This document shows positions 1-64,000 of a DNA stretch of 64,000 nucleotides, piece by piece. The translations under genes were made by a program, and so were the position numbers. Every line of letters starts with the position of its first letter. Within the stretch, counting starts at the first letter, position 1. The DNA lies in the NCBI GenBank assembly GCA_902769525.1, contig CACXPG010000003.1, forward strand, positions 1 to 64,000. Reading direction: 5' to 3'. The stretch is from an uncultured Bacteroidia bacterium. GTDB taxonomy: Bacteria; Bacteroidota; Bacteroidia; Bacteroidales; UBA932. A model generated the notes under the pieces. The model saw only the letters and a program-made list of their open reading frames with translations. It was not told where the DNA came from and did not search any database.

Positions 1-589
1 TGACCGTACTGCCGTAATTATCGAATGGCTGCCACTCGTCTTTGTAAACAGCAGCATTGAGGAATATATCATAAGGCTTGATGACCGTACCCTTAAGGTC
101 CTCCAATATGGCACTCACCACATAGCTGCTCCCACTGATGTCAAGGGCATCACCCATCGAAAGACTGTATTTTTTAGCAAAAGAGGCTGAAAGAATGACG
201 TTGGTCGGATCTGAAAGCACATCTGCGGAGCCTTCCGCAAAGCGGAGCTGAGGACATATCTCAAAGAACGCAGGTTCTACGCCGACGCTTTCTGCATCCG
301 TATTCTCTCCCCGAATGACAGGATGTACTACTACATTGCACATCCTGGAAACGGACTCGATTTCCGGAATGCCCCCAATGGCATCAGGGAAACCGTATGT
401 AAGTGCCGGGAAGTCAGGCGTTCCGGGCACATAGACTCTTACCCTGTCCGGATTCTCCCACGTCACGGCATATTGCTGCCATACATAGGAACCTATGATG
501 ATCACAAACGCCAGGCTCACAGCCAGCCCCACCGCCTCAATTGATGCATATAACTTGTTTCTGCTGAGGAATTTGAAAAAGCTTTTCAT
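1..589 (-). CDS. FtsX/MacB-type ABC transporter permease, 3' part outside window
   Basis: The frame is open from an ATG at 589 to the window edge, about 196 residues. It begins MKSFFKFLSRNKLYA, matching the start of the full permease at 1651-3972 (MKSFWNFLKKNKLYG). A first membrane segment follows (about residues 17-36) and then a periplasmic MacB-like domain. This family couples ATP hydrolysis to export of substrates, or of periplasmic material, through a TolC channel. It is the last visible gene of the minus-strand efflux operon. The second half, with the remaining membrane helices, is not in the window. Confidence 0.85.
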   Translation of the reverse strand, partial: MKSFFKFLSRNKLYASIEAVGLAVSLAFVIIIGSYVWQQYAVTWENPDRVRVYVPGTPDFPALTYGFPDAIGGIPEIESVSRMCNVVVHPVIRGENTDAESVGVEPAFFEICPQLRFAEGSADVLSDPTNVILSASFAKKYSLSMGDALDISGSSYVVSAILEDLKGTVIKPYDIFLNAAVYKDEWQPFDNYGSTV

Positions 590-601
590 TTTTATTCTTT
601 T

Positions 602-919
602 TTATTCTTTTTTCAGCACTCCGGCCGGGTTGAGGCGGGTGACCCGTAGGGTCTGGATGGAAACAGCGGCAAAGGAGAAGGCAACGATAATCAGCAAAGC
701 AGCAATGAAGAACCAGGCGCTTAGATTTACTCTATGGACATAGACTGAAAGGAGGTCTTTACAGATATACCAGGCCAGAGGAATTGCAACAAGGCAGGCT
801 ATCACTACCAGAATCATATAACCCCTGACATTTTTCCATGTCTCTGAGGAAACTGTACCGCCAAAGACTTTCCTGACTGCAATGTCGTGTTCCTTCAGGA
901 AACGGAGATATGTTCTCAT
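602..919 (-). CDS. internally deleted FtsX-type permease remnant (105 aa)
   Basis: The protein is only 105 aa, while full-length relatives have about 770-800. Its first ten residues (MRTYLRFLKE) look like the conserved start of the two neighbouring permeases. It then passes directly into the C-terminal FtsX domain (DIAVRKVFGG onward, two membrane helices, ending NPAGVLKKE); the paralogue at 1651-3972 ends NPAEALKKE. This is what an in-frame deletion of about 670 residues would leave. It lies 8 nt after the ATPase gene and 12 nt before the next permease. It probably cannot transport by itself. It could be a decaying pseudogene, or an assembly collapse between paralogues. Confidence 0.7.
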   Translation of the reverse strand: MRTYLRFLKEHDIAVRKVFGGTVSSETWKNVRGYMILVVIACLVAIPLAWYICKDLLSVYVHRVNLSAWFFIAALLIIVAFSFAAVSIQTLRVTRLNPAGVLKKE

Positions 920-927
920 AATATTCT

Positions 928-1608
928 TTAAAGCAGATTCTTAACGTCGTTTACTATACGTCCGTCAAACAGATCAATCACCCTCTGGGCAAATGTGGAG
1001 TCTTTCTGGGAGTGGGTCACCATCACGATTGTGGTTCCCTCCTTGTTCAATTCACTCAACAGGTCCATAACCTCCTTGCCGTTCTTTGAGTCCAGGTTTC
1101 CAGTAGGCTCATCGGCCAGAATCAGTTTCGGGTTGGAAACCACGGCTCTGGCAATTGCAACCCTCTGCTGCTGACCTCCTGAAAGCTGCTGAGGAAAATG
1201 CTTTGCACGGTGAGAGATATTCATCCTCTTGAGCATCTCGGTAACTCTCTTTTTCCTCTCCGATGCAGATATGTTCAGATACCTTAGAGGAAGTTCAACG
1301 TTCTCATACACATTAAGTTCATCGATGAGGTTGAAGCTCTGGAAAACAAATCCGATGTTGCCCTTGCGGAATTTTGTCCTCTCTTTTTCCCTCAACTTGG
1401 CCACCTCGGTTCCAAGAAGCTGATAGCTTCCGCCCGTAGGATTGTCCAGAAGGCCGAGGATGTTCAGAAGAGTTGACTTTCCGCATCCGGAAGGCCCCAT
1501 TATGGCCACAAACTCCCCTTGCTTGATCTCAAATGAAACACCGTCAAGTGCAGTGGTCTCGATTTCTTCCGTACGGAAGACCTTGCTAAGATTAGATACT
1601 TTTATCAT
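928..1608 (-). CDS. ABC transporter ATP-binding protein, MacB/LolD type
   Basis: This 226-aa protein is a complete ATP-binding subunit of the MacB/LolD class. Walker A is GPSGCGKST (residues 38-46), the signature is LSGGQQQRVAIARA and Walker B is LILADEPTGNLDS, followed by the switch histidine in VTHS. The length is normal for the class. It energises the FtsX-type permeases encoded on both sides. Gene order in the transcript is TolC, adaptor, permease, this ATPase, deleted permease, permease. In Bacteroidales such operons often carry several permeases per ATPase; the substrate cannot be told from sequence. Confidence 0.95.
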   Translation of the reverse strand: MIKVSNLSKVFRTEEIETTALDGVSFEIKQGEFVAIMGPSGCGKSTLLNILGLLDNPTGGSYQLLGTEVAKLREKERTKFRKGNIGFVFQSFNLIDELNVYENVELPLRYLNISASERKKRVTEMLKRMNISHRAKHFPQQLSGGQQQRVAIARAVVSNPKLILADEPTGNLDSKNGKEVMDLLSELNKEGTTIVMVTHSQKDSTFAQRVIDLFDGRIVNDVKNLL

Positions 1609-1650
1609 AATGTGTTGTTTATTAGTTATTTCTATTTGATTTTCAAACTC

Positions 1651-3972
1651 TTATTCTTTTTTCAATGCCTCGGCGGGATTAGTCCGCGCGGTCTTGATGC
1701 TCTGATAAAGCACGCTTACCGCCGCTATGATGGCAACCGCCAGTCCAGCAAGTGCAAATATCCACCAGTGAAGGCTGATTCGATGACCGTAACCGGAGAG
1801 CCAGCGGTTCATGATAAACCAGGCAACCGGTACGCCGATGACAAAGGCAATGCCCACAATCTTCATGAACGACAGCACCAGTTCCTTCAACACGCCGGAA
1901 TAATCAGCCCCGAAAACCTTTTTCACGGATACGCTGCGAATCTCCTGCTGCATATAGTAAGAACTCATTGCAAAAAGGCCGAGAGCACTCACCAAAATGG
2001 AGAGCAGCGTAAAAACAAGCACTATTTTGAGCACCCGGCTTTCATCCTTGAAACCGTCTTCAATCAATTCCTCAATATAACTGGCATCGAACAGGTGGTC
2101 TGGAAACAAATCATTCGTAATGTTTTCCACCCGCTTTCGTGCTTCTGACTTGTCGCCGATAGTTTTCACGACAAGAACCCAAGGGGAATCATCATCCGGA
2201 TTTTCTCCGCGATTATAGATAAGTGCCGCACTCTGGTCATTCTCAAGAGGACGGATCTTGAAATCGTGGTAGATACCACCTATCTGAAATGTCCCGAATT
2301 TGGCAGTCTGGAACTCAGTGGCTGATTCGTCTATGCCTATCTGTTTAAAGGCATACTCATTAAGCCACCAAGTGTGAGGCTGATGATTGTCGTGTTTGAC
2401 TTTCAAGCCCAAGATATCAAAGTATTTGTCATCTCCCTGAATCTGCTGGAAAGATACCCAGCGGCCGTCAGGCAATTCAAACGTCCAGTTGTTCGTGCCT
2501 CCCAGCGGAATGCCGTCACCCTGGCCCACTTCCTCCACGCAGGGTTCTGCACGAAGACGGTCCAGCAGCGGACGGATATCCCCGGTCTTTCCAAACGCAT
2601 TGTCCACCACAAGGACATCTTTCGTATTGTAACCCAAGTCTGAGGTAACCAGATGCCGAACCTGAAGCCACATGGTAATTGCGCTGACCAGCATAACAAT
2701 AGCCACCACATTCTGCACAACGATGATTATCTTGCTGTAAACCGTCTTTGTCTTCAGCCTGAGCGTGCCGCGCACAATCTCAATTGGCTCAACCCTTTGG
2801 ATTAACAGAGCCGGGACAATACCGGCAAGTATGCCCAGTACTGCAATAAAACCAGCCACCAGTAAAATGTTTATTGATGTAACTGCTTCAAAAATTGACA
2901 CTTGGTATTCAAGAACACGGGATGCAAGAGGAGAAAGCACCTGGGCAAGCACTATAGCCAGAAGCATAGAAATGCCGCAAACAAGAGTACTTTCTCCAAT
3001 CATCTTCAAGAAGATACTGCGTTTACCGGCACCTGAAAGCCTACGGGTAGCCATCTCCCGGGCCCGAAAACCAGTCAAGGCAGTAGTAAGATTGATGTAG
3101 TTCAAGACGGCAAAGACCAGAAGGAGAATGCACATCGCCAGAAGGAAATTCACGAAATTCCTGTTACCGAACTGAACGGTCCTTGTCCCGTCATAATTTC
3201 CGTCTTTAAGGAAATACATATCCTTCAATGGAATGATACGGACCATATCGTACTCCTGCTTATATACCCAGAAATTTTCTTCCAGCCATTCAAGGATTTC
3301 GCCCTGCTTTGCCTTGATGTCTGCATTGGGATAAGTCATTACGAAACAGATACCGGCACCCGCATTGCTCATTTCCTCATTGTTGGCGGAATTCATTTTG
3401 GTCATCATTTCGCCGCGCAGAAGAATGTCCTGAGCTTTAAGGATGGAATTCCCGAAGTCTTTGTAGATGCCGCAAACAGTCAACGGGACTTCATATGCGT
3501 TATTGATAATTACCTGACCTATAGGATCCTTGTCGCCGAAATGTGCATTGGCAAACTCCTGGCTTATCATACAGCGGTCCCAGGAAACCTTCCAGTCGGA
3601 TTTACTGCCAGCCACCAGATCGTAGCTGAACATCTCGAAGAAAGTGCTGTCGGCTGCCATAACACTTCCATAGACCAGTTTTCCATTTATTGTATAAGCG
3701 GAAGCAGAAGAGAGATTGGCTACGCAGCACCCCTTTTCAATTTCCGGGATATTATTCTTCAGGTGTTTGTCTAGCCAATAACCCATTGTAACCCGATTGT
3801 CATTGGCTATCACATAAATCCGGTCCGCGTTCTGCTGGAAAGAATCCGTGGACAACTGCCGATGGATATACACCGCCAGCAGCAGCACGAAAGCCATAGA
3901 CACCGTAAGGCCAACAAGGTTTACCGCCCCGTACAACTTGTTCTTCTTCAAAAAATTCCAGAAACTCTTCAT
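1651..3972 (-). CDS. FtsX/MacB-type ABC transporter permease, full length
   Basis: This 773-aa permease has an N-terminal membrane helix (about 15-37), a periplasmic MacB-PCD domain, three helices near residues 280-400, a second periplasmic domain and a final FtsX domain with three helices near 655-765. The duplicated architecture is typical of Bacteroidales efflux permeases. It starts 3 nt after the adaptor gene ends, so the two are probably translated together. It is the only intact permease in the visible operon and the template against which the 105-aa remnant can be recognised. Confidence 0.93.
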   Translation of the reverse strand: MKSFWNFLKKNKLYGAVNLVGLTVSMAFVLLLAVYIHRQLSTDSFQQNADRIYVIANDNRVTMGYWLDKHLKNNIPEIEKGCCVANLSSASAYTINGKLVYGSVMAADSTFFEMFSYDLVAGSKSDWKVSWDRCMISQEFANAHFGDKDPIGQVIINNAYEVPLTVCGIYKDFGNSILKAQDILLRGEMMTKMNSANNEEMSNAGAGICFVMTYPNADIKAKQGEILEWLEENFWVYKQEYDMVRIIPLKDMYFLKDGNYDGTRTVQFGNRNFVNFLLAMCILLLVFAVLNYINLTTALTGFRAREMATRRLSGAGKRSIFLKMIGESTLVCGISMLLAIVLAQVLSPLASRVLEYQVSIFEAVTSINILLVAGFIAVLGILAGIVPALLIQRVEPIEIVRGTLRLKTKTVYSKIIIVVQNVVAIVMLVSAITMWLQVRHLVTSDLGYNTKDVLVVDNAFGKTGDIRPLLDRLRAEPCVEEVGQGDGIPLGGTNNWTFELPDGRWVSFQQIQGDDKYFDILGLKVKHDNHQPHTWWLNEYAFKQIGIDESATEFQTAKFGTFQIGGIYHDFKIRPLENDQSAALIYNRGENPDDDSPWVLVVKTIGDKSEARKRVENITNDLFPDHLFDASYIEELIEDGFKDESRVLKIVLVFTLLSILVSALGLFAMSSYYMQQEIRSVSVKKVFGADYSGVLKELVLSFMKIVGIAFVIGVPVAWFIMNRWLSGYGHRISLHWWIFALAGLAVAIIAAVSVLYQSIKTARTNPAEALKKE

Positions 3973-3975
3973 AGC

Positions 3976-5232
3976 TTAGAATACAAGTACATCGCTGTCA
4001 CCATAGTTGTCATAACTGGAAGTGATTACCTTCTCTCCTGGATTCAGGCCTTCCAGCACCTCAAAGTACTGAGGGTTCTGCCTGCCGATCTTGATTTTGC
4101 GCTTGGTTGCGCCCTTTCCGTCCTTGTCCATTACATAGATCCACTGTCCGCCGGTCTTCTGGTAGAAGGAGCCGCGGCTGATGAGGATGGCTTCCTCGCT
4201 CTGTCCGAGCTGGAGGTTCAGGTAATAGGTCTGGCCGGTTCTTATGTTGTCCGGCTGGGCTCCCGTGAAGAGGAAGTCTGCCTTGAACTTTCCTTCCCTG
4301 ACCTCGGGATAGACTTTACGGATGACTGTGTTGTATGTTTCTCCCTGGCGGTCGAAAGAAGCTGAAAGACCGGCTGTCACTCGATCTATGTAATGCTCGT
4401 CGATCTGAGCCTCTATCTTGTAGGTTTCGAGGTTGTTGATCTGGCCAATCTTCATTCCCGCGGCAACATTCTGGCCAAGTACAACATCCAGAAGACCGAG
4501 TTCTCCGTCTATAGGAGCGGTAACGGTGAGGTTGTTTTTCCTCTCCCTTATCATATTCATATTCAGACGCATGTTGGAAAGGCTCTCGTTCATCTGCTGG
4601 ATTTCCACGGAGCGGTAAAGGCTGTCCTGCCTTTCCCTTTCTTTGGTGAGCTGGTAATTTTTCTGGCTCAGGATGAAATCTTCCTCAGCCTTCAGATACT
4701 CGTCTCTTGAAACAAGCTTGTCTGCATAAAGAGCCTTGTACTGCTCGTATGTGCGCCTGTTCCTCTGGACTTCCATCTCCAGGGCAAGCCTCTCCTTGCG
4801 TACGGAGAGCTTCTGCTGTTCCATGGAAATCATGGTGTTACGCAGGATGTTCTCCTTTTCGGCCAGGTCTGCCTCGGCGTTGAGAATCTGAAGATCCAGA
4901 TTGTCGTTTCTCAGGCGGAGAATCGGATCGCCCTTCTTTACGGCAGTGCCTTCCTCTATGAGAATCTGCTCCACCACTCCGCCTTCCATCGGGCTGAGCT
5001 GTATGGTAACCATTGGCTGAACCTGGGCGTTGATCCTGATGTAATCTTTGAACTCTCCCTTTTTCACTTCGCTCACAGTGATGCTCTTGGCATCTGCCCT
5101 GAGAGTCTTCTGGTTACCCTTGGCAAGAAGGTAAACCACAAAGAGCAGCACAAACGCTCCCAGCCAGTATGGGATGGCTTTCATCGTGAAAGCCCGGCTT
5201 ATTCCCTGTTTCTTTTCAATAACCCTATCCAT
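3976..5232 (-). CDS. HlyD/MacA-type periplasmic adaptor of the efflux system
   Basis: The 418-aa protein has an N-terminal membrane anchor (about residues 22-38), a lipoyl/barrel-sandwich part, a long coiled-coil hairpin (about 120-230, rich in E, K, Q and R) and a C-terminal beta-barrel plus membrane-proximal domain. These adaptors bridge the inner-membrane permease and the TolC channel. It lies 36 nt after the TolC gene and 3 nt before the permease gene, the usual order for this export operon. Confidence 0.92.
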   Translation of the reverse strand: MDRVIEKKQGISRAFTMKAIPYWLGAFVLLFVVYLLAKGNQKTLRADAKSITVSEVKKGEFKDYIRINAQVQPMVTIQLSPMEGGVVEQILIEEGTAVKKGDPILRLRNDNLDLQILNAEADLAEKENILRNTMISMEQQKLSVRKERLALEMEVQRNRRTYEQYKALYADKLVSRDEYLKAEEDFILSQKNYQLTKERERQDSLYRSVEIQQMNESLSNMRLNMNMIRERKNNLTVTAPIDGELGLLDVVLGQNVAAGMKIGQINNLETYKIEAQIDEHYIDRVTAGLSASFDRQGETYNTVIRKVYPEVREGKFKADFLFTGAQPDNIRTGQTYYLNLQLGQSEEAILISRGSFYQKTGGQWIYVMDKDGKGATKRKIKIGRQNPQYFEVLEGLNPGEKVITSSYDNYGDSDVLVF

Positions 5233-5268
5233 ATCGATTGCTATCCTATTTCTTTATTATTTGTGTAA

Positions 5269-6681
5269 TTATCGCTGAGACAGATAACTCTGCCCCTGAT
5301 AATATCTGAGAACCTTTTCCTTGATCATATAGGTGAGCTGGGCCTGAAGCCTGTCGGCCTGAGCCTGGAGCCAGGTGTTTACTGCTGTCTGATACTCTAT
5401 GGAGGAAATCATGCCCTGCTCGTATTTCTTGACATTCAGCTTATATGCTTCTTCCTGGACTTCAGCCCTTTTTACGGCCAGCTTCCAGGATGAGAGGGTA
5501 TTGTCCCTGTCCTGTACGGCCCTTTTTACCTCAGAAGCCAGCTCTGTCATCTTCTGGTCTCTTTCGGCGACAGCCTTGTCATACGCGTTCTTTCTTTTTC
5601 TTACAGACGATTGAGACTGGAGTCTGTTATATATCGGAATGCTTATACTTACCTGAAGGTATTCTCCACTGTTGTTCTTGAACTGCTCCCTGAATGGAGT
5701 CGGAGTGTAGCCGGCTCTGCCTGGATATGTGAAATAAGACGTTGACCAGCCACCATTAAGGCTCAGGCTCGGAGCCAGCTGCCATCTGGCTGTGGAAAGC
5801 TGTCTTTTGGCATTGCTGACATTTCCCTCGGCGATTATTGCCTGGGGATTGTGGGCCAGAGCGTAATCTACAATCTGACTGATGTCTTCTTTCGTGCCGG
5901 CGGACTCATTTGCAAGACGGGACGGCTCGTTCTCATCCAGGACAAGAGGCTCCTCCATCGGCCACATCATCACGCTCTTAAGGGTAAGAAGCGCATCCTC
6001 CGCGCGGTTCTTGGCCTGAAGACTCTGATACTGCTTGTCTGAAAGCTCGGCTTCCATCTGAACCACGTCTGCGTAAGCCTTCCTGCCTAGCTGCTCTTCC
6101 TTTCTGGCTTTGGAAAGCGACAGTTCGGCAGCCGCTACCTGATCCTGGAGAATCTTTGACAACTCAGTATAATAAAGTACATTGCTCCAGGCTTCCATAG
6201 TTGCCAGACAAACCTCATCCTCAGTCTGTTGCTCCCGGCTGATACCCATAAGAAGAGAAGTCTCTGCAATCTTCATATTGTTGACTGCCTGGAATCCGTC
6301 AAACAAAGTAAGGCCGGCTGAAAGAGAATATCCGTTGTGGAAAGACTTGATGTTGCTGTAGGTGTTGGTCTCAGGGTCAACGCTTCGGCCCCAGTTGTAA
6401 TAGCCATAAGAAGATGCACTCACAAATGGAGTGAAAGTTTTCAGAATCGCATCTCTACGCTCCACTCTGGCATCGGAAAGATCCGCCTGGGCCATCTTCA
6501 TCTTTGATGAGTGCTCCACGGCATATTCCATACACTGAAGGAGAGTCATCGGCATTGGGGACTCTGCGCTTTCCCCGGTGTCAGCCATATCTTGGGCTAA
6601 GGACCTACCTGCTGAAAAAAACATCAGGAAAAGCGCAGCAGACCACGCAAACAAACATCTAACTGAATTAACTTTAACCAT
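5269..6681 (-). CDS. TolC-family outer-membrane efflux protein
   Basis: This 470-aa protein starts with a signal peptide (about residues 1-29, ending SLAQ) and contains two outer-membrane efflux repeats with long helices rich in A, Q, E and K (for example around residues 170-235 and 370-450). It would form the trimeric outer-membrane channel of the tripartite pump. It is the first gene of the minus-strand operon. The 73 nt upstream contain only weak promoter-like sequence. Confidence 0.92.
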   Translation of the reverse strand: MVKVNSVRCLFAWSAALFLMFFSAGRSLAQDMADTGESAESPMPMTLLQCMEYAVEHSSKMKMAQADLSDARVERRDAILKTFTPFVSASSYGYYNWGRSVDPETNTYSNIKSFHNGYSLSAGLTLFDGFQAVNNMKIAETSLLMGISREQQTEDEVCLATMEAWSNVLYYTELSKILQDQVAAAELSLSKARKEEQLGRKAYADVVQMEAELSDKQYQSLQAKNRAEDALLTLKSVMMWPMEEPLVLDENEPSRLANESAGTKEDISQIVDYALAHNPQAIIAEGNVSNAKRQLSTARWQLAPSLSLNGGWSTSYFTYPGRAGYTPTPFREQFKNNSGEYLQVSISIPIYNRLQSQSSVRKRKNAYDKAVAERDQKMTELASEVKRAVQDRDNTLSSWKLAVKRAEVQEEAYKLNVKKYEQGMISSIEYQTAVNTWLQAQADRLQAQLTYMIKEKVLRYYQGQSYLSQR

Positions 6682-6754
6682 AACCTGAAATCAATCGCAA
6701 CATATAGTAGCACCACCCGTGCCACAAAAGTCAAATCGCTGAGAAACAGGAGGT

Positions 6755-8608
6755 TTAAGGAAAAACAAAAAGAAAAGGGCTCTTCTTTTTCCTGAGGGCC
6801 TTGATGCCGAAGATGATTGCAAGCAGGACTGCAAGGCAGATGGCTCCGAAGATAAAGTAAGGAGCGTTGCTCTTGATGTCCTTGCCAGCTGGTACAGGAT
6901 AGCTGTCGCTAAGGACAACCTTGTCTCTAAGGTATACAGCATAGGCATACCATTCAGAAACGTCTGCATTGTCGAGGAACCAGCCCTCGGCATTACCCCT
7001 GATTGAGCACTGCCTTTCAATGTTCACGAGAGACTTGCCGTTCTGGTCCTTAGGGTCCAGAGTGAGGAGTCCGTGGGACTTCTCTCCGGCATAGGCAATG
7101 TTGTTGGCTGTGTAAAGGTCAGTTACAACAGGATAGAGAGCAGAGCTTTCCACCTTCTTGCCGTGAACGTATACGTTCTTGATTCTGAACAGACCAGGCA
7201 TAGCGGAATTGTACTCGTAGTTCATTCCGTAGAAAGACATGTAGGTGTCAGGGTTGCCCTTGGCGGCCATAGTGTTGAACTCGCAGATCTTCTTCAGCTC
7301 GCTTCCGTTCAAGAAGCACAGAACAAGCGGACTGCCAGGGTTCTTGTTGATGTCACGGCCAAGAGAAAGGCTGTTGAAAACATCGCTGTAGGTAATCTTG
7401 CCCTGAGGCAGAGGCTGGCGGAGAACTCCGGTTGGAACTATTGCCACAAGCTTTGAAGTATCCACAGGAACGCCCTTGAGGAAGTATGCACAGTTGAAGA
7501 TAGCCTTGGCGACATCATATCCCATAGGGTTGAAGCCGTTCTCGTCTGTAACCATTGACAGAGGGGTTGCTACGGAGTCAATCACGTCAAAAGGAGAGGA
7601 GTGGTACCTCTTTCCGAACTGGTCTGCAACTTTGTTTCTGATGAAGTTGAAAAGAACCAGGGCGCCAGGATCCGGAGCTATGTCACCAGGAACGCTCTTG
7701 AGAGCATAATTATCGACTTTAGGACCCTGAGCAGTCTTCATCAGGTCCACTTCGCCGAGGAACTGGCCGTTTGCGCCGGCAGACACAATTGTGACATTGC
7801 CAACCATATAAGGCTCTGTAAGTGCCTCGTGGTCGTGAGCGCTTATGATGAGATTGATTTCAGGGCACTCTCTCGCAAGACGGGCGTCTTCGCTGTTTTC
7901 CCTGGCCATGGCTCCGCTGTGAGAAAGAGCCACGATGAAGTCGGCACCCTTTGCCTTAATCATCGGGATAACCTTCTTTGCAGTCTCCACAGGATCCATA
8001 TACTGGATTTTGCCGTTAACCATGCTGGTCGAATAAGCCTCTTTGCCCAGAAGACCGAAAACTCCGACTTTCACGCCGCCTCTTTCCAGGATGATATAAG
8101 GCTGGTGGTTGATGAACTTGAGAGCGTTTGCAAAATTCTTGTTGTCGTCTGTCTCTTCAAGTTTTGCATCAACGTTTGCGGTCACGTTCAAAGGGAAGAA
8201 CAGCTGCTCCTTGGTAGCAGGGTTCTCGAAGTTGCCCTTTACAGCTCTGTTGTAGAACATGTAGGCAAGAGAAGTGATTCCCAGGTCAAAGTCGTGGTTT
8301 CCGAAAGTGAAAGCGTCATAGCCTGCTATGGCAAGCTGGCGGTATTCAGGAGCGTCAATTTCCGTGAACGCTGAATAGATAGACCCGAAAGCCATATCGC
8401 CGGCATCCAGAGTCACTACTCCCATGCCCTGGTCCTGAGCGGCCTTTCTCTCCTGATTGATAAAAGCGGTCAGATAAGGATATTTGTCCGCGCAGGAATG
8501 AAGGTCTCCGGTAAACAGAACCCTTACGCTGTTAGACTGGGAAAAAACAGATGTGCAAGCTGCCAGGACAACAGCCAGCATCAGAGTAAACTTCATAAAA
8601 CGTCTCAT
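6755..8608 (-). CDS. 5'-nucleotidase / UDP-sugar hydrolase family metallophosphoesterase
   Basis: This 617-aa protein has a signal peptide ending VFSQ, then a calcineurin-like metallophosphoesterase domain with metal-binding motifs TGDLHSC, DAGDM, FGNHDFD and SHSG/SAHDHE. A 5'-nucleotidase C-terminal domain follows (about residues 330-540, with a substrate-loop-like FLNGSELKK). It ends in a membrane helix (about 580-603) and a Lys-rich tail, so it is probably anchored in the envelope facing the periplasm. The likely role is release of phosphate and nucleosides from nucleotides. pyrF ends 25 nt upstream, so the two may be cotranscribed. Confidence 0.88.
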   Translation of the reverse strand: MRRFMKFTLMLAVVLAACTSVFSQSNSVRVLFTGDLHSCADKYPYLTAFINQERKAAQDQGMGVVTLDAGDMAFGSIYSAFTEIDAPEYRQLAIAGYDAFTFGNHDFDLGITSLAYMFYNRAVKGNFENPATKEQLFFPLNVTANVDAKLEETDDNKNFANALKFINHQPYIILERGGVKVGVFGLLGKEAYSTSMVNGKIQYMDPVETAKKVIPMIKAKGADFIVALSHSGAMARENSEDARLARECPEINLIISAHDHEALTEPYMVGNVTIVSAGANGQFLGEVDLMKTAQGPKVDNYALKSVPGDIAPDPGALVLFNFIRNKVADQFGKRYHSSPFDVIDSVATPLSMVTDENGFNPMGYDVAKAIFNCAYFLKGVPVDTSKLVAIVPTGVLRQPLPQGKITYSDVFNSLSLGRDINKNPGSPLVLCFLNGSELKKICEFNTMAAKGNPDTYMSFYGMNYEYNSAMPGLFRIKNVYVHGKKVESSALYPVVTDLYTANNIAYAGEKSHGLLTLDPKDQNGKSLVNIERQCSIRGNAEGWFLDNADVSEWYAYAVYLRDKVVLSDSYPVPAGKDIKSNAPYFIFGAICLAVLLAIIFGIKALRKKKSPFLFVFP

Positions 8609-8632
8609 ATTCTTGAACTTTTGTTATTTCAA

Positions 8633-9514
8633 CTATTTATTCTCAGCGAGGAAAGGGGCCATTTCGGCTACCATCTCCCTTGCCTTTTCTGCTGCAGCCC
8701 GGGCAAAATCATCTCCTGAGCTTGCATAGAGTATTCCTCTCGATGAATTTACGATCAGGCCGCAGGAAGAGTTCATTCCGGCAGCGGCCACGTCTTCCAC
8801 CTTACCGCCCTGCACTCCAACACCTGGAACCAGGAAGAAACTCTCCGGGCAAAGCAGGCGGATGCGGTTCAGCTGGTCCGGACGGGTCGCTCCCACGACA
8901 AACATTATATTGTCCTTGGTGCCCCATTTCTCGGCTTTCTGCAGAACTCTTTCATACAGAGGCACGTGAGTCTGGGCCTCGTCGTCCACATCCATCCTGT
9001 GCGGACGGGTTTCCAGAGTCTCGAAGTCCTCGGCGGTAACATTTGAAGTGAGAGCCAGAATGATAACCCATTTGCCCTCATATTTGAGGAAAGGAGTTAT
9101 CGCGTCTCCACCCATATAAGGGGAAAGTGTGACGGCATCAAAATCCATCGCCTCGAAGAAGGCCTTGGCATACTGCTTTGCAGTGTTTCCGATATCTCCC
9201 CTCTTAGCGTCGGCGATGACAAACAGATCTGGATATTCGGCCTTGAGATAGGCAGCCGTCTTTTCCATCTGGCGGATGCCTTCCACTCCCATTGCCTCAT
9301 AAAAGGCCGTATTGACCTTGAATGCAATGGCGTATGGAGCCGTAGCGTCTATTATCTGCTTGTTAAAAAGGAAAACGGCATCCTCTTCAGGAAGGGAAGC
9401 CGCTTTAGCCTGCTCTTTCACGCAGGCAGGGATTTTCTCGATGTCGGTGTCCAGACCCACACAGAGAAAACTGCCTTTTTTCTTAATCTGTCCGTATAGC
9501 TGGTCGTAAGTCAT
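8633..9514 (-). CDS. pyrF: orotidine 5'-phosphate decarboxylase (type 2)
   Basis: This 293-aa enzyme makes UMP from OMP, the last step of pyrimidine synthesis. FLCVGLDTD near the start, FKVNTAFYEA, the catalytic DAKRGDIGNT stretch and VPGVGVQGG near the end are all present. The length fits the longer OMPdecase subfamily 2 found in Bacteroidota and mycobacteria. Its ATG overlaps the clpX stop codon (TAATG at 9512-9516), so translation is probably coupled to clpX. Confidence 0.96.
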   Translation of the reverse strand: MTYDQLYGQIKKKGSFLCVGLDTDIEKIPACVKEQAKAASLPEEDAVFLFNKQIIDATAPYAIAFKVNTAFYEAMGVEGIRQMEKTAAYLKAEYPDLFVIADAKRGDIGNTAKQYAKAFFEAMDFDAVTLSPYMGGDAITPFLKYEGKWVIILALTSNVTAEDFETLETRPHRMDVDDEAQTHVPLYERVLQKAEKWGTKDNIMFVVGATRPDQLNRIRLLCPESFFLVPGVGVQGGKVEDVAAAGMNSSCGLIVNSSRGILYASSGDDFARAAAEKAREMVAEMAPFLAENK

Positions 9515-10785
9515 TAATTTGGAATCAGCATGCTGCCTGTAAAGGAAGAAAGCTTTTCTTCCGCATAAGGCTTGGTTACTGTAAACTGTTTCTTGTGAGA
9601 AGATGGAGCCTCGTACATGGCATCTACCATAATAGCCTCGCAGATAGACCTCAAACCCCTTGCGCCAAGATTGTACTTGACTGCCGTATCTACAATCAGG
9701 TCAAGCACTTCGTCCTCAAATTCAAGCTCTATGCCATCCATCTTGAACATCATCTTGTACTGCTTTATCAGGGCGTTTTTGGGACTAGTGAGAATGTCTC
9801 TTAGAGCCGTCTTGTCCAGAGGGTGCAGATAAGTGACCACAGGCAGTCTTCCGATAAGTTCCGGAATCAGGCCGTAGGAACGCAGATCCTGCGGAGCGAT
9901 GTATTTCAAAAGCTCTTTCTTGTCTATGTCCTTGGTGCGCTCCTGAACTCCATAGCCCACTACCTTGGTGTTCAGCCTCTGGGCTATCTTCTTGTCTATT
10001 CCCTCGAAGGCTCCGCCGCAGATAAACAGGATATTGGTGGTGTCCACCGCTATCATCTTCTGCTCCGGATGCTTGCGTCCACCCTGAGGCGGAACGTTCA
10101 CAATGTTGCCTTCCAGTATCTTGAGCATCGCCTGCTGAACTCCCTCTCCGCTCACGTCGCGGGTAATAGAAGGATTGTCGCTCTTTCTTGCAATCTTGTC
10201 TATCTCGTCGATGAATACAATTCCCATCTGGGCCTTTGCCACATCGTAGTCGGCATCCTGAAGAAGGCGGGTGAGAATGCTCTCCACGTCTTCTCCCACA
10301 TAGCCGGCCTCGGTGAGTACCGTAGCGTCAACGATGGCAAACGGAAGGTGCAGCATCTTGGCTATGGTGCGGGCCAGAAGAGTCTTGCCCGTTCCGGTAG
10401 GCCCCACCATCAGCACATTGGACTTCTCCAGTTCGAGTTCCTTTGTTCCCTCATCCTGGTGAAGGAGTCTCTTGTAGTGGTTGTAGACGGCAACGCTAAG
10501 GAACTTCTTGGCTTCCTCCTGACCTATTACATACTGGTCCAGATACTTGTGTATCTCTTTAGGAGACAGTAGCTTGAAATCTTCCTTTACCTGAGCGGCG
10601 AACTGCTTTGAGCCTTTGGCGGGCTGCATCTCGTGGAGATAGTTGTGGATATTCTCCACACAATCCGTGCAGATGCATCCGTTGTCCCTGCCGATAAGCA
10701 TGGCGCCTTCCTTCTCTCCCCTGCCGCAGATGATGCAGCGGGGAATCTTCCTCATAGTACCGCTCCCTTTCTTAGTCTCAACCAT
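9514..10785 (-). CDS. clpX: ClpX, ATP-dependent unfoldase of the Clp protease
   Basis: ClpX recognises and unfolds proteins and feeds them to ClpP. The N-terminal zinc-binding domain (C-x2-C near residues 15-18, then a second C-x2-C), Walker A GPTGTGKT, Walker B VFIDEIDK, the pore loop GYVGEDVE and sensor residues are all present. I choose the ATG at 10785 (423 aa) because it overlaps the clpP stop as TAATG; an 8-residue-longer start at 10809 would lie inside clpP. The clpP-clpX-pyrF genes form a tight minus-strand unit. Confidence 0.97.
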
Positions 10786-11462
10786 TACTTGCTCTTCTTG
10801 GCCTTGCAAAGAATCTCGTCAATCATTCCGTATTCCTTAGCCTCGGCTGATGTCATCCAGTAGTCTCTGTCGGCATCTTTCATTATCTGCTCCAGAGTCT
10901 TGCCGGTGTTTTCAGCAAGAGACTCGCAGAGCTCCTTCTTTGCCTTGATGATTTCCCTTGCCTGAATCTCTATGTCGGAAGCCTGTCCTTCAAATCCTCC
11001 AAGAGGCTGATGAATCATTATCCTTGAATGAGGCAGGGCTGAACGGCGTCCTTTCTCGCCTGCGGCAAGCAGGACGGCGGCCATCGAAGCGGCCATACCT
11101 GTACATATAGTGCAAACCTTAGGGTTCACCAGATTCATCGTGTCGTAGATGCCCCATCCGGAAGAAACGCTGCCGCCAGGAGAGTTGATGTAAAGCTGGA
11201 TATCTGCCTCAGGGTCTGCAGACTCGAGGTACAGCAGCTGGGCCTGGATAATGTTGGCCACATCGTCGTTGATAGGCACGCCCAGGAAAATGATTCTGTC
11301 CATCATCAGACGGGAGAACACATCCATAGTCGCTACATTGAGGTGTCTCTCCTCAATTATCGTAGGGTTAATGTAAGCGGCGCTCAGACCGGCATAGCCG
11401 TCAAGCTTAAGGGAACTGACGCCTTTTCTGTCCTGCGCGAATTTCTTAAAGTCTTTTGTCAT
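10785..11462 (-). CDS. clpP: ClpP, proteolytic subunit of the Clp protease
   Basis: This 225-aa serine peptidase forms the tetradecameric chamber that degrades ClpX-delivered substrates. The active-site serine lies in [14 protein letters not shown], the histidine in MIHQPLGG and the aspartate in DRDYWM. The N-terminus is about 30 residues longer than in E. coli, as is usual in Bacteroidota. Trigger factor lies 69 nt upstream in the same direction, giving the conserved order tig-clpP-clpX. Confidence 0.97.
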
Positions 11463-11531
11463 GTCCTTTTGATTTTTGTTTACAACTATATGTACCCGTC
11501 AGACGGCAAAATCTTGCACTTCAAAGTCAAA

Positions 11532-12989
11532 CTATTCTTCTTTCTTTGCCTTTGGAGCTCTCTTCTTTGCTGGCTTTTCTGCCTTAGGCTCCTCTGCAGC
11601 GTCCTGCTTTTCAGCCTTTTTGGCTGTCTTCTTTGCAGGGGCTTTCTTTGCCGGCTTCTCGGCTGCCACTCCATTGAGGCTTGCAAACTGGTCGCGGGTC
11701 ACTTCCTTGACATCTGCAGAAATAACACCCTTTACATACTCGAGAACCTTGTCTTCCTCGCACTTTTCATAGAGGCGGCCTATCTCTTTCTGGTCGTTGA
11801 GCATCTTCTCTGCATACTGGTTGAGCATGTCTTCCGGAACATTAGGAATACCGTACATCGCAAACTGTCTTGCGGTTGTCTCCTTGGCCATCTTCATAAG
11901 GTCTTCCCTTTCTATCTTCATCTTCTGGTCTTCGAAAACCTTGCGGGAAATCATCTGCCAGCGGTAATCCTGGAGGAAGAGAGGGAACTCCTTCTCTATC
12001 TGCTCCATAGTGAACTTGCCCTCGTTGACTCTGAAAAGCCACTTCTTGAGGAATTCTTCAGGAAGGGTGATGTCTGCCTTCTTCACAACGTAATCAATGA
12101 CATCGCGACGGAAGCGCCAGTCACTCTCCTGAGTGTACTCGCTCTTGAGCCTCTCTTCCAGAGCCTTGTCAAACTCCTTCTCGCTCTTTACGGCGTCCTT
12201 GCCGAAAGCGCGGTCAAACAGAATCTGGTCTACCTTTGCCGGGACAAATGTCTCTACCTTGTTAATGGTGAGCTTGTAAACAGGATTTGAAGCGTCAAAC
12301 TCCTCCTTCTTGATTCTCAGAAGGGAAGCCCTGTCGGTCTCGTTAGGGAAGCACTTTACCACATCGATATCGAAGCTGTCGCCAGCCTTCTTTCCGATGA
12401 ACTGCTTCTTGTTCTTGTCGTCGATGCTCTTGAGGGTGATGAATGTCTTCTCGACTTTCTTGTCGCCTTGCTCCAGGTTTACTTCCAGGAAGTCCTCCTC
12501 AGCGGCCTTATCGGTTTCCTCGAGGGAACCGAACTGGCGGAGCATATCATCCTTGTACTTTGCAAGAGCGTCTTTCTCGACTTTGAGGTCATAGTAGGCA
12601 ACCTTGTCGCTCTTGTCCAGAGAAACCTTGACTTCCGGACGTACGGCCATATCGTACAGGAACTCGAACTTCTCGTCCTTCTCGATGTCTATCTGCTTCT
12701 GGAGCTCCTCGTTAGGAATCGGCTCGCCTATCAGATCCAGGTTGTTCTCCTTGATATGGTTGTTGATTCCTTCAGTGATCAGATCGTTAACAGCCTCGTT
12801 CATCGCTGATGGTCCATAGAGCTTCTCGATAAGTCCCATAGGAGCCATTCCCTTACGGAATCCTCTGATTTCAGCCTTCTTGCGATACTCTTTCAGCTGC
12901 TTTTCCTTCTTCTCGTTTGCTTCTTTCTTTTCAATTTCCACCGTTACCAGGTAGGTCAGCGGTTGGGTTTCTTTCTTTGTTACTTTCAT
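11532..12989 (-). CDS. tig: trigger factor, ribosome-associated chaperone
   Basis: This 485-aa protein has the N-terminal ribosome-binding domain with the signature GFRKGMAP (about residues 39-46), a degenerate middle domain and a long helical C-terminal chaperone domain. After about residue 430 it ends in a low-complexity tail rich in Lys, Ala and Pro (repeats like KPAKK), which relatives outside Bacteroidota lack. It binds nascent chains at the ribosome exit. A promoter with a good -33/-7 pair lies about 95 nt upstream. The gene heads the tig-clpP-clpX-pyrF group. Confidence 0.95.
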   Translation of the reverse strand: MKVTKKETQPLTYLVTVEIEKKEANEKKEKQLKEYRKKAEIRGFRKGMAPMGLIEKLYGPSAMNEAVNDLITEGINNHIKENNLDLIGEPIPNEELQKQIDIEKDEKFEFLYDMAVRPEVKVSLDKSDKVAYYDLKVEKDALAKYKDDMLRQFGSLEETDKAAEEDFLEVNLEQGDKKVEKTFITLKSIDDKNKKQFIGKKAGDSFDIDVVKCFPNETDRASLLRIKKEEFDASNPVYKLTINKVETFVPAKVDQILFDRAFGKDAVKSEKEFDKALEERLKSEYTQESDWRFRRDVIDYVVKKADITLPEEFLKKWLFRVNEGKFTMEQIEKEFPLFLQDYRWQMISRKVFEDQKMKIEREDLMKMAKETTARQFAMYGIPNVPEDMLNQYAEKMLNDQKEIGRLYEKCEEDKVLEYVKGVISADVKEVTRDQFASLNGVAAEKPAKKAPAKKTAKKAEKQDAAEEPKAEKPAKKRAPKAKKEE

Positions 12990-13083
12990 ATTCTCTATTA
13001 ATTATTTCTAATTCAGCCAATAAATATGCGCCGAAAATGCCCCCTGCCAGACAGGAGACAAAACGTCACCGCATATAGGGCGG

Positions 13084-13091
13084 CAAATTTA
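13084..13091 (-). promoter_or_regulatory. Bacteroidota -7 box of the trigger factor gene
   Basis: On the minus strand the box reads TAAATTTG, an exact TAnnTTTG. A TTG triplet lies 20 nt upstream (13114-13112), the usual -33 spacing. The leader to the tig start is about 90 nt. Confidence 0.7.
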
Positions 13092-13127
13092 ATCAAAATC
13101 CTCTTGAAAATCAATAAAAATGCGTTT

Positions 13128-14111
13128 TCAGTTTTTCCTGAAAAGTATCGCGATAATGACAGGAATGCCCAGAAGAGCCGCCACCGTGTTTATCGGGATG
13201 ACCGAGCCTGTGCCCGGAAGTTCGGCCACCATATCGGCGAAAACCGTCAGCACCGCTCCCATAAGAGCGGAGGCAGGCATCAGAACCCTGTGGTCCGCAT
13301 TCCTGAAAACGAACCTCGCGATATGAGGCACAGCTATCCCCAGAAAGCCGATTGGCCCGCAGAAAGCCGTAACCGCACCAGACAGCAGGGTTGTGGAAAT
13401 CAGGATTCTTGTCCTGATGCGCTTAACGTTCAGCCCTATGGATGAAGCATAGTCTTCTCCCGGGAGCAAGGCGTTCAGATCCTTGATGTTCCACACTGCC
13501 AGAGCCAGGCCCAGAAAAGCCAGTACGCACAGCACCGTTATCTGGATGCCGTCCAAAGCAGCAAAACTGCCCATTGTCCACAGCACGTATGCCTTCAGCG
13601 AATGGGCGTTGGAAGCATATTGCAGCAGATTTACCAGGGCGCTGGCTATGAAGCCTATCATAACTCCGAATATCAGAAGCGTGAGGCTTCCCTTCACCCT
13701 ACCCGACACATAAAGCAGAAGCAGAGTTACCAGCAATGCTCCGGCCAAAGCCGCACCGGCACTTCCGAGCGAGTTTACAATCAGACTCCTAGAAGCCCCG
13801 AACAGAGATGTCCCCATCACATACAGCGCAACTCCAAGCCCCGCGCCGCTGCTGACTCCAAGTATGTAAGGGTCCGCCAGAGGATTGCGGAAAAGTGTCT
13901 GCATCTGCAGGCCGCACACCGCAAGGCAGGCTCCGCATACAAGAGCCACGAAAGCCTTCGGCAGGCGGAAAGACAGCAGTATGTCCCGCCCAAGCTCTGT
14001 GCGGAAGAGGTCTTTTGCGCCGATCCCGGACGAGCCTAAAAGCAAATCCCCCGCAAACACGATAGAGAGCAGTATCGCACAGACAATGAAATATGTTGTA
14101 TTCTTTTTCAA
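13128..14111 (-). CDS. FecCD-type iron/siderophore (or cobalamin) ABC permease
   Basis: This 327-aa inner-membrane protein has about nine or ten hydrophobic helices and family motifs such as ACLAVCGLQMQTLFRNPLADP, GVSSGAGLGV and FLGIAVPHIARF. It belongs to the BtuC/FecCD permease family, which imports iron chelates or B12 together with an ATPase and a binding protein. Neither partner is encoded next to it here. It may work with subunits encoded elsewhere. Confidence 0.9.
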   Translation of the reverse strand: MKKNTTYFIVCAILLSIVFAGDLLLGSSGIGAKDLFRTELGRDILLSFRLPKAFVALVCGACLAVCGLQMQTLFRNPLADPYILGVSSGAGLGVALYVMGTSLFGASRSLIVNSLGSAGAALAGALLVTLLLLYVSGRVKGSLTLLIFGVMIGFIASALVNLLQYASNAHSLKAYVLWTMGSFAALDGIQITVLCVLAFLGLALAVWNIKDLNALLPGEDYASSIGLNVKRIRTRILISTTLLSGAVTAFCGPIGFLGIAVPHIARFVFRNADHRVLMPASALMGAVLTVFADMVAELPGTGSVIPINTVAALLGIPVIIAILFRKN

Positions 14112-14151
14112 AATTCAGCAGCTCACAAAAACAAAAATAAGCACTATTTGC

Positions 14152-14159
14152 TACTTTTG
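14152..14159 (+). promoter_or_regulatory. -7 box upstream of tpiA
   Basis: The box reads TACTTTTG, an exact TAnnTTTG match. It would give a leader of about 100 nt before the tpiA start at 14270. No convincing -33 element is visible. Confidence 0.55.
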
Positions 14160-14174
14160 CAACGCAGATTCCGT

Positions 14175-14267
14175 ATGAATCCCGCCCAAGTCATCCAGAC
14201 CGAAGCAACCATACGGAGCAGAGGCTTAAGATCAGCCAGATATTGGAATAATCAATTAATACAGTAG
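14175..14267 (+). CDS. possible 30-aa upstream ORF in the tpiA leader
   Basis: A frame for 30 residues (MNPAQVIQTE to NNQLIQ) fills most of the tpiA leader and stops 2 nt before the tpiA ATG. It is not in frame with tpiA. It could be a coupled leader peptide or chance; no conservation can be checked here. Confidence 0.2.
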   Translation: MNPAQVIQTEATIRSRGLRSARYWNNQLIQ

Positions 14268-14269
14268 AT

Positions 14270-15094
14270 ATGAGACAGAAAATCGTAGCCGGAAACTGGA
14301 AGATGAACACCACAGTTGCCGAAGGAATTGAACTTGTAAACCAGATTGTTGGAAAGATTGAGGAAGTGCCTCAGGACGTGAAACTCATCGTGAACACTCC
14401 TTTCACCCATCTCTTCCCGGTAAGCAAGATCATCGGCGATATCAAGTGCCCGTTCTGCCGCGCAAAGATCGCCCTCGGAGCACAGAACTGCGCAGACAAG
14501 GAAAAAGGCGCCTACACCGGAGAAGTATCCGCCAAGATGCTCGCATCCGTAGGCAAGGCCGTCGGAACCGTAGCCGGCGCCCCTGAGGGAGCTGTCGGAG
14601 CACCTGTTGAGTATGTAATCCTCGGCCATTCAGAAAGAAGAGGCTACTACGGAGAAACCAACGCCATCCTCCTGGAGAAAATCAAGCTCGCCCTTGCAGA
14701 AGGCCTGAAGGTCATCTATTGCGTAGGAGAAGCCCTGGAAGAAAGAAAGGCCGGCAAGCACTTTGAAGTTGTCGGAAACGAAATCAAGGAAGTCCTGTTC
14801 AACCTCAGCGATGAACAGATGAAGAATGTGGTTGTAGCCTACGAGCCTATCTGGGCCATCGGAACCGGCGAAACTGCCACCAAGGAGCAGGCTCAGGAAA
14901 TCCACGAGTTCATCCGCAAGACCCTCAGCGAGAAGTTCGGCGCCCTTGCAGAAGAAACTTCCATCCTCTACGGCGGAAGCTGCAAGCCATCCAACGCCAA
15001 GGAGCTTTTCAGCCAGAAAGACATTGACGGCGGCCTGATCGGCGGAGCATCCCTCAAGGCAGACGATTTCATCGCCATCGCCAAGAGCTACTAA
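14270..15094 (+). CDS. tpiA: triosephosphate isomerase with two unusual insertions
   Basis: The enzyme interconverts dihydroxyacetone phosphate and glyceraldehyde 3-phosphate. All catalytic elements are present: N/K in AGNWKMN, His in ILGHSERR, Glu in AYEPIWAIGTG and the phosphate-binding GGS and GLIGGASL. The protein has 274 residues, against about 250 in most relatives. The excess is in two places: around residues 56-66 (GDIKCPFCRAKI, with a Cys-x2-Cys pair) and around 96-112 (a Gly/Ala/Val-rich stretch before VEYVILGH). Both lie away from the active-site residues. A strong terminator follows. Confidence 0.95.
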   Translation: MRQKIVAGNWKMNTTVAEGIELVNQIVGKIEEVPQDVKLIVNTPFTHLFPVSKIIGDIKCPFCRAKIALGAQNCADKEKGAYTGEVSAKMLASVGKAVGTVAGAPEGAVGAPVEYVILGHSERRGYYGETNAILLEKIKLALAEGLKVIYCVGEALEERKAGKHFEVVGNEIKEVLFNLSDEQMKNVVVAYEPIWAIGTGETATKEQAQEIHEFIRKTLSEKFGALAEETSILYGGSCKPSNAKELFSQKDIDGGLIGGASLKADDFIAIAKSY

Positions 15095-15130
15095 CCGTGC
15101 CCAGCACATCGCTGAACTTCAATAGTTTAC

Positions 15131-15168
15131 AAAATTACCTGTATGCAAAAACGCATACAGGTAATTTT
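15131..15168. terminator. strong bidirectional terminator after tpiA
   Basis: A perfect 16-bp stem (15131-15146 with 15153-15168) closes a loop AAAAAC. The stem begins with AAAA and ends with TTTT, so it can stop transcription from both sides, between tpiA (plus) and the lipoprotein gene (minus). Confidence 0.85.
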
Positions 15169-15206
15169 ATATTCAACTATCTTTCAAGCAAATAGCGGTC
15201 ACGCTA

Positions 15207-15695
15207 TTAATTTGACGATTCCTTCTTAAGTTTCAGGGTGCCGTCAACTTGGTATGTGCCTTCCACGAAAATGCTTTTCTCTGCCGGTTCCACTTCCACA
15301 GGAGCGATTTTCACGGAATCATTGACAAACTGAGGACTCTGCTCCGGGTTGTCAGACGAGCGGTAAACCACATACACCTCGTCTTTTTCAAAACTGTAGT
15401 ACATTTCCTTATCCACCGTCAGCACTCCGTTCGTATCTGTCTTTTCAGCAATCATTTCCGTATTGTCAGAGTCTGTCGATTCGTGCGTCCTGATTCTCAA
15501 AGTGGCATTCTTGACAGGATTGCCCTCACTGTCCTGAACATTGACTCTTAGCTTGAACACCGTGTGCGGCGCCCCGTACTCGCATATTACTTCTCCATTA
15601 TCACCGCCTCTGTTGCAGGTGCAGGACGACAGCCCGAGGACTGAGATGACACTGGCCAGCAGATACTTCCAAAATGCCTTGATTCTCTTTGCCAT
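15207..15695 (-). CDS. small lipoprotein of the radical SAM/lipoprotein cluster (first of three)
   Basis: This 162-aa protein has a lipoprotein signal (lipobox GLSSC, cysteine at about residue 25). After the cysteine comes a CxYGAPHT-like stretch, then a domain resembling carboxypeptidase-regulatory or Ig-like folds (NVQDSEGNPVKNATLRI), then a VYYRSSDNPEQS/VNDSVKI segment and a C-terminal TLKLKKE. Two other cluster lipoproteins share this plan. I connect it to the rSAM/lipoprotein pair described for Bacteroidales (TIGRFAM families for a radical SAM enzyme with a putative lipoprotein); this is from memory. It has its own promoter with an inverted repeat. Confidence 0.75.
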   Translation of the reverse strand: MAKRIKAFWKYLLASVISVLGLSSCTCNRGGDNGEVICEYGAPHTVFKLRVNVQDSEGNPVKNATLRIRTHESTDSDNTEMIAEKTDTNGVLTVDKEMYYSFEKDEVYVVYRSSDNPEQSPQFVNDSVKIAPVEVEPAEKSIFVEGTYQVDGTLKLKKESSN

Positions 15696-15705
15696 AACTA
15701 ATAAG

Positions 15706-15746
15706 ATTTGCGTCAGCGATTGAACATTCCATCACTGACGCAAATT
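15706..15746 (-). promoter_or_regulatory. promoter with long inverted repeat before lipoprotein gene
   Basis: On the minus strand a -7 box TAAATTTG is followed by two arms, ATTTGCGTCAG and CTGACGCAAAT, extended by GAT/ATC with one G-T wobble (about 15 bp). The arms start inside the -7 box, so the repeat may be a protein operator, or a hairpin at the 5' end of the mRNA. Confidence 0.6.
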
Positions 15747-15779
15747 TATAAAAATCCCTTTTTAAAACAATAATAACAG

Positions 15780-16283
15780 TTATTCAGAATTCTTTGGTTT
15801 TTTCTTGAGTTTAAGAGTTCCTTCCAGCTTATACTTTCCCCAGTACCAGCCTTCAGCATCTTCAAGTTTTACAGGAGTGATTCTAATTGAATCATCTGAA
15901 TACTTGCCTTCCTGGGAAGGATTATCTTTCGCATAATAAACAAAAAATGTTTCTGTTAATAATGGCCCCCTCGGGGCTCTAGTCATAATAGTGTCAATGT
16001 TTCCCGAAACATCAGAATTCTTTTTCAACAGAAAGCTGTAACCGGGTGAGCCATAATTGTAAGCATAGTGCCAACCTTCTGTTTCCAGCCTGACTCTGAT
16101 TCTTATGTCATTCAGTGGAGACCCATTATTGTCAACTATTTTGGCCTTTATATCAAGACTGCCATATGGAGTCCCATACATAGCCTTAATAGATTCCTCT
16201 TCTTTTGAACAAGATGAAAAACCAATCAAGGTAATCAAGCCTGCTAAAAAAATCTTGAGAAAATGCCTTGCTTTTGTTGCCAT
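15780..16283 (-). CDS. small lipoprotein of the radical SAM/lipoprotein cluster (second of three)
   Basis: I start at the ATG at 16283 (167 aa) because it begins a normal lipoprotein signal (MATKARHFLK, lipobox GFSSC); an upstream extension would run through the homopolymer tract. It shares with its two siblings the motif YGTPYGSL after the cysteine, KIVDNNGSPL, YYAKDNPSQEGKYSDDSI and a C-terminal GTLKLKKK. It should be exported and attached to the inner or outer membrane. It lies 59 nt downstream of the radical SAM gene, with a C9/A10 tract and a promoter-like box between them. Confidence 0.75.
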   Translation of the reverse strand: MATKARHFLKIFLAGLITLIGFSSCSKEEESIKAMYGTPYGSLDIKAKIVDNNGSPLNDIRIRVRLETEGWHYAYNYGSPGYSFLLKKNSDVSGNIDTIMTRAPRGPLLTETFFVYYAKDNPSQEGKYSDDSIRITPVKLEDAEGWYWGKYKLEGTLKLKKKPKNSE

Positions 16284-16323
16284 AACAATACTCTCTTTGT
16301 CTTCAAAGGCAAAGATATAAATT

Positions 16324-16342
16324 CCCCCCCCCAAAAAAAAAA
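16324..16342 (-). repeat. C9/A10 homopolymer junction upstream of a lipoprotein promoter
   Basis: The plus strand reads nine C and then ten A, directly after the radical SAM stop codon. On the minus strand this is T10-G9, followed six bases later by TATCTTTG (a TAnnTTTG box) and then the lipoprotein start at 16283. Changes in tract length would alter the spacing of upstream promoter elements. Confidence 0.6.
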
Positions 16343-17428
16343 TTATTTCAGGCGGTCGAGGTGGCAGAACTGGAGACTGCCGTCGGAGTTTCTCAGATGC
16401 ATTCCGCCGCCTTCGCAGTAGCGGAAGAACTTGCAGGAGCCGCACTGGCCGGTTTTCATCCAGGATCTGTCACGATAAACCTGGAAGCGGTTGTTCCACA
16501 CTTCCATAAAGTCGTCCTTGTATATGTTGCCCTGGTTGTAGTCCGCCCTGATGCTCACGCAGGCGGAGATGGAGCCGTCATTGAGCACTGAGCCCACATT
16601 CACTCCGGCGTGGCAGCGGAACAGATGGCCCCTCACCTTTCCCTCCAGAGGCCCCAAGAAGCCCTCGCAGGCATAGTCGCACTTTATACGGCCTTCCTTA
16701 CGGGTATCTTCTATGAATTTCATCACGCCCCGGAAACGCTCGTTATCCAGCTGCATCATAGGATCGTACTTGCCCCTTCCGGACGGGAACACGGTGAACA
16801 CTCTCCACCGCTTCAGCCCCATCGAGATAAGCATCTCCTTTATCTGGTTGAGCTCGTTGTAGTTTCTCTGATTTACGCAGGTTACTACGTCAAAGGCCAG
16901 GTCATCTCCGGCCGCTATAGCCAGCTTTATGGCTCCTATGGCTTTCTCGTAGCTGCCTTCACGGCCTCTCATCCAGTCGTGAGACTCCTTCAGCCCGTCC
17001 AGGCTCACGGTCATTGAATGCAGTCCGGATGCCATCAGCCTTCGAAACCTCTCAGGTGTCATAGCAAAGCCGTTGGTCACCATCCCCCACGGGAAACCTT
17101 TCTGGATTATCTTCCTTCCGCATTCCTCCAGGTCTTTGCGCATCAGCGGCTCTCCTCCGGTCAGTATCACCAGGATATGCCCCGGGTCATCCCCTACCTT
17201 CTGGCAATAAGCCTTTACGGAATCCAGCGCCTTGAGAAAGTCTTCCACCTTCATCGACATTGCAGACGGCAAGACCTTGCAGTCGCTCCCGCAGTGCCTG
17301 CACGCAAGGTTGCAGGAAAGCGTACACTCCCAGAAGAGCTGCTTGAGCTTATGTTCCTTGATGTCTATGTGCCTGATTTTCCGCTCGGCCTCGCAGGCCA
17401 GCCAGGTCTTGAATGGCAGTCCTTTCAT
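16343..17428 (-). CDS. radical SAM/SPASM enzyme of the lipoprotein cluster
   Basis: This 361-aa protein carries the radical SAM [4Fe-4S] motif C39-x3-C43-x2-C46 (CNLACRHC), the SAM-binding GGEP (LTGGEPLMRK), a TIM-barrel core and a C-terminal SPASM-like cysteine region (CHAGVN, ISACVSI, CGSCKFFRYCEGG). Such enzymes modify peptides or proteins, or mature other enzymes. Its start overlaps the stop of the upstream lipoprotein gene by 4 nt, so the two are translated together. The neighbouring lipoproteins are natural substrate candidates, but they are exported and the enzyme is cytoplasmic, so any modification would have to precede export. Substrate unknown. Confidence 0.88.
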   Translation of the reverse strand: MKGLPFKTWLACEAERKIRHIDIKEHKLKQLFWECTLSCNLACRHCGSDCKVLPSAMSMKVEDFLKALDSVKAYCQKVGDDPGHILVILTGGEPLMRKDLEECGRKIIQKGFPWGMVTNGFAMTPERFRRLMASGLHSMTVSLDGLKESHDWMRGREGSYEKAIGAIKLAIAAGDDLAFDVVTCVNQRNYNELNQIKEMLISMGLKRWRVFTVFPSGRGKYDPMMQLDNERFRGVMKFIEDTRKEGRIKCDYACEGFLGPLEGKVRGHLFRCHAGVNVGSVLNDGSISACVSIRADYNQGNIYKDDFMEVWNNRFQVYRDRSWMKTGQCGSCKFFRYCEGGGMHLRNSDGSLQFCHLDRLK

Positions 17429-17868
17429 TTCTTTCCGCTATCCCTTAGTTTCAGACTGATGTCGATTCCCAACTCTCCGTGAAACCATTTGCCGTCGCCT
17501 TCTCTTAAAGTATCGGCTTTTACCTTAATGGAATCGTCCAGGAACTTCCCTTCATGTTGCGGGTTATCCTTTTTGTAATAAACCACATTGGCACCGGAAA
17601 AATCCTCCAGTTCATAAGATAAGTACAGAAAAGTTGAAACTGTACCGTCAGCCTCAGTTTCCAGATCGCTAAGGACATAGTTATCCTTCAAGTTCTTGAT
17701 GACCAGTCTTGTGTCTCCGACAGGATTGCCTGCCTGGTCCACAACCTTTGCATTCACCTTAAGACTGGCATGCGGAACGCCATACTCCACCTTAGGGGCA
17801 CATCCGGAAAAACCCATAAGCGCAAGCACTCCCACCAGTATTTTCCTGAAAATGGATTTCATACTCAT
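17425..17868 (-). CDS. small lipoprotein of the radical SAM/lipoprotein cluster (third, coupled to enzyme)
   Basis: Starting at 17868 (MSMKSIFRKI) gives 147 aa with a lipobox GFSGC; an ATG at 17862 is equally possible. Shared family features are YGVPHASLKV after the cysteine, KVVDQAGNPV, VVYYKKDNPQHEGKFLDDSIKV and SLKLRD at the end. It is first in the transcript, with a TATATTTG box 14 nt upstream of the start, and overlaps the radical SAM gene by 4 nt. This makes it the best partner candidate for the enzyme. Confidence 0.78.
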   Translation of the reverse strand: MSMKSIFRKILVGVLALMGFSGCAPKVEYGVPHASLKVNAKVVDQAGNPVGDTRLVIKNLKDNYVLSDLETEADGTVSTFLYLSYELEDFSGANVVYYKKDNPQHEGKFLDDSIKVKADTLREGDGKWFHGELGIDISLKLRDSGKK

Positions 17869-17882
17869 TTTTTTATCATTGA

Positions 17883-17890
17883 CAAATATA
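17883..17890 (-). promoter_or_regulatory. -7 box of the lipoprotein/radical SAM operon
   Basis: On the minus strand it reads TATATTTG. A second copy-like ATATTTG lies just upstream. The start codon follows 14 nt later. Confidence 0.6.
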
Positions 17891-17944
17891 ACAAATATAT
17901 ATCCAAGCAACTTGCAACTACCTTGCAAATTGTCAGAAAAATAA

Positions 17945-17952
17945 TACCTTTG
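17945..17952 (+). promoter_or_regulatory. -7 box of tRNA-Leu
   Basis: It reads TACCTTTG, with a TTG 19 nt upstream (17923-17925). The tRNA begins 9 nt after the box. Confidence 0.75.
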
Positions 17953-17961
17953 CAGTCCAAT

Positions 17962-18043
17962 GCGGGTATGGCGTAATTGGCAGCCGCGCCAGACTTAGGA
18001 TCTGGTGGAGTAATCCGTGGGGGTTCGAGTCCCTTTACCCGCA
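17962..18043 (+). tRNA. tRNA-Leu (anticodon TAG)
   Basis: The acceptor arms GCGGGTA and TACCCGC pair, the anticodon stem CCAGA/TCTGG encloses loop CTTAGGA (anticodon TAG), and a long variable arm makes it a class II tRNA of 82 nt. The T arm reads GGGTTCGAGTCCC. The full CCA end is not encoded. The 3' end overlaps the stop codon of the serine recombinase on the opposite strand, and so marks the left end of an integrated element. Confidence 0.95.
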
Positions 18044-19528
18044 CAAGGGGACTGCTTCAAATGGGGCAGTCCCTTCTGCGTTTCTATAACTCGTTGATAT
18101 TTTATGGAATATTGAGAACACAGAATTCTCTTTAATGGTTAGATATTCATTTTGAGATTTGTTCCACAAAATACCGTCTGGAAACACCAAATTCTGCACT
18201 CTTCTGCAGATTTCCAAGTCTCCTTCAGCCCATAAAGTGCTTAAATCAGAACATATTGCGATAACATCTAAAACCTTCTGCTGAAGGTTAGATAAATTCG
18301 AGCCAAGTTTTTCAAGATTTTCTTTCAGTTTAGCCCTTTCTTCGCTCAGTTCTGAAATAGCCACATTATACTCGCCATCACTAATCTTACCTATTGCATG
18401 CCTAATCTGAGTATTCTTTATATCGCCTTCTATTTCGGTAAGTCTCTTCTTCAGCAATGTATTTTCCTTCTCATTATCGCTTTCCATCACTCCGAGTTGA
18501 GCCATCACTACCTTCTTGAATAAATCATGTATTTCCGAGATGGTATAATACCCCTCCAACAATTCCTTATACTTTCGATGTAATACCTTCGCTGAGGTAT
18601 TCTGAGAGCACCCTTTGACATTGCACTTATAGTAATCAATGTGCTTTTTCTTATTCGTATATGCAGTAAGTGGGTTTCCATCATGACTACACAGGACATG
18701 GTGCCTTAATGGGAACCTTGGATTTTCTTTCTTGTGCTTATATCGCCCTGTCTTTCCTGACAATATTTCCTGCACTCTTAAGAACTGGCTATATGATATC
18801 AGTGCTGGGTGCTTTCCATCTACGATTTCATTCCCTATCAGATGGTTCTTTATCTTTCCTGCATAAAACGGATTGGTAAGAATCTTATGCAACGTCTGCT
18901 TAGACATTTTCACCCCCAACACTTCCAACCTTGAAACTATCTCCTTATTGGATATTCCTTGCAATTTCCAATAGAACGCTTTCCTCAGCAATTCTCCTGT
19001 ATCATTGATTGTGTAAACAGTGTAGATACTCTTTCCTGACTTGAAATAGCCCATTGGAGCCCTACTGCACCATACTCCTGATTTCATACAATTCCTTCTT
19101 CCTGACAAGAACTTATCCACTCTGTTCGCATTGTCCCATTCTGCGGTACACAACAATATGCCAAGCATCATCTTACCGTGAGAAGTTGATGAGTCTATTC
19201 CTTGTTTAATTGAAAGAATATATACCCCTAATGCCTTCAAGTTATCTATTATCGACAATGCTTGGGCCGCGTTTCTTGAGAACCTATCCACCTCCGACAC
19301 CAATATATGGGTTATTGTCTTGTCCTTCTTGATTGCACTAATCATCTCCTTGACTAACTTTCCTGGTGTCTTTGCAGATTCGTGCTTTCCACCATACTCT
19401 CCCTTTATTACATAGCCATTCCGAGAAGCATACTCCCTGCAGAGTTGCTTCTGATTATCCAAACTTCCGCCATTATCTTCCTGATACTTGGTGCTTACTC
19501 TTGTCCAAATGAAACAATTCTTAATCAT
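18035..19528 (-). CDS. large serine recombinase (integrase/resolvase family)
   Basis: This 497-aa protein has the N-terminal resolvase catalytic domain with the nucleophile serine in WTRVSTKYQ and the arginine motif VSEVDRFSRNA, a recombinase domain (about residues 165-270), a zinc-ribbon-like part (CSHDG to CNVKGC) and a long coiled coil (about 355-425). It would integrate and excise the element. The stop codon and last residues (AVPLCG) are encoded by the complement of the tRNA-Leu 3' end and its hairpin, so the natural C-terminus may be shorter elsewhere. Its start overlaps a 50-aa ORF by 8 nt. Confidence 0.92.
   Translation of the reverse strand: MIKNCFIWTRVSTKYQEDNGGSLDNQKQLCREYASRNGYVIKGEYGGKHESAKTPGKLVKEMISAIKKDKTITHILVSEVDRFSRNAAQALSIIDNLKALGVYILSIKQGIDSSTSHGKMMLGILLCTAEWDNANRVDKFLSGRRNCMKSGVWCSRAPMGYFKSGKSIYTVYTINDTGELLRKAFYWKLQGISNKEIVSRLEVLGVKMSKQTLHKILTNPFYAGKIKNHLIGNEIVDGKHPALISYSQFLRVQEILSGKTGRYKHKKENPRFPLRHHVLCSHDGNPLTAYTNKKKHIDYYKCNVKGCSQNTSAKVLHRKYKELLEGYYTISEIHDLFKKVVMAQLGVMESDNEKENTLLKKRLTEIEGDIKNTQIRHAIGKISDGEYNVAISELSEERAKLKENLEKLGSNLSNLQQKVLDVIAICSDLSTLWAEGDLEICRRVQNLVFPDGILWNKSQNEYLTIKENSVFSIFHKISTSYRNAEGTAPFEAVPLCG
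18046..18075 (+). terminator. hairpin after tRNA-Leu
   Basis: GGGACTGC (18048-18055) pairs with GCAGTCCC (18066-18073), extended by two further pairs. It directly follows the tRNA and resembles its terminator, although the T run is short. The same bases code for the last residues of the recombinase on the minus strand. Confidence 0.5.
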
Positions 19529-19673
19529 ACTCTAAACCATTTAACTCTTTATTCATAAGGTAGGAAATCCCTATTTCCGCCAACTTGCTAAGGTAATTGA
19601 GGACAATCTCTCCGTTCTCCATGCTAATACCTAATTTCTTAAAATCTTCTTCATAATCCTTAACTTTTAACAT
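19521..19673 (-). CDS. 50-aa ORF overlapping the recombinase start
   Basis: The frame reads MLKVKDYEED to LNGLEYD and ends 8 nt inside the recombinase gene (GAT TAA within ATGATTAA), an arrangement that suggests coupled translation. The peptide is acidic and probably helical. It resembles the small ORFs that often precede recombinases in Bacteroidales elements, but I do not know a function. Confidence 0.5.
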   Translation of the reverse strand: MLKVKDYEEDFKKLGISMENGEIVLNYLSKLAEIGISYLMNKELNGLEYD

Positions 19674-19874
19674 AATTTAACTTCAGATTACTCTCCTTAC
19701 ATCCCAAAAATCAGGACTAAGGTTATTCATATCTCCCCCCTTGAGAGAGAATAGGATAAGGCACCTTCACCCGCCTACATCAAAAGAATAAGGGCAACCC
19801 AAAGAAAAGTCAAGCATATTTCTGGCTAAAGTAGCAGCTTTTTCCCAACCTCAGCGATGTATCCAAATAATTCT

Positions 19875-19882
19875 TATATTTG
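19875..19882 (+). promoter_or_regulatory. -7 box of a candidate structured RNA
   Basis: The box reads TATATTTG, an exact match. No clear -33 element. Transcription would start at about 19889, at the beginning of a region full of short hairpins. Confidence 0.5.
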
Positions 19883-19888
19883 TTACGC

Positions 19889-20121
19889 CTTCGGGCAACA
19901 TATTTAGCGAAAGTGTTTTCGTCACCTCATTGGGAAATGTGGCAATTTCTTTAAGGATGAAGGAAAGCGAAGATACAATCGCTCGTGCATGACTATGCAG
20001 TGACCCCTATTCTTGGGATGACACTTCATATACTGCCGAGTGTGAAGTATCAGTAGTTTATCTCATCCACGGTTGCCACAACCGCCCAATGGATAATCGA
20101 AATTGGCTTCACACTTTTTTA
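19889..20121 (+). ncRNA. candidate structured RNA in the element (about 230 nt)
   Basis: This fills most of the 473-nt gap between the recombinase side and the next gene. After the promoter come GCC-TTCG-GGC, CGAAA/TTTCG and GCAT/ATGC hairpins. Then a long-range stem forms between AGTGTGAAG (20039-20047) and CTTCACACT (20107-20115), enclosing GGTTG/CAACC and followed by six T. It looks like a self-contained transcript with a terminator. It could also be a single-strand origin or transfer-origin region. I do not recognise the family. Nothing else is seen in 19674-19874. Confidence 0.45.
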
Positions 20122-20146
20122 TTAACCAATTATTCCATAGGAGTCA

Positions 20147-20446
20147 ATGGATAATGAAAGCTTTATGAATAATAATGATTTTATGAAAAAGGTTCACCAA
20201 TGGCTTCCCTCCGATAGCCTTGTTAAAGAATCTATTTGGAGCATTACGCCTTTAGAGAATTTAGAGTCAGTCCGAGTTTCAGTAGTTTGCAGAAAGAAAA
20301 TAACTTCAGAGAATGAAGAATGGCATTGCTCTATTGAAGGAGTGTCTGTGACGGCTAATAATGAAGGTTCTATACAAAGTGCTGTAGAAGCTTTAAATGA
20401 AGGCCTTGAGGAACGCATCAATGATGACGGGCCTTTTTCTTTATAG
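20147..20446 (+). CDS. hypothetical 99-aa protein
   Basis: No signal peptide or known motif. It is acidic, with a central predicted beta region (SVRVSVVCRKK, WHCSIEGVSVTA) and a C-terminal helix. Its ATG context (CAATGGATAATGAAA) repeats a very similar 12-base stretch at 20087 inside the upstream RNA-like region. It sits between that region and a tiny membrane protein gene. Function unknown. Confidence 0.55.
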   Translation: MDNESFMNNNDFMKKVHQWLPSDSLVKESIWSITPLENLESVRVSVVCRKKITSENEEWHCSIEGVSVTANNEGSIQSAVEALNEGLEERINDDGPFSL

Positions 20447-20482
20447 TCTTGAAATAAGTGTATTAATTATAAACTATCTGTT

Positions 20483-20653
20483 ATGAAAGCATTAGTCGCA
20501 ATTTTATCAGTTATTGGTGTGCTTTTACTATTTTTTGGCTTATTTAGTGAAAGTGGCATTTTAGATACTATCGGTGTAGTATGTTTTGTTATCGCTTTTC
20601 TATTATTTGTGGTAATTAAAGTGTTCGGGGACGGTAATCAAGAACAAAAATGA
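20483..20653 (+). CDS. 56-aa two-helix membrane protein
   Basis: The frame MKALVAILSV to GDGNQEQK contains two hydrophobic segments (about residues 3-20 and 27-48) separated by FSESGILD. Length and plan fit a small inner-membrane protein. It follows the 99-aa gene by 36 nt and may share its transcript. Function unknown; a holin-like or toxin-like role cannot be excluded. Confidence 0.5.
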   Translation: MKALVAILSVIGVLLLFFGLFSESGILDTIGVVCFVIAFLLFVVIKVFGDGNQEQK

Positions 20654-20699
20654 TATTGTTTAAGGCATTTAATATAGCCCTTAATGCGTAGGTTATTAT

Positions 20700-20918
20700 T
20701 TATAATGCAAAATGCTTTTTCAACCCCTGAACTGTACTAATACATACATTACATTGGTTGGCGGTTTCTCTGATTGAGCAGCCTTTCTTAAATTAGCGGG
20801 GAACATCGGCATATTTTGGCACGGTGTTCTCTGCTTTCTTTTGAGCCTGAGTGATTGCAGTGGTAAGGTATATTGTTATTCTATCCCCTGTCACTGCAAG
20901 TTGAGCAAGTCTTTCCAT
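20700..20918 (-). pseudogene. small helix-turn-helix ORF interrupted by one in-frame stop
   Basis: From an ATG at 20918, overlapping the end of the Rep-like gene in another frame, the frame encodes 41 residues (MERLAQLAVT to YADVPR), then TAA at 20793-20795. It continues in the same frame for 30 residues with a plausible helix-turn-helix (FKKGCSIRETANQCN to LKKHFAL) and a final stop at 20700. One C-to-T change (CAA to TAA) would explain the break. The first part alone may still be made. Confidence 0.45.
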
Positions 20919-21742
20919 TGAATTTTCTTCCGTCCATCGCTGAATCTTATTACCGAAGATAAGTGATATAGGAACATATCGGCAAGTGTTTCCTGTGTCA
21001 AAATCGTTGCTGGTGCTGGTACGATTTGTCTATTACTGAAATAATCTTTGATTTCCTGATAAGGAAGCCGAACCTCAATCCGATAAAGCCGTTTCGGATA
21101 GCCATGATAGTTAAGGATATACCACTTTTCTGAATTGTTTTCTATTTCTGCTTTCTTATCGTATGCCTGTATGGTTATCCCCTTATTTTTGTAGTCTAAC
21201 GCCTTTTTCTGACAGATGGTTATTGTAGGATACTTAAGCCTGTCAAGGGATGTGGAATACTCAAAGAAAATCTCTTTTAGAACGGACTTCCTTTCCCTTA
21301 CCGCCTTGCCGTTGAGAATAGTTGTAATGTCTTTGTTTCGCATAAGTTTCTTGATAAGCGAAGGGATGTTTTTCGTTGAATCAAAGGCAATGTCTATTGC
21401 GGTGAAATTATTGAAAACAAATCTCATTTCCTCTGGAAACCTCAGCAACTCCCTTAACATATCCGCTGAGTAGAGTATGTGGTTGAGAACCTTGTAGTAA
21501 ACGTGTACAAGCCAATCATCCGTATCCGTATGATGCCCATACTTCAGTATAGCCACCTGTTGCCCATTGGCACACATTTCAAAGCAATAGCCGAATCTAT
21601 CGTTGATTATTCTGTATAGGGTGTAATTTCCGATGGTCATCGAGCCACCTACCTCCACTTCGTTTAGTTGTCTCAAATCCTTTTCCTCAGCGATGTAACA
21701 AATCCGTAGTTCATCTATTACAAATCCTCCATTGGCTAACAT
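20891..21742 (-). CDS. putative replication initiator (Rep-like) of the element
   Basis: This 283-aa protein has features I associate with rolling-circle-type initiators of small Bacteroidales elements: a conserved AIDIAFDS stretch, the sequence IQAYDKKAEIEN, and YRIEVRLPYQE, like the R-x-E-x-R motif of Rep_trans/replication initiation factor families. A catalytic tyrosine cannot be assigned with certainty. Its start overlaps the 61-aa ORF by 7 nt (ATGTTAG), so the two are coupled. The upstream region 21922-22236 is AT-rich with short repeats and could hold an origin. Function moderately supported. Confidence 0.5.
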   Translation of the reverse strand: MLANGGFVIDELRICYIAEEKDLRQLNEVEVGGSMTIGNYTLYRIINDRFGYCFEMCANGQQVAILKYGHHTDTDDWLVHVYYKVLNHILYSADMLRELLRFPEEMRFVFNNFTAIDIAFDSTKNIPSLIKKLMRNKDITTILNGKAVRERKSVLKEIFFEYSTSLDRLKYPTITICQKKALDYKNKGITIQAYDKKAEIENNSEKWYILNYHGYPKRLYRIEVRLPYQEIKDYFSNRQIVPAPATILTQETLADMFLYHLSSVIRFSDGRKKIQWKDLLNLQ

Positions 21743-21921
21743 TGTTCATCGGTATTGTCTGCATTATTTTCAGGACGATGTGGAACGGTTTGCCAGTAAT
21801 CCAACATCGCTTGGCGGATGTGCTCTTTATGCCATTCGCTTTTCTTTTTGCCTTTACTTGCTTGGCTGATTTTCTGTTTTGTTTCATCGGGTATTTCCCG
21901 ATACTGTCTCTTGTATGTCAT
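21736..21921 (-). CDS. 61-aa basic protein, NUMOD3-like motif
   Basis: The sequence ETKQKISQASKGKKKSEW followed by HKEHIRQAM resembles the NUMOD3 DNA-binding module often seen in homing nucleases (pattern K-x-S-x-A-x-K-G-K). It is too short to be a nuclease and may be a DNA-binding accessory protein for the overlapping Rep-like gene. The 315 nt upstream (21922-22236) contain no gene that I can support; they are AT-rich, with GTAGG/AGTAGT repeats near the start. Confidence 0.45.
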   Translation of the reverse strand: MTYKRQYREIPDETKQKISQASKGKKKSEWHKEHIRQAMLDYWQTVPHRPENNADNTDEQC

Positions 21922-22236
21922 AATCTTTGTTATTTAATAAATAGTAGGTAAAGTGAAAAAAGTAGGAGTAGTAGAATAAAAAATTTTCAGTCCAGAGGAA
22001 AAACCAACGGAAGTAACTGATGTATGCCTACTATGGGTACTTTTCCACCAATAATTAGAGGGAGATTACATCTTCAAATAATAGGATTTAGGGGTTCTGT
22101 GGGGGATTCTGAGCTCTTTTTAGATGTGTTATTTCTTAAAAATCACTGAGGAAAACAACTATGGTCAAATATTTGTTGGAAAGTATTTGGAAAGAAAAAA
22201 AATAATTGGATTTGCAACTGATTCAAAAATAATTTT

Positions 22237-22244
22237 TATATTTG
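22237..22244 (+). promoter_or_regulatory. -7 box of the NYN gene leader
   Basis: It reads TATATTTG, with TTTG 22 nt upstream. The transcript would begin at about 22251 with a hairpin leader. Confidence 0.6.
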
Positions 22245-22250
22245 CAAAAC

Positions 22251-22320
22251 AAAATTAAGCCTTTGGCCAAGTTTGAACCTTTCTTTATAACGTTCAAGCC
22301 TCACCCAAAGGCCATTTTTA
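22251..22320 (+). ncRNA. hairpin leader (attenuator or small RNA) before the NYN gene
   Basis: GCCTTTGG (22259-22266) pairs with CCAAAGGC (22305-22312), enclosing a second stem TTGAAC/GTTCAA. A T-rich run follows the outer stem and the NYN start lies 18 nt beyond. Most transcripts may end here, making this an attenuator or a separate small RNA. The arrangement resembles the units at 24090-24300. Confidence 0.5.
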
Positions 22321-22330
22321 TATTATTAGT

Positions 22331-23047
22331 ATGAACCGCAATAAAAAATACACCTCTACACCTATTCGCGTTGCCATTATGATTGATGGTGGTTATTTCA
22401 TGAAACGCTACAACACTCTCTACAATAGAGATAGGAGTAAAACGCCTAAAACTATCGTTAAGGATTTGTACACAATCGCTCATGCTCATGTAGGTGACAA
22501 TAACTATTTGTATCGAATATTCTATTATGATTGTTTCCCATTCGAAAAGAAAGTACACAATCCTATTTCTAAAAAATGTATCGATTTTTCAAAGACTCCT
22601 GAAGCAGTTACAATGAAAGCAATCTTTGAGGAATTAAAGCGACAAAGGAAGGTTGCTCTTCGTCTTGGAACAATTAAAGATGGAAGGCGTTGGATTTTAT
22701 ATAACAGGGCTTCAAGCAGTCTTCTTCGCCATGAAATAACGGCTAACGATTTAAAAGAAGATGATGTGTATTACGATATGCACCAAAAGGGCATAGATAT
22801 GAAAATTGGCGTAGACATTGCATCTCTTGCTCTTAAAAGATTCGTTGATAAAATTGTCCTTATCTCAGGAGATTCTGATTTTGTTCCTGCCGCTAAACTA
22901 GCTAGACGAGAAGGGATAGATTTTGTTCTTGACCCTATGCACTCGTCCCACGTAGAAAATAATCTTTTTGAACATATTGATGGACTGACAAGTATTCCAC
23001 TCTATTATCAGAGAAAGAAGAAAAAAGAAACCACCAAAGAAGATTAA
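22331..23047 (+). CDS. NYN/PIN-like domain protein (LabA/DUF88 family)
   Basis: This 238-aa protein is a NYN-type PIN-like nuclease candidate. The acidic residues expected for metal binding are in MIDGGYF (D19), KIGVDIASL (D162) and ISGDSDFVPA (D181, D183). It has a Lys-rich tail. Relatives cleave RNA or act in regulation; in mobile DNA they often sit in defence contexts. It has its own promoter and attenuator-like leader and ends before a clear terminator. The substrate is not predictable. Confidence 0.8.
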   Translation: MNRNKKYTSTPIRVAIMIDGGYFMKRYNTLYNRDRSKTPKTIVKDLYTIAHAHVGDNNYLYRIFYYDCFPFEKKVHNPISKKCIDFSKTPEAVTMKAIFEELKRQRKVALRLGTIKDGRRWILYNRASSSLLRHEITANDLKEDDVYYDMHQKGIDMKIGVDIASLALKRFVDKIVLISGDSDFVPAAKLARREGIDFVLDPMHSSHVENNLFEHIDGLTSIPLYYQRKKKKETTKED

Positions 23048-23068
23048 AGGAGGCGATTGTTATTATTT

Positions 23069-23173
23069 CTAAATACATGAAGTTTGTTGATAGGATTTGA
23101 GCCATTCAGAAAACTCAAACATTGCCATAAAGTCATTGTAGAAAGTTAGATTATCTGTAAGAAAATTGCACAT
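23069..23173 (-). CDS. 34-aa tiny ORF (copy 1 of a duplicated pair)
   Basis: The frame begins MCNFLTDNLTFYNDFM and ends QQTSCI. A relative lies at 24502-24609. Over the first 25 residues the two differ mostly at third codon positions or by conservative changes (D/E, F/Y, N/D, E/Q), which suggests coding constraint. The ATG follows directly on a hairpin that serves as terminator for the opposite strand. No promoter is evident. Confidence 0.4.
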   Translation of the reverse strand: MCNFLTDNLTFYNDFMAMFEFSEWLKSYQQTSCI

Positions 23174-23180
23174 CGCAGGC
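23092..23180. repeat. about 85-bp dispersed direct repeat (second copy 24535-24619)
   Basis: The blocks beginning GCCATT in both places align without gaps through CCATAAAGTCAT and GTAAGAAAATTGCACATCGC into the terminator stem. They cover the conserved part of the tiny ORFs and the left arm of the hairpins. Confidence 0.7.
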
Positions 23181-23205
23181 ATCCGTGGAACCGGATGCCT
23201 GTTTT
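23176..23205 (+). terminator. terminator after the NYN gene
   Basis: CAGGCATCCG and CGGATGCCTG form a perfect 10-bp stem with a 6-nt loop, followed by TTTTGTT. Confidence 0.8.
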
Positions 23206-23259
23206 GTTATTATAATCGGAATAAACACTATCTTTATATCGAGATACATAGTTTCTAAA

Positions 23260-24063
23260 ATGAATAAGTTGAATATTGCTTTTTCGGTTTTGCTGGGCAT
23301 GCTTTTGTCTTGCACCTCGGTGCCTAGTCAAAAACATGAGAGACAGCTTGCCAGGGCTATATCAAAAATGTCGAACAATGTTTATTGCTTAACTGACTAT
23401 AACGGCTGGGGAGGTAACCATAAAGGTTGGAAAAATCAGGAAAGGATAAAGAGCATTGCAACTGATGACGACTTGGACTCTCTGGCCAGGTATTGCAGTA
23501 TTCCTGCAGTCAGGGCATTGGCTTTTAGCACATTAGCTCAAAAACAAAGTGAAAGATGTTTTGATATTCTAATCTCCTCTCTGTCAGACTCATCCACTTT
23601 TGAAATATGCGCATATGATATTTGGGGAGCTACCACTATTGCTTCTTATTTTCAAGATGTGGCCTGCTATGACGAAGACGGAAAAGAAAGGATATTTTTC
23701 ACCGATATACAGAAGCATCTTTTGGACAGTCTGGTTAATAGCTTTAATCTCAATGATGTTGACGTCAAACCATCTTTTCAGAATGACACAACAATGGCCA
23801 ACTTCCAAAAGTGGGTAAAAGCCAACATGTGGTACCCTGAAGACCAACCAGACGCATTCGGCAGAGTGATTGTTGATTTTGACATATTGCCTGACGGGCA
23901 TGTCTCAAATGTGATAATTACAAGAGGTCTATGCGAATCTATAGACAATGTGATCCATACGGTTATTATTAGCTCTCCTCAATGGACTCCTGGCGAAAAA
24001 TACGGGCAAAAATGCACTACGAGAATTAGAGGTCTGGGTATTTACTGGAGAGGTCCTGAGTAA
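23260..24063 (+). CDS. lipoprotein with TonB C-terminal-like domain
   Basis: I use the ATG at 23260 (267 aa), which starts a lipoprotein signal (MNKLNIAFSV, lipobox GMLLSC); the longer frame has no signal. A helical middle part follows, then a C-terminal TonB-type domain (YPEDQPDAFGRVIVDFDILP, then an IITRG loop and WTPGEKYG). Such domains occur in energy transducers and in Bacteroidota signalling lipoproteins. Without the membrane helix of a true TonB it probably acts as a periplasmic binding module. Two small RNA-like units follow. Confidence 0.7.
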   Translation: MNKLNIAFSVLLGMLLSCTSVPSQKHERQLARAISKMSNNVYCLTDYNGWGGNHKGWKNQERIKSIATDDDLDSLARYCSIPAVRALAFSTLAQKQSERCFDILISSLSDSSTFEICAYDIWGATTIASYFQDVACYDEDGKERIFFTDIQKHLLDSLVNSFNLNDVDVKPSFQNDTTMANFQKWVKANMWYPEDQPDAFGRVIVDFDILPDGHVSNVIITRGLCESIDNVIHTVIISSPQWTPGEKYGQKCTTRIRGLGIYWRGPE

Positions 24064-24103
24064 GTACATGCCGTTCTATAAGATTTTTCTATATTTGCAG
24101 TGT

Positions 24104-24166
24104 CATAAAAGCAAGTGAGTAGAACAAAGTAGACATTCAGCCCATAATGAGTGTCTACTTTTTTTG
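24104..24166 (+). ncRNA. candidate small RNA, unit 1 of a tandem pair
   Basis: A TATATTTG box (24090-24097) is followed by about 25 unpaired bases, then the stem AAAGTAGACA/TGTCTACTTT (24126-24135 with 24152-24161) and a T run. The promoter half is a near copy of unit 2, which starts about 130 nt further on. No ORF is present. Confidence 0.5.
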
Positions 24167-24232
24167 CTTTACGAGACTGATTTTTGCCGTAAGTACTTGT
24201 CGTTTATAAAGATTTCTTTATATTTGCATCGA

Positions 24233-24298
24233 GTTATTGAAAAAAGACAGCAAGAAAAAAGACAGACATCTATTCTCTCAGTGGATGTCTGTTTTTTG
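24233..24298 (+). ncRNA. candidate small RNA or attenuator, unit 2 of a tandem pair
   Basis: The -7 box TATATTTG (24219-24226) has a TTG 19 nt upstream. An A/G-rich stretch follows, then stem ACAGACATC/GATGTCTGT (24262-24270 with 24284-24292) and six T. It lies 88 nt before a 46-aa ORF and could attenuate it or act alone. Confidence 0.55.
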
Positions 24299-24385
24299 TT
24301 TTCTTGGAGATAATTAACCGATGGGAGGTACTGAAGCAAGGGAGCCTTTTGTTTCACACTGTCTTTAATAATTTCAATAACTTAT

Positions 24386-24526
24386 ATGGAAACAAAGCAA
24401 CGCTTGACTCAAATCACCATTAGGGTGTGTGTTGAGAGGAAAGTCAAAGTAAGAGCGCATATACGTCTCCGAAATGGCAGACTCGAAAAGGTTAAGTGCC
24501 ATTATCGCAGATTGAGAGTTATCTGA
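24386..24526 (+). CDS. 46-aa strongly basic protein
   Basis: The frame METKQRLTQITIRVCVERKV to YRRLRVI is rich in Arg and Lys with alternating hydrophobic residues, suggesting a nucleic-acid-binding beta-rich peptide. It follows small RNA unit 2, whose hairpin may limit its expression. Its last 25 nt overlap the tiny ORF at 24502-24609 on the other strand. Confidence 0.45.
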   Translation: METKQRLTQITIRVCVERKVKVRAHIRLRNGRLEKVKCHYRRLRVI

Positions 24527-24609
24527 GATAAAAGAGGCCATTGTGAGAAGTCGTACATCTCCATAAAGTCATCGTAGAAGGTTAGAGAGTCTGTAAGAAA
24601 ATTGCACAT
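24502..24609 (-). CDS. 35-aa tiny ORF (copy 2 of a duplicated pair)
   Basis: The frame begins MCNFLTDSLTFYDDFM, then EMYDFSQW, and ends TLNLR. It is the partner of the ORF at 23069-23173, with the same hairpin directly before the ATG. After the shared 25 residues the two diverge completely. Confidence 0.4.
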   Translation of the reverse strand: MCNFLTDSLTFYDDFMEMYDFSQWPLLSQITLNLR

Positions 24610-24610
24610 C

Positions 24611-24645
24611 GCAGGCATCCGATTCTCTCGGGTGCCTGCTTTTTA
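24611..24645 (+). terminator. terminator before the 119-aa gene
   Basis: GCAGGCATCC (24611-24620) pairs with GGGTGCCTGC (24630-24639) with one wobble, and a T run follows. It is related in sequence to the terminator at 23176-23205. Confidence 0.75.
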
Positions 24646-24646
24646 T

Positions 24647-24654
24647 TACATTTG
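24647..24654 (+). promoter_or_regulatory. -7 box of the 119-aa gene
   Basis: TACATTTG, an exact TAnnTTTG match, 38 nt before the start codon at 24693. Confidence 0.6.
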
Positions 24655-24692
24655 CGCTGATAAGAAGATCACCGGAATAAAAAAGATCACCT

Positions 24693-25052
24693 ATGGAAGA
24701 CATACTCCTGAGAGAAATAGACCGCATCGGTGAAATGATACAGATGATTGCCCACAGGTTAGGACTGTTTGGCAAGAAAAAGCCGGATTACTCCATTTCA
24801 AATGTAAGGGAGGAAATCGGCAAGGCCAGTCTTGACATTGACCTGGATGCTTTGCTTGAGAAGGAGAATCCGGTATGCTATCTGGTGGAGGAGAAGAAGT
24901 TCTCCGACAGGGCGCTGGAAACGTTTATCGAGATTCTGTTCTATTCTGACCTCGACGATTCGAAAAAAGCCGGCATCCTCAAAGAAGCCCTCTCGTATCT
25001 TGACAGCAAGGGGTATATCTCATTCAAGCTTCATTCTTTGATTACGGACTGA
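24693..25052 (+). CDS. hypothetical 119-aa cytoplasmic protein
   Basis: The protein is mostly helical, with an N-terminal MEDILLREIDRIGEMI segment and acidic C-terminal helices containing ENPVCYLVEEKKFSDRALE. I recall similar short helical proteins of unknown function (DUF6483-like), but the link is weak. It has its own promoter and converges on xpt with 13 nt between. Its base composition already resembles the core rather than the element on its left. Confidence 0.65.
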   Translation: MEDILLREIDRIGEMIQMIAHRLGLFGKKKPDYSISNVREEIGKASLDIDLDALLEKENPVCYLVEEKKFSDRALETFIEILFYSDLDDSKKAGILKEALSYLDSKGYISFKLHSLITD

Positions 25053-25065
25053 CGGCCTTTCAGGG

Positions 25066-25641
25066 CTATCTGAACTCAATCTGCCCGTTGTCGAGAGAAT
25101 CGATTACGGCAAGAGACTCGATGCGCTTGACGCCTGCTTCTTCAAGCAGCTGGCGTCCTTTCTGGAACGCTTTCTCGATAATGAACCCCATTCCTTCAAT
25201 GCTTGCCCCGGCCTGGCGGCAGAGTTCTATGGCTCCCAACCCGGTACTCCCGTACGCAAGGAAATCGTCGATGAACAGAACCCTGTCTTCCTTTGTCAGG
25301 AATTCCTTGCTTATAACCATCTTATAGTCACACTTTTTGGTAAAGGAAGTTGCTTCGGCGACATACATGTCACTCATCGTGGAAGGCTGCTGCTTCTTGG
25401 CAAAAACCACAGGAAGCTCCATCTGGTAGCCTAGCATCACGGCGGGAGCAATGCCAGAAGCCTCCACCGTTACGATCTTGTTCACCTTCAGGTCTGCAAA
25501 GCGCCGGATGAACTCAATGGAAATCTGCTTCATCAGATAAGGGTCCATCTGATGGTTTATGAAGCGGTCAACTTTAAGCACTCCGCCGTCAAAGCACTTT
25601 CCGTCTTTGAGGATGCGGTCTTTCAAAATCTCAAATACCAT
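25066..25641 (-). CDS. xpt: xanthine phosphoribosyltransferase
   Basis: This 191-aa enzyme salvages xanthine to XMP using PRPP. The PRPP-binding motif [15 protein letters not shown] and the N-terminal [11 protein letters not shown] and VEASGIAPA stretches are characteristic of Xpt. The length is exactly typical. The M28 peptidase gene ends 19 nt upstream in the same direction, so the two may form a transcript. Confidence 0.95.
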
Positions 25642-25660
25642 GGCTGTTGGGTTTTCTGTA

Positions 25661-27235
25661 TCAATACCAGCGGAGCGGGGCGGGAGCGTTGGCGACGGCG
25701 ATGCCCATGCTGAACATCAGGTTTACGTTGGCAATCGTGCCTTCGAGGTCCCAGTCTTCGTGGTATTCGTCTATAGGTTTGTGATATATGCTCAGGTAAG
25801 GATACTTGTTGGGGCGGTCAGGGTGTACCAGATCCCTGCCGTTTTCTATGACCAGGGCAGGCACGCCTTTCTTGACAAAGTTGTAGTGGTCGGAGCGGAA
25901 GAACCATCCGTCAGAGTTGTCATCGTCGAAGAAGACATATCTGCCTTGGGCCAGGGCAGCGGCAGTCACGTAGTTGTCCAGCTCGCAGGCACCTCCTCCC
26001 ATAACATTCACGTCATGAGTAAGTTCAGCCGGGCCAACACTCTCGTAGTTGATGCAGGCGACGGTTTTGTCCATAGCGATTGCGGGATGTTCGCAGTAGT
26101 ACTGTGACCCGAAAAGGCCGCTCTCTTCAGAAGACACGCTTAGGAACACCAGGGAACGGCGGGTGGCGGGAAGTTCGCGGGCCTTCTTGACTGAAAGCAG
26201 AAGAGCCGCCATAGCCGACGCGTTGTCGGAAGCGCCGTTGTAGATGGAGTCTCCTCTGGCGTCGGGAGTACCTATGCCCAGATGGTCCCAGTGGGCGTTG
26301 AACACTACACATTCGTCTTTCAGGTCTGTTCCTTCAAGTATGCCGCCCACGTTGTTGGTCTGCTTGACATTGTATGCGACATCCATATCAACATCGCACT
26401 TGAGGTTGAGGTTGAACGCCTTGAAACCAGGCTTCTTGGCCGCTTCAAAAGCCGCGTCGAAGTCCATACCGGCGGCGGCGAAAAGCTTGCGGCAGCCTTC
26501 CTCTTTAATCCATCCTTTTATGGCAAGAGCATCGGCGTTGCCCGTTTGTTCGTTATATATAGCTATGTTGTCCACAAGATGACCGTTCACGCACACGTGC
26601 CATCCATAGCCGGCTGCTTCAGAATGGTGGAGGACCAGGCATCCTGCCGCCCCTAATCTCTTGGCCTGCTCGAACTTGTAGAGCCAGCGGCCGTAGTATG
26701 TCATATTCCTGCCGCGGAAAAGGGACGGGTTGTAGTATCCCGGCTCGTTCACCATCGCGATAATGATCTTGCCCTTGACATCAATACCGTCAAAGTCGTT
26801 CCAGTTGTATTCAGGTGCATCTATGCCAAAGCCGCAGAAAACGATTTCGGCGGCTGGAATCTTCACCTTGTCTGTTGCCCTGGCCGTCCAGACCATCATA
26901 TCTTTCTCGTACAGGAGTTCTGTCTTCTTTTTGCCCTTTACCCGGAACTTGCCCCCTACCGGACGGCAGGTTGTGGCTATCATCTTGAACGGCTGGAAAT
27001 AGCTGTCGCCAAAGAGCGGCTTCAGGCCGAGCGCCCTGAACTGGTCCGCCATATAGTTGATGGTCTTCTCCTCATAAGGCGTCATTGGCTTGCGGCCGCC
27101 AAACTCGTCCGAAGAGATGGTCCTTATCCAGTCGCGGAGCAAAGCCTCCTCCTGCTGAAGGGTTGTATGGCCCCTCTGACCGAAGCAAAGGGCGGACATT
27201 GAGATAAAAAAGACAAGGATAAACAGTTTTCTCAT
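25661..27235 (-). CDS. secreted M28-family metallopeptidase with PA domain
   Basis: I use the ATG at 27235 (524 aa), which begins a signal peptide ([10 protein letters not shown], cleavage near CFGQ); the longer frame runs into the divergent promoter region. It has a protease-associated domain and the M28 zinc-binding sequence: [27 protein letters not shown] and HYNFVKKG. It is probably an aminopeptidase or glutamyl-carboxypeptidase-type enzyme in the periplasm or on the surface. The neighbouring divergent gene is another peptidase, so peptide use is a local theme. Confidence 0.92.
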
Positions 27236-27339
27236 GATCGGGAGATGATTTGTTTCAGTAAAGATACACAATTCTCCCGTGTTTTTCCTTATATTTATAT
27301 CGCGATTAAAATCCGGCAACAAAAACAAACGATACTTTT

Positions 27340-29004
27340 ATGAAACGGCTGTTTACCATTCTTCTGGGCGCAATGCTCATTTTCCAGTCCACTCCGACTG
27401 ACGCCTGCACAAACCTTATTGTTGGAAAGAAAGCTTCCACGGACGGAAGCGTGATTTGCACATACAACTGCGACGGCTTCGGCTTTGCCGCATCACTGTC
27501 ATTCTATATGCCTGGAATGCATCCAGCAGACGAGGTGCTCAACATCCGTGGCTGGGGACCTCAGGCAGGGCAGAGACTGGTCAAGCAAGTGCCTTATACC
27601 TTTGGAGTTGTAGGTCTTATGAACGACCACCAGGTATCTATCGTGGAAACTACTTGGAACGGAAGAGAAGAACTCCACAACCCTGAAGGATACTTCGACT
27701 ACTTCTCCCTGATGCACATCACCCTTCAGAGAGCATCCACGGCCAGAGAGGCAATTCAGATAATGCACGAACTTGTTACTGAATACGGCTACAACTCCAC
27801 CGGAGAATCCTTTGCCGTATGCGACAAGAACGAGGCCTGGATAATGGAGATGATCGGAAAAGGCAAGGGCCGCAAGGGAGCAATCTGGATCGCGATGAGA
27901 GTTCCGGACGACTGCATCACCGCTTACGCCAACTCCAGCCGCATAATGCAGTTCCCTCAAGCCAAGAAAGTTGACAAGAAGCTGGGATTCTGCGTAGTGG
28001 AAGGAGAGTGCATGTACTCCTCAGACATCATTTCCTTTGCCCGCGAGATGGGATACTACAGCGGAGAGGACAAGGACTTCAGCTTCAGGGACGCCTACCA
28101 GCCTATGGATTTCAGCAAGATCCGCTACTGCGAGGCCAGGGTATGGAGCTTCTTCCGCCACCATTACGACAAGGCTGAAATGGATGCCTACCTGCCGTTC
28201 ATCAACGGAAAACTTGAAGTCTGCGACCATCTTCCGCTGTGGATCAAGCCAGACAAGCCAGTCAGCGTAAGAGAGATAATGGACGACATGAGAGATCATT
28301 ACGAGGGAACCGCCCTGGACATGACCGCAGACGTGAGCGCCGGCCCTTGGGCTTCTCCTTACCGCAACCAGCCGGTTAACTTCTATTCTTCAGACTCCAC
28401 CAAGATGTTCCGCGAAAGGCCTATCGGCTGCCAGCAGAGCGGAATGACAATGGTCTGCCAGATGAGAGACTGGCTGCCAGACGCAGTTGGAGGAGTAACT
28501 TACTTCAACCTCGACGATGCAACTATGGTTGCCTACGTTCCGGTTTACTGCGGCATCAACCGTATCCCGGAGCCGTTCCGCAGAGAGAACAACAACATCC
28601 GCGAGTTCTCCACCGAGAGCGCCTTCTGGATGAACAACTGGGTAGCCAATATGGTATATCCTAGATGGAGCGCCCTCTATCCTGACCTGCGGGAAGCCCA
28701 GAAAGAGCTTGAAGACTACTACGCCGAGGACCAGAAGAAAGTTGAGGAGGCCGCCGCCAAGATGACTCCAAGCGAGCTCAGCGATTTCCTCACTTTCAAG
28801 ACCGAGCAGTACACCGACAAGATGATGAAGCGCTGGGACAAGCTTGCCAAACTGATCATTGTCAAGCACAACGACCAGATTATGCTTCCTTCAAAAGACG
28901 GAGAGCTTACTCGCGGAAGGCACACCTCCCCTGCCTACGCCCCAGCTTTCATAGAGGCAGTAAAAGCCCAAACCGGAGACCGCTACGTAAATCCGCAGAA
29001 ATAA
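27340..29004 (+). CDS. C69-family dipeptidase
   Basis: This 554-aa exported protein has a signal peptide followed by the catalytic cysteine in DACTNLIVGK; family C69 enzymes mature by exposing this Cys as an N-terminal nucleophile. TYNCDGFG, VVGLMNDHQVSIVE, GESFAVCDKNEAWIMEM and MRVPDDCITAYAN are family-like stretches. It would split dipeptides in the periplasm. It is divergent from the M28 peptidase (104 nt apart) and followed after 1 nt by a small membrane protein gene. Confidence 0.93.
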   Translation: MKRLFTILLGAMLIFQSTPTDACTNLIVGKKASTDGSVICTYNCDGFGFAASLSFYMPGMHPADEVLNIRGWGPQAGQRLVKQVPYTFGVVGLMNDHQVSIVETTWNGREELHNPEGYFDYFSLMHITLQRASTAREAIQIMHELVTEYGYNSTGESFAVCDKNEAWIMEMIGKGKGRKGAIWIAMRVPDDCITAYANSSRIMQFPQAKKVDKKLGFCVVEGECMYSSDIISFAREMGYYSGEDKDFSFRDAYQPMDFSKIRYCEARVWSFFRHHYDKAEMDAYLPFINGKLEVCDHLPLWIKPDKPVSVREIMDDMRDHYEGTALDMTADVSAGPWASPYRNQPVNFYSSDSTKMFRERPIGCQQSGMTMVCQMRDWLPDAVGGVTYFNLDDATMVAYVPVYCGINRIPEPFRRENNNIREFSTESAFWMNNWVANMVYPRWSALYPDLREAQKELEDYYAEDQKKVEEAAAKMTPSELSDFLTFKTEQYTDKMMKRWDKLAKLIIVKHNDQIMLPSKDGELTRGRHTSPAYAPAFIEAVKAQTGDRYVNPQK

Positions 29005-29005
29005 T

Positions 29006-29203
29006 ATGGAAGACAATTACATGCAAGACAATCAGGACCAGCAGAATCTGCATAACATGGCCCAGCAGATGGAGCAGCAGAGAATCTGGTACGAGTATCA
29101 GTTCGAGCCCAAGAAGCCGCGCGGCAACAAGGGCTGGATAGTTTTGCTCATAGCCGCTGTTATCTTCATAATAGTGATTTTATCACTGGTACATTATTTA
29201 TAA
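29006..29203 (+). CDS. 65-aa single-helix membrane protein
   Basis: An N-terminal Gln/Asn/Met-rich hydrophilic part (residues 1-42) is followed by one membrane helix (about 44-62) near the C-terminus, like a tail-anchored protein. It lies 1 nt after the dipeptidase gene and 9 nt before the next, so all three are probably cotranscribed. Function unknown. Confidence 0.65.
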   Translation: MEDNYMQDNQDQQNLHNMAQQMEQQRIWYEYQFEPKKPRGNKGWIVLLIAAVIFIIVILSLVHYL

Positions 29204-29212
29204 CTGATCATT

Positions 29213-30706
29213 ATGAAACGTTTCCTTATCCTCATAATAACCATGGGATTTGCCGCAAGCGTATCTTACGCCCAGATTCCCCAAGTCCCAGAAGCCGCCT
29301 GCGCATATTGCGGAGTACAAATGACCAAAAACGGCAAGCTGATTCCGAACGTAAAGCACAAAAGCACGTGCAGGTACTATGTGAATGAAGAAGAATCATC
29401 TTCTTCCAATACCTCTTCTACTTCAACTTCTTCCAGATCATCCAGGGGAGACGAGCCTTATACGGACAGCAACTTCTTTAAGGAGATAGACGGCAAACCA
29501 CTGACCAACAGGGAGTATTGGGAAATCCTCCTGGGCTCTTGCCCATATTGCGGAGCCAGGAATAACCATTCACACAAATCCGATTGCACCATAGGCAATG
29601 CCTATAAGTATTATAAGAATTATTCTGAACAAGGCAAAACGAAGGATGCTATCCGAATGAGAGACAATGTAGTTGTAATGAAGCTCAACACTCAGGAAGG
29701 AAAAGCCTTGCTCGCATCAATCCGCAATCCGGGCGGAGCAAAGCCAGCTTCCTCAACTAACCTAGCATCCAAACCAACTAATACATCAACCAACACCAGC
29801 ACTAGCCTGAAGGACTATACCCCTGCGCCGGAGAAGCCGAAACCAACCGTGGGAAAACCTATAATGGACCGTCCGGTTATGACTCGCGTTGCCGAGTATT
29901 CAGGCATAAACGAGCACAAAATCGTCTATGACAAGCTCCAGAGCATAGAAGGAGAGCATCCGTGGGGAACGGTAGATATGAATGACTTCCGCAGAGCGCA
30001 GAAAGGCGGCTGGGGAGTCTTTGCAGAGTATGACCTTGAGCGTTACACCAACACTCCCAAGGGCGTTGTTGTACTGGGCAAACGCCAAAAAGATGGACAC
30101 ATCCTGTGGATGACACTGATGTACGACAAGGATTCCGGGAAATATCGTGCATATGAGGCAGAAAACGAAGATAAGGATCTTAAGGGCAACACCGTGTATC
30201 TCAAGGATATCCGTTTTGAAGGCGAAGGAGAAATCATCGTGAGAGAGTATTCGGAAGGATATAAGAAAGTTGGAAATGTCTTCGGAAAATACATCGACGC
30301 CGGTTACAACATAAAAGTTCTTCCGATGAAAGTGGATGGGCATCGTATCATCGCTCACTCTCAGGACCCTACCAGAAAACTGGACAAAGAAATCTTCATT
30401 TACGACGATACCGGAAAAAAAATCGCCAACGGAGAAGAGCTTGAATACTTCGACGATGCCATAATTGCCCGCTCCAAAGACTTCTCCACTTTGTACAACT
30501 GGAAAGGCCAGAGCATATACTTTGACAAGGGAGGATGGAATTCAAACTATATGGATGAAATACAAGCTTTCACCAGCGACCGCGGACGCTACTATGTAAT
30601 CAAAGTAAAAGACGGGAAATATGCCCTTATAGCTCAGGATTTCCGTCAGATAGGCGGCTACTACTCATCTGCCCAGGAGGCTCACGACGCCTGGAACAGA
30701 TGGTAA
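29213..30706 (+). CDS. secreted protein with two zinc-knuckle-like Cys motifs
   Basis: This 497-aa protein has a signal peptide ending SYAQ and two related Cys-rich units: CAYCGVQMTKNGK with a later H-x-STC (about residues 34-60), and CPYCGARNNHSHKSDC (about 110-125). They are separated by a Ser/Thr-rich linker. A long C-terminal part looks like WG-type or beta-propeller repeats. The cysteines fit C-x2-C...H-x-x-x-C zinc sites, unusual in a secreted protein. No function is known to me. Confidence 0.7.
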   Translation: MKRFLILIITMGFAASVSYAQIPQVPEAACAYCGVQMTKNGKLIPNVKHKSTCRYYVNEEESSSSNTSSTSTSSRSSRGDEPYTDSNFFKEIDGKPLTNREYWEILLGSCPYCGARNNHSHKSDCTIGNAYKYYKNYSEQGKTKDAIRMRDNVVVMKLNTQEGKALLASIRNPGGAKPASSTNLASKPTNTSTNTSTSLKDYTPAPEKPKPTVGKPIMDRPVMTRVAEYSGINEHKIVYDKLQSIEGEHPWGTVDMNDFRRAQKGGWGVFAEYDLERYTNTPKGVVVLGKRQKDGHILWMTLMYDKDSGKYRAYEAENEDKDLKGNTVYLKDIRFEGEGEIIVREYSEGYKKVGNVFGKYIDAGYNIKVLPMKVDGHRIIAHSQDPTRKLDKEIFIYDDTGKKIANGEELEYFDDAIIARSKDFSTLYNWKGQSIYFDKGGWNSNYMDEIQAFTSDRGRYYVIKVKDGKYALIAQDFRQIGGYYSSAQEAHDAWNRW

Positions 30707-30729
30707 AGGCGGCATAAAGATATTTTTGC

Positions 30730-30737
30730 TATATTTG
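30730..30737 (+). promoter_or_regulatory. -7 box of tRNA-Ala
   Basis: TATATTTG, 10 nt before the tRNA. Confidence 0.65.
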
Positions 30738-30747
30738 CAGTCCCGAT

Positions 30748-30820
30748 GGGGCATTAGCTCAGTTGGCAGAGCGTTTGAATGGCATTCAAAAGGTCAGGGG
30801 TCCGACTCCCCTATGCTCCA
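30748..30820 (+). tRNA. tRNA-Ala (anticodon GGC)
   Basis: Acceptor arms GGGGCAT/ATGCTCC, D arm TAGCTCAGTTGGCAGAGC, anticodon stem TTTGA/TCAAA with loop ATGGCAT (anticodon GGC), T arm GGGGTCCGACTCCCC. A TATATTTG promoter box lies at 30730-30737. The terminator follows within 30 nt. Confidence 0.95.
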
Positions 30821-30821
30821 C

Positions 30822-30850
30822 AAAAGCAGGCAAAACAGCCTGCTTTTTGT
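30822..30850 (+). terminator. terminator of tRNA-Ala
   Basis: AAAAGCAGGC and GCCTGCTTTT pair (30822-30831 with 30838-30847) and a T-rich tail follows. Confidence 0.85.
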
Positions 30851-30904
30851 TGTTCAATCTCAAGGCATCTTGCTATTGTTGAAATAATAACTACCTTTGC
30901 ATCG

Positions 30905-31037
30905 AGAAAGTAAATCACGGTAAGGATGGGTTAAGGGTAGTGCAAAGATCCCCGCCAGCTGTCCCTCGCTTTTTGAAGTAATTCCTCCGTGTATTCTCGG
31001 GGCAGTATAAAGGGAGTTTTCGGACTCCCTTTTATTT
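30905..31037 (+). ncRNA. candidate rod-shaped small RNA (about 130 nt)
   Basis: A promoter (TTG at 30870-30872, 19 nt, TACCTTTG at 30892-30899) precedes a region where three collinear helices form: CGAGAA/TTCTCG (30903-30908 with 30994-30999), CACGG/CCGTG (30916-30920 with 30987-30991) and AGGA/TCCT (30923-30926 with 30983-30986). It ends in the terminator stem AAAGGGAG/CTCCCTTT (31009-31032). No ORF is apparent. The long closing rod with a central loop resembles 6S RNA in outline, but I cannot assign a family. Confidence 0.55.
31009..31037. terminator. terminator between small RNA and XRE gene
   Basis: An 8-9 bp stem with loop around TTTTCGGA, followed by TTTATTTTT. It overlaps the stop codon of the convergent XRE gene and may serve both sides. 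Confidence 0.75.
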
Positions 31038-31706
31038 TTCTGACCTAATGGCAGTTATGCAATACTGGACCTTGCTTTTGTCGCTTCTCTTTACACCAAC
31101 CAGCATTTTGATCCTTCCGATAGCTACGCATTCATACTCCATTTTTAGAATGCTCTCAAACTTTCTTTGATTGTTTTTCTTTTGATTAGCCGGAACTGTT
31201 TCTTTTAATACGGCATTTGTCAAAATAGCATCAAGCTGAAGAACCGCTATCGTTGAATAATATGTTAAGGAGGCTTGTCCTGCTGTTTCTTCAATAGAGA
31301 CATATCTTATGTTGATATCATCTTTTAAATTGATGTTATATCGCTTTGACTCAGGATTATCTTTCTTCCAGTGCTGGTAAAATGCAATGATGAGTTTCTG
31401 TCTCTTTCTTCTGTCTTCAACAGTATCTCCCCGCGGAACGTCTTCTTCTTTAATAATATTATCGCTATCAAGATCTTCTGGGATATAATCATCATCGATA
31501 GAAGGCTCTTCTGTAAAGCCTATTAACAGTTCAAATCTAACACCCAAAACTTTAGCGGCTCTGCGGATTGTTTCAATATTCTTTGTTCTGAACAAAGCAT
31601 TTACATTTTGCTTCTTTATGCCCATTCTCTTAGCAAACTCTGTTTTGCTTAAGCCAATTATTTTTAGCAATTCAGCTCCTTTCTCCTCAAAATAAACACC
31701 TGCCAT
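31032..31706 (-). CDS. XRE-type helix-turn-helix regulator
   Basis: In this 224-aa protein the N-terminal helix-turn-helix (about residues 15-65; KTEFAKRMGIKKQNVNALF) is of the Cro/C1 type. An acidic linker (about 70-100) and a C-terminal domain with no known motif follow. A promoter box TACTTTTG lies at 31728-31735 on the minus strand, and a palindrome TAACT-ATA-AGTTA at 31762-31774 could be its operator, between it and the divergent sigma gene. Target genes unknown. Confidence 0.8.
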   Translation of the reverse strand: MAGVYFEEKGAELLKIIGLSKTEFAKRMGIKKQNVNALFRTKNIETIRRAAKVLGVRFELLIGFTEEPSIDDDYIPEDLDSDNIIKEEDVPRGDTVEDRRKRQKLIIAFYQHWKKDNPESKRYNINLKDDINIRYVSIEETAGQASLTYYSTIAVLQLDAILTNAVLKETVPANQKKNNQRKFESILKMEYECVAIGRIKMLVGVKRSDKSKVQYCITAIRSEK

Positions 31707-31803
31707 AATAAAAGTTATTTATCGACACAAAAGTAATAATAAAATATTACAATATTCGATTAACTATAAGTTATTATAGCGGATTTCTTAACTTTAGGTG
31801 ATT

Positions 31804-31813
31804 TCTGCGTCTA
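31804..31813 (+). promoter_or_regulatory. ECF-type promoter box (TCTGCGTCTA), shared with 38587-38596
   Basis: The same ten bases occur directly upstream of both ECF sigma genes of this window. CGTC(TA) is typical of ECF -10 elements; a TAACTTT stretch about 15-19 nt upstream may be the -35 element. This suggests autoregulation. Confidence 0.45.
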
Positions 31814-31824
31814 TATAAGTGGAT

Positions 31825-32352
31825 ATGGAGAAAACCTTTGAAATTGAGCTCAGCGAAGTAAGGCCCAAGGTTGTTGCCCTTGCCAGGAAATTCTGCAGGG
31901 CTTCTGCCCTGGCGGCAGATCCTGAAGACATTGCTCAGGATGTCCTGCTCCGCCTGTGGACTTCTCTCAAAGGCGGCTCCCCTATCCAAAACATAGAAGC
32001 CTGGGCTGTTACGGCAACAAAGAATGCCTGCATATCGGAATGGAGAAAGTCCAGAAAGGTTATTGCGACAAAGGCTTTCAAGGCAAAAAATCCTGATTCA
32101 GACAAACTTCCAGAAAAAGCCTTTAACGCAGCAGACAACGCATCCGCAAAGATTGAAGAAAGCGAATATCAAAAGAGGGCTGTAAAGATACTGGAAGGTT
32201 TTTCCGCCGGAACCCGCAAACTTTTGAAGATGAAGGCAGACGGGATGAACCTGGATGAGATTGCAGCCGCCACGGGCCGTAGCAAGGGCAGCGTCAAGAC
32301 CTCCATTTCCGCAGCCCGAAAGCAGATGCTTGAAGCCCTTGGTCAACGATAA
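31825..32352 (+). CDS. ECF-family RNA polymerase sigma factor
   Basis: I choose the ATG at 31825 (175 aa); the only earlier start is GTG at 31819. Region 2 (DPEDIAQDVLLRLW) and region 4 (MNLDEIAAATGRSKGSVKTSISAARKQM) are clear. It heads an operon with a membrane protein that looks like an anti-sigma factor, a secreted protein and an outer-membrane receptor. This layout fits surface signalling in Bacteroidales, where the receptor and anti-sigma control the sigma factor. Confidence 0.9.
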   Translation: MEKTFEIELSEVRPKVVALARKFCRASALAADPEDIAQDVLLRLWTSLKGGSPIQNIEAWAVTATKNACISEWRKSRKVIATKAFKAKNPDSDKLPEKAFNAADNASAKIEESEYQKRAVKILEGFSAGTRKLLKMKADGMNLDEIAAATGRSKGSVKTSISAARKQMLEALGQR

Positions 32353-32369
32353 TGCAAACACCAAAATAA

Positions 32370-32894
32370 ATGAACCGCAAAGAACTCATACAACGCTATC
32401 TGGATGCTGAGACATCAGCAGAAGAGGAGCTTCTGCTGGCAGAATCGTTCCGCCAGTCTCCACCACAGAGTGAGGAGGAAGAAAAGATTGAGGCGATGTT
32501 GCTCTGCATTAAAGACTCCGCAGATCCAGACTCACCTGAGGAAGAACACATCTCCGAGGAAGAGTTTGACAGTCTTATCCGCAAATCTGGCAGAAGGAAA
32601 AGTATCATCTGGGCTGTTTCCTCAGCGATGGCAGCGGCGGCGGTAATCCTGCTGTTTCTGCTTCTTAAGCCTGCCACGCCTCAACCAGAGGACAATACGG
32701 ATCTGATTCAGCAGATACAACATATCCAGCTTCTTTCCCAGATAAGCCTTGAGGAAGCTGACAAATGCGAATTCCAACCGATTGAGGGAGGATATGTAAT
32801 GACCGCCTACTTCCCTGACGGGGAATCAGCTTCCTATTTGCTTATCGCTGAGGAAGATGGAAACACCTATTCCCTTCTCAGCCTGAACCAGTGA
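32370..32894 (+). CDS. probable anti-sigma factor, single membrane helix
   Basis: This 174-aa protein has an acidic cytoplasmic part (about residues 1-75; the N-terminal YLDAETSAEEE is typical of anti-sigma-like proteins), one membrane helix (about 79-100) and a small periplasmic domain. It follows the sigma gene by 17 nt, which supports the assignment. The canonical FecR domain is not present, so this is inferred from position and topology. Confidence 0.65.
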   Translation: MNRKELIQRYLDAETSAEEELLLAESFRQSPPQSEEEEKIEAMLLCIKDSADPDSPEEEHISEEEFDSLIRKSGRRKSIIWAVSSAMAAAAVILLFLLLKPATPQPEDNTDLIQQIQHIQLLSQISLEEADKCEFQPIEGGYVMTAYFPDGESASYLLIAEEDGNTYSLLSLNQ

Positions 32895-32926
32895 TATGTC
32901 AGGCTAAAACAATAAAACCAAAGATT

Positions 32927-33598
32927 ATGAAAACAAGACTCTATACAATGAATAAAAAGACTTGGAATGCAGGAAAGACTCTGCTTATGATAATCTTCTT
33001 CTGCTTAATAGGCTTTAACGCATACGCACAGGAGAATGTATATATCATAGACGCTGAATATGTTCCTGCATTCGATGGAAGTCAGCTAATAGGAAAGACC
33101 ATCAGGAAATACAAAGTAGAAAACAGAAGGTATGAAAAGAAAAGTATGACTCTTCATATCATAATTACTGATGCCTTTAAAGAAAGAATTGTAACGGCGG
33201 AGTTTATGGGCAACGCAAAAATAAACGCCAAAGATTACAAATTGTCCATGAACCCTCGAGACTCTGCCAATTTAATCTCAATGAGCGTTGTAGAACCGGA
33301 TAATCCAGACAAGGCTGTTTTGCTGATTAAACACTCCGGATTCAATGATACATCAAAAACAGCTGTATTCAGCATCATAAGCAATGTGCCTGACCAAAAA
33401 ATAAAGTATGTTGTTGACGGAAAGTTCTATAACGATGGCAGTGCGCTCAAAGGCTTGAAGCCAGGCGAGATAAGAAGAATTGCAATTTATAAGGAAGGCT
33501 CGCCTGAACAGATCAAGTACGGAAAGGGATTTTCAGTTGTCGTTATAGACACAAAGGAACGGAAAGTTCGAGGTGAAGTTCAACTACGATCCAAGTAA
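32927..33598 (+). CDS. hypothetical secreted protein of the ECF operon
   Basis: The start at 32927 (223 aa; MKTRLYTMNKK) leads into a signal peptide ending AYAQ. The mature part is beta-rich, with no motif I recognise. It lies between the anti-sigma candidate and the outer-membrane receptor gene and may be a GLPGLI-like or accessory envelope protein. A start at 32891 would overlap the previous gene. Confidence 0.6.
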   Translation: MKTRLYTMNKKTWNAGKTLLMIIFFCLIGFNAYAQENVYIIDAEYVPAFDGSQLIGKTIRKYKVENRRYEKKSMTLHIIITDAFKERIVTAEFMGNAKINAKDYKLSMNPRDSANLISMSVVEPDNPDKAVLLIKHSGFNDTSKTAVFSIISNVPDQKIKYVVDGKFYNDGSALKGLKPGEIRRIAIYKEGSPEQIKYGKGFSVVVIDTKERKVRGEVQLRSK

Positions 33599-33651
33599 AC
33601 TCATATTATACGCAATATCATTATCTTTGTTTACTGAAGGAAAGAATCTTT

Positions 33652-36537
33652 ATGAAAAAATATATCTGGAGCATATTATTGATTTTATGTTTTGCCGTAA
33701 CTGCCAAGGCACAGGTTTTCGTTGTCAACGACAATATGTTCGCCGGCAGGATGAGCAGCATAAAGGTGAAAATCGTTGATTCTCTGACTAACGAACCTAT
33801 CTCATTTGCATCAGTTTATGTTGTGCCGGCCAAGGACACCACCATCACAAACTTCATAGTGTCTGACACTGCCGGAGTTGCCACGCTGAAAGACGTGCCG
33901 TACGGGAATTATGTGTTTCATATAGAGATGATGGGCTACAAGCATTACTCCAAGGAGAAGTATTTCAGGGAAGAGAGGGTGGACCTGGGGACAGTCAAAC
34001 TCAAGCTGGATGAGAATTATCTTTCTGCCATCACCGTTTCCGATGTGGGCAACCCTATCGTGATGAAGCAGGATACCATAGAGTTCAACGCATCTTCTTT
34101 CAGGGTGGGAGCCAATGGAATGCTCAGGGATCTGATCAAGAGAATGCCGGGAATGGAAATTACAGACGACGGAAAGGTTAAGTTCAACGGGGAAGCCATA
34201 GACAAGCTGACTGTGGGAGGCCGCACTTTCTTCTTCGACGACCAGAGCACGGCCCTGAACAACCTGCCTGCGGCAATAGTTGACAAGATCCGCGTAATAG
34301 ACAGAGAATCCCAGACTACAAGAACCACTGGCATACAGGACGGTACCAGAGAGAAAGTCTTGGATGTAGGTCTGAAGAAAGAATATGAGGAAGGATGGTT
34401 CGGCAATATATCCGTAAAAGGCGGAACTACTATAGAGGGCAAGAAAAAAGACGAGCCTCTGAGAGAAAATCGCGGAGCATTGTACAATAGCAGCGCCCTG
34501 GTTGCTGCATACAACAAGAAAGACCAGGTTACCTTCCTTGCCAACGGAATGAATGTGGCAGATGGTGGGGTCGCTATGGTTGTAAGGGGAGGAGAAGACG
34601 TGGTCAGCAGTTTTGAACCCGGGCTTACTTCAGCTGCACAGCTGGGCCTGAACGTCAACACCTCCAGGATAAAAGACGTGGAGACCACTCTTTCCGCCAA
34701 CTACAAGTATACCGACAACGAGACCGGCTCTCAAAGCTACAGGACAACATTCCAGGAAAACGGCAACTTGTTTACGGAATCCAGAAAATCCGGAAGGTCT
34801 TTTGACAACGGAGTGAATGCAAATTATGAAATGAAGAAGGAGAAAGGCAAGATTCAGTTCTCCTTTTTTCCACGCTTCACTTATAAAAAGAGTCTTTCTC
34901 GCAGCGAAGGCTCCTCGGAAACTTCCAGAGAAGAACTACTTGTCAACAAATCGGAAAACCACTCACAAAACAATTCCGACAGTAGATCCGGAAACATCCA
35001 CGGAGACATTACCTTCACAGACCTGGGAGGCAAGAAAGGCAGGCTCATACACTTCAGCTTCAACGGAAGTTACTCCAATTCAGACGGAGTGAGCAACGAG
35101 CAGTCCACACTCAAGACTGCTGCCGGTGAAGAAGAGCGTACTATGCGTTACGACTCAAAGTCTTCTTCTTATGGTACAAGCGGTTTAATCAGATATACGG
35201 AACCGGTTTCCGCAAAACTTATCATGGCGGCAACCGCAAACCTCAGCCTGTCGGAATCAGAAAGTACCAGAGATGCATTTGATGCAGGCGGACTGAACAG
35301 CTACTATTCATCGGAGAGCAAGACACACCACGTCAACCAGAAATATGATGTTACGGCCCAGTACAAATTCGCCAAGCAGAGTTGGATTACGCTGGGAGCC
35401 ACTGCAAACGGAACTCTCAACGAGCTGGTTTCCAGATCTTACAACGTGAACGACACCACCGGTAAAGGAGAGTGGAACTGGTATGTGGCCCCTACCCTGA
35501 GGCTCCAGCTTTCAAAGGGATCCAACCGTTTTGGCATCAATATTTCAGGCTCCAGCCAGAAACCTAACGGCAGCCGTATGCTTCCTGTCCTGAACATAAG
35601 CAATCTGTCCCGGCTGAGCCTTGGCAACATCTATCTGAGACAATATTCATACACCAACTTCGGCATAAACTGGAACAGGAACGACCGCCAGAAGTTTACC
35701 AATCTCAGTCTTTTCTTCAACGGCAGCTTAACCAACAGACCTATCAGCAATGCGCTATGGTATGATTCAGAAGGAGTGATGTATTCCATCCCGGTCAATT
35801 CCAAGAAGCCTTCCGTTTCAGGATTCATAATGGCTGGCTACACCACTCCGCTGGACTCCAAGAAGATATGGACCCTCTCTTTAGGCTTGAACCTCAAATA
35901 CTCATCTTATACCAGTTATCAGTCGACCGGAACACTGCCGGCAATAGACAAAGATAACTTTGACTATGATGCGTTCATGGCAGATTTCTGGGGCAACAGC
36001 AAAGGCAACCGCTTCTATGACGGACTGAGCGGATTCAAAGAAAGCACTACCAGAGAGTTTTCTCCTTATATCAACTCCAGCCTCAAATACAACCAAAAGA
36101 ACTATTTCTTCATCTTGAGTGCTGGTGTAAACAAAGTTATATCGCGATACTCATTGAACAAGAGCACGAACAGGAATACCACCAGCACCGACATCAGCCT
36201 TGAAGGTTCATACACCACACCGCACCAATTTGAAATATCATCATTCTTTGGGTACCAATTTTACGACGGTTACGCAAAAGGCTATGACAAACCTCAATGG
36301 AATTGGCGCGTAGAAATCTCCAAAAATATTGGAGCCTTCAACCTGAGTGTAAAGGTCAACGACATATTCAATCAGAGACGCAACCTATTCCACACAGTAA
36401 CAGCCAATTACGAGGAAGATACCTACAGGATAAACTTGAGCCGCTACATACTCTTCGGCGTAAAGTGGAACTTCGGCAAGATGAATGCCATCAACAGCCA
36501 GAGAGCACAGAAAGCTGCCTGGAATTCAGTATTCTAG
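33652..36537 (+). CDS. outer-membrane beta-barrel receptor with regulatory-like N-terminal domain
   Basis: This 961-aa protein has a signal peptide ending AKAQ, a carboxypeptidase-regulatory-like domain (about residues 35-125), a plug-like domain (about 130-235) and a long beta-barrel of alternating aromatic strands. It is the TonB-dependent-receptor-like type without SusD partner seen in many Bacteroidales. A TATCTTTG box lies 20-30 nt upstream, so it may also be transcribed alone. It probably takes up or senses a substrate and signals to the sigma factor; the ligand is unknown. Confidence 0.85.
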   Translation: MKKYIWSILLILCFAVTAKAQVFVVNDNMFAGRMSSIKVKIVDSLTNEPISFASVYVVPAKDTTITNFIVSDTAGVATLKDVPYGNYVFHIEMMGYKHYSKEKYFREERVDLGTVKLKLDENYLSAITVSDVGNPIVMKQDTIEFNASSFRVGANGMLRDLIKRMPGMEITDDGKVKFNGEAIDKLTVGGRTFFFDDQSTALNNLPAAIVDKIRVIDRESQTTRTTGIQDGTREKVLDVGLKKEYEEGWFGNISVKGGTTIEGKKKDEPLRENRGALYNSSALVAAYNKKDQVTFLANGMNVADGGVAMVVRGGEDVVSSFEPGLTSAAQLGLNVNTSRIKDVETTLSANYKYTDNETGSQSYRTTFQENGNLFTESRKSGRSFDNGVNANYEMKKEKGKIQFSFFPRFTYKKSLSRSEGSSETSREELLVNKSENHSQNNSDSRSGNIHGDITFTDLGGKKGRLIHFSFNGSYSNSDGVSNEQSTLKTAAGEEERTMRYDSKSSSYGTSGLIRYTEPVSAKLIMAATANLSLSESESTRDAFDAGGLNSYYSSESKTHHVNQKYDVTAQYKFAKQSWITLGATANGTLNELVSRSYNVNDTTGKGEWNWYVAPTLRLQLSKGSNRFGINISGSSQKPNGSRMLPVLNISNLSRLSLGNIYLRQYSYTNFGINWNRNDRQKFTNLSLFFNGSLTNRPISNALWYDSEGVMYSIPVNSKKPSVSGFIMAGYTTPLDSKKIWTLSLGLNLKYSSYTSYQSTGTLPAIDKDNFDYDAFMADFWGNSKGNRFYDGLSGFKESTTREFSPYINSSLKYNQKNYFFILSAGVNKVISRYSLNKSTNRNTTSTDISLEGSYTTPHQFEISSFFGYQFYDGYAKGYDKPQWNWRVEISKNIGAFNLSVKVNDIFNQRRNLFHTVTANYEEDTYRINLSRYILFGVKWNFGKMNAINSQRAQKAAWNSVF

Positions 36538-36543
36538 GAATTC

Positions 36544-37827
36544 TTATATCTGCGGATGATCCGCCATCATCCTGTCTGCCCAGGCGCGGAAGTCGCTCCA
36601 GCGGTAGTAGTTGCCCTGCACAGGGGTTAGGTCTGGCAGCGTGGCCTCGTTTTCGTTGAACACAACCTTGAAGAGAATGTCGTTCTTCTTGTTCTTGTAG
36701 AATACGAACAAGACTGTGGCAGCCATTGGAATGTTGTAATTCTGGAACCAGTACTTGGCTTCTTCAGGCTTGGATGGGATGGTGCCCATATCGTTTATAT
36801 TCAGAAGAGTAGCCAAGGCTTCAACGATGTAGTCGTGCCCAAATCTCAAATGCGCGGCCTGGTTTGGATCGCTGAAAGAAGCCTCAGCCTTGGCGATTAT
36901 GTCTTCAAGAAGAGGAATCACGCCATAGCGGGCTTTTATATCGGTGAAGAAAGAGAAGTAGTTGTCTGTTTCCCATAATTTCAGGACCTGCTCTTCAGAA
37001 AGAAGGTCATCAAAAAGCGGCTCGCTCTCATAGTTGTGGTATCCGCAGATCAGCTGCCACAGTTCGCTCACAAAACCAGTAGGGCCATCCTCAAAACCAT
37101 CGAGGAACTTACTGTCTGTGAACAGCTTGTCCAGAACATCCTGATAGCCGGAAACCCTCTTGAAGAAATCTGTATAGCCCTCCAGTTCCGCTTTCCTGTC
37201 ATCTGTCTTGAAACGGCGGATCAGGCTTTTAGGAGCGCTTGGCGGAGCTATGATGCACATTCCGGTATGGTCTGACCTTAAGCGCATTGTAAGCTTGGGA
37301 TTGCAGGTCTTAAGCCCAAGGGTAAAGGCTCCCATACTCACGATGCATCTCTGGCTGGTGGAGGAAATGGCGTCCACTTTCTTTCTTCCCTTGAATACCT
37401 TAGGGAACTGCTCGTACACGAACGTGCCTATGGCCTGGTGCTGGTCGAATCCAAGCGAAACCAGATCTCCCGTGTTTATGTACGGATTCATATAGAAAGC
37501 CTCGTACTTCCGGACAAACTCCTTTCCGTATGGTGTAAGCACATCTTCCTCTTTAGCCTTGGAGAATACATCGCGGAGAAGAGTGTAAGTCTTCGGGTTC
37601 CAGGCATAGCGGGAGCCGTGCCTTCCATAGTGGCTTATATAGAAAGGCCTGTAGCCGGCAGGAGCCTTGCTAAGGGTTCCGAATTCATCCAGACGGTGCG
37701 GGCCTTCCATACCCCGAACCTTGCGGGCATCGGCCTTTAGTTGTTCCAACACGTTGTACTGCTGAGCGTTCAGCAAAAAAGACGAGGAAAGGAATATTCC
37801 CCAAAAAAGTATCAGTATCTTCTTCAT
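36544..37827 (-). CDS. histidine-type acid phosphatase (MINPP/phytase-like)
   Basis: The start at 37827 (427 aa) opens a signal peptide ending LLNAQ. The branch-2 histidine phosphatase motifs are present: YGRHGSRY near residue 70 (catalytic His) and the HD proton donor in LRFGHDYIVE near residue 345. Relatives in gut Bacteroidales include multiple-inositol-polyphosphate phosphatases that degrade phytate; this is the best functional guess. It is probably periplasmic or packed in outer-membrane vesicles. Convergent with the receptor gene. Confidence 0.88.
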   Translation of the reverse strand: MKKILILFWGIFLSSSFLLNAQQYNVLEQLKADARKVRGMEGPHRLDEFGTLSKAPAGYRPFYISHYGRHGSRYAWNPKTYTLLRDVFSKAKEEDVLTPYGKEFVRKYEAFYMNPYINTGDLVSLGFDQHQAIGTFVYEQFPKVFKGRKKVDAISSTSQRCIVSMGAFTLGLKTCNPKLTMRLRSDHTGMCIIAPPSAPKSLIRRFKTDDRKAELEGYTDFFKRVSGYQDVLDKLFTDSKFLDGFEDGPTGFVSELWQLICGYHNYESEPLFDDLLSEEQVLKLWETDNYFSFFTDIKARYGVIPLLEDIIAKAEASFSDPNQAAHLRFGHDYIVEALATLLNINDMGTIPSKPEEAKYWFQNYNIPMAATVLFVFYKNKKNDILFKVVFNENEATLPDLTPVQGNYYRWSDFRAWADRMMADHPQI

Positions 37828-37916
37828 AACAATCAAAGATACTATATTCGCCGCAAATGGCATTATAATCCACAAATAGCCGTATCTTTACAAAAGCATA
37901 GAAGAACTTTTGGATT

Positions 37917-38573
37917 ATGTATTTTTCAAACCATAACGAGGCTGTAACGTTCAGCTACACTTACGGCGGTCCGCTTGAAGTTGAAATAGATAAAGAAGGG
38001 CCTGTCTGCAAAGAAGACACGGATGTTTATCCGCTGGCAGACAAAGACTGGACAAAGGAACACAGCTACATAGGCCTTACCAAAGGCATTACAGAGGTAA
38101 AAGCAGGATTTCTGGAATCATTCAAGAATCTGAATGCTCTAATCATAAGCCGTTCGGTCACAAAGATAGAAATGACACCTCAGCTGAAAAAGCTTCTTTC
38201 AAAGAACAATGTTCTGATCCGCGGAGAATATAACACCTACGCCGAGTCTTTTGCCAAGGAGAACGGCTTGAAATTCCTTCAGGCAGACATTCTCCTAGCC
38301 ATAGACTGCAATGAAGAACATTGCGAAAACACTTTCATAACGCTCCAATTCTTCCCGGACGGAAAGGCCAATATCAAATATGATGTATTCAGTGTGGGTA
38401 TTTCAGCCGGCAACAATGGCGGCGGAACATATGAAAGAGAGCTTCCAAATGATTTCTGGAAAGGCTGCACTGTAGAAAAATTTGCAGACAATTTTCCAGA
38501 GAGGCTCAGGGAAGCCTTGCTGAAAAATAAGGAACTGGAGCATTTCCTTACCGCTGTTAACAAAAAAGTGTAG
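37917..38573 (+). CDS. hypothetical protein with leucine-rich-repeat-like segment
   Basis: This 218-aa protein has no signal peptide. The middle resembles one or two BspA-type leucine-rich repeats (FKNLNALIISRSVTKIE, YAESFAKENGLKF). The C-terminal half has an FPDGKANIKYDVFS beta region. The next gene, an ECF sigma factor, begins 47 nt downstream. Function unknown. Confidence 0.65.
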   Translation: MYFSNHNEAVTFSYTYGGPLEVEIDKEGPVCKEDTDVYPLADKDWTKEHSYIGLTKGITEVKAGFLESFKNLNALIISRSVTKIEMTPQLKKLLSKNNVLIRGEYNTYAESFAKENGLKFLQADILLAIDCNEEHCENTFITLQFFPDGKANIKYDVFSVGISAGNNGGGTYERELPNDFWKGCTVEKFADNFPERLREALLKNKELEHFLTAVNKKV

Positions 38574-38586
38574 TTTTCCGTTAGAG

Positions 38587-38596
38587 TCTGCGTCTA
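38587..38596 (+). promoter_or_regulatory. ECF-type promoter box (TCTGCGTCTA), shared with 31804-31813
   Basis: Identical over ten bases to the box before the other ECF sigma gene. It ends at the base before an ATG at 38597, so if used, the real sigma start must be the later ATG at 38621. Confidence 0.45.
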
Positions 38597-38620
38597 ATGG
38601 GCAAACAAACAAGACAGACA

Positions 38621-39091
38621 ATGACAGAAAAAGAATTCGAAAAGATGGTCAGAGAGCACAAGGGGACGATTTACACCGTCTGCTATATGTTCTCGCAGGA
38701 CAATGAAGAGGTAGCCGACCTCTTCCAGGAGATCCTGATCAACCTGTGGAAAGGATCCGGAACTTTCCGAGGCGAAAGCAGCCTGAACTCCTGGATTTGG
38801 AAAGTGAGCCTGAACACCTGCATTTCTTCAGACCGCAAGAAAAAACGCCTCCCGAGAAAGGAGCCGCTGAGCATGAACATCAACCTGTTCGAAGACGTGG
38901 ATGAAGGCAGCCGCCAGTCCAACCTTCTCAGGGAGAGAATCTCCAAGCTCGGTCCGTTCGACAGGGCAATCGTCCTGCTGTGGCTGGAAAACCTCAGCTA
39001 TGAAGAAATCGGCCAGATAGTCGGAATCAGCACCTCAAACGTCTCTGTCCGCCTTGTCAGAATCAAAGAACAACTCAAAAAGATGCAGTAA
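38621..39091 (+). CDS. ECF-family RNA polymerase sigma factor
   Basis: This 156-aa protein has region 2 (EEVADLFQEILINLW) and region 4 (LSYEEIGQIVGISTSNVSVRL). The start at 38621 (MTEKEFEK) is preferred because the promoter-like box at 38587-38596 abuts the ATG at 38597. The gene is followed after 1 nt by a two-part membrane protein gene that may act as its anti-sigma factor. Confidence 0.88.
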   Translation: MTEKEFEKMVREHKGTIYTVCYMFSQDNEEVADLFQEILINLWKGSGTFRGESSLNSWIWKVSLNTCISSDRKKKRLPRKEPLSMNINLFEDVDEGSRQSNLLRERISKLGPFDRAIVLLWLENLSYEEIGQIVGISTSNVSVRLVRIKEQLKKMQ

Positions 39092-39092
39092 A

Positions 39093-39674
39093 ATGGAAAA
39101 CACAGATAACATCCTCAGCCAAATGCAGCAGCAGCTGCGCCAGATGAAAGAAAAACTGGAAGGAGAAACCATCGTCAACGAAAAGATTCTTCGCAACGCA
39201 TACCGCAAGACTCTGGGCAGCCTTCAGAGAAAGGCTCTCCGCCAGACGATTATCGGGATTGTTGCAATGCTTCTCAGCCTGAACCTCCTGAATGTCGGAT
39301 TCTCCATTCCTTTCGTAATCGCGACAGAAGTGATGCTGGCTTTCTGCCTGGCGGCAACCATCATAATCAACAACAGGCTTCCAAAAATGGATACAGACCT
39401 TGTAACTGCAGCCAAGGGAATCGTACGCTTCAGAAAAGGCTACGCCAACTGGCTCTGGATCGGAATTCCTATGCTTATCCTCTGGCTGGGCGGAATGGTC
39501 TATGAAATCATGAAAAACGAGGCATTCCCTTCAGAAGCAAAGTATGCGATGTTCATCGGTCTCGGAGTGGGAATCGTAATCGGCGGAGCGATTGGACTCA
39601 TATTGCGCCACAACATCCTCTCAAAATCCGATGAAACCCTCGCCCAAATCAAGGATCTGACAAGTGGGGAGTAG
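39093..39674 (+). CDS. membrane protein partner of the ECF sigma factor
   Basis: The ATG at 39093 (193 aa) directly follows the sigma stop. Residues 1-45 are helical and charged, then four hydrophobic segments (about 52-68, 72-90, 122-140 and 155-175). Similar sigma-linked proteins in Bacteroidales are annotated only as hypothetical. An anti-sigma or membrane-sensor role is inferred from the adjacent genes. Confidence 0.65.
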   Translation: MENTDNILSQMQQQLRQMKEKLEGETIVNEKILRNAYRKTLGSLQRKALRQTIIGIVAMLLSLNLLNVGFSIPFVIATEVMLAFCLAATIIINNRLPKMDTDLVTAAKGIVRFRKGYANWLWIGIPMLILWLGGMVYEIMKNEAFPSEAKYAMFIGLGVGIVIGGAIGLILRHNILSKSDETLAQIKDLTSGE

Positions 39675-39677
39675 ACA

Positions 39678-40415
39678 CTAGCTTTTAGATAAATAGATTC
39701 TGCGCACCGATTCAGGAAACTTCTCAATGGCGTACCTGAGCATTGTACGAGGCATTTTTGAGGCTCTTTTGTCAAGGAACATCCTCAGAGATGCCTCGTC
39801 TTTTTTGCCGGCTTCCCTGAGCAGCCACCCTACCGCTTTCTGCAGAAGGTCATGAAGAGGAACCTTGTCACAGTCCTCAAGAAAAATGTCGGCGATGGAA
39901 TATGTATCGCTGAGCTGATTCTTTCGGACAAAGGCCATTGTTGAAACTATGCCGATTCTCCGCTCCCAGATGTTTTTGCCGTTTCTTGCCAGTTCATAAA
40001 GCAGAGTGCGGTCCTTGTCCAGAAGCCACTCGCCCAGAAGGCTGTAGCAGGAAAGGTCCACCAGATCCCAGTTGTTGATGCGGTCTGTGTTGGCAAGATA
40101 GAAGTCCACGCACCGCTTCTGCAGGTCTTCCTGCTTTTTCTTCCCCGCTCTGGAAAAGATTTCAACCAGACAAAGCAGTGAAGCCAGACGGACCTCGTGC
40201 CAAGGGCTGAGAATGCACTCCTGAAGATTCTCAAATGAGACCTCCTTCCAGCATTCCTTTACAACGGCTCTTGTAACAGGCACCTTGATTCCCAGGAACT
40301 TGTCCCCTTCGCCGTACTGTCCGGGCCCGGTCTTGAAAAAACGCATCAGTCCAGCCACCTGGCTTTCGTCGCGGCGGCTCAGCATATTCTGAAGAAGAAT
40401 ATTACTCTTTGACAT
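39678..40415 (-). CDS. AlkD-like DNA alkylation repair protein
   Basis: The start at 40415 (245 aa, MSKSNILLQN) overlaps the acetyltransferase end by 14 nt. The protein is all-helical with HEAT-like repeats typical of AlkD DNA glycosylases (KFLGIKVPVTRAVVKECWKE, WDLVDLSCYSLLG, MAFVRKNQ, LLQKAVGWLLREAGKKD). Such enzymes remove bulky or cationic alkylated bases from DNA. No SOS-like or dyad element is seen upstream. Confidence 0.88.
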   Translation of the reverse strand: MSKSNILLQNMLSRRDESQVAGLMRFFKTGPGQYGEGDKFLGIKVPVTRAVVKECWKEVSFENLQECILSPWHEVRLASLLCLVEIFSRAGKKKQEDLQKRCVDFYLANTDRINNWDLVDLSCYSLLGEWLLDKDRTLLYELARNGKNIWERRIGIVSTMAFVRKNQLSDTYSIADIFLEDCDKVPLHDLLQKAVGWLLREAGKKDEASLRMFLDKRASKMPRTMLRYAIEKFPESVRRIYLSKS

Positions 40416-40971
40416 CGTTGACCAGATCTTTAATCTTGGATGCCGGCACTCCTCCCACAAGACAGTTGTCAGGAACGTCTTCGTGAACCACCGCCCCGGC
40501 TGCTATGACCACATTGTTGCCTATGGTAACTCCAGGCAGGATGGTTACATTTCCGCCAATCCACACGTCGTTGCCGATTCTGACAGGCTTTGCCTCAGCG
40601 ATATAATCTCGCCTGCCCTGTGGAGAAAGCGGATGTCCGACGGTTGTAATCAGAGTGTTCGGCCCTATCATCACGTGATTGCCAATGTAAACCTCACGGA
40701 TATCCAGGATTGTGAGGTTGAAATTTCCTGTAAAGTCATCACCGATGAAGATGTTCTTGCCGCAGTCACAGCCAAAGGTCTTGGAAATCCATACCCTCTG
40801 GCCCACTGCCCCGAGCATCTTCTGAAGGCACTTGTACTGAGCCTCATAGTCTGTTCCGTCAATGGCGTTGTACTCCTCGCACCACTTGATTGCGCGGCTC
40901 TTTCTTGCAATCATTTCTGCATCTGCATAGCAGTACGGCAGACCGGCTTTCAGTTTTTCAAGTTCAGTCAT
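40402..40971 (-). CDS. maltose/galactoside-type O-acetyltransferase
   Basis: This 189-aa protein starts at the ATG at 40971 (MTELEKLKAG), and has the N-terminal Mac domain and the left-handed beta-helix hexapeptide repeats (IGNDVWIGGNVTILPGVTIG, NNVVIAAGAVVHEDVP). The catalytic His is in TVGHPL. It transfers acetyl groups from acetyl-CoA to sugars. A TATTTTTG box at 40976-40983 lies only 4 nt from this start, so the mRNA may be leaderless. Confidence 0.9.
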   Translation of the reverse strand: MTELEKLKAGLPYCYADAEMIARKSRAIKWCEEYNAIDGTDYEAQYKCLQKMLGAVGQRVWISKTFGCDCGKNIFIGDDFTGNFNLTILDIREVYIGNHVMIGPNTLITTVGHPLSPQGRRDYIAEAKPVRIGNDVWIGGNVTILPGVTIGNNVVIAAGAVVHEDVPDNCLVGGVPASKIKDLVNDVKE

Positions 40972-40997
40972 AAGGCAAAAATACAATTTCTATTGAG

Positions 40998-41005
40998 TAC
41001 ATTTG
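40998..41005 (+). promoter_or_regulatory. -7 box of the SdiA-regulated-like lipoprotein gene
   Basis: TACATTTG, 16 nt before the ATG at 41022; back to back with the minus-strand box TATTTTTG at 40976-40983. Confidence 0.65.
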
Positions 41006-41021
41006 CAAAAAATAAAACCAA

Positions 41022-41813
41022 ATGAGACATTCTAGAACCCTTCTGGCAATACTTGCCGCATACCTTGTTCTTGCAGCAGGTGCCTGCTCACACAAGCACC
41101 TGACTCCTGAAACGCCTGACACCCCTGAAAACTACAGGCCGGTCATGGGCAATTATTCTGAAATCAACACCACTTGCAGCGAACCTTCAGGCCTTTGCCT
41201 TGCCCCTAATGGAGACGGTTTTCTTGTAGCTTCCGACGCAAACGGCATCCATCACGTAACCTGGACAGGAGCCACCACAAGCTTCTACAACAGCAAGATC
41301 GACTGCGAAGGCGTTACAATTGACCCTAAGACCAAAGATGTCTATTATGTGTTTGAAAACAAGCAGGAAGTGCACCGCCTGGTGGCTCCTGACTACAAGA
41401 AAGACGAACTGCTGTATGTGGTCAAAGATGTCGGTTTGGGAACCAACGACGGACTTGAAGGCATCACCTGGTACAAGGACAACACCCTGCTGATAGGCAA
41501 CCAGAAAAAGCCTGTGGTCCTGATAACATATTCCCTTGAAAAGGGAGAAACCGGCCGCAAGGACCTCACTGGAAGCAGCCTTATGGAAATCGCCGACCTT
41601 TGCTATGATCCTGTAAGGGATGTGCTCTGGATAGCGGACAGCAAGAGCCGTACGATCAACCTCTGCACCACAGAGGGCAAGGTGATGGCAACCTACAGCG
41701 TTTCCTTCATAGATAACGGAGAAGGAATTTACGTGGACCATGCCCACAGCTGCATCTGGGTCTGCGACGACACCACCGGCAAGATCTACAAGATAAACTT
41801 CACCAACCTATAG
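41022..41813 (+). CDS. lipoprotein with SdiA-regulated-type beta-propeller domain
   Basis: This 263-aa protein has a lipoprotein signal (lipobox AAGAC, Cys near residue 22) and then a six-bladed-propeller-like domain with repeated stretches (SEPSGLCLAPNGDGFLVASD, DCEGVTIDPKTKDVYYVFE, EIADLCYDPVRDVLWIADS). The SdiA-regulated family is of unknown function, possibly a surface lectin or esterase-like propeller. Monocistronic. Confidence 0.8.
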   Translation: MRHSRTLLAILAAYLVLAAGACSHKHLTPETPDTPENYRPVMGNYSEINTTCSEPSGLCLAPNGDGFLVASDANGIHHVTWTGATTSFYNSKIDCEGVTIDPKTKDVYYVFENKQEVHRLVAPDYKKDELLYVVKDVGLGTNDGLEGITWYKDNTLLIGNQKKPVVLITYSLEKGETGRKDLTGSSLMEIADLCYDPVRDVLWIADSKSRTINLCTTEGKVMATYSVSFIDNGEGIYVDHAHSCIWVCDDTTGKIYKINFTNL

Positions 41814-41843
41814 ACAAGTGATAAAAATCAACTTCTGATATTC

Positions 41844-42155
41844 TCAGCCCTTCGGGATCTGAAGGTACTGCTTGAGAGTCTCAACGTATTCGGCAAAGGC
41901 GTCCCGGCCCTTGCCGGTGATTCTGCAGAGAGTGCAGGTCTTCTTTCCCTTGAAAGTCTTCTCCACCTCGATGTATCCCGCAGCGGAAAGCTTGTCGAGC
42001 TGCACGCTCAGGTTTCCGGCCGTGGCTCCGGTCTGGGACTTGATGTACACAAAGTCCGCCTCCACCACGCCAATCAGTATGCTCATCACCGCAAGTCTCA
42101 GCTCCGAATGGAGCAGCGGATCCAGCGGCTTGAACGTTATCTGTTTCTCTTCCAT
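41844..42155 (-). CDS. winged-helix transcriptional regulator (PF13601-like)
   Basis: This 103-aa protein consists of a winged helix (LRLAVMSILIGVVEADFVYI, TGATAGNLSVQLDKL, a wing around GYIEVEKTFKGKKTC) and a C-terminal helix. It follows the membrane protein gene by 37 nt in the same operon. Such pairs often regulate their own promoter; the palindromic AT-rich repeats upstream of the operon (42920-42948) are candidate operators. Confidence 0.85.
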   Translation of the reverse strand: MEEKQITFKPLDPLLHSELRLAVMSILIGVVEADFVYIKSQTGATAGNLSVQLDKLSAAGYIEVEKTFKGKKTCTLCRITGKGRDAFAEYVETLKQYLQIPKG

Positions 42156-42192
42156 AACACTTTGTTTTATAGCGTTATTCCCCTATTGTCCG

Positions 42193-42822
42193 TTAGGCTG
42201 CCAACTGGCTGTTTCTGGCCTTTCCCTGAAGAATAAGTCCTGGAACTACAAGTCCTAAGACACCCAATACAGCGAATACCAGAATCTTAGTTGGACCTGC
42301 AACTACGAGTGCAACCACCACGGAAACGGCTGTAGCAACAATCAGACTGACAATCACTGACTTCATCCTCATTACAGCCCCTGTAATCACACCGCAAAGC
42401 CCCATCGCAAGAGCTATAATAAGTGTAAGGTCTGCGCTTACTGACGTTCCCAGGTCAAAGTACCTTATTATCAGATACGCCAACCAGATAAGAGCATAGA
42501 ATCCAGCGACAAATATTCCGAACCACATCCAGATCTTGCCGATAATCCTGCTGACTTCCGTATCAGGGGCCTTCTCCTTGTTACGGTCCATGAGCATAGT
42601 GCATACAAAACCGATAATGCTCATGAAAAACCACAGAAGATTCCAGCCTGGGTTTCCGGTCTTTGACCACAAAAAGTAAACAACCACAGATGTCAACGCC
42701 ACCAAGCTTCCCCAAAGAATAAGAGGCTTGCCCATATTTTTGGCGATTGTCATTCTGCTGCGCTCCATTGTCTCTGCGATAATTTTCAGAGAGCTTTCGG
42801 TTGTAAGGTTCTTACTTTCCAT
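42193..42822 (-). CDS. hypothetical multi-pass membrane protein
   Basis: The start at 42822 (209 aa, MESKNLTTES) matches the usual beginning of this Bacteroidales family; an ATG at 42840 is also possible. About six hydrophobic helices follow a short helical cytoplasmic part. The gene is first in an operon with a winged-helix regulator. Function unknown; perhaps the regulator's target or signal source. Confidence 0.7.
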   Translation of the reverse strand: MESKNLTTESSLKIIAETMERSRMTIAKNMGKPLILWGSLVALTSVVVYFLWSKTGNPGWNLLWFFMSIIGFVCTMLMDRNKEKAPDTEVSRIIGKIWMWFGIFVAGFYALIWLAYLIIRYFDLGTSVSADLTLIIALAMGLCGVITGAVMRMKSVIVSLIVATAVSVVVALVVAGPTKILVFAVLGVLGLVVPGLILQGKARNSQLAA

Positions 42823-42901
42823 TGTAAAATCTTTTAACATTGTTTAACACTTTTTGTTTTTCTGCTCCCCGATTGCGCACTCGGTCAGCATCAATCACAC
42901 T

Positions 42902-42948
42902 GCAAATGTAAAGCGATTTATTTTATAAACCAAATTATTTTATAAAAT
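42902..42948 (-). promoter_or_regulatory. promoter and AT-rich candidate operators of the membrane protein/regulator operon
   Basis: A -7 box TACATTTG on the minus strand (42909-42902) is followed upstream by two copies of ATTTTATAAA (42920-42929 and 42937-42946, 17 bp apart). The second is part of a perfect 12-bp palindrome, ATTTTATAAAAT. Confidence 0.5.
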
Positions 42949-42994
42949 GTATGGAAATTTATGGTAGAAACTATTGTTTTTAGGGAATAAATTG

Positions 42995-43002
42995 TATTTT
43001 TG
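42995..43002 (+). promoter_or_regulatory. -7 box of the 124-aa regulator/metal ATPase genes
   Basis: TATTTTTG, with TTG 18 nt upstream; leader of about 30 nt to the start at 43040. Confidence 0.6.
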
Positions 43003-43039
43003 TAGGGTAATAAAATTATAGACTTAGGGGATAAAAATT

Positions 43040-43414
43040 ATGGACAAGATTAAGAAAGTGCTGCTTTTTACAGAAAACAACGAGTCTTTCGAGCTGGATT
43101 ACCAGCAATTCAGGGAAAAGCTCGTATCCGATATTCTGAACTCTATCGATTCCTCTATAGATCAGATTATTCAGACTGAGGAGAAAACACCGGAACCTGA
43201 AGAATGCGCACCAAAGAAGAACCTTAAGACAAGAGACAAGATATTGCTTCTTATCGCTGAGAACAAGCATATTACAGCGAAGGCTCTTGCACAGAGAGTC
43301 TGCGTTACGGAAAAGGCCATTGAAAAACAGCTTGCCAACCTCAAGGCAGAAGGTATCATCAAGCGCCAGGGCTGCAACAAAGGCGGGCACTGGCTTATTA
43401 TAAAAGGAGAATAA
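43040..43414 (+). CDS. helix-turn-helix protein upstream of the metal ATPase
   Basis: In this 124-aa protein the C-terminal half is a winged helix (KTRDKILLLIAENKHI, ALAQRVCVTEKAIEKQL, LKAEGIIKRQG), after an acidic N-terminal part. It lies 2 nt before the P-type ATPase gene, so it probably regulates that gene, although it does not have the ArsR/SmtB metal-binding cysteines; only two Cys are present. A metal sensor role is therefore uncertain. Confidence 0.7.
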   Translation: MDKIKKVLLFTENNESFELDYQQFREKLVSDILNSIDSSIDQIIQTEEKTPEPEECAPKKNLKTRDKILLLIAENKHITAKALAQRVCVTEKAIEKQLANLKAEGIIKRQGCNKGGHWLIIKGE

Positions 43415-43416
43415 CT

Positions 43417-45381
43417 ATGGCACACGATCACGAACATATACACGAACATCACCATCATCATGAGGAAGGAGGGCTGAAAGGAAAACTTATTATTATAATC
43501 GCGACAGTCATACTGCTGGTTGCAACGGTAATAATTGAAAAGAAGTGTAATCTTTCAACCTGGCAACTGCTTCTGGTTTATTTGGTTCCGTATCTTCTGG
43601 TAGGATGGGAAACGCTGAAAGAAGCGGTGGAAGGGCTGGTTCTCGGAGATGCTTTCAACGAGCATTTTCTGATGTCTATCGCGACCATTGGTGCGCTTTG
43701 CATAGGATTTCTGCCGGGAGCTGAAACCCAGTTTCCGGAGGCGGTCTTCGTGATGCTGTTCTTCCAGGTGGGAGAGCTGTTTGAGGGCTATGCGGAAGGC
43801 AAGAGCAAGGAAAGCATTGCTCACCTTATGGATATCCGCCCGGACAAAGCTAATGTGGAAAGAGACGGCAAACTGCTAGAAGTGAGCCCGGAAGAAGTTG
43901 CAGTTGGAGAAGTTATCGTTATCCGCCCGGGAGAGAAAGTTCCTCTGGACGGGCAGATCATAGAAGGAGCCACATCGCTGAATACAGTGGCTCTTACCGG
44001 AGAGAGCGTACCAAGGGAAGCAGGTGCGGGAGACGAGGTTATTTCCGGATGCGTGAACCTGTCCGGGGCGATAAAGGTCCGAACCACAAAGAATTTCGAG
44101 GAAAGCACCGCATCCAAGATAATAGACCTGGTGGAGAATGCCGCTGAAAAGAAGTCCAGAAGCGAGACTTTCATCACCCGCTTTGCCAAGATATACACCC
44201 CTATCGTGGTTTGCGCGGCTGTATTGCTGGCTTTCCTGCCGCCGATCCTATCCAGCAGTTTCTCAGAGAGTTTCCCTACCTGGCTGTACAGAGCTCTGAT
44301 GTTTCTGGTGGTCAGCTGCCCGTGCGCCCTTGTCATAAGCGTTCCGCTGACTTTCTTCGGCGGAATTGGCGGAGCTTCAAGAAAGGGAATCCTCATCAAG
44401 GGAGCCAGCTATATGGACATCCTCTCGAAGGTCAAGACCGTGGTATTTGACAAGACCGGAACCCTCACACAGGGAAAGTTTGCTGTAGAAGCCGTGCATC
44501 CTGATACCTGCAAAGACGGATCTCATTCGCAGGAATGCCACCAGGGCCACGGTTCAGACTCGAAGCGCCTGCTGCACCTGGCCGCCCACGTGGAGCATTT
44601 CTCCACCCACCCTATCGCAGGAGCGCTAAGAGACGCATTTCCGCAGGAAGCCACAGACGGATGTCAAGTGTCGGAGATTGAGGAGATTGCCGGAAAAGGT
44701 GCAAAAGCCAGAATAGGAAACGACACTGTCTATGCCGGAAACGAAAAGCTGATGGAATCCATCGGAGTGAAATGGCATCCTTGCCATCACGCCGGCACTA
44801 TAATCCACATTGCAATCAACGGAGAGTATTCCGGCCACATAGTCATCAACGACCAGATGAAGGAAGACAGCACCCAGGCGATCTCGGAACTTCGGTCTAT
44901 GGGCATAGCAGATACCGTTATGCTTACCGGAGACCGGGAGGAGGTTGCAAGGCAAATCGCCGGGAAGCTGAATCTATCTGAATACCACTCGGAACTGATG
45001 CCTTCAGACAAGGTGAGAATCGTTGAACAGCTTCTGGAAAAAGGAACTCTGGCATTTGTGGGGGACGGCATCAACGACGCCCCTGTCCTTGCAAGGGCGG
45101 ATGTCGGCATCGCGATGGGAGCTCTTGGAAGCGATGCCGCCATTGAAGCCGCAGACGTGGTGCTGATGGATGACAAGCCTTCCAAGATCGCCACTGCCAT
45201 AAAGATTGCAAGACGCACACTTTCAATAGCCAGGCAGAACATCTGGTTTGCAATTGGAGTAAAGGTTGCAGTGCTTATCCTCGCCACTTTGGGTATCGCT
45301 ACAATGTGGATGGCCGTGTTCGCCGATGTTGGAGTGACCGTCCTGGCCGTTCTCAACGCGATGCGCGCCCTGAAAGGATAA
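43417..45381 (+). CDS. heavy-metal P-type ATPase (Zn/Cd/Pb-type exporter)
   Basis: This 654-aa protein has a His-rich N-terminus (HDHEHIHEHHHHH), membrane helices, the metal-site motif SCPCALVIS in TM6, the phosphorylation motif DKTGTLT, actuator TGES and hinge GDGINDAP. It lacks the Cys-based HMA domain; the His stretch may replace it. It fits ZntA-type export of zinc, cadmium or lead. An internal cluster of His and Cys around residues 360-375 (HPDTCKDGSHSQECHQGHG) is an extra possible metal site. Confidence 0.93.
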   Translation: MAHDHEHIHEHHHHHEEGGLKGKLIIIIATVILLVATVIIEKKCNLSTWQLLLVYLVPYLLVGWETLKEAVEGLVLGDAFNEHFLMSIATIGALCIGFLPGAETQFPEAVFVMLFFQVGELFEGYAEGKSKESIAHLMDIRPDKANVERDGKLLEVSPEEVAVGEVIVIRPGEKVPLDGQIIEGATSLNTVALTGESVPREAGAGDEVISGCVNLSGAIKVRTTKNFEESTASKIIDLVENAAEKKSRSETFITRFAKIYTPIVVCAAVLLAFLPPILSSSFSESFPTWLYRALMFLVVSCPCALVISVPLTFFGGIGGASRKGILIKGASYMDILSKVKTVVFDKTGTLTQGKFAVEAVHPDTCKDGSHSQECHQGHGSDSKRLLHLAAHVEHFSTHPIAGALRDAFPQEATDGCQVSEIEEIAGKGAKARIGNDTVYAGNEKLMESIGVKWHPCHHAGTIIHIAINGEYSGHIVINDQMKEDSTQAISELRSMGIADTVMLTGDREEVARQIAGKLNLSEYHSELMPSDKVRIVEQLLEKGTLAFVGDGINDAPVLARADVGIAMGALGSDAAIEAADVVLMDDKPSKIATAIKIARRTLSIARQNIWFAIGVKVAVLILATLGIATMWMAVFADVGVTVLAVLNAMRALKG

Positions 45382-45402
45382 ATTCATTATATTTGTTAGG
45401 TT

Positions 45403-45981
45403 ATGAAAAAGATAATTCTCACAATCGCGGCTATGGCAATGGTTATTGCTTCCTGCGGACAGAACAAGAAAACAGAACAGACTCAGAACAATCAGGAGGA
45501 AAAACAAATGAAAACACTCGTGGCATTTTTCTCAGCGACAGGTACTACCAAGGCCCTGGCAGAGAAGGTTGCCGCTGTAACTGGCGGAGACCTTTATGAA
45601 ATCAAGCCTGAAGTACCTTATACATCAGCCGACCTCGACTGGACTGTCAAGACTTCCCGCAGCAGCGTGGAGATGGCAGACAAGAATTCAAGGCCTGCAA
45701 TCGTGAAAGACCTTGAGAATGCCGGTGACTACGGAACCATTTACATCGGATTCCCTGTATGGTGGTACACCGCACCTACCATAATCAACACGTTCCTTGA
45801 GACTTACGACTTCTCCGGAAAGAACGTAGTGTTCTTCGCCACTTCAGGCGGAAGCACAGTTGACAAGGCCAACGCCCAGTTCAAGGAGCAGTATCCAGCC
45901 ATCAAGTGGACTGCCGGAAAGGTTCTCAACAGAGCAACAGACGAGGATGTCAAGGCCTGGGTAGAATCGCTGAAATTCTAA
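45403..45981 (+). CDS. flavodoxin-like protein with lipoprotein signal
   Basis: The 192-aa reading starts with a lipoprotein signal (lipobox VIASC), a Gln/Asn linker and a flavodoxin domain with the FMN phosphate loop FFSATGTTKA and aromatic FMN contacts in FPVWWYTAP. An internal ATG at 45508 (MKTLVAFFSA) gives a normal cytoplasmic flavodoxin and is preceded by AGGAGG, a rare strong Shine-Dalgarno-like sequence for this phylum. Both forms could be made. The next gene, an iron alcohol dehydrogenase, is a possible redox partner. Confidence 0.85.
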   Translation: MKKIILTIAAMAMVIASCGQNKKTEQTQNNQEEKQMKTLVAFFSATGTTKALAEKVAAVTGGDLYEIKPEVPYTSADLDWTVKTSRSSVEMADKNSRPAIVKDLENAGDYGTIYIGFPVWWYTAPTIINTFLETYDFSGKNVVFFATSGGSTVDKANAQFKEQYPAIKWTAGKVLNRATDEDVKAWVESLKF

Positions 45982-45994
45982 AGGAAAAACAAGA

Positions 45995-47176
45995 ATGAGT
46001 ATGATCAACGATTTCATATACGACATCCCTTGCAGGGTGTATTTCGGAAAGGACCAGATGAAGAACCTCGGTCCTGAACTCAAGAAGTGGGGCAAAAGAG
46101 TGCTGCTGACCTACGGCGGCGGTTCCATCAAGCGCATAGGGCTGTATGACAAAGTGATGAAAGAACTGAAAGAAGCTCAGCTAGAGGTCTATGAACTCTC
46201 AGGCATAGAGCCGAATCCGAGAATTGCATCGGTGAGGAAAGGTGCCCAGATGTGCAAGGACCTCAAGATAGACGTGCTTCTGGCAGTTGGCGGAGGCTCA
46301 ACCATAGACGCCACAAAGTTTATGGCAGCCGGAGCGCTGGTGGACTTTGACCCGTGGGATTTCTTCGACATGAAAAAGAGGGTTCCGGTAGAGAAGGCTC
46401 TTCCGATAGTAAGCATACTGACACTCTCGGCTACGGGAAGCGAGATGGACTGCGGCGGAGTGATCAGCAATCCCGAGACCAACGACAAGATAGGATGCAT
46501 GTGCCCTCCTATGCTCCCGAAGGCCTCTTTCCTGAATCCTGAAAACACCTTTACAGTAAGCCCTTACCAGACAGCCTGCGGAGCGGCAGATATGCTCAGC
46601 CATATCTTTGAGGTTTACTTCAATGTCAACACAGACCTCTATATGCTGGACTGCTTTATGGAAGGCCTGATGAAGACCATCATAAAATTTGCCCCGGTTG
46701 CGATGAAAGAACCGGAGAACTACGAGGCCAGAGCCAACCTGATGTGGACATCATCCTGGGCAATTAACGGCTTCATAGACGGCGGAAAGCGCCAGGCCTG
46801 GAGCTGCCATCCTATGGAGCACCAGCTCTCGGCGGTCTATGACATCACCCACGGCCTCGGCCTTGCCATACTGACCCCGAGATGGATGGAATACTGCCTG
46901 AATGAAAACACAATGGGCAAGTTCGTGCAGTTCGGCGTAAACGTGTTTGGCATAGACGCTTCTCTTCCTCCTATGGATATCGCCCGCAAGGCAATAGATA
47001 TGCTCAGCGAATTCCTGTTCAAGACCCTTGGTCTCAAGAGTACACTCACAGATCTTGGAATAGACCAGACTCATTTCGAGGAAATGGCCCGGAAAGCCGT
47101 CAACGGCGGAACTCTGCCAGGTTTTATTCCTCTCCAGCAGAAAGATGTCGAGAACATCTACAAGATGTGCCTATAA
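45995..47176 (+). CDS. iron-dependent alcohol dehydrogenase (YqhD/BdhA-like)
   Basis: This 393-aa cytoplasmic enzyme has the NAD(P)-binding GGGSTIDATK, metal-ligand stretches ADMLSHIFE and HPMEHQLSA/DITHGLGLAI typical of group III dehydrogenases, and NADPH-linked YqhD-like features. It would reduce aldehydes to alcohols and can detoxify them. It follows the flavodoxin gene by 13 nt, and both may be induced by redox or aldehyde stress. Confidence 0.92.
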   Translation: MSMINDFIYDIPCRVYFGKDQMKNLGPELKKWGKRVLLTYGGGSIKRIGLYDKVMKELKEAQLEVYELSGIEPNPRIASVRKGAQMCKDLKIDVLLAVGGGSTIDATKFMAAGALVDFDPWDFFDMKKRVPVEKALPIVSILTLSATGSEMDCGGVISNPETNDKIGCMCPPMLPKASFLNPENTFTVSPYQTACGAADMLSHIFEVYFNVNTDLYMLDCFMEGLMKTIIKFAPVAMKEPENYEARANLMWTSSWAINGFIDGGKRQAWSCHPMEHQLSAVYDITHGLGLAILTPRWMEYCLNENTMGKFVQFGVNVFGIDASLPPMDIARKAIDMLSEFLFKTLGLKSTLTDLGIDQTHFEEMARKAVNGGTLPGFIPLQQKDVENIYKMCL

Positions 47177-47189
47177 GAGACATTTTTCT

Positions 47190-47197
47190 TAATTTTG
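47190..47197 (+). promoter_or_regulatory. -7 box just before the antiporter start
   Basis: TAATTTTG, with only 6 nt between the box and the ATG at 47204, leaving almost no leader. Confidence 0.45.
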
Positions 47198-47203
47198 CAT
47201 ATT

Positions 47204-48790
47204 ATGATAACTCTCATTCTGCTCATCGGTGCACTTGTACTGTTTATAAGCATCGGGCTTAACAACATTTCCACACGCCTGGGAATTCCAGCTCTGCTGG
47301 CTTTTCTTCTGCTGGGTGCTATCTTCGGTGTCACCGACGTGATTCCGTTCCAGATGGATGACTTCAGGTTTGCCCATAACTTCTGTACTTGTGCCTTGAT
47401 ATTCATCATGTTCTACGGCGGCTTCGGAACCCGTTGGAGCGCCGTCAGGCACATAGCTACCGAAGCGGGTCTGTTGGCTTCTGTGGGAGTTGTCATAACG
47501 GCAGCCGTTACCAGCCTTTTGTGCTACTTTATTCTGGGTTGGGGCCTGATAGAAAGCCTGATCCTCGGAGCGATAGTGAGCTCTACGGACGCCGCATCTG
47601 TATTCTCCATCCTCAGGACAAAGAAACTCGGTCTGAAGAACAACACCTCCCCTATGCTTCAGGTCGAAAGCGGAAGCAACGACCCTATGGCATATATGCT
47701 GACCATCGGCATGCTTTCGATTGCAGACGGAAGTGCCTCGGGGGGAAAACTGGCGCTGATGCTGCTGATGCAGATTGGCATTGGAACCGCCTGTGGTCTG
47801 GTCATAGCCAAAATCGCCAGCCTTACGCTTCAGAAAGTAACCATCAAAGGCAGCGGTTACATCTCTCTGTTTATCCTGGCCCTTGCGGTTGCCAGCTACT
47901 CGATTCCGGACATTCTGGGAGGCAACGGCTACCTGAGCGTATACCTGGTGGGAATGATCGTAGGTAACCAGGATTTCAAGGACAAGAAGACCATCGTGAA
48001 CTTCTTCGACGGAATTAACGAGCTTATGCAGGTGCTGACCTTCTTCCTGATAGGCTTGCTGGTAGAACCGTCCAAGATGCCAAATGACATCATTCCGGCT
48101 ATACTCATTTTCCTGTTCCTGCTTCTGCTTGCCAGACCGGCGGCTGTCTTCAGCGTGCTGGCCCCATTCCGCAAATACAGTTTCAAGCAGATGGCCTTCG
48201 TGTCATTCGTTGGCCTGAGAGGAGCATCCGCCATCGTTTTTGCCATAATGTGCATAAACGGAGACGAGCCTATCCAGCAGGATCTGTTCAACATAGTCTT
48301 CTGCCTGGTTGTCATATCAATAGCCTTCCAGGGCTCTATGATTCCGTGGGTTGCCAAGAAACTGGATATGATAGACAAGCACAGCAATGTACTCAAGTCC
48401 TTCAACGACTATACAGAAGACCACCTTCATTTCAGCTGGGTTGAAATCACTCCGGAGAGCAATATGTGCGGAAAGCAGGTTCACGAGATAAACTTCCCTA
48501 AGAATGTGCTGATTGCCCTCATACTTAGAGGAAAAGAACAGATAATCGCAAGAGGAGACACTGTCCTTCAGCCTGGTGACAAGGCAATTATCGTCACCAA
48601 AGCGTTTGAAGGCTCTGACGCCATCTTCCTGGAAAAGACCATCAAGCCTACAAGCCGCAGAATCGGCAAGAAGATCAAGGAAGTTCCTGGAAGCGGCATT
48701 ATCATCCTTATCCGCAGAGGAGACAAAAACATCATTCCTAACGGCAACACCGTCCTTTACGAAGGAGACCATCTGGTGCTGCTCAGATAA
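47204..48790 (+). CDS. potassium/proton antiporter (CvrA/NhaP2 type)
   Basis: The ATG at 47204 gives 528 aa; an upstream TTG at 47195 lies inside the promoter box. A CPA1-type antiporter domain with about 12 helices and the motif ESGSNDPMAYM is followed by two cytoplasmic TrkA-C-like domains (ITPESNMCGKQVHEI, VPGSGIIILIRRGDK). This architecture fits CvrA/NhaP2 K+/H+ antiport, which adjusts K+ and volume. The carbonic anhydrase gene follows by 6 nt. Confidence 0.9.
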   Translation: MITLILLIGALVLFISIGLNNISTRLGIPALLAFLLLGAIFGVTDVIPFQMDDFRFAHNFCTCALIFIMFYGGFGTRWSAVRHIATEAGLLASVGVVITAAVTSLLCYFILGWGLIESLILGAIVSSTDAASVFSILRTKKLGLKNNTSPMLQVESGSNDPMAYMLTIGMLSIADGSASGGKLALMLLMQIGIGTACGLVIAKIASLTLQKVTIKGSGYISLFILALAVASYSIPDILGGNGYLSVYLVGMIVGNQDFKDKKTIVNFFDGINELMQVLTFFLIGLLVEPSKMPNDIIPAILIFLFLLLLARPAAVFSVLAPFRKYSFKQMAFVSFVGLRGASAIVFAIMCINGDEPIQQDLFNIVFCLVVISIAFQGSMIPWVAKKLDMIDKHSNVLKSFNDYTEDHLHFSWVEITPESNMCGKQVHEINFPKNVLIALILRGKEQIIARGDTVLQPGDKAIIVTKAFEGSDAIFLEKTIKPTSRRIGKKIKEVPGSGIIILIRRGDKNIIPNGNTVLYEGDHLVLLR

Positions 48791-48796
48791 AGTGTT

Positions 48797-49336
48797 ATGA
48801 TAGACCAGATATTAGAGTTCAACAGAAAATTCGTGGAAGAAAAATCCTACGAAAAGTATCTTACAGACAAATATCCTAAGAAGAAACTGGCCGTGCTCTC
48901 CTGCATGGACACCAGGCTGTCCGTCCTTCTGACATCCGCCCTGGGCCTGAAAAACGGAGACGCCAAGATCATCAAGAATGCCGGAGGAGTCATCCTATCT
49001 CCTTTTGACTCCGCGATGAGAAGCCTCATAGTGGCAATCTACGAACTGGGAGTAGAAGAAGTTATGGTCATCCACCATTCATCTTGCGGAGCCTGCCACA
49101 TGAGCTATGCACATTTCAGGGAACAGATGATAGAAAAAGGCATCGCCGAGGAAACCCTGGATACAGTAAACCGCTGCGGCATAGACCTGAACCAATGGCT
49201 GGAAGGCTTCCACGACACTGAAAAATCGGTGAAGAAAACCGTAGAGACAATAAAGAATCATCCTCTGATACCTAAAGACATAACCGTAAGAGGATTCATC
49301 ATCGACTCCGCCACGGGAAAACTGACAGAAGTATGA
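48797..49336 (+). CDS. beta-class carbonic anhydrase
   Basis: In this 179-aa protein Cys36 with Asp38-x-Arg40 (SCMDTR) and the His94-x2-Cys97 pair (HHSSC) are the zinc and catalytic-dyad residues of beta carbonic anhydrases. The short length fits the clade common in Bacteroidota and Firmicutes. It hydrates CO2, probably to supply bicarbonate for succinate-forming carboxylation. It overlaps the next gene by 4 nt and may form a transcript with the antiporter. Confidence 0.93.
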   Translation: MIDQILEFNRKFVEEKSYEKYLTDKYPKKKLAVLSCMDTRLSVLLTSALGLKNGDAKIIKNAGGVILSPFDSAMRSLIVAIYELGVEEVMVIHHSSCGACHMSYAHFREQMIEKGIAEETLDTVNRCGIDLNQWLEGFHDTEKSVKKTVETIKNHPLIPKDITVRGFIIDSATGKLTEV

Positions 49337-49866
49337 AAAAGTTTATAGCCATATCCATTCTTGCCCTGCTCCTTGCTGCAGGGCCTGCCACGGCGCAAAC
49401 CAGTTCCGGCATTGACTCCATTCTCCAAAACAAGCCTTTGACTGAAGAGGACCTTCTAAAGATGTACGGAGCGGACACCAACCAGCTTTTCCAGAAGATG
49501 CAGGCAGAGATGGACAAGGTTTTACAGCAAAGCGCCGAGACTGAAGCTCAGGACAAGCTGAGAAGACAGATTGCTTTCATCTTTTCTCTGCTGATAGCCC
49601 TCTTCCCTGCCATTTCCCTCTTCCGTCTTGTCAGGAAGAAGAAGGTCCAAATCCAGAACAAGAAGAACATCCCGTCCGCAGTTCTGGTGCTTCTGCTTGG
49701 CGGGGCCATCTTGTTTTTTTTCAACTACTTCATGATATGGATGAGCCTAAAGCACGGCACTTCCTTCCATGCCGCCATTGCCATAATCGCGATGGCAGTT
49801 CTGACGGCCTGGGCTATCTGGGAGTATTTCAGAAAACCTAAAGATAAAGACAAGAGCCAGAAGTAG
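49333..49866 (+). CDS. hypothetical envelope protein with membrane helices
   Basis: In this 177-aa protein a signal peptide (MKKFIAISIL, end near ATAQ) is followed by a helical periplasmic part, then hydrophobic segments at about residues 78-98, 115-133 and 138-160. Its ATG overlaps the carbonic anhydrase stop (ATGA), so translation is coupled. No motif recognised. Confidence 0.65.
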   Translation: MKKFIAISILALLLAAGPATAQTSSGIDSILQNKPLTEEDLLKMYGADTNQLFQKMQAEMDKVLQQSAETEAQDKLRRQIAFIFSLLIALFPAISLFRLVRKKKVQIQNKKNIPSAVLVLLLGGAILFFFNYFMIWMSLKHGTSFHAAIAIIAMAVLTAWAIWEYFRKPKDKDKSQK

Positions 49867-49867
49867 G

Positions 49868-50914
49868 CTACTGCATCTGGCGAAGCAAAACCTTTATATC
49901 CGGCAGCTGCTCCGGAATGGAGCTTATGTCCGTCTTGCTGAAGTGATATGGTATCAGAACCTTCGGCTTGAACATATTGGCCGCCTTCACGCACTGCTCA
50001 ACTGTCATTGTATAAGGCTGGTTGACAGGCAGGAATGCAATATCGATATCTTTCAGGTCTGCCATCTCGGGAACATCTTCCGTGTCTCCGGCAATGTAGA
50101 TCCTGAGCCCGTCTATCGTGAGAACATAACCGTTGCCGTTGCCTTTTGGATGGAACTTCTCTCTTCCTGGAGTCGTGTTGTATGCGGGAACGGCATCCAG
50201 AGTTATTCCCTTAGGAAGTTCACGGCTCTGTCCGTTGGCTATAATCTCTCCCCTTCCGATACGGTCCGCGCTGGTCTTGTTGAGAATCAGAATGGTATTC
50301 TCCCCCTCAAGAGTCTTTAGGGCGGCATCGTCCAGATGGTCTGGATGCTCGTGAGTTACAAGTATCACGTCGGCCTTCGGGAATTCGGCTGCATAGTCTG
50401 TATGTTTTCCGTATTCTCCTACCGGATCCACGTGGATAGTAAGGCCGTCATACTCTATCTCCAGAGTCCCGTGCTTGATCAGGCAGATCGCAACCGGAGA
50501 GCCGTTCTTTGTCTTGAAGACCTCCACTTCATACTTTGTCACACGGTTTCCGGCCTCTGTCCAGGCCAGATAACCGCCCTTCAGGTTATAGACAGTGTAG
50601 CCAGCCTTGGCAAGCAGCTTTGCGGCACCTGCACTCCGTTTTCCGCTACGGCAGTAAACAGCCAGCGGCCTGTCTTTCGGATAAGCCTCTTCCACCATAC
50701 TAAGGAAAGACTTGCTGAAGAAATCATAGTTTGCGGCTCCTGCGATATGCCCATCGGCATACTCCTTGTCAGTCCTCACGTCGATCAAAGCCGCTTCCTG
50801 CTCCTTTAGAAGCAGGCCGAACTCCGTCACGTCCATATCGATGTACTTCGCCCCTGAGCAAGAGAAAATGCTAATCAGCATCGGGATAATTGAAAAACTC
50901 ATAATCATTTTCAT
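49868..50914 (-). CDS. rhodanese-metallo-beta-lactamase fusion lipoprotein
   Basis: In this 348-aa protein a lipoprotein signal (ISIFSC) leads into a rhodanese domain with active cysteine in VYCRSGKRSAGAA (about residues 85-97). An MBL-fold domain follows, with THEHPDHLDD zinc ligands and a second half containing IAGDTEDVPE. Persulfide dioxygenases combine the same two domains in the cytoplasm; here both are exported, and the MBL part resembles the UlaG/YcfH-like UPF0173 type more than ETHE1. The reaction is therefore uncertain. Confidence 0.82.
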   Translation of the reverse strand: MKMIMSFSIIPMLISIFSCSGAKYIDMDVTEFGLLLKEQEAALIDVRTDKEYADGHIAGAANYDFFSKSFLSMVEEAYPKDRPLAVYCRSGKRSAGAAKLLAKAGYTVYNLKGGYLAWTEAGNRVTKYEVEVFKTKNGSPVAICLIKHGTLEIEYDGLTIHVDPVGEYGKHTDYAAEFPKADVILVTHEHPDHLDDAALKTLEGENTILILNKTSADRIGRGEIIANGQSRELPKGITLDAVPAYNTTPGREKFHPKGNGNGYVLTIDGLRIYIAGDTEDVPEMADLKDIDIAFLPVNQPYTMTVEQCVKAANMFKPKVLIPYHFSKTDISSIPEQLPDIKVLLRQMQ

Positions 50915-50964
50915 ATCATTCTATGTAACTATACCATCTACACAAAAATAAGAATATTTTGCAT

Positions 50965-50972
50965 TATCTTTG
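50965..50972 (+). promoter_or_regulatory. -7 box of the bcp-like gene
   Basis: TATCTTTG, 24 nt before the ATG at 50997. Confidence 0.6.
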
Positions 50973-50996
50973 AACATAGAACAAATTATTGCAGCT

Positions 50997-51452
50997 ATGT
51001 TGAAAATCGGAGACAAAATGCCATCATTCGAAGTTCTGGACCAGGACGGCAACACGGTAAAGTCTGATAGCTTTATCGGAAACGGAAAGAAAACCATCAT
51101 ATACTTCTACCCGAAGGACAACACATCCGGCTGCACGGCAGAGGCCTGCAGTTTCAGAGACAACTACGCCGCCCTCTCCAAGGCCGGCTACAACGTTGTG
51201 GGAGTGAGCAAGGACAGCCCAAAGTCCCATTCCGGTTTCAGGTCAAAGTATGACCTTCCGTTCACCCTCCTGGCAGACACCACCACCAAGATGCTTCAGG
51301 ACTTTGGAGCCTGGGGAGAGAAGAAAATGTATGGCAAAACCACTATGGGCACCCTCAGAAGAACTTTCATCTTCAGCGACAAAGGCATCCTTGAGCGCAT
51401 CATAGAAAAAGTGGACACCAAAAACGCCGCCGACCAGATTCTCAACCAATAG
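50997..51452 (+). CDS. bcp: thioredoxin-dependent peroxiredoxin (BCP/PrxQ)
   Basis: Starting at 50997 gives 151 aa, the usual BCP length. The peroxidatic cysteine lies in the motif FYPKDNTSGCTAEACSFRDN, with a second cysteine five residues later as in the PrxQ class that forms an intramolecular disulfide. It reduces peroxides with thioredoxin. It precedes the sanA-like gene by 21 nt. Confidence 0.93.
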   Translation: MLKIGDKMPSFEVLDQDGNTVKSDSFIGNGKKTIIYFYPKDNTSGCTAEACSFRDNYAALSKAGYNVVGVSKDSPKSHSGFRSKYDLPFTLLADTTTKMLQDFGAWGEKKMYGKTTMGTLRRTFIFSDKGILERIIEKVDTKNAADQILNQ

Positions 51453-51473
51453 TCATCTCTGAAGAAAAAGTCA

Positions 51474-52688
51474 ATGAAAAAGCTCTTCAAGATATTCCTT
51501 CTTCTCTGCTTAATCGGCATCGCGATTGTTGTCTGGTGCAGTTACATCGTTGAAAAAAGCTCCAGAGGAAAGCTGTTCAACAATGTCAACGACATTCCCT
51601 GCAACGACGTTGGCCTGCTTCTTGGCACCAACCCTATCGGCCGTACTGGAAGACCTAACATCTATTATGTTCACCGCATCCAGGCCGTTGTAGACCTATA
51701 CAAGGCAGGCAAGATCAAGGTTGTGCTGATCAGCGGAGACAACAGCCACCGCTCCTACAACGAGCCTGAGTATATGAAGAAGGACCTCGTCTCCAAAGGC
51801 ATACCGGCTGACCGCATTTTCCTGGACTATGCCGGTTTCCGCACCTTTGACTCCATGATCCGCGCCCAGAAGGTCTTTGGCCAGAACTCCTTCACCATCA
51901 TCTCCCAGGAATTCCACAACCAGAGGGCTCTCTACATCTGCCAGCACCTTGGCATTGACGCCGTTGCCTTCAACGCCAAAAACACTATCTCCAGATACTG
52001 GCGCATCCGCATGTACTTCCGCGAAAAGCTTGCCCGCACCAAAGCTGTCCTGGACATCCTGTTTGGCAAGAAACCCCACTTCCTCGGCGATCCCATTCCT
52101 ATCACCATCCCGAATGACACAATCATCTTGAAAGACACGACTACCACAAAAGACACCACAAACAATATGGGACTAAAAGACTTATTTCATCGCAAAAGAG
52201 ACAAAAACGAAGCCGTACAAATCACTATCCCTGAAGAGAGTTTTGATCTTATTGAATCTACCGATCCTAAAGGTGCTAAAGCCCTCATAATGAGAAACGC
52301 ATCTCTCAAGCAACACCAGAAAGACACCCTTCTGAAACAGGTTTTCGGTTTCTATTGTTCTATCAACCTAGACTATGTAATTGTTGATGAGAATAACTGG
52401 CCTACTTCAGAAGAGTTCTCAATTATGCAAGACTATACCGAGTCTATTGACCAGGCTCTTAAAGTTCAACCAGATCATCCAAACGCCCTATTTGTGGCAA
52501 GGGTTACATATAACGGAGTTTGCCAGGTAGTATGGATGCTCAACAACCCGGAAATTGCTATAGAGTACCTTGATGGCATCATTGCCAAGGGTAATCAGAT
52601 AAGAGAATTCGATTACAGCATCGAAAAGGATCCTGAGTGGAAATTGATAGATTTCTTCTTGCAAGATTTTCCAAAGAGCAACACATAA
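51474..52688 (+). CDS. SanA/DUF218-like protein fused to an unrelated C-terminal half
   Basis: Residues 1-205 are a SanA-type protein: one membrane helix, then VGLLLGTNPIGRTGRPN, ISGDNSHRSYNEPE and EFHNQRALYICQHLG, ending GDPIPI. SanA proteins affect envelope barrier function. After a Thr/Asp/Lys linker, a second part begins with an ATG at 52167 (MGLKDLFHRKRDK) that looks like an independent gene start, and is clearly more AT-rich. It contains helical, TPR-like sequence. The reading frame may be a fusion by loss of the sanA stop. Confidence 0.78.
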   Translation: MKKLFKIFLLLCLIGIAIVVWCSYIVEKSSRGKLFNNVNDIPCNDVGLLLGTNPIGRTGRPNIYYVHRIQAVVDLYKAGKIKVVLISGDNSHRSYNEPEYMKKDLVSKGIPADRIFLDYAGFRTFDSMIRAQKVFGQNSFTIISQEFHNQRALYICQHLGIDAVAFNAKNTISRYWRIRMYFREKLARTKAVLDILFGKKPHFLGDPIPITIPNDTIILKDTTTTKDTTNNMGLKDLFHRKRDKNEAVQITIPEESFDLIESTDPKGAKALIMRNASLKQHQKDTLLKQVFGFYCSINLDYVIVDENNWPTSEEFSIMQDYTESIDQALKVQPDHPNALFVARVTYNGVCQVVWMLNNPEIAIEYLDGIIAKGNQIREFDYSIEKDPEWKLIDFFLQDFPKSNT

Positions 52689-52712
52689 TCTAAGGATTTA
52701 ATCCACCTATTC

Positions 52713-52746
52713 TGCCAGACTTTTGCATAGATATATTAGAACTTTG
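52713..52746 (+). promoter_or_regulatory. WYL-type dyad and -7 box before the nuclease-like gene (site F)
   Basis: TGCC (52713-52716), seven bases, TGCA (52724-52727). The dyad centre (52720) is 19 nt upstream of the box GAACTTTG (52739-52746), the same geometry as the sites at 57126, 59175, 60285 and 62107. Confidence 0.55.
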
Positions 52747-52776
52747 ACCTTCAAGAACCATCAACCGCCGTTAAAA

Positions 52777-54618
52777 ATGTATCGACAAATGAATTATTCA
52801 GAAACCCTAAATCTGGCTGCGAAAGTTCGCGAACTCAAAGATAGCATAAGCCAGGCCAATATACTTGATGCTGTTTATGTAAACGAAAATGTCCACTCTC
52901 GTATTCTTCGTTTGATTATGGATTACAAGAGAGATGGACATTATCCTTTCTATGAACTATTTCTAGAGTTAAATAAGGTGTCAACTATCATTCCAGATGA
53001 TATTTCCTGTTCAGAACCACATTTCTTTAATGAAAGAGATAGAATCGACCTTCTCATCGAGGGTAATGATTACGCTATTATCATTGAGAACAAAATATAT
53101 AATGCAATTGATCAAGACCACCAGATGGAGCGTTACCTGTTGAGTTGTATTGGAAGGGGCTTCAAGAAAGAGAGAATATTTGCCCTCTACTTAACCTCTG
53201 ATGGGACAAAAAACATATCTAAAAATAGCTTAACAGATAAGGCTCTGGAAGTCCTTGGTTTTTCAGACCAAACAACAGGTAGATTTGCAGAAATCAGTTT
53301 CAGATACGATATTCTTCCATGGCTTCGTAAAGCGATTAACATTTGCAGAACAAACGATGATGAGCAGATCAAGTCAGCCTTAATCCAATATGCCGATTAT
53401 CTTGCCGGAATGTTTGGAGAACGTGAAAAAGAGTCCAAAAAGGATTTGGCAATAACTCAACTTCTTGCTGAATATGAGGTTAATTCTGTTTCTGCTTTCT
53501 GTGACTGTATTTCGGTGATCTACAATCTATCAGAAGAGTTGAACCAAAGAAGAGACAGTCTCTGCCGTGACATTGCCATTAGGTTTATAATTAACCCAAT
53601 AAGAGAATATTGTACAGATCAAGGCATTGAATTTACATTTGAAGGATATTCATTTGGTTTTCTGAGAATTAGAATGTCACTTCCGGAAATTTCCAAAGCA
53701 TCGTTCTGCTTTAATACGGAGGGAGACGGCCGAAACATCTATGGTATTTGTAACCGCGATGCTCAAGACGGAGAAGTATTACAGGATAGAGTCCAGAAGC
53801 ATCTGGCAGAAGCTGGATTTCGGAAAAGTCTTTGGTGGCCAGCCTATCGCTACCCAAATATTGAAAATCGCAAGTTCTCTCGTACAGGGTCAGCAGACTT
53901 TTGGGAAGTTTGTGTGCCGGACGATTTTACCCAATACGTAATTGCCACCTATGAAGAAGTAAAAGGAATACTGCGACAGGACTCTATACCGGGAAACGAT
54001 TCATCAGCCTTAATCCAATATGTCGATTCTCTTGACGGAATGTCTGGTGAACGAGAAAAAGAAACAGAAAAAGAGTTGGCAATAACTCAACTTCTTGCTG
54101 AACATGAAATTAATTCTGTATCTGCTTTCTGCGACTGTATTTCGGCAATCGACAATCTATCAGAAGAGTTGAACCAAAGAAGAGACATATACTGCCAATC
54201 CCTTGCCATGACGTATGTAAGCAAACCATTAAGAGAATACTGTACAGACCAAGGCATTGAACTTACGTATGAATTTTATTCGTTTAGCTTTCTGAGTATT
54301 AGAATGTCACTTCCTGGAATCTCCAAAGCATCGTTTCGTTTCAATACAGAGGGAGACGGTCGAAATATCTATGGTATATGTAACTACGATGCTCAGGATG
54401 GAGAAGTTTTACAGGATAGAGTCCAAAAGCATCTGGCAGAAGCTAGATTTCGGAAAAGTCTTTGGTGGCCTGCCTATCGTTACCCAAAAGATAATCCCAA
54501 GTTCTTGCGTACAGGGTCGTTAGACTTTTGGGAAGTTTGTGTGCCGGACGATTTTACCCAATACGTAATTGCCACCTACAAGGAAGTAAGCGGTTTCCTA
54601 GACTATTCAAAGTTTTAG
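52777..54618 (+). CDS. PD-(D/E)XK nuclease-like protein with duplicated C-terminal unit
   Basis: I choose 52777 (613 aa; 52789 also possible) because the promoter box ends at 52746. The N-terminal part has the PD-(D/E)XK pattern (RIDLLIEGNDYAIIIENKIY) of the PDDEXK_4 family, followed by a helical region. The C-terminal unit of about 200 residues (SALIQY, CDCIS, NLSEELNQRR, CTDQGIE, WWPAYRYP, VCVPDDFTQYVIAT) occurs twice, and the DNA is close to identical. The family is often linked with phage defence. The gene is AT-rich relative to its left flank. Confidence 0.78.
   Translation: MYRQMNYSETLNLAAKVRELKDSISQANILDAVYVNENVHSRILRLIMDYKRDGHYPFYELFLELNKVSTIIPDDISCSEPHFFNERDRIDLLIEGNDYAIIIENKIYNAIDQDHQMERYLLSCIGRGFKKERIFALYLTSDGTKNISKNSLTDKALEVLGFSDQTTGRFAEISFRYDILPWLRKAINICRTNDDEQIKSALIQYADYLAGMFGEREKESKKDLAITQLLAEYEVNSVSAFCDCISVIYNLSEELNQRRDSLCRDIAIRFIINPIREYCTDQGIEFTFEGYSFGFLRIRMSLPEISKASFCFNTEGDGRNIYGICNRDAQDGEVLQDRVQKHLAEAGFRKSLWWPAYRYPNIENRKFSRTGSADFWEVCVPDDFTQYVIATYEEVKGILRQDSIPGNDSSALIQYVDSLDGMSGEREKETEKELAITQLLAEHEINSVSAFCDCISAIDNLSEELNQRRDIYCQSLAMTYVSKPLREYCTDQGIELTYEFYSFSFLSIRMSLPGISKASFRFNTEGDGRNIYGICNYDAQDGEVLQDRVQKHLAEARFRKSLWWPAYRYPKDNPKFLRTGSLDFWEVCVPDDFTQYVIATYKEVSGFLDYSKF
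53374..54589 (+). repeat. tandem duplication inside the nuclease-like gene
   Basis: Unit 1 (53374 to about 53962) and unit 2 (54004 to about 54589) align over nearly their whole length, with scattered substitutions and one missing codon. The offset is 630 nt, later 627, so the frame is kept. Confidence 0.85.
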
Positions 54619-54664
54619 CAAAGTATAGTGTGCTTATTCGTAACTTAAATATCATATAAGCCCG

Positions 54665-54700
54665 ACAAAAGTAAAGAACCGAAATAATTCTTACTTTTGT
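54665..54700 (+). promoter_or_regulatory. promoter with inverted repeat before the RhuM-Fic gene
   Basis: ACAAAAGTAA-A-GAA (54665-54678) and TTCTTACTTTTGT (54688-54700) form a 13-bp inverted repeat with one bulged A. The right arm contains the -7 box TACTTTTG (54692-54699), so a bound protein would block the promoter. Confidence 0.6.
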
Positions 54701-54719
54701 TGCTAGAAACTAGGAGCGT

Positions 54720-55721
54720 ATGGAAGAGAGAAAAGACATTGTGATTTACCAGTCTGAGGACGGGTTGGTGAAGATGGAAGCGATGGTTGATCCTTCGGGA
54801 GAAACCATTTGGGCAACCCAGAAGGCTATTGCTTCATTATTTGAAGTAACGATACCTAATATTTCTTATCACTTTAGACGCATTTTTCAAAGTGGGGAAT
54901 TAGACCCCAATACGGTAATTAAAGAATTTTTAATTACCGCACAGAGTGGCATTAGAGGCCTCTCTGAAGAGAAAATAAGGTATTACAACCTTGATGCCAT
55001 CATATCTCTAGGTTACCGTGTAAACTCAATCCGAGCTACCAAGTTCAGGATTTGGGCTACAGGAATAATCAAGCATTATATGCTTAAAGGGTATGCTGTA
55101 AACCGCAGTGCAGTTTCAGAGCAGAAATATGAAGAACTCAAAAAAGCTGTAGGGTTGCTTGAGAATGTATTCAGCAAGGAATTAATGCTAACTTCTGATC
55201 AGGCTGTAGGGCTGTTTGATGTTATTCGAGATTACACTTATGCTCTTGACACTCTTGATTCTTACGACTATCAGAATCTGAAGATTACAGACACAACAGC
55301 TCCGGAGAGGTTTCACGCCACTTACGAGAATGCAATGGAAGCCATAAAGAGCCTTAGGGAGAAATTTGGAGGAAGCAGTCTATTCGGGGTAGAGAAAGAT
55401 GCGTCTTTCCACAGCAGCATTGGGCAGATATACCAAACTTGGGAAGGAAAAGATCTGTATCCTAGTATTGAGGAAAAGGCCGCTATGCTGCTTTATCTGG
55501 TGGTTAAGAACCATTCTTTCGTTGATGGCAACAAACGCATAGCCGCTACCCTATTCCTCTGGTTTATGCAGAAAAACGGCATCCTCTATCGCCCAGACGG
55601 GTCTAAGCGCATCGCTGATGCATCTCTTGTGGCTCTTACCCTGATGATTGCAGAGAGTCGGACCGATGAGATGGACACTATGGTAAAGGTTGTTGTGAAC
55701 CTGATTAACAGGAGAAACTGA
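54720..55721 (+). CDS. RhuM-Fic protein (RhuM-type N-terminus, Fic/DOC C-terminus)
   Basis: The N-terminal half of this 333-aa protein (about residues 1-120) is of the RhuM/virulence-protein type (IWATQKAIASLFEVTIPNI, YYNLDAIISLGYRVNS), usually DNA-binding. The C-terminal half is a Fic domain with the complete motif HSFVDGNKR (residues 265-273), so it should be able to transfer AMP or a related group. No antitoxin-like inhibitory motif was identified. Such proteins are common in accessory DNA. A promoter-spanning inverted repeat suggests autoregulation. Confidence 0.88.
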   Translation: MEERKDIVIYQSEDGLVKMEAMVDPSGETIWATQKAIASLFEVTIPNISYHFRRIFQSGELDPNTVIKEFLITAQSGIRGLSEEKIRYYNLDAIISLGYRVNSIRATKFRIWATGIIKHYMLKGYAVNRSAVSEQKYEELKKAVGLLENVFSKELMLTSDQAVGLFDVIRDYTYALDTLDSYDYQNLKITDTTAPERFHATYENAMEAIKSLREKFGGSSLFGVEKDASFHSSIGQIYQTWEGKDLYPSIEEKAAMLLYLVVKNHSFVDGNKRIAATLFLWFMQKNGILYRPDGSKRIADASLVALTLMIAESRTDEMDTMVKVVVNLINRRN

Positions 55722-55757
55722 AATTCTCTTTGGAGTTAGTCGAGATTGTTCCACTTA

Positions 55758-56426
55758 TCATTCTAGGCTTATGTTTATTTCTGCCCTGAAATCACGGCAG
55801 TAAGCAAAGTCTGTAATGGCGAAGCAGGAATTCTTGATCAGGACTTCAACGGGGCGGATGACTTCCAGTTCGTTCAAATTAGGAGAGGTCCATCTTTTGC
55901 AGTTCCAATTGGCAAACGGGCGGGAGAGTTCCATTTCCTCCTCAAAAGACTTATTGTCAACATCCTGGTAACCAATAGACGTCATATTGAAGAGTTTGTT
56001 CTGAATAAGCGGTGTAGCGCAAAAGTCATCATCGCTGAATAATTTGTTGTTGAAGATATCCCATAGACAGCAACCATATTCGTTACGTTGCTTCATGCTT
56101 TCCGGACAGTTAGCCATATAGACACTTAGCTGGAATAAATGCTGATCGCCAAATTCCATTTCTTCTATAATGTTGCGGAAAGTATCGTAGACGCCTACAA
56201 TGAACTGTTTCAGGCTATTGTTGAATTGCAATAATTCATATGCAAGGCCCAAATCCATTATGCTGTAAGATTCTCTTAAGCCTGTATCAATCAAGTATTT
56301 TCTTTTTTCAAGAAGAGACTTGAGCCCAGTGGCTATAAAATCCTGGTGGTTATTAAAAGGGTTGCCATCTCCATAAATGCTGAGGATGTCCTGCTCAAGT
56401 TTGAGGAGTTCTTTGTTGTCAATCAT
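55758..56426 (-). CDS. hypothetical 222-aa protein
   Basis: Soluble, mostly helical in the first half and richer in beta in the second, no known motif; it has several Cys and aromatic residues (YGCCLWDIFNN). It lies 54 nt after the 179-aa gene and probably shares its transcript and the dyad-controlled promoter. Convergent with the RhuM-Fic gene. Confidence 0.65.
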   Translation of the reverse strand: MIDNKELLKLEQDILSIYGDGNPFNNHQDFIATGLKSLLEKRKYLIDTGLRESYSIMDLGLAYELLQFNNSLKQFIVGVYDTFRNIIEEMEFGDQHLFQLSVYMANCPESMKQRNEYGCCLWDIFNNKLFSDDDFCATPLIQNKLFNMTSIGYQDVDNKSFEEEMELSRPFANWNCKRWTSPNLNELEVIRPVEVLIKNSCFAITDFAYCRDFRAEINISLE

Positions 56427-56480
56427 TGTTATCGCGAATATTATGTTTTGACTGGGTTTTGGTTGGGGTTTGCGTGGAGG

Positions 56481-57020
56481 TTACTTTGTTTCTTGTTTAT
56501 TCCATAATGGCGGCTGGAGGTAACCCCATCGGCGAGATTTCCCAAAGTAAGCTGATACGGTTTCGTCAGGGTTAGCCAGCCAATGCCTCCTTTCAATGTT
56601 ATAGAGATGCATGTCTTCAGGCCTGCTCAAGTTTTCATAATCGATTTCATAATTGTCGCAGGAGTCAAGAGTAACACAACGATCCAATTCTAATTCAAGC
56701 AGTTCTAGGAGTTCCTCCTTGTCCAGACACCTTATACGCTCTGCCAAAGTACCTCCTTCATGAGTTGCCAGAGGTACTCCTCCGTTCATCATATAAGTTA
56801 GATAGCGGAAAATCATCCACTGAATAGCTCTCAGCTGATCATAATTGTCTCTGCCTATAAGGTAAATATCCAGTACATCAGAGATTATCCCTCCTTCTTT
56901 GACAAAGACTCCCAGACGGAGTATTTTCTGCTGCAAGGTCATGGATTCTTGCTCATATCCGAAATTGTCCCAGTATTCCCGGAATGCCAGATCGGATGGG
57001 TTGGGTGCTATTCGTTTCAT
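56481..57020 (-). CDS. hypothetical 179-aa protein under a WYL-type dyad
   Basis: The start at 57020 (MKRIAPNPSD) is chosen because the longer frame reads through a 12-bp repeat array with low-complexity NRTK repeats in the leader. The protein is soluble and acidic, with a conserved-looking REYWDNFGYEQESM start. No domain recognised. It is the first gene of a two-gene transcript whose promoter carries the dyad at 57115-57137. Confidence 0.65.
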   Translation of the reverse strand: MKRIAPNPSDLAFREYWDNFGYEQESMTLQQKILRLGVFVKEGGIISDVLDIYLIGRDNYDQLRAIQWMIFRYLTYMMNGGVPLATHEGGTLAERIRCLDKEELLELLELELDRCVTLDSCDNYEIDYENLSRPEDMHLYNIERRHWLANPDETVSAYFGKSRRWGYLQPPLWNKQETK

Positions 57021-57042
57021 AACTGTTCTGTTTTTGATGGTT

Positions 57043-57078
57043 GTTCTGTTCTTTGTTCTGTTCTTTGTTCTGTTCTTT
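57043..57078 (-). repeat. three tandem copies of a 12-bp unit in a gene leader
   Basis: The plus strand reads GTTCTGTTCTTT three times in a row. It lies between the promoter (57100-57107) and the start (57020) of the 179-aa gene. Unit length is a multiple of three and would not shift a frame. Confidence 0.75.
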
Positions 57079-57087
57079 GATATTTCT

Positions 57088-57104
57088 CTTTGTCTGAGAC
57101 AAAG
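57088..57104. promoter_or_regulatory. perfect palindrome at the 179-aa gene promoter
   Basis: CTTTGTCT-G-AGACAAAG, 8-bp arms. It overlaps the -7 box and probable start site on the minus strand and could bind a second regulator. Confidence 0.5.
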
Positions 57105-57137
57105 GAAGAGCATTACTCTGCAGGATTCCGGCAGAGT
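57100..57137 (-). promoter_or_regulatory. WYL-type dyad and -7 box before the 179-aa gene (site A)
   Basis: ACTCTGC N9 GCAGAGT at 57115-57137. On the minus strand TTCCTTTG (57107-57100) begins exactly 19 nt from the dyad centre (57126). Confidence 0.6.
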
Positions 57138-57284
57138 GAAAGATTTTTCAACATTTTTCGGGAAAACTTTGTAACCATAGGCGAAAAGTCTCGTAATTAT
57201 TAGTGCCGTAACGATTTTTTTAGGGAAGGATTTGAGCGTTGGAGCGGAGTTTTTAGGTTCATTGACTCATAATCATGTAAAACT

Positions 57285-58109
57285 ATGAGCAATAACCTAT
57301 TGATTCACACCAACGACACATTCACCGCCAAAAGCGGAGCGGCAGTCCGCTTTGAAGACATCTTTGAGGGTATCAGCAAAGAGATAAGCAGATACCGGTT
57401 CAAGGGCGGGAGATACCTTTCAGACCAGGAGATTGAAGACCTGCGTCAGGAAGCCTTCAAGAAGGCGATAATCTCGGTTGGGTCATATGATCCGCAGAGA
57501 AGTTTCGGATGTCCCCAGGCGTATGGATACGCTATCGCGCTCAGCTGCGAGAAGAATGTCTTTAGGAAAACTGCCAGACGCAACTCTGTCCTGTCTTCCC
57601 AACCGGCAGAGTGTGAAGGCGGTGAAGAATTCGGTTCCGACCGCGAGTTTGAAAGCAAGGAGGCCTTGTCCTACATCAAGAGCAAGATTGCCAAATTGCC
57701 GAAGAACCAGCGCAAGGTCCTCGAATTGAGCATTCAAGGAGTTGAGCCTGAGAAGATTTCACTTCTTCTCGGCTGTTCCCAGAATGCAGTCTACTCCAGA
57801 CTCTGCAGAGCAAGACTTGCAATTGCAGAAGCACTTGGCAAGACGTTCCTGTCCGAGTACGGATTCGGGACTAAAACAAAAACCTGCAATATCAGCCGCA
57901 CTGGAAACAGTACGGCTGTTATTTTTTTGAAAGAATTGTCGTCGCGATGGGTATATAGAGTAGAAAGGATTTTGATTATATGGGAACAACAAAGATTGGA
58001 GGACATTTTTGCAAAGACTGCAAGATTTTCACAGACAAGGTGGAAGACTCGGCCATGGAGCAGATCCGGGAGCTTCTGGACAATCCTTTGTTCAGGGGTG
58101 CCAAGATGA
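57285..58109 (+). CDS. sigma-70-like factor; frame runs 130 nt into rtcB
   Basis: Region 2 (DLRQEAFKKAIISVGSYD) and region 4 (LPKNQRKVLELSIQGVEP, ISLLLGCSQNAVYSRLCRARL) are clear within the first 190 residues. The annotated 274-aa frame then continues over a T7 run (57922-57928) and overlaps rtcB by 130 nt with sequence that no longer looks like a protein domain. Loss of one T would give a stop right after the run, at about residue 215, before rtcB. I think the real protein ends there, or that slippage occurs. It probably drives expression of this region. Confidence 0.75.
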   Translation: MSNNLLIHTNDTFTAKSGAAVRFEDIFEGISKEISRYRFKGGRYLSDQEIEDLRQEAFKKAIISVGSYDPQRSFGCPQAYGYAIALSCEKNVFRKTARRNSVLSSQPAECEGGEEFGSDREFESKEALSYIKSKIAKLPKNQRKVLELSIQGVEPEKISLLLGCSQNAVYSRLCRARLAIAEALGKTFLSEYGFGTKTKTCNISRTGNSTAVIFLKELSSRWVYRVERILIIWEQQRLEDIFAKTARFSQTRWKTRPWSRSGSFWTILCSGVPR

Positions 58110-59158
58110 GGATAATGCCGGATGTGCACGCGGGGAAAGGTATTGTAATAGGCTATACCTGCCGGGTGGAAGATTTTGTGAACCCTGAGCACGTAGGACT
58201 AGACATCGGCTGCGGAATAGACACAGAAATCTTCGACAGGCCACTGCCCGAGAAAGACTACGCCCTGTTTGAGCATCGCCTGAGGAAAGAGGTGCCGATG
58301 GGGTTTGACATACACAAAGACAGGCAGTTTGAGATGAAGCCGTTTCTGAAGTTCATACGCCAAGAACTCAACCGCGCTTACCAGTCGTCAGGAGGAAGAA
58401 TAGACATCATTGAGTGGAACAGCGAGCAGGAAGCCTTTGACTGGATGAAGACAGTTGGCATTCAGCCGGCGGTTTTCCTCAAGTCTCTTGGAACCCTGGG
58501 CGGCGGAAACCATTTCATGGAGTACGAAGAGGGCGAAGACCGCTGGGCCTTTACCGTGCATACCGGTTCCAGAGGCCTGGGCAGCAAGGTTTTCGGCAAG
58601 TGGAACAGGATAGCCTCAGCCAAGGGCGGATATCTATTCGGAAATGAGCTCAGGGCATACCTTACGGATATGGTAATTACCCAGGCCTACGCAAAATACA
58701 ACCGCAAGTTGATACTGGACAAGGCAGCGGAAATAATGCACAAGATCTGCGGAGGCAAGGTGGACGGCATAATCAACACCGTCCACAACTACGTGGATTT
58801 CAGAGATATGGTACTTAGGAAAGGAGCCATACGCTCATACGAGGGAGAGCTGATGGTGATGCCGTTCAACATGAGAGACGGAATAGCGATATGCCAGGGC
58901 CTGTCCAACGAAGACTGGAACTGGTCCGCCCCGCACGGATCCGGAAGGCTTATGTCCAGAACCCAGGCCCACAGGCAGCTACAGATGAAAGGCTACAAAG
59001 AGGAAATGCAGGGCGTGTACTCCACAAGCATCTGCCCGGAAACAATAGACGAGTCACCCTCTGCCTACAAGCCTACGGAAGACATTCTTCAAGCCATCAC
59101 CCCTACCTGCAAGGTTCTTTACCGCCTGCGCTCGAAAATAAACTTGAAAGGAAAATAA
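57980..59158 (+). CDS. rtcB: RtcB-type RNA ligase
   Basis: This 392-aa protein joins RNA 2',3'-cyclic phosphate or 3'-phosphate ends to 5'-OH using GTP and manganese. Conserved residues are in MPDVHAGKG, DIGCGIDT (metal-binding Cys near 76), LGGGNHF, HTGSRGLG and the guanylylated His in SAPHGSGR (near 317). It lies directly after a sigma factor gene and near the WYL, AAA and exonuclease genes, which points to repair of damaged RNA, for example tRNAs cut by toxins. No archease gene is seen nearby. Confidence 0.95.
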   Translation: MGTTKIGGHFCKDCKIFTDKVEDSAMEQIRELLDNPLFRGAKMRIMPDVHAGKGIVIGYTCRVEDFVNPEHVGLDIGCGIDTEIFDRPLPEKDYALFEHRLRKEVPMGFDIHKDRQFEMKPFLKFIRQELNRAYQSSGGRIDIIEWNSEQEAFDWMKTVGIQPAVFLKSLGTLGGGNHFMEYEEGEDRWAFTVHTGSRGLGSKVFGKWNRIASAKGGYLFGNELRAYLTDMVITQAYAKYNRKLILDKAAEIMHKICGGKVDGIINTVHNYVDFRDMVLRKGAIRSYEGELMVMPFNMRDGIAICQGLSNEDWNWSAPHGSGRLMSRTQAHRQLQMKGYKEEMQGVYSTSICPETIDESPSAYKPTEDILQAITPTCKVLYRLRSKINLKGK

Positions 59159-59165
59159 ATCATCC

Positions 59166-59201
59166 TTTGCCAGTATTTGGCAAACTGGAGGTTTACTTTT
59201 G
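59166..59201 (+). promoter_or_regulatory. WYL-type dyad and -7 box before the exonuclease gene (site B)
   Basis: TTTGCC N7 GGCAAA (59166-59184), dyad centre 59175; the box TACTTTTG begins at 59194, 19 nt away. Confidence 0.65.
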
Positions 59202-59236
59202 CAGCAACAAACAAATCAAGTATATTTGAAACAGAT

Positions 59237-59764
59237 ATGAGAGATTTTGCGGCAATAGACTTTGAAACGGCTAATTTTCAGTTCTCTAGCGTTTGCAGCG
59301 TGGGCGTGGTAATAGTCAGGAATGGAGAGATTTCGAATTCGTTTTATTCGCTTATCCAGCCAGAGCCCAACTACTACAACCGTCTGCATACCCGCATTCA
59401 TGGGCTGCGGCGCCAAGACACGGAGGAGGCTCCGGTATTCCCCAAGGTCTGGAAAGAGGTGGAGAAGCTGCTCTTGCTCAACGAGGAGGATGCCAAGTGG
59501 CTGGGACGCCCCTATTTGCCGCTTGTAGCCCACAACAAGGCATTTGACGAAACCTGCCTGAGGGCAGTGTTCCGGTGCTACCAGATGGATTATCCTGATT
59601 ATGATTTCTACGATACACTCTGGGCTTCAAGACGAGTGATGCCGGATCTGGAAAACCATCAGCTGCAGACCGTTGCACGGGCTTGCGGCTATTGCCTGGA
59701 GCATCATCACCACGCTCTGGCAGATGCAGAAGCCTGCGCCGCAATCGCAATGAAAATACTGTAA
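59237..59764 (+). CDS. DnaQ-like 3'-5' exonuclease
   Basis: The start at 59237 (175 aa, MRDFAAIDFE) lies downstream of the dyad-controlled promoter; the longer frame would start inside it. The DEDDh residues are in FAAIDFETAN, VAHNKAFDETCL and HHALADAEAC. It is the short stand-alone type related to DNA polymerase III epsilon, acting on DNA or RNA ends. A second promoter-like TATATTTG lies 8 nt before the start. It is the first gene of the second dyad transcript. Confidence 0.9.
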   Translation: MRDFAAIDFETANFQFSSVCSVGVVIVRNGEISNSFYSLIQPEPNYYNRLHTRIHGLRRQDTEEAPVFPKVWKEVEKLLLLNEEDAKWLGRPYLPLVAHNKAFDETCLRAVFRCYQMDYPDYDFYDTLWASRRVMPDLENHQLQTVARACGYCLEHHHHALADAEACAAIAMKIL

Positions 59765-59765
59765 T

Positions 59766-60206
59766 CTATCGCTGAAGAATGCTGTCTAAGACAGGATAGA
59801 TTTCCTCCTCGGACTTATAAGGATGAATCTTGAAGTATTTGTCGCCCGTCAGCATGGCGGAAAGAGTAGTTCTTGTGCTGTCATAAAAGATGTGCACAGG
59901 CTTTCCGAGCTTCTCGGCAAAGGCCAGCTCGTACCCTACTCCCAAAGACGGCGTGGTACACTCGGCAATCACCAGATCTGAATCGCTGAGCCAGCCGGTA
60001 TCCTGAAGGTAGATGGCAACATCCTTTTCTCCCTTGGAAAAACCTTTGGGAGTTGAGCCTTCCTTTTTGCTCAGCGAGAGATCCCCCACATGTTCCGTTA
60101 AAACAGTGTCTGTCTTTTGAATATACTCGATAATCCGCTTGTAAAGAGCCGCATCCGCCCTACCTCCGCGGATTGATCCTGCAAAATATACCTTCAGTCC
60201 TGCCAT
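59766..60206 (-). CDS. DNPH1/Rcl-like 2'-deoxynucleoside 5'-phosphate N-hydrolase
   Basis: This 146-aa protein is of the nucleoside 2-deoxyribosyltransferase fold: YFAGSIRGGR (substrate loop) and SDLVIAECTTPSLGVGYELA (catalytic Glu region). DNPH1-type enzymes cleave deoxynucleoside monophosphates and can remove damaged nucleotides. It is on the opposite strand, with its own TATTTTTG box near 60222, and it converges on the exonuclease gene with 1 nt between. Confidence 0.85.
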   Translation of the reverse strand: MAGLKVYFAGSIRGGRADAALYKRIIEYIQKTDTVLTEHVGDLSLSKKEGSTPKGFSKGEKDVAIYLQDTGWLSDSDLVIAECTTPSLGVGYELAFAEKLGKPVHIFYDSTRTTLSAMLTGDKYFKIHPYKSEEEIYPVLDSILQR

Positions 60207-60276
60207 AAGAATCTTTTTGCAAAAATACTGAGTTTTGTTGCAATAAAACGAAAGTTTGCGAGTAAATATTTCCGAG

Positions 60277-60311
60277 TTGCCACTATTTGGCAGAGGTGGC
60301 GCTTTCCTTTG
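60277..60311 (+). promoter_or_regulatory. WYL-type dyad and -7 box before the AAA ATPase gene (site C)
   Basis: TGCC (60278-60281) N7 GGCA (60289-60292), dyad centre 60285; box TTCCTTTG begins at 60304, 19 nt away. The same box variant occurs at the 179-aa gene. Confidence 0.6.
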
Positions 60312-60406
60312 TACAGTGAAAAAATCTTCATCGCCGATGAAATAATCTCGAGTGAAGATGGTATATAGATACGGATGGATAAATAAACAAGGGAGATTGC
60401 TTATAT

Positions 60407-62089
60407 ATGAGTATGAAGGAAAAAACGATTATCGAGTGCATTCGCTCCATTGACAAGGCCTTGAACGGAAATCAATGGCGCAAGAAAGACGAAAGAAAAG
60501 ACGCAGCAGAAGTTATCGCAGACATAAAGAAGTCTGCTGGAGAAGAGCTGCTGCATATTTGCAGCCTGATGAATGTTACCGAGATGCAAGCAGTCATTCT
60601 TACAGCTCTGGTCAGAGCATCTGGCTCCTACAGAATCAGCGACGATGATCTTGCCGGCATCATCGGCATTGATTATCTGGAGTATATCTCTTTTACATCT
60701 GACTTTGAAGGGCTGAAGAAAGCCGGATTCATAAAGTATTCAGACCGCGGCATATCCATTTCACCAGCCGCCATGGATGCAGTCAAGCAAAACAAGCCGC
60801 TTGAACCTGAACCGCTTACCGGCCTGGATGCACGGGAAGTTCTCTCTCGCATCAAGAACAAACTGAAAGATTTGTCTGATGAGAGGGAGATAAATCAGGA
60901 CGAGTTTCTTGAGTATATGGACTTTCTGATTCACAACAACAAGAACAGCGTGTGCGAATGCTGCGGAAAGTATCTCAAGAATTCAGGCGATTTGGAGATA
61001 ATCCTTCTTTATGCATTGATCTGCCGTTTCTGGTTCAACAGTGATGACTGCGTCACCTGGGATGATGTTGAAGATTATTATCAGGACGGAGATTTGTCTA
61101 TCATACGTAATATGTTCAAAAACGAACATTTGACGCTGCAGAAGAACAAGGTAATTGAACCTGTGGCAGACGGGGGAATTTTCAGCAGAGACGCCTTTCA
61201 CATCAGAGATGAGGTGAAAGAGGAGATTTACAAGGACCTGGGATATAACGCAGAAAAGAAAGACGCAAAGAACAAGATTAGTGCATCTGCCATGCTCAAT
61301 GCCAGCGACATAGATGCAAAGGAACTGTTTTTCAGCAAAGAGCAGCAGAAGCAGATCCAGACTCTGGAAGATTTGTTTGAGGAGACGCGCCTGAACAATG
61401 TTATGGAATCGCTGAAGAAAAAGGGGATGAGAACCGGTTTCACCTGCATTTTCTACGGCGCTCCAGGAACGGGCAAGACCGAATCCGTTTATCAGATTGC
61501 CAGAAAGAGCGGCAGAGACATCTTCCGCATAGACGTTTCCAAAATCAAGAGCTGCTGGGTGGGAGAGAGCGAAAAGAACATCCACAGAGTGTTTGAGCAG
61601 TACCGCGAGTGCGTAAAGTCCGGCGGCAAAACCCCTATCCTGTTTTTCAACGAGGCTGACGCCATCTTCGGCATCCGCCAGAGCGGGGCAGAGAGAGCAG
61701 TGGACAAAATGGAGAACAGCATCCAGAACATTATCCTTCAGGAGATGGAGGAGCTGGAAGGCATCCTGATTGCAACCACCAATCTGACAGACAATTTCGA
61801 CAAGGCTTTCGAAAGGCGCTTCCTCTACAAGCTGCGCTTCACAAAGCCAGACGCCAAGGTAAAGAGCAAGATATGGAAATCCATGATTCCTGAACTCAAG
61901 CCTTCCCAGGCAAAGAAACTGGCGGCGGAGTTTGACTTCTCAGGCGGACAGATTGAGAACATCGCCCGCAAGAAGACCGTAGCGGCGCTGATCAGCGGCA
62001 AGGAACCCACATACGCCCAGCTGAGGGAAATGTGCCTGACCGAATCAATCAGCGGCAAGCCGGAATCCAAGAAAAAAATCGGATACTAG
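60407..62089 (+). CDS. AAA+ ATPase with N-terminal winged-helix-like part
   Basis: In this 560-aa protein the AAA domain is in the C-terminal half: Walker A GAPGTGKT near residue 350, Walker B ILFFNEADAI near 412 (Asn replaces the usual first Asp, Glu retained), arginine finger region AFERRFLYKLRF. The first 340 residues are helical with a cysteine pair CECCGKY and winged-helix-like stretches (ISDDDLAGIIGIDYLE). It may remodel a protein or nucleic-acid complex. A start at 60413 is also possible. Confidence 0.85.
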   Translation: MSMKEKTIIECIRSIDKALNGNQWRKKDERKDAAEVIADIKKSAGEELLHICSLMNVTEMQAVILTALVRASGSYRISDDDLAGIIGIDYLEYISFTSDFEGLKKAGFIKYSDRGISISPAAMDAVKQNKPLEPEPLTGLDAREVLSRIKNKLKDLSDEREINQDEFLEYMDFLIHNNKNSVCECCGKYLKNSGDLEIILLYALICRFWFNSDDCVTWDDVEDYYQDGDLSIIRNMFKNEHLTLQKNKVIEPVADGGIFSRDAFHIRDEVKEEIYKDLGYNAEKKDAKNKISASAMLNASDIDAKELFFSKEQQKQIQTLEDLFEETRLNNVMESLKKKGMRTGFTCIFYGAPGTGKTESVYQIARKSGRDIFRIDVSKIKSCWVGESEKNIHRVFEQYRECVKSGGKTPILFFNEADAIFGIRQSGAERAVDKMENSIQNIILQEMEELEGILIATTNLTDNFDKAFERRFLYKLRFTKPDAKVKSKIWKSMIPELKPSQAKKLAAEFDFSGGQIENIARKKTVAALISGKEPTYAQLREMCLTESISGKPESKKKIGY

Positions 62090-62095
62090 GAAAAT

Positions 62096-62133
62096 ACTCT
62101 GCCTGATTTTGGCAGAGTGATTTCTTATATTTG
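62096..62133 (+). promoter_or_regulatory. WYL-type dyad and -7 box of the WYL gene (site D)
   Basis: ACTCTGCC N7 GGCAGAGT, a perfect 8-bp dyad (62096-62118, centre 62107); TATATTTG begins at 62126, 19 nt away. It is the best copy of the site and suggests autoregulation. Confidence 0.7.
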
Positions 62134-62157
62134 CAGCAGAAAAGAAAAAACACCGTT

Positions 62158-63054
62158 ATGGCACAGCATTACTTCAACCGGTACATTTGGCTTATAAGCA
62201 CCATCAAGACAAACGGCCCTATAACGCTCAAAGAGCTTGACCGAAAGTGGAAGGAAAGCCCTTTGAATGAAACTCGCGACAACCTTTACGAACGTACTTT
62301 CCACAACCACAGGATAGCCATTGAAGAAACCTTCGGCATAAAGATAAGCTACACTCGTCCAGATGGTTACTACATAGATACCGACAGCCTGGAAGACGGC
62401 AGCTTCAGGGAATGGATGCTGGACTGCCTTCAGGTGAACAATCTTCTGGAAGAAAGTTCCGGCATTCACGACAAGATACTTCTGGAAAGCATTCCTTCCG
62501 GCGGCAAATGGCTGAACATCATAATTGACGCCATCAAAGGCAAAAGGGCCATGGAGATGACATATATGAGTTTCTTTAAAGACTCCCCTTCTTCATTTAT
62601 CGTTCACCCCTGGTGTCTGAAACTCTTCAAGCAACGGTGGTATATGCTGGCAAAAAGCGAATACTTCTCAACCCCGAGAATCTACTCTCTTGACAGAATC
62701 CAAGAGCTGAGCTTAAGCAAAACCAAACTCCAGGTTCCCGAAAGGTTTAAGGCAGAGGAGTATTTCTCCCAATACTTCGGTATCATCGCCGATAAAGACA
62801 TAAAGCCTTGCTTCATAGAAATATGGGCGGACTCAACTCAGGCCAAATATTTCAAGAGTCTGCCACTTCACAACTCGCAAACAATCAAGGAAGAAGATGA
62901 GAACGGAACCGTTTTCCAGTACTATCTTGCCCCTACCTACGATTTCAAGCAAGAGATTCTACGTTACGGCTCAGGAGTGAAAGTTCTCTCGCCAAAGGAA
63001 TTCTTGGAAGAAATCAAGACGGAGATAGAAAACATGGCCCAGCTTTACAAGTAA
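62158..63054 (+). CDS. WYL-domain transcriptional regulator
   Basis: Starting at 62158 (298 aa, MAQHYFNRYI) because an upstream ATG at 62131 lies inside the promoter. An N-terminal winged helix (about residues 5-75; NGPITLKELDRKW, ERTFHNHRIAIEE) is followed by a WYL domain (about 130-210; KAMEMTY-like, HPWCLKLFKQRWYMLAKS) and a C-terminal WCX-like part. WYL proteins of this layout (BrxR, CapW, PafBC, DriD) sense nucleic acids or damage and bind dyads. I infer that it controls the five sites listed here. Confidence 0.88.
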   Translation: MAQHYFNRYIWLISTIKTNGPITLKELDRKWKESPLNETRDNLYERTFHNHRIAIEETFGIKISYTRPDGYYIDTDSLEDGSFREWMLDCLQVNNLLEESSGIHDKILLESIPSGGKWLNIIIDAIKGKRAMEMTYMSFFKDSPSSFIVHPWCLKLFKQRWYMLAKSEYFSTPRIYSLDRIQELSLSKTKLQVPERFKAEEYFSQYFGIIADKDIKPCFIEIWADSTQAKYFKSLPLHNSQTIKEEDENGTVFQYYLAPTYDFKQEILRYGSGVKVLSPKEFLEEIKTEIENMAQLYK

Positions 63055-63055
63055 A

Positions 63056-63088
63056 TTGCTGATTTCTCGGCAACTTTTCGTAACTTTG
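63056..63088 (+). promoter_or_regulatory. promoter of the alkyltransferase gene with a degenerate dyad (site E)
   Basis: TTGC and GCAA (63056-63059 with 63070-63073) resemble the WYL-type sites, but the spacer is one base longer and the distance to the exact box TAACTTTG (63081-63088) differs from the 19 nt of the others. The promoter itself is well supported. Confidence 0.35.
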
Positions 63089-63108
63089 GGAAAATGGCAT
63101 AAAAGGCC

Positions 63109-63792
63109 ATGCCTGAAGTTATGCTTAAAGTCAAGATTTACGAATACGATTCCCCGTGCGGAAAACTCTATCTGGCCGCAAGAAAAGGGAGCCTTTGTCT
63201 GTGCGACTGGGCTAATAGCAAGAACCTTTCTGACACTCTTTCAAGACTTTCCAAAGCTCTGGAGGTTGAGTTCATTCTGCCCGAAACAGAAACAGTTAAA
63301 CCTCGCGCGGAGAAACCTTCCAAAGTAATTGTCTCGGCGATGAAACAGCTCGGCCAGTTCTTCAACGGAAGACGCAAGACTTTCAACATTCCTTATCAGA
63401 TGGCCGGCACTCCTTTCCAGAATGCCGTGTGGAAGAGTCTTCTGGATATTCCTTACGGAAAGAGCGTTTCGTATGCGGAGATCGCCGCAATGGCAGGCTA
63501 TCCTAAAGCCGTCAGGGCAGCGGCCAACGCCTGCGGAAACAATGCCCTGTCTGTCATTATCCCTTGCCACAGAGTCATAGGCAGCGACGACGGCCTTACC
63601 GGCTATGGCGGAGGACTGGGAGCGAAACGCTATCTGCTTGACCTTGAAAGCCCTCAGCAGCGGCTTCCGTTCAAGACTGTCACCAAGAAACCAGTAAAGA
63701 AGACAACAACGGCAAAAAAGCCCGCCAGAAAAACTGCCGGCAAAACGGTAAAGAAAACCCCTGCCAAGAAACCAGCTGCTAAAAAACAATAA
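63109..63792 (+). CDS. ogt: methylated-DNA--protein cysteine methyltransferase with basic tail
   Basis: This 227-aa protein removes alkyl groups from O6-guanine onto its own Cys153 in the motif IPCHRVIG. The DNA-binding helix and GKSVSYAEIAAMAGYPKAVRAAANA are complete. After residue 188 a histone-H1-like tail of Lys, Ala, Pro and Thr follows (for example KKTPAKKPAAKKQ), similar in style to the tail of the trigger factor; it may increase DNA affinity. It ends the WYL neighbourhood. Confidence 0.93.
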   Translation: MPEVMLKVKIYEYDSPCGKLYLAARKGSLCLCDWANSKNLSDTLSRLSKALEVEFILPETETVKPRAEKPSKVIVSAMKQLGQFFNGRRKTFNIPYQMAGTPFQNAVWKSLLDIPYGKSVSYAEIAAMAGYPKAVRAAANACGNNALSVIIPCHRVIGSDDGLTGYGGGLGAKRYLLDLESPQQRLPFKTVTKKPVKKTTTAKKPARKTAGKTVKKTPAKKPAAKKQ

Positions 63793-63812
63793 TTTACAAC
63801 ACAACGTCCCCG

Positions 63813-64000
63813 ATGAAAAAGTTCCTGATCATTTTAGCCGCCGTCCTGGTCTGCACCAGCCTCCAAGCCCAGAACAACAAAAAGCAGCAGAGCAAAAAAG
63901 ACATAGAGTACGAGCAGAAGAAGGCTGACCTTTACAAGGAGTTTTCCGAGAACATGAAATGGCATAACGCCAATATTCCTCCCGACAGGAGAAGGGCGAT
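63813..64000 (+). CDS. secreted protein, cut by window edge
   Basis: From an ATG at 63813 a signal peptide (MKKFLIILAAVLVCTSLQAQ) leads into a charged, Lys/Gln-rich helical region. At least 62 residues are visible and the frame is open at the window end. Only export can be predicted. Confidence 0.65.
   Translation, partial: MKKFLIILAAVLVCTSLQAQNNKKQQSKKDIEYEQKKADLYKEFSENMKWHNANIPPDRRRA

Follow-up and report, generated by a model that had tools for sequence, protein, structure and literature searches.

Five promoters in a stretch of DNA from an uncultured Bacteroidia bacterium (Bacteroidales; UBA932) share a dyad at one fixed distance from the -7 box; judging from sequence comparison, the WYL protein encoded by 62158–63054 probably binds this dyad as a homodimer and would act as the activator of a repair/defence cassette. 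The stretch, here called the window, comprises 64,000 nt (contig CACXPG010000003.1, assembly GCA_902769525.1, positions 1–64,000).

A Phased Dyad at Five Promoters

An earlier note on this DNA had described five dyads of the type TGCC-N7-GGCA, each with its centre 19 nt from the first base of a -7 box. Direct reading of the sequence confirmed all five positions (table 1) and the 19-nt distance in every case, with TGCC beginning 26 nt upstream of the box; however, the described type is complete in only three of the sites (59168, 60278, and 62100), whereas the other two finish in TGCA. The -7 boxes match TAnnTTTG fully in two cases (TACTTTTG and TATATTTG) and are degenerate in three (TTCCTTTG twice and GAACTTTG). 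The site consensus is TGCCA-nn-A/T-TTT-GGCA-n-A, in which the promoter-proximal half, TTTGGCA, is the more conserved; the flanks of the dyad often match across the centre, and conservation between the dyad and the box is low. Several of the genes behind the dyads match PADLOC defence candidates, and the WYL gene immediately follows its dyad. Starts 3' of the -7 boxes are present for the WYL gene (ATG 62158), the DnaQ-like gene (59237), and the nuclease gene (52777), and some starts in the mechanical list of open reading frames lie upstream of or overlap the boxes.

Table 1. Dyads, -7 boxes, and genes of the cluster in the window
Feature	Position	Strand	Basis or remarks
Dyad TGCC-N7-TGCA, centre 52720	52713..52727	+	Read in sequence; matrix score 25.6
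-7 box GAACTTTG (degenerate)	52739..52746	+	Read in sequence
PD-(D/E)XK nuclease-like protein, 613 aa	52777..54618	+	Matches PADLOC candidate PDC-S26
Unknown protein, 222 aa	55758..56426	-	L057 homologue carries a phased dyad of its own
Unknown protein, 179 aa	56481..57020	-	In L056 and L070 the same dyad precedes the orthologue; no NCBIfam family found
-7 box TTCCTTTG	57100..57107	-	Read in sequence
Dyad ACTCTGCC-N7-TGCAGAGT (minus-strand reading), centre 57126	57115..57137	-	Matrix score 24.3
Sigma-70-like ORF inside the cluster	57285-58109		
Dyad TTTGCC-N7-GGCAAA, centre 59175	59166..59184	+	Matrix score 33.5
-7 box TACTTTTG	59194..59201	+	Read in sequence
DnaQ/DEDDh-like 3'-5' exonuclease, 175 aa	59237..59764	+	Family and profile matches
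Dyad TGCC-N7-GGCA, centre 60285	60278..60292	+	Matrix score 29.2
-7 box TTCCTTTG	60304..60311	+	Read in sequence
AAA+ ATPase, 560 aa	60407..62089	+	IetA models match the AAA part; 20 distinct phased dyads precede members of this family
Best dyad ACTCTGCC-N7-GGCAGAGT, centre 62107	62096..62118	+	Matrix score 39.9; kept in G004 and G011
-7 box TATATTTG	62126..62133	+	Read in sequence
wHTH-WYL-WCX regulator, 298 aa	62158..63054	+	Domains, profile, predicted fold

Both strands were scored with a matrix of 40 columns built from 129 sites in the loci numbered L075 or higher, whose WYL proteins are at most 53% identical to that of the window. The five sites outscored every other position in the window, the next score being 17.7, and the best score per window in 60 Markov-resampled windows averaged 10.3 with a maximum of 21.5. 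The earlier claim that such exact phasing would hardly arise by chance is therefore borne out by an independently trained matrix that puts these five sites first and above all resampled windows, and the site of the WYL gene is, as had been suggested, the best copy. Across the organism's own genome there are 50 occurrences of the bare dyad compared with 24 of a reversed control, and the phased pattern with up to two mismatches gives 19 matches compared with 12. Phased dyads are infrequent in the rest of this genome, with five matches in all at zero or one mismatch: the three full dyads of the window, a sixth site 4 kb to the right of the window (C3:68249), and C12:89628. The last of these has a matrix score of 24.3 and lies upstream of a lipoprotein-like gene.

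Conservation of the Dyad and Its Phase

We compared 92 loci (the window, L054–L068, L070, L072, and L075–L148), the WYL relatives being the best 80 of at least 585; L055 entered by a pattern match rather than a WYL gene and L127 is titled Spirochaetia, and we left out L069 (WYL protein 98% identical to that of the window) and L071, L073, and L074 (same records as L056–L058). A site was accepted if TTTG was exact, with no more than one mismatch in TA and two overall, and if at least 5–6 of the 9 paired positions matched. By this criterion 81 of the loci carry a site and 11 do not. The sites at the one offset number 169, compared with 0, 2, 2, 2, 3, 4, 4, 4, 4, 5, 5, 8, and 8 at 13 other offsets in the same loci; 161 of them are distinct in sequence, L054 re-counts two sites of the window, and not all are independent because certain loci are closely related (for example L092/L097/L101, L119/L143, and L136/L138). 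The phased dyad is kept upstream of orthologous genes. A motif-free palindrome test in 74 loci found 39 boxes at 19.0 nt, 16 at 17.0 nt, and 0–12 at other distances, the smaller excess at 17.0 nt coming from palindromes of other sequence. When strong dyads were sought free of phase, 75 of 84 had a -7 box at exactly this offset and nine were off phase, with 0–3 at each other offset (two window sites being repeated through L054).

Among the 167 sites with an assigned open reading frame, the commonest gene behind the dyad is a WYL gene (54 sites), followed by an AAA+ ATPase gene (21 sites; 53 and 20 without the L054 repeats), and 113 precede non-WYL genes; the linkage to WYL genes arises partly by selection because the presence of a WYL gene was the reason for choosing most of the loci. 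Across the order, the exact pattern in the right phase has 27 matches in 19 of 295 genomes (reversed control 4) compared with 13 matches in 9 of 295 genomes at +2 nt (reversed control 7); enrichment of the bare exact pattern is thus no more than about twofold. A WYL gene lies within 1.5 kb in 7 of the 25 fetched loci from this search, which were picked by DNA alone and in which L158 and L170 are one place counted twice. The -33 box is absent from the phased promoters: TTG occurs there in 60 of 195 control promoters, from which boxes with a dyad match of two or fewer mismatches were excluded, and in 7 of 161 sites, a depletion that is partly forced because the fixed letters of the motif rule out TTG at several positions.

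The WYL Protein and Its Relatives

The WYL protein matches the Pfam models WYL (4e-13) and WCX (3.7e-11), and its structural model (mean pLDDT 83.8) has helices at residues 24–33 and 45–59 and wing strands at 63–66 and 70–73. It is accordingly predicted to be a wHTH-WYL-WCX transcription factor, with an N-terminal winged HTH ahead of the WYL and WCX domains and residues 45–59 as the predicted recognition helix. Residue 45, the first of this helix, is the best of the 298 WYL columns for association with the base preceding TGCC: among 51 proteins, 26 combine E with C, 2 have E without C, 4 have another residue with C, and 19 have neither (Fisher 4e-8), the rule thus being broken by six. In the G024 orthologue, which is 64% identical, residue 45 is R and the site reads GTGCC...GGCAC. 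A tree-aware test, in which independent pairs are few (four on supported branches), gave averages of 3.8 pairs in the expected and 0.0 (rounded) in the opposite direction, with a median p of 0.125; for the right arm the values were 2.5 versus 1.0.

In profile comparisons the solved relatives rank as PafBC (7.9e-18), DriD (5.4e-14), CapW (6.9e-5), and BrxR (4.3e-3), and Foldseek ranks 1–15 are all DriD and PafBC, at an alignment identity of 19% or less, so that the closest solved relatives are the activators PafBC and DriD. PafBC, which serves RecA-NDp promoters in mycobacteria and is the best of them by profile, shares the wHTH-WYL-WCX architecture and the connection with damage and repair genes. 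The mycobacterial PafBC motif is given as TGTCGG-10xN-TA (PMC8151990), and the proximal arm here, TGGCAN-N10-TA, has the printed spacing, its TGNC beginning, in both, 16 nt upstream of the TA in the -10/-7 box. PafBC, a heterodimer, recognizes a motif that is not a palindrome (PMC6789036) and is reported not to bind its promoter without polymerase (PMC11804915). In contrast, the sites described here are palindromic, precede a Bacteroidota -7 box, and belong mainly to a local cluster rather than a global regulon; tandem genes for a PafB/PafC-like heterodimer were not found in the cluster, and because the site is palindromic and there is a single WYL gene, the protein is probably a homodimer.

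DriD of Caulobacter, the best fold match, is an ssDNA-activated WYL homodimer that binds a pseudo-palindrome overlapping the -35 position and activates nuclease and repair genes (PMC12340889). Its main contacts are with beta and alpha-CTD, and the site before driD serves a divergent operon (PMC12340889), whereas the WYL gene of the window lies behind its own site. SiwR of Mycobacterium smegmatis is likewise a homodimeric WYL activator on a palindrome within the promoter (19 bp, imperfect, between -35 and -10, with -26 essential; PMC10693628), but it controls one adjacent operon and belongs to another phylum.

Activation or Repression

The site appears to overlap the -35/-33 position without a -35 box, as in activators of the PafBC/DriD type, and both this phase and the relatives suggest that the WYL protein activates transcription. 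We propose that a WYL homodimer would occupy the dyad at the -33 position, with its promoter-proximal arm at the place where PafB contacts promoter DNA, and that the housekeeping RNA polymerase, for which a -7 box is present and a -33 box absent, would need this dimer for loading at the presumed start site. By homology to proteins at most 19% identical in the fold alignment, the WYL domain may sense single-stranded or damaged nucleic acid, ssDNA being the candidate ligand, and then release the DNA-binding domains. The regulator would drive its own gene, in a putative positive feedback, together with the AAA+ ATPase gene and a species-variable cargo that includes genes for nucleases, exonucleases, restriction-like proteins, RNA ligase, and repair, many of which have their own phased promoter.

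BrxR and CapW resemble this system as wHTH-WYL regulators beside defence genes; they differ in being described as repressors and in their weaker profile and fold match to the WYL protein of the window. The earlier note had drawn its analogy with these two proteins, and it is unlikely that the WYL dimer is a repressor of this kind, covering the -33 box until a nucleic-acid ligand frees the promoter, with the phase fixed by selection for best occlusion or by shared promoter origin. The dyad does overlap the promoter, and a place on the -33 box is classical for repressors too, so that phase alone is compatible with one; moreover, the defence-island WYL protein BrxR acts as a repressor (PMC9122601), and the PADLOC matches of several regulated genes fit such a setting. 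However, one phase is kept by 75 of the 84 strong dyads, the low conservation between dyad and box speaks against copied promoters, and the BrxR repeats lie downstream of the -10 (PMC9122601), an arrangement free of phase that the sites here do not have. Repression is therefore not favoured, because PafBC and DriD are closer than CapW and BrxR in profile and fold, a single phase prevails, the dyad replaces the -33 box, and the spacing is that of PafBC. What stands of the earlier reading is one conserved regulon with the WYL protein as its likeliest regulator, as indicated by the commonest target and the association of residue 45.

Two further explanations are very improbable. Another dimeric regulator might bind the dyad, the WYL gene being merely a target; binding by the WYL protein is itself inferred, most sites precede other genes, and the loci were largely picked for WYL genes, but the WYL gene is targeted more often than any other single gene, lies nearby in some of the loci picked by the DNA pattern alone, and encodes the residue that the flanking base tracks. 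The element could also be the -35 of an alternative sigma factor, such as the sigma-70-like protein encoded within the cluster, with no activator, as the more conserved proximal half might suggest; this was set aside, since the box is of the housekeeping type TAnnTTTG, the element has two arms whose flanks often agree across the centre, the dyad flank is associated with the WYL helix, and G004 and G011 have phased sites although the 20-kb regions fetched from them contain no open reading frame that clusters with the sigma gene.

A Second Dyad and Damage Control in Bacteroidales

A second dyad, TGACA-N5-TGTCA, lies in the same phase upstream of recA and umuDC in this genus. The recA gene was found in 40 of 41 genomes, and among the 30 recA loci returned, spanning other families, the dyad was present in one, that of the organism's own genome, so this regulon is genus-level as far as seen. 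LexA-like motifs published for Bacteroidetes are GGA-N5-TCC and CTAA-N5-TTAG (PMC8565304). A LexA-like regulator was rejected for the sites of the window, the published motifs being different and both LexA-like groups being reported absent from Bacteroidales in that source. We tentatively consider, at somewhat less than even confidence, that Bacteroidales rely on WYL activators as their main switch for nucleic-acid damage and that these share with actinobacterial PafBC a TG(G/T)C 16 nt before the -7 TA; one branch would control exchangeable local repair and defence cassettes, as in the window, and the other, through TGACA-N5-TGTCA, would control recA, umuDC, and CRISPR genes in this genus, replacing the LexA-like regulators that are reported absent.

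We found no publication on a Bacteroidota WYL regulon in the literature searched, a collection with few subscription journals and preprints, and the WYL–polymerase complexes compared are those of Mycobacterium and Caulobacter. In an order of gut bacteria, WYL regulons would be marked by one promoter rule that can be read from sequence; this rule predicts the direction of control, activation, and gives a list of jointly regulated genes for repair and defence, many with no known function. Control of the damage response in Bacteroidales, an order reported to be without LexA-like groups (PMC8565304), thereby becomes testable.

Phased Dyads in the Window and Genome

The earlier note described five dyads of the TGCC-N7-GGCA type, each centered 19 nt before the first base of a -7 box (TAnnTTTG), and direct reading of the sequence confirmed all the positions and distances. 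The full dyad is present in three of the five and the other two end in TGCA; two of the boxes are full TAnnTTTG and three are degenerate. Irrespective of phase, the dyad is common in the 2.23-Mb genome (23 contigs), with 50 occurrences compared with 24 for a reversed control, and the dyad combined with a -7 box at this phase has 19 matches with up to two mismatches compared with 12 for the control. The whole-genome search for the phased dyad that the note had proposed returned just five matches with zero or one mismatch, three of which are window dyads (59168, 62100, and 60278), the others being C3:68249 and C12:89628. When an independent matrix built from 129 sites of the compared loci L075 and up was used to score both strands of the window, the five sites took ranks 1–5 (39.9 to 24.3), the next score being 17.7 and the highest across 60 resampled windows 21.5. 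The match at C3:68249 precedes a small ORF of 50 aa, which is preceded by a phased dyad in locus L070 as well. Because this match lies only 4 kb beyond the right end of the window, the local regulon comprises six sites.

Phase and Promoter Anatomy

In a motif-free test of 74 loci, palindromes were in excess centered 19.0 nt before exact TAnnTTTG boxes; 39 boxes had at least seven of nine pairs at 19.0 nt, 16 at 17.0 nt, and 0–12 at the other tested distances. A loose motif search of 92 loci (1.51 Mb) identified 169 sites (161 distinct) at an offset of 26 nt from the start of TGCC to the box and at most eight at each of 13 other offsets, with one or more sites in 81 of the loci. Starting from the dyad only (TGC[CT]-N4-TTTGGCA), a -7 box was found at exactly offset 26 in 75 of 84 cases, the other nine being off phase. 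The 161 distinct sites share the consensus TGCCA-nn-[A/T]-TTT-GGCA-n-A, followed by a weakly conserved spacer and TAtcTTTGCA; the promoter-proximal arm is the stronger one. TTG between -24 and -20 relative to the box is found in 60 of 195 control promoters from the same loci but in 7 of 161 dyad promoters, a depletion that is in part dictated by the motif itself. In the proximal arm, TGGC begins 16 nt before the TA of the -7 box, a spacing identical to that in the Mycobacterium tuberculosis PafBC motif as printed (TGTCGG-10xN-TA-3xN-T; PMC8151990).

Conservation and the Candidate Regulator

Orthologs of the WYL protein within the genus have identities of 84%, 66%, and 64%; the dyad upstream of the WYL gene is retained at the same phase in the first two, and in the third it is altered with the phase unchanged. 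In the relative G011, seven phased sites lie inside 12 kb, before genes for PLD-family, unknown 172-aa, window 222-aa homolog, KaiC/RecA-like ATPase, DnaQ-like, AAA+, and WYL proteins (families assigned via cluster mates). A scan of the genome collection using a profile built from 14 WYL proteins detected at least 585 relatives, of which the best 80 were retained; the titles of these name Bacteroidales, Bacteroidia, or families and genera within them (including Parabacteroides, Dysgonomonas, Phocaeicola, and Bacteroides), apart from one titled Spirochaetia (L127). Among the matches listed, the closest is from the uncultured Bacteroidales RUG234 (WYL identity 98%). The finding is confirmed and extends beyond the window.

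More sites precede the WYL gene than any other gene (54 in 53 loci; 53 without the repeat in L054, which overlaps the window), and the dyad center lies 44–140 nt upstream of the WYL start (median 51; 46 sites of named loci). The WYL protein very probably regulates the phased sites. Dyad flanks vary among WYL groups (CTGCC, ATGCC, and GTGCC), and among all columns of the window WYL protein tested against the flanking base, column 45 ranks first (Fisher 4e-8; 51 proteins with counts of 26, 2, 4, and 19, and six exceptions). In the structure model, residue 45 is the first of the predicted recognition helix. A tree built without the HTH offers no more than four supported pairs that are independent (a mean of 3.8 in the expected direction), so the association between residue 45 and the flanking base is suggestive rather than conclusive. 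Another WYL group (L063, L065, L066, and L081) has a related dyad, CTTCTGCC-N7-TGCCGAAG; L063, L065, and L081 each carry two of these back to back, with centers 35 nt apart and pointing outward.

Activation or Repression

The earlier note proposed repression by analogy with BrxR and CapW. A PDB profile search with the WYL protein matched PafBC (7.9e-18) and DriD (5.4e-14) ahead of CapW (7tb5; 6.9e-5) and BrxR (7qfz; 4.3e-3), and in a Foldseek search with its model, ranks 1–15 were DriD and PafBC, followed by CapW, a CRISPR-related protein, and BrxR; whole-chain superposition was poor, with TM normalized by query length not exceeding 0.51. PafBC sits between sigma domain 4 and DNA (PMC11804915), DriD sites overlap -35 (PMC12340889), SiwR binds as a homodimer to a palindrome that lies between -35 and -10, where -26 is essential (PMC10693628), and the BrxR repeats are positioned downstream of -10 (PMC9122601). 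These ranks and site positions favor activation over repression, and by analogy the protein studied here probably regulates positively and belongs to the WYL activators.

A Second Dyad at the Same Phase

Four phased matches in the genome carry another dyad, TGACA-N5-TGTCA, again centered 19 nt from the -7 box (see table); Pfam analysis of a 497-aa part of the AddB-like protein found no family. Across 26 genomes of the genus, this dyad has 56 matches at phase with at most one mismatch (17 genomes), against none for the reversed control and three in three genomes at +2 nt. Thirty-two of the 56 were examined with flanks, 28 were retained by the script's criterion, and ten of the 28 targets were named by reading translations.

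Three further WYL proteins were found in the genome, one on contig C16 and a tandem WYL-WCX pair (299 and 374 aa) on C2, the arrangement of which resembles PafB-PafC. Across the genus, TGACA-site number tracks whether the 299-aa protein is present and how similar it is (Spearman 0.68 vs. 0.55 for the C16 protein, uncorrected for kinship; the comparison covered these two proteins): there are 4–7 sites in each of the seven genomes at 73% identity or more, 0–4 in eleven at 43–57%, and 0–2 in eight lacking it. The fetched loci of the genome's two S24 proteins other than UmuD contain no TGACA-type dyad. Bacteroidales are reported to be without LexA-like SOS regulators (PMC8565304).

Sites and features (C, contigs of this genome; L, compared loci; plain numbers, window)
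Feature	Location	Strand	Detail
Dyad before nuclease	52720 (center)
Dyad before gene pair	57126 (center)	-
Dyad before DnaQ-like	59175 (center)
Dyad before AAA+	60285 (center)
Dyad before WYL	62107 (center)
Sixth regulon site	C3:68249-68282 (L054:8249)		matrix score 35.1
TGACA dyad, recA	C12:58405 (L023)	+	Pfam
TGACA dyad, umuD-umuC	C5:58920 (L016)	-	UmuD, S24 match; UmuC by reading
TGACA dyad, large AddB-like protein	C6:88581 (L018)	+	by reading only
TGACA dyad, no assigned gene	C8:54179 (L021)	+
TGACA targets, recA	L023, L185, L200		3, by reading
TGACA targets, umuD	L016, L174		2, by reading
TGACA targets, AddB-like	L018, L186		2, by reading
TGACA targets, Cas9-like	L184, L188		2, by reading
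TGACA target, Cas3-HD-like	L178		1, by reading
Tandem WYL-WCX genes	C2:60500-62638 (L202:1500-3638)
RtcB RNA ligase	L137		Pfam
PLD	L103		Pfam
GmrSD	L124, L076		Pfam
PHP/DNA polymerase III alpha	L081		Pfam
KaiC/RecA-like	L078		Pfam
DnaB-like	L094		Pfam
HAD domain of RNA-repair proteins	L131		Pfam
PD-(D/E)XK	L061		Pfam
GNAT-AAA	L107		Pfam
AAA_21	L121		Pfam
YgjP-like	L103	+	Pfam
WYL	L129		Pfam, slightly below cut-off
PD-(D/E)XK protein	53460-54615 (duplicated C-terminal half)
RhuM-Fic protein	54720-55721		PADLOC candidate PDC-S23, E 2.9e-126
GTTCTGTTCTTT tandem repeat	57030-57077		by eye
ECF-like sigma ORF	57285-58109
Terminator-like hairpin	near 57894-57929		by eye

Genes in the Cluster and behind the Phased Sites

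The high-scoring sites in the matrix scan of the window are the five dyads, and neither the window RtcB gene nor the RhuM-Fic gene within the cluster has a phased dyad of its own among them. By eye, the PD-(D/E)XK protein has a duplicated C-terminal half, with the segment beginning SVSAFCDCIS appearing twice, and the GTTCTGTTCTTT repeat falls within what is predicted to be the leader of the gene pair on the minus strand. The ECF-like sigma ORF overlaps the RtcB ORF, and its tail crosses the terminator-like hairpin.

The ORFs behind 167 sites encode WYL (54), AAA+ (21), DnaQ-like (3), PLD (3), and other proteins, including unknown families of ~172 aa (8), ~261 aa (8; one of these has a WYL match below threshold), and ~201 aa (5), and the window's 179-aa family (3). 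Pfam analysis of 20 chosen representatives of the regulated ORFs gave no family for seven and the matches listed in the table for others. Among the window proteins, PADLOC gave matches to PDC-S26 (nuclease), PDC-S48 and DEDDh (DnaQ-like protein), and IetA (AAA part of the ATPase). The theme of the regulon is the cleavage, repair, and restriction of nucleic acids.
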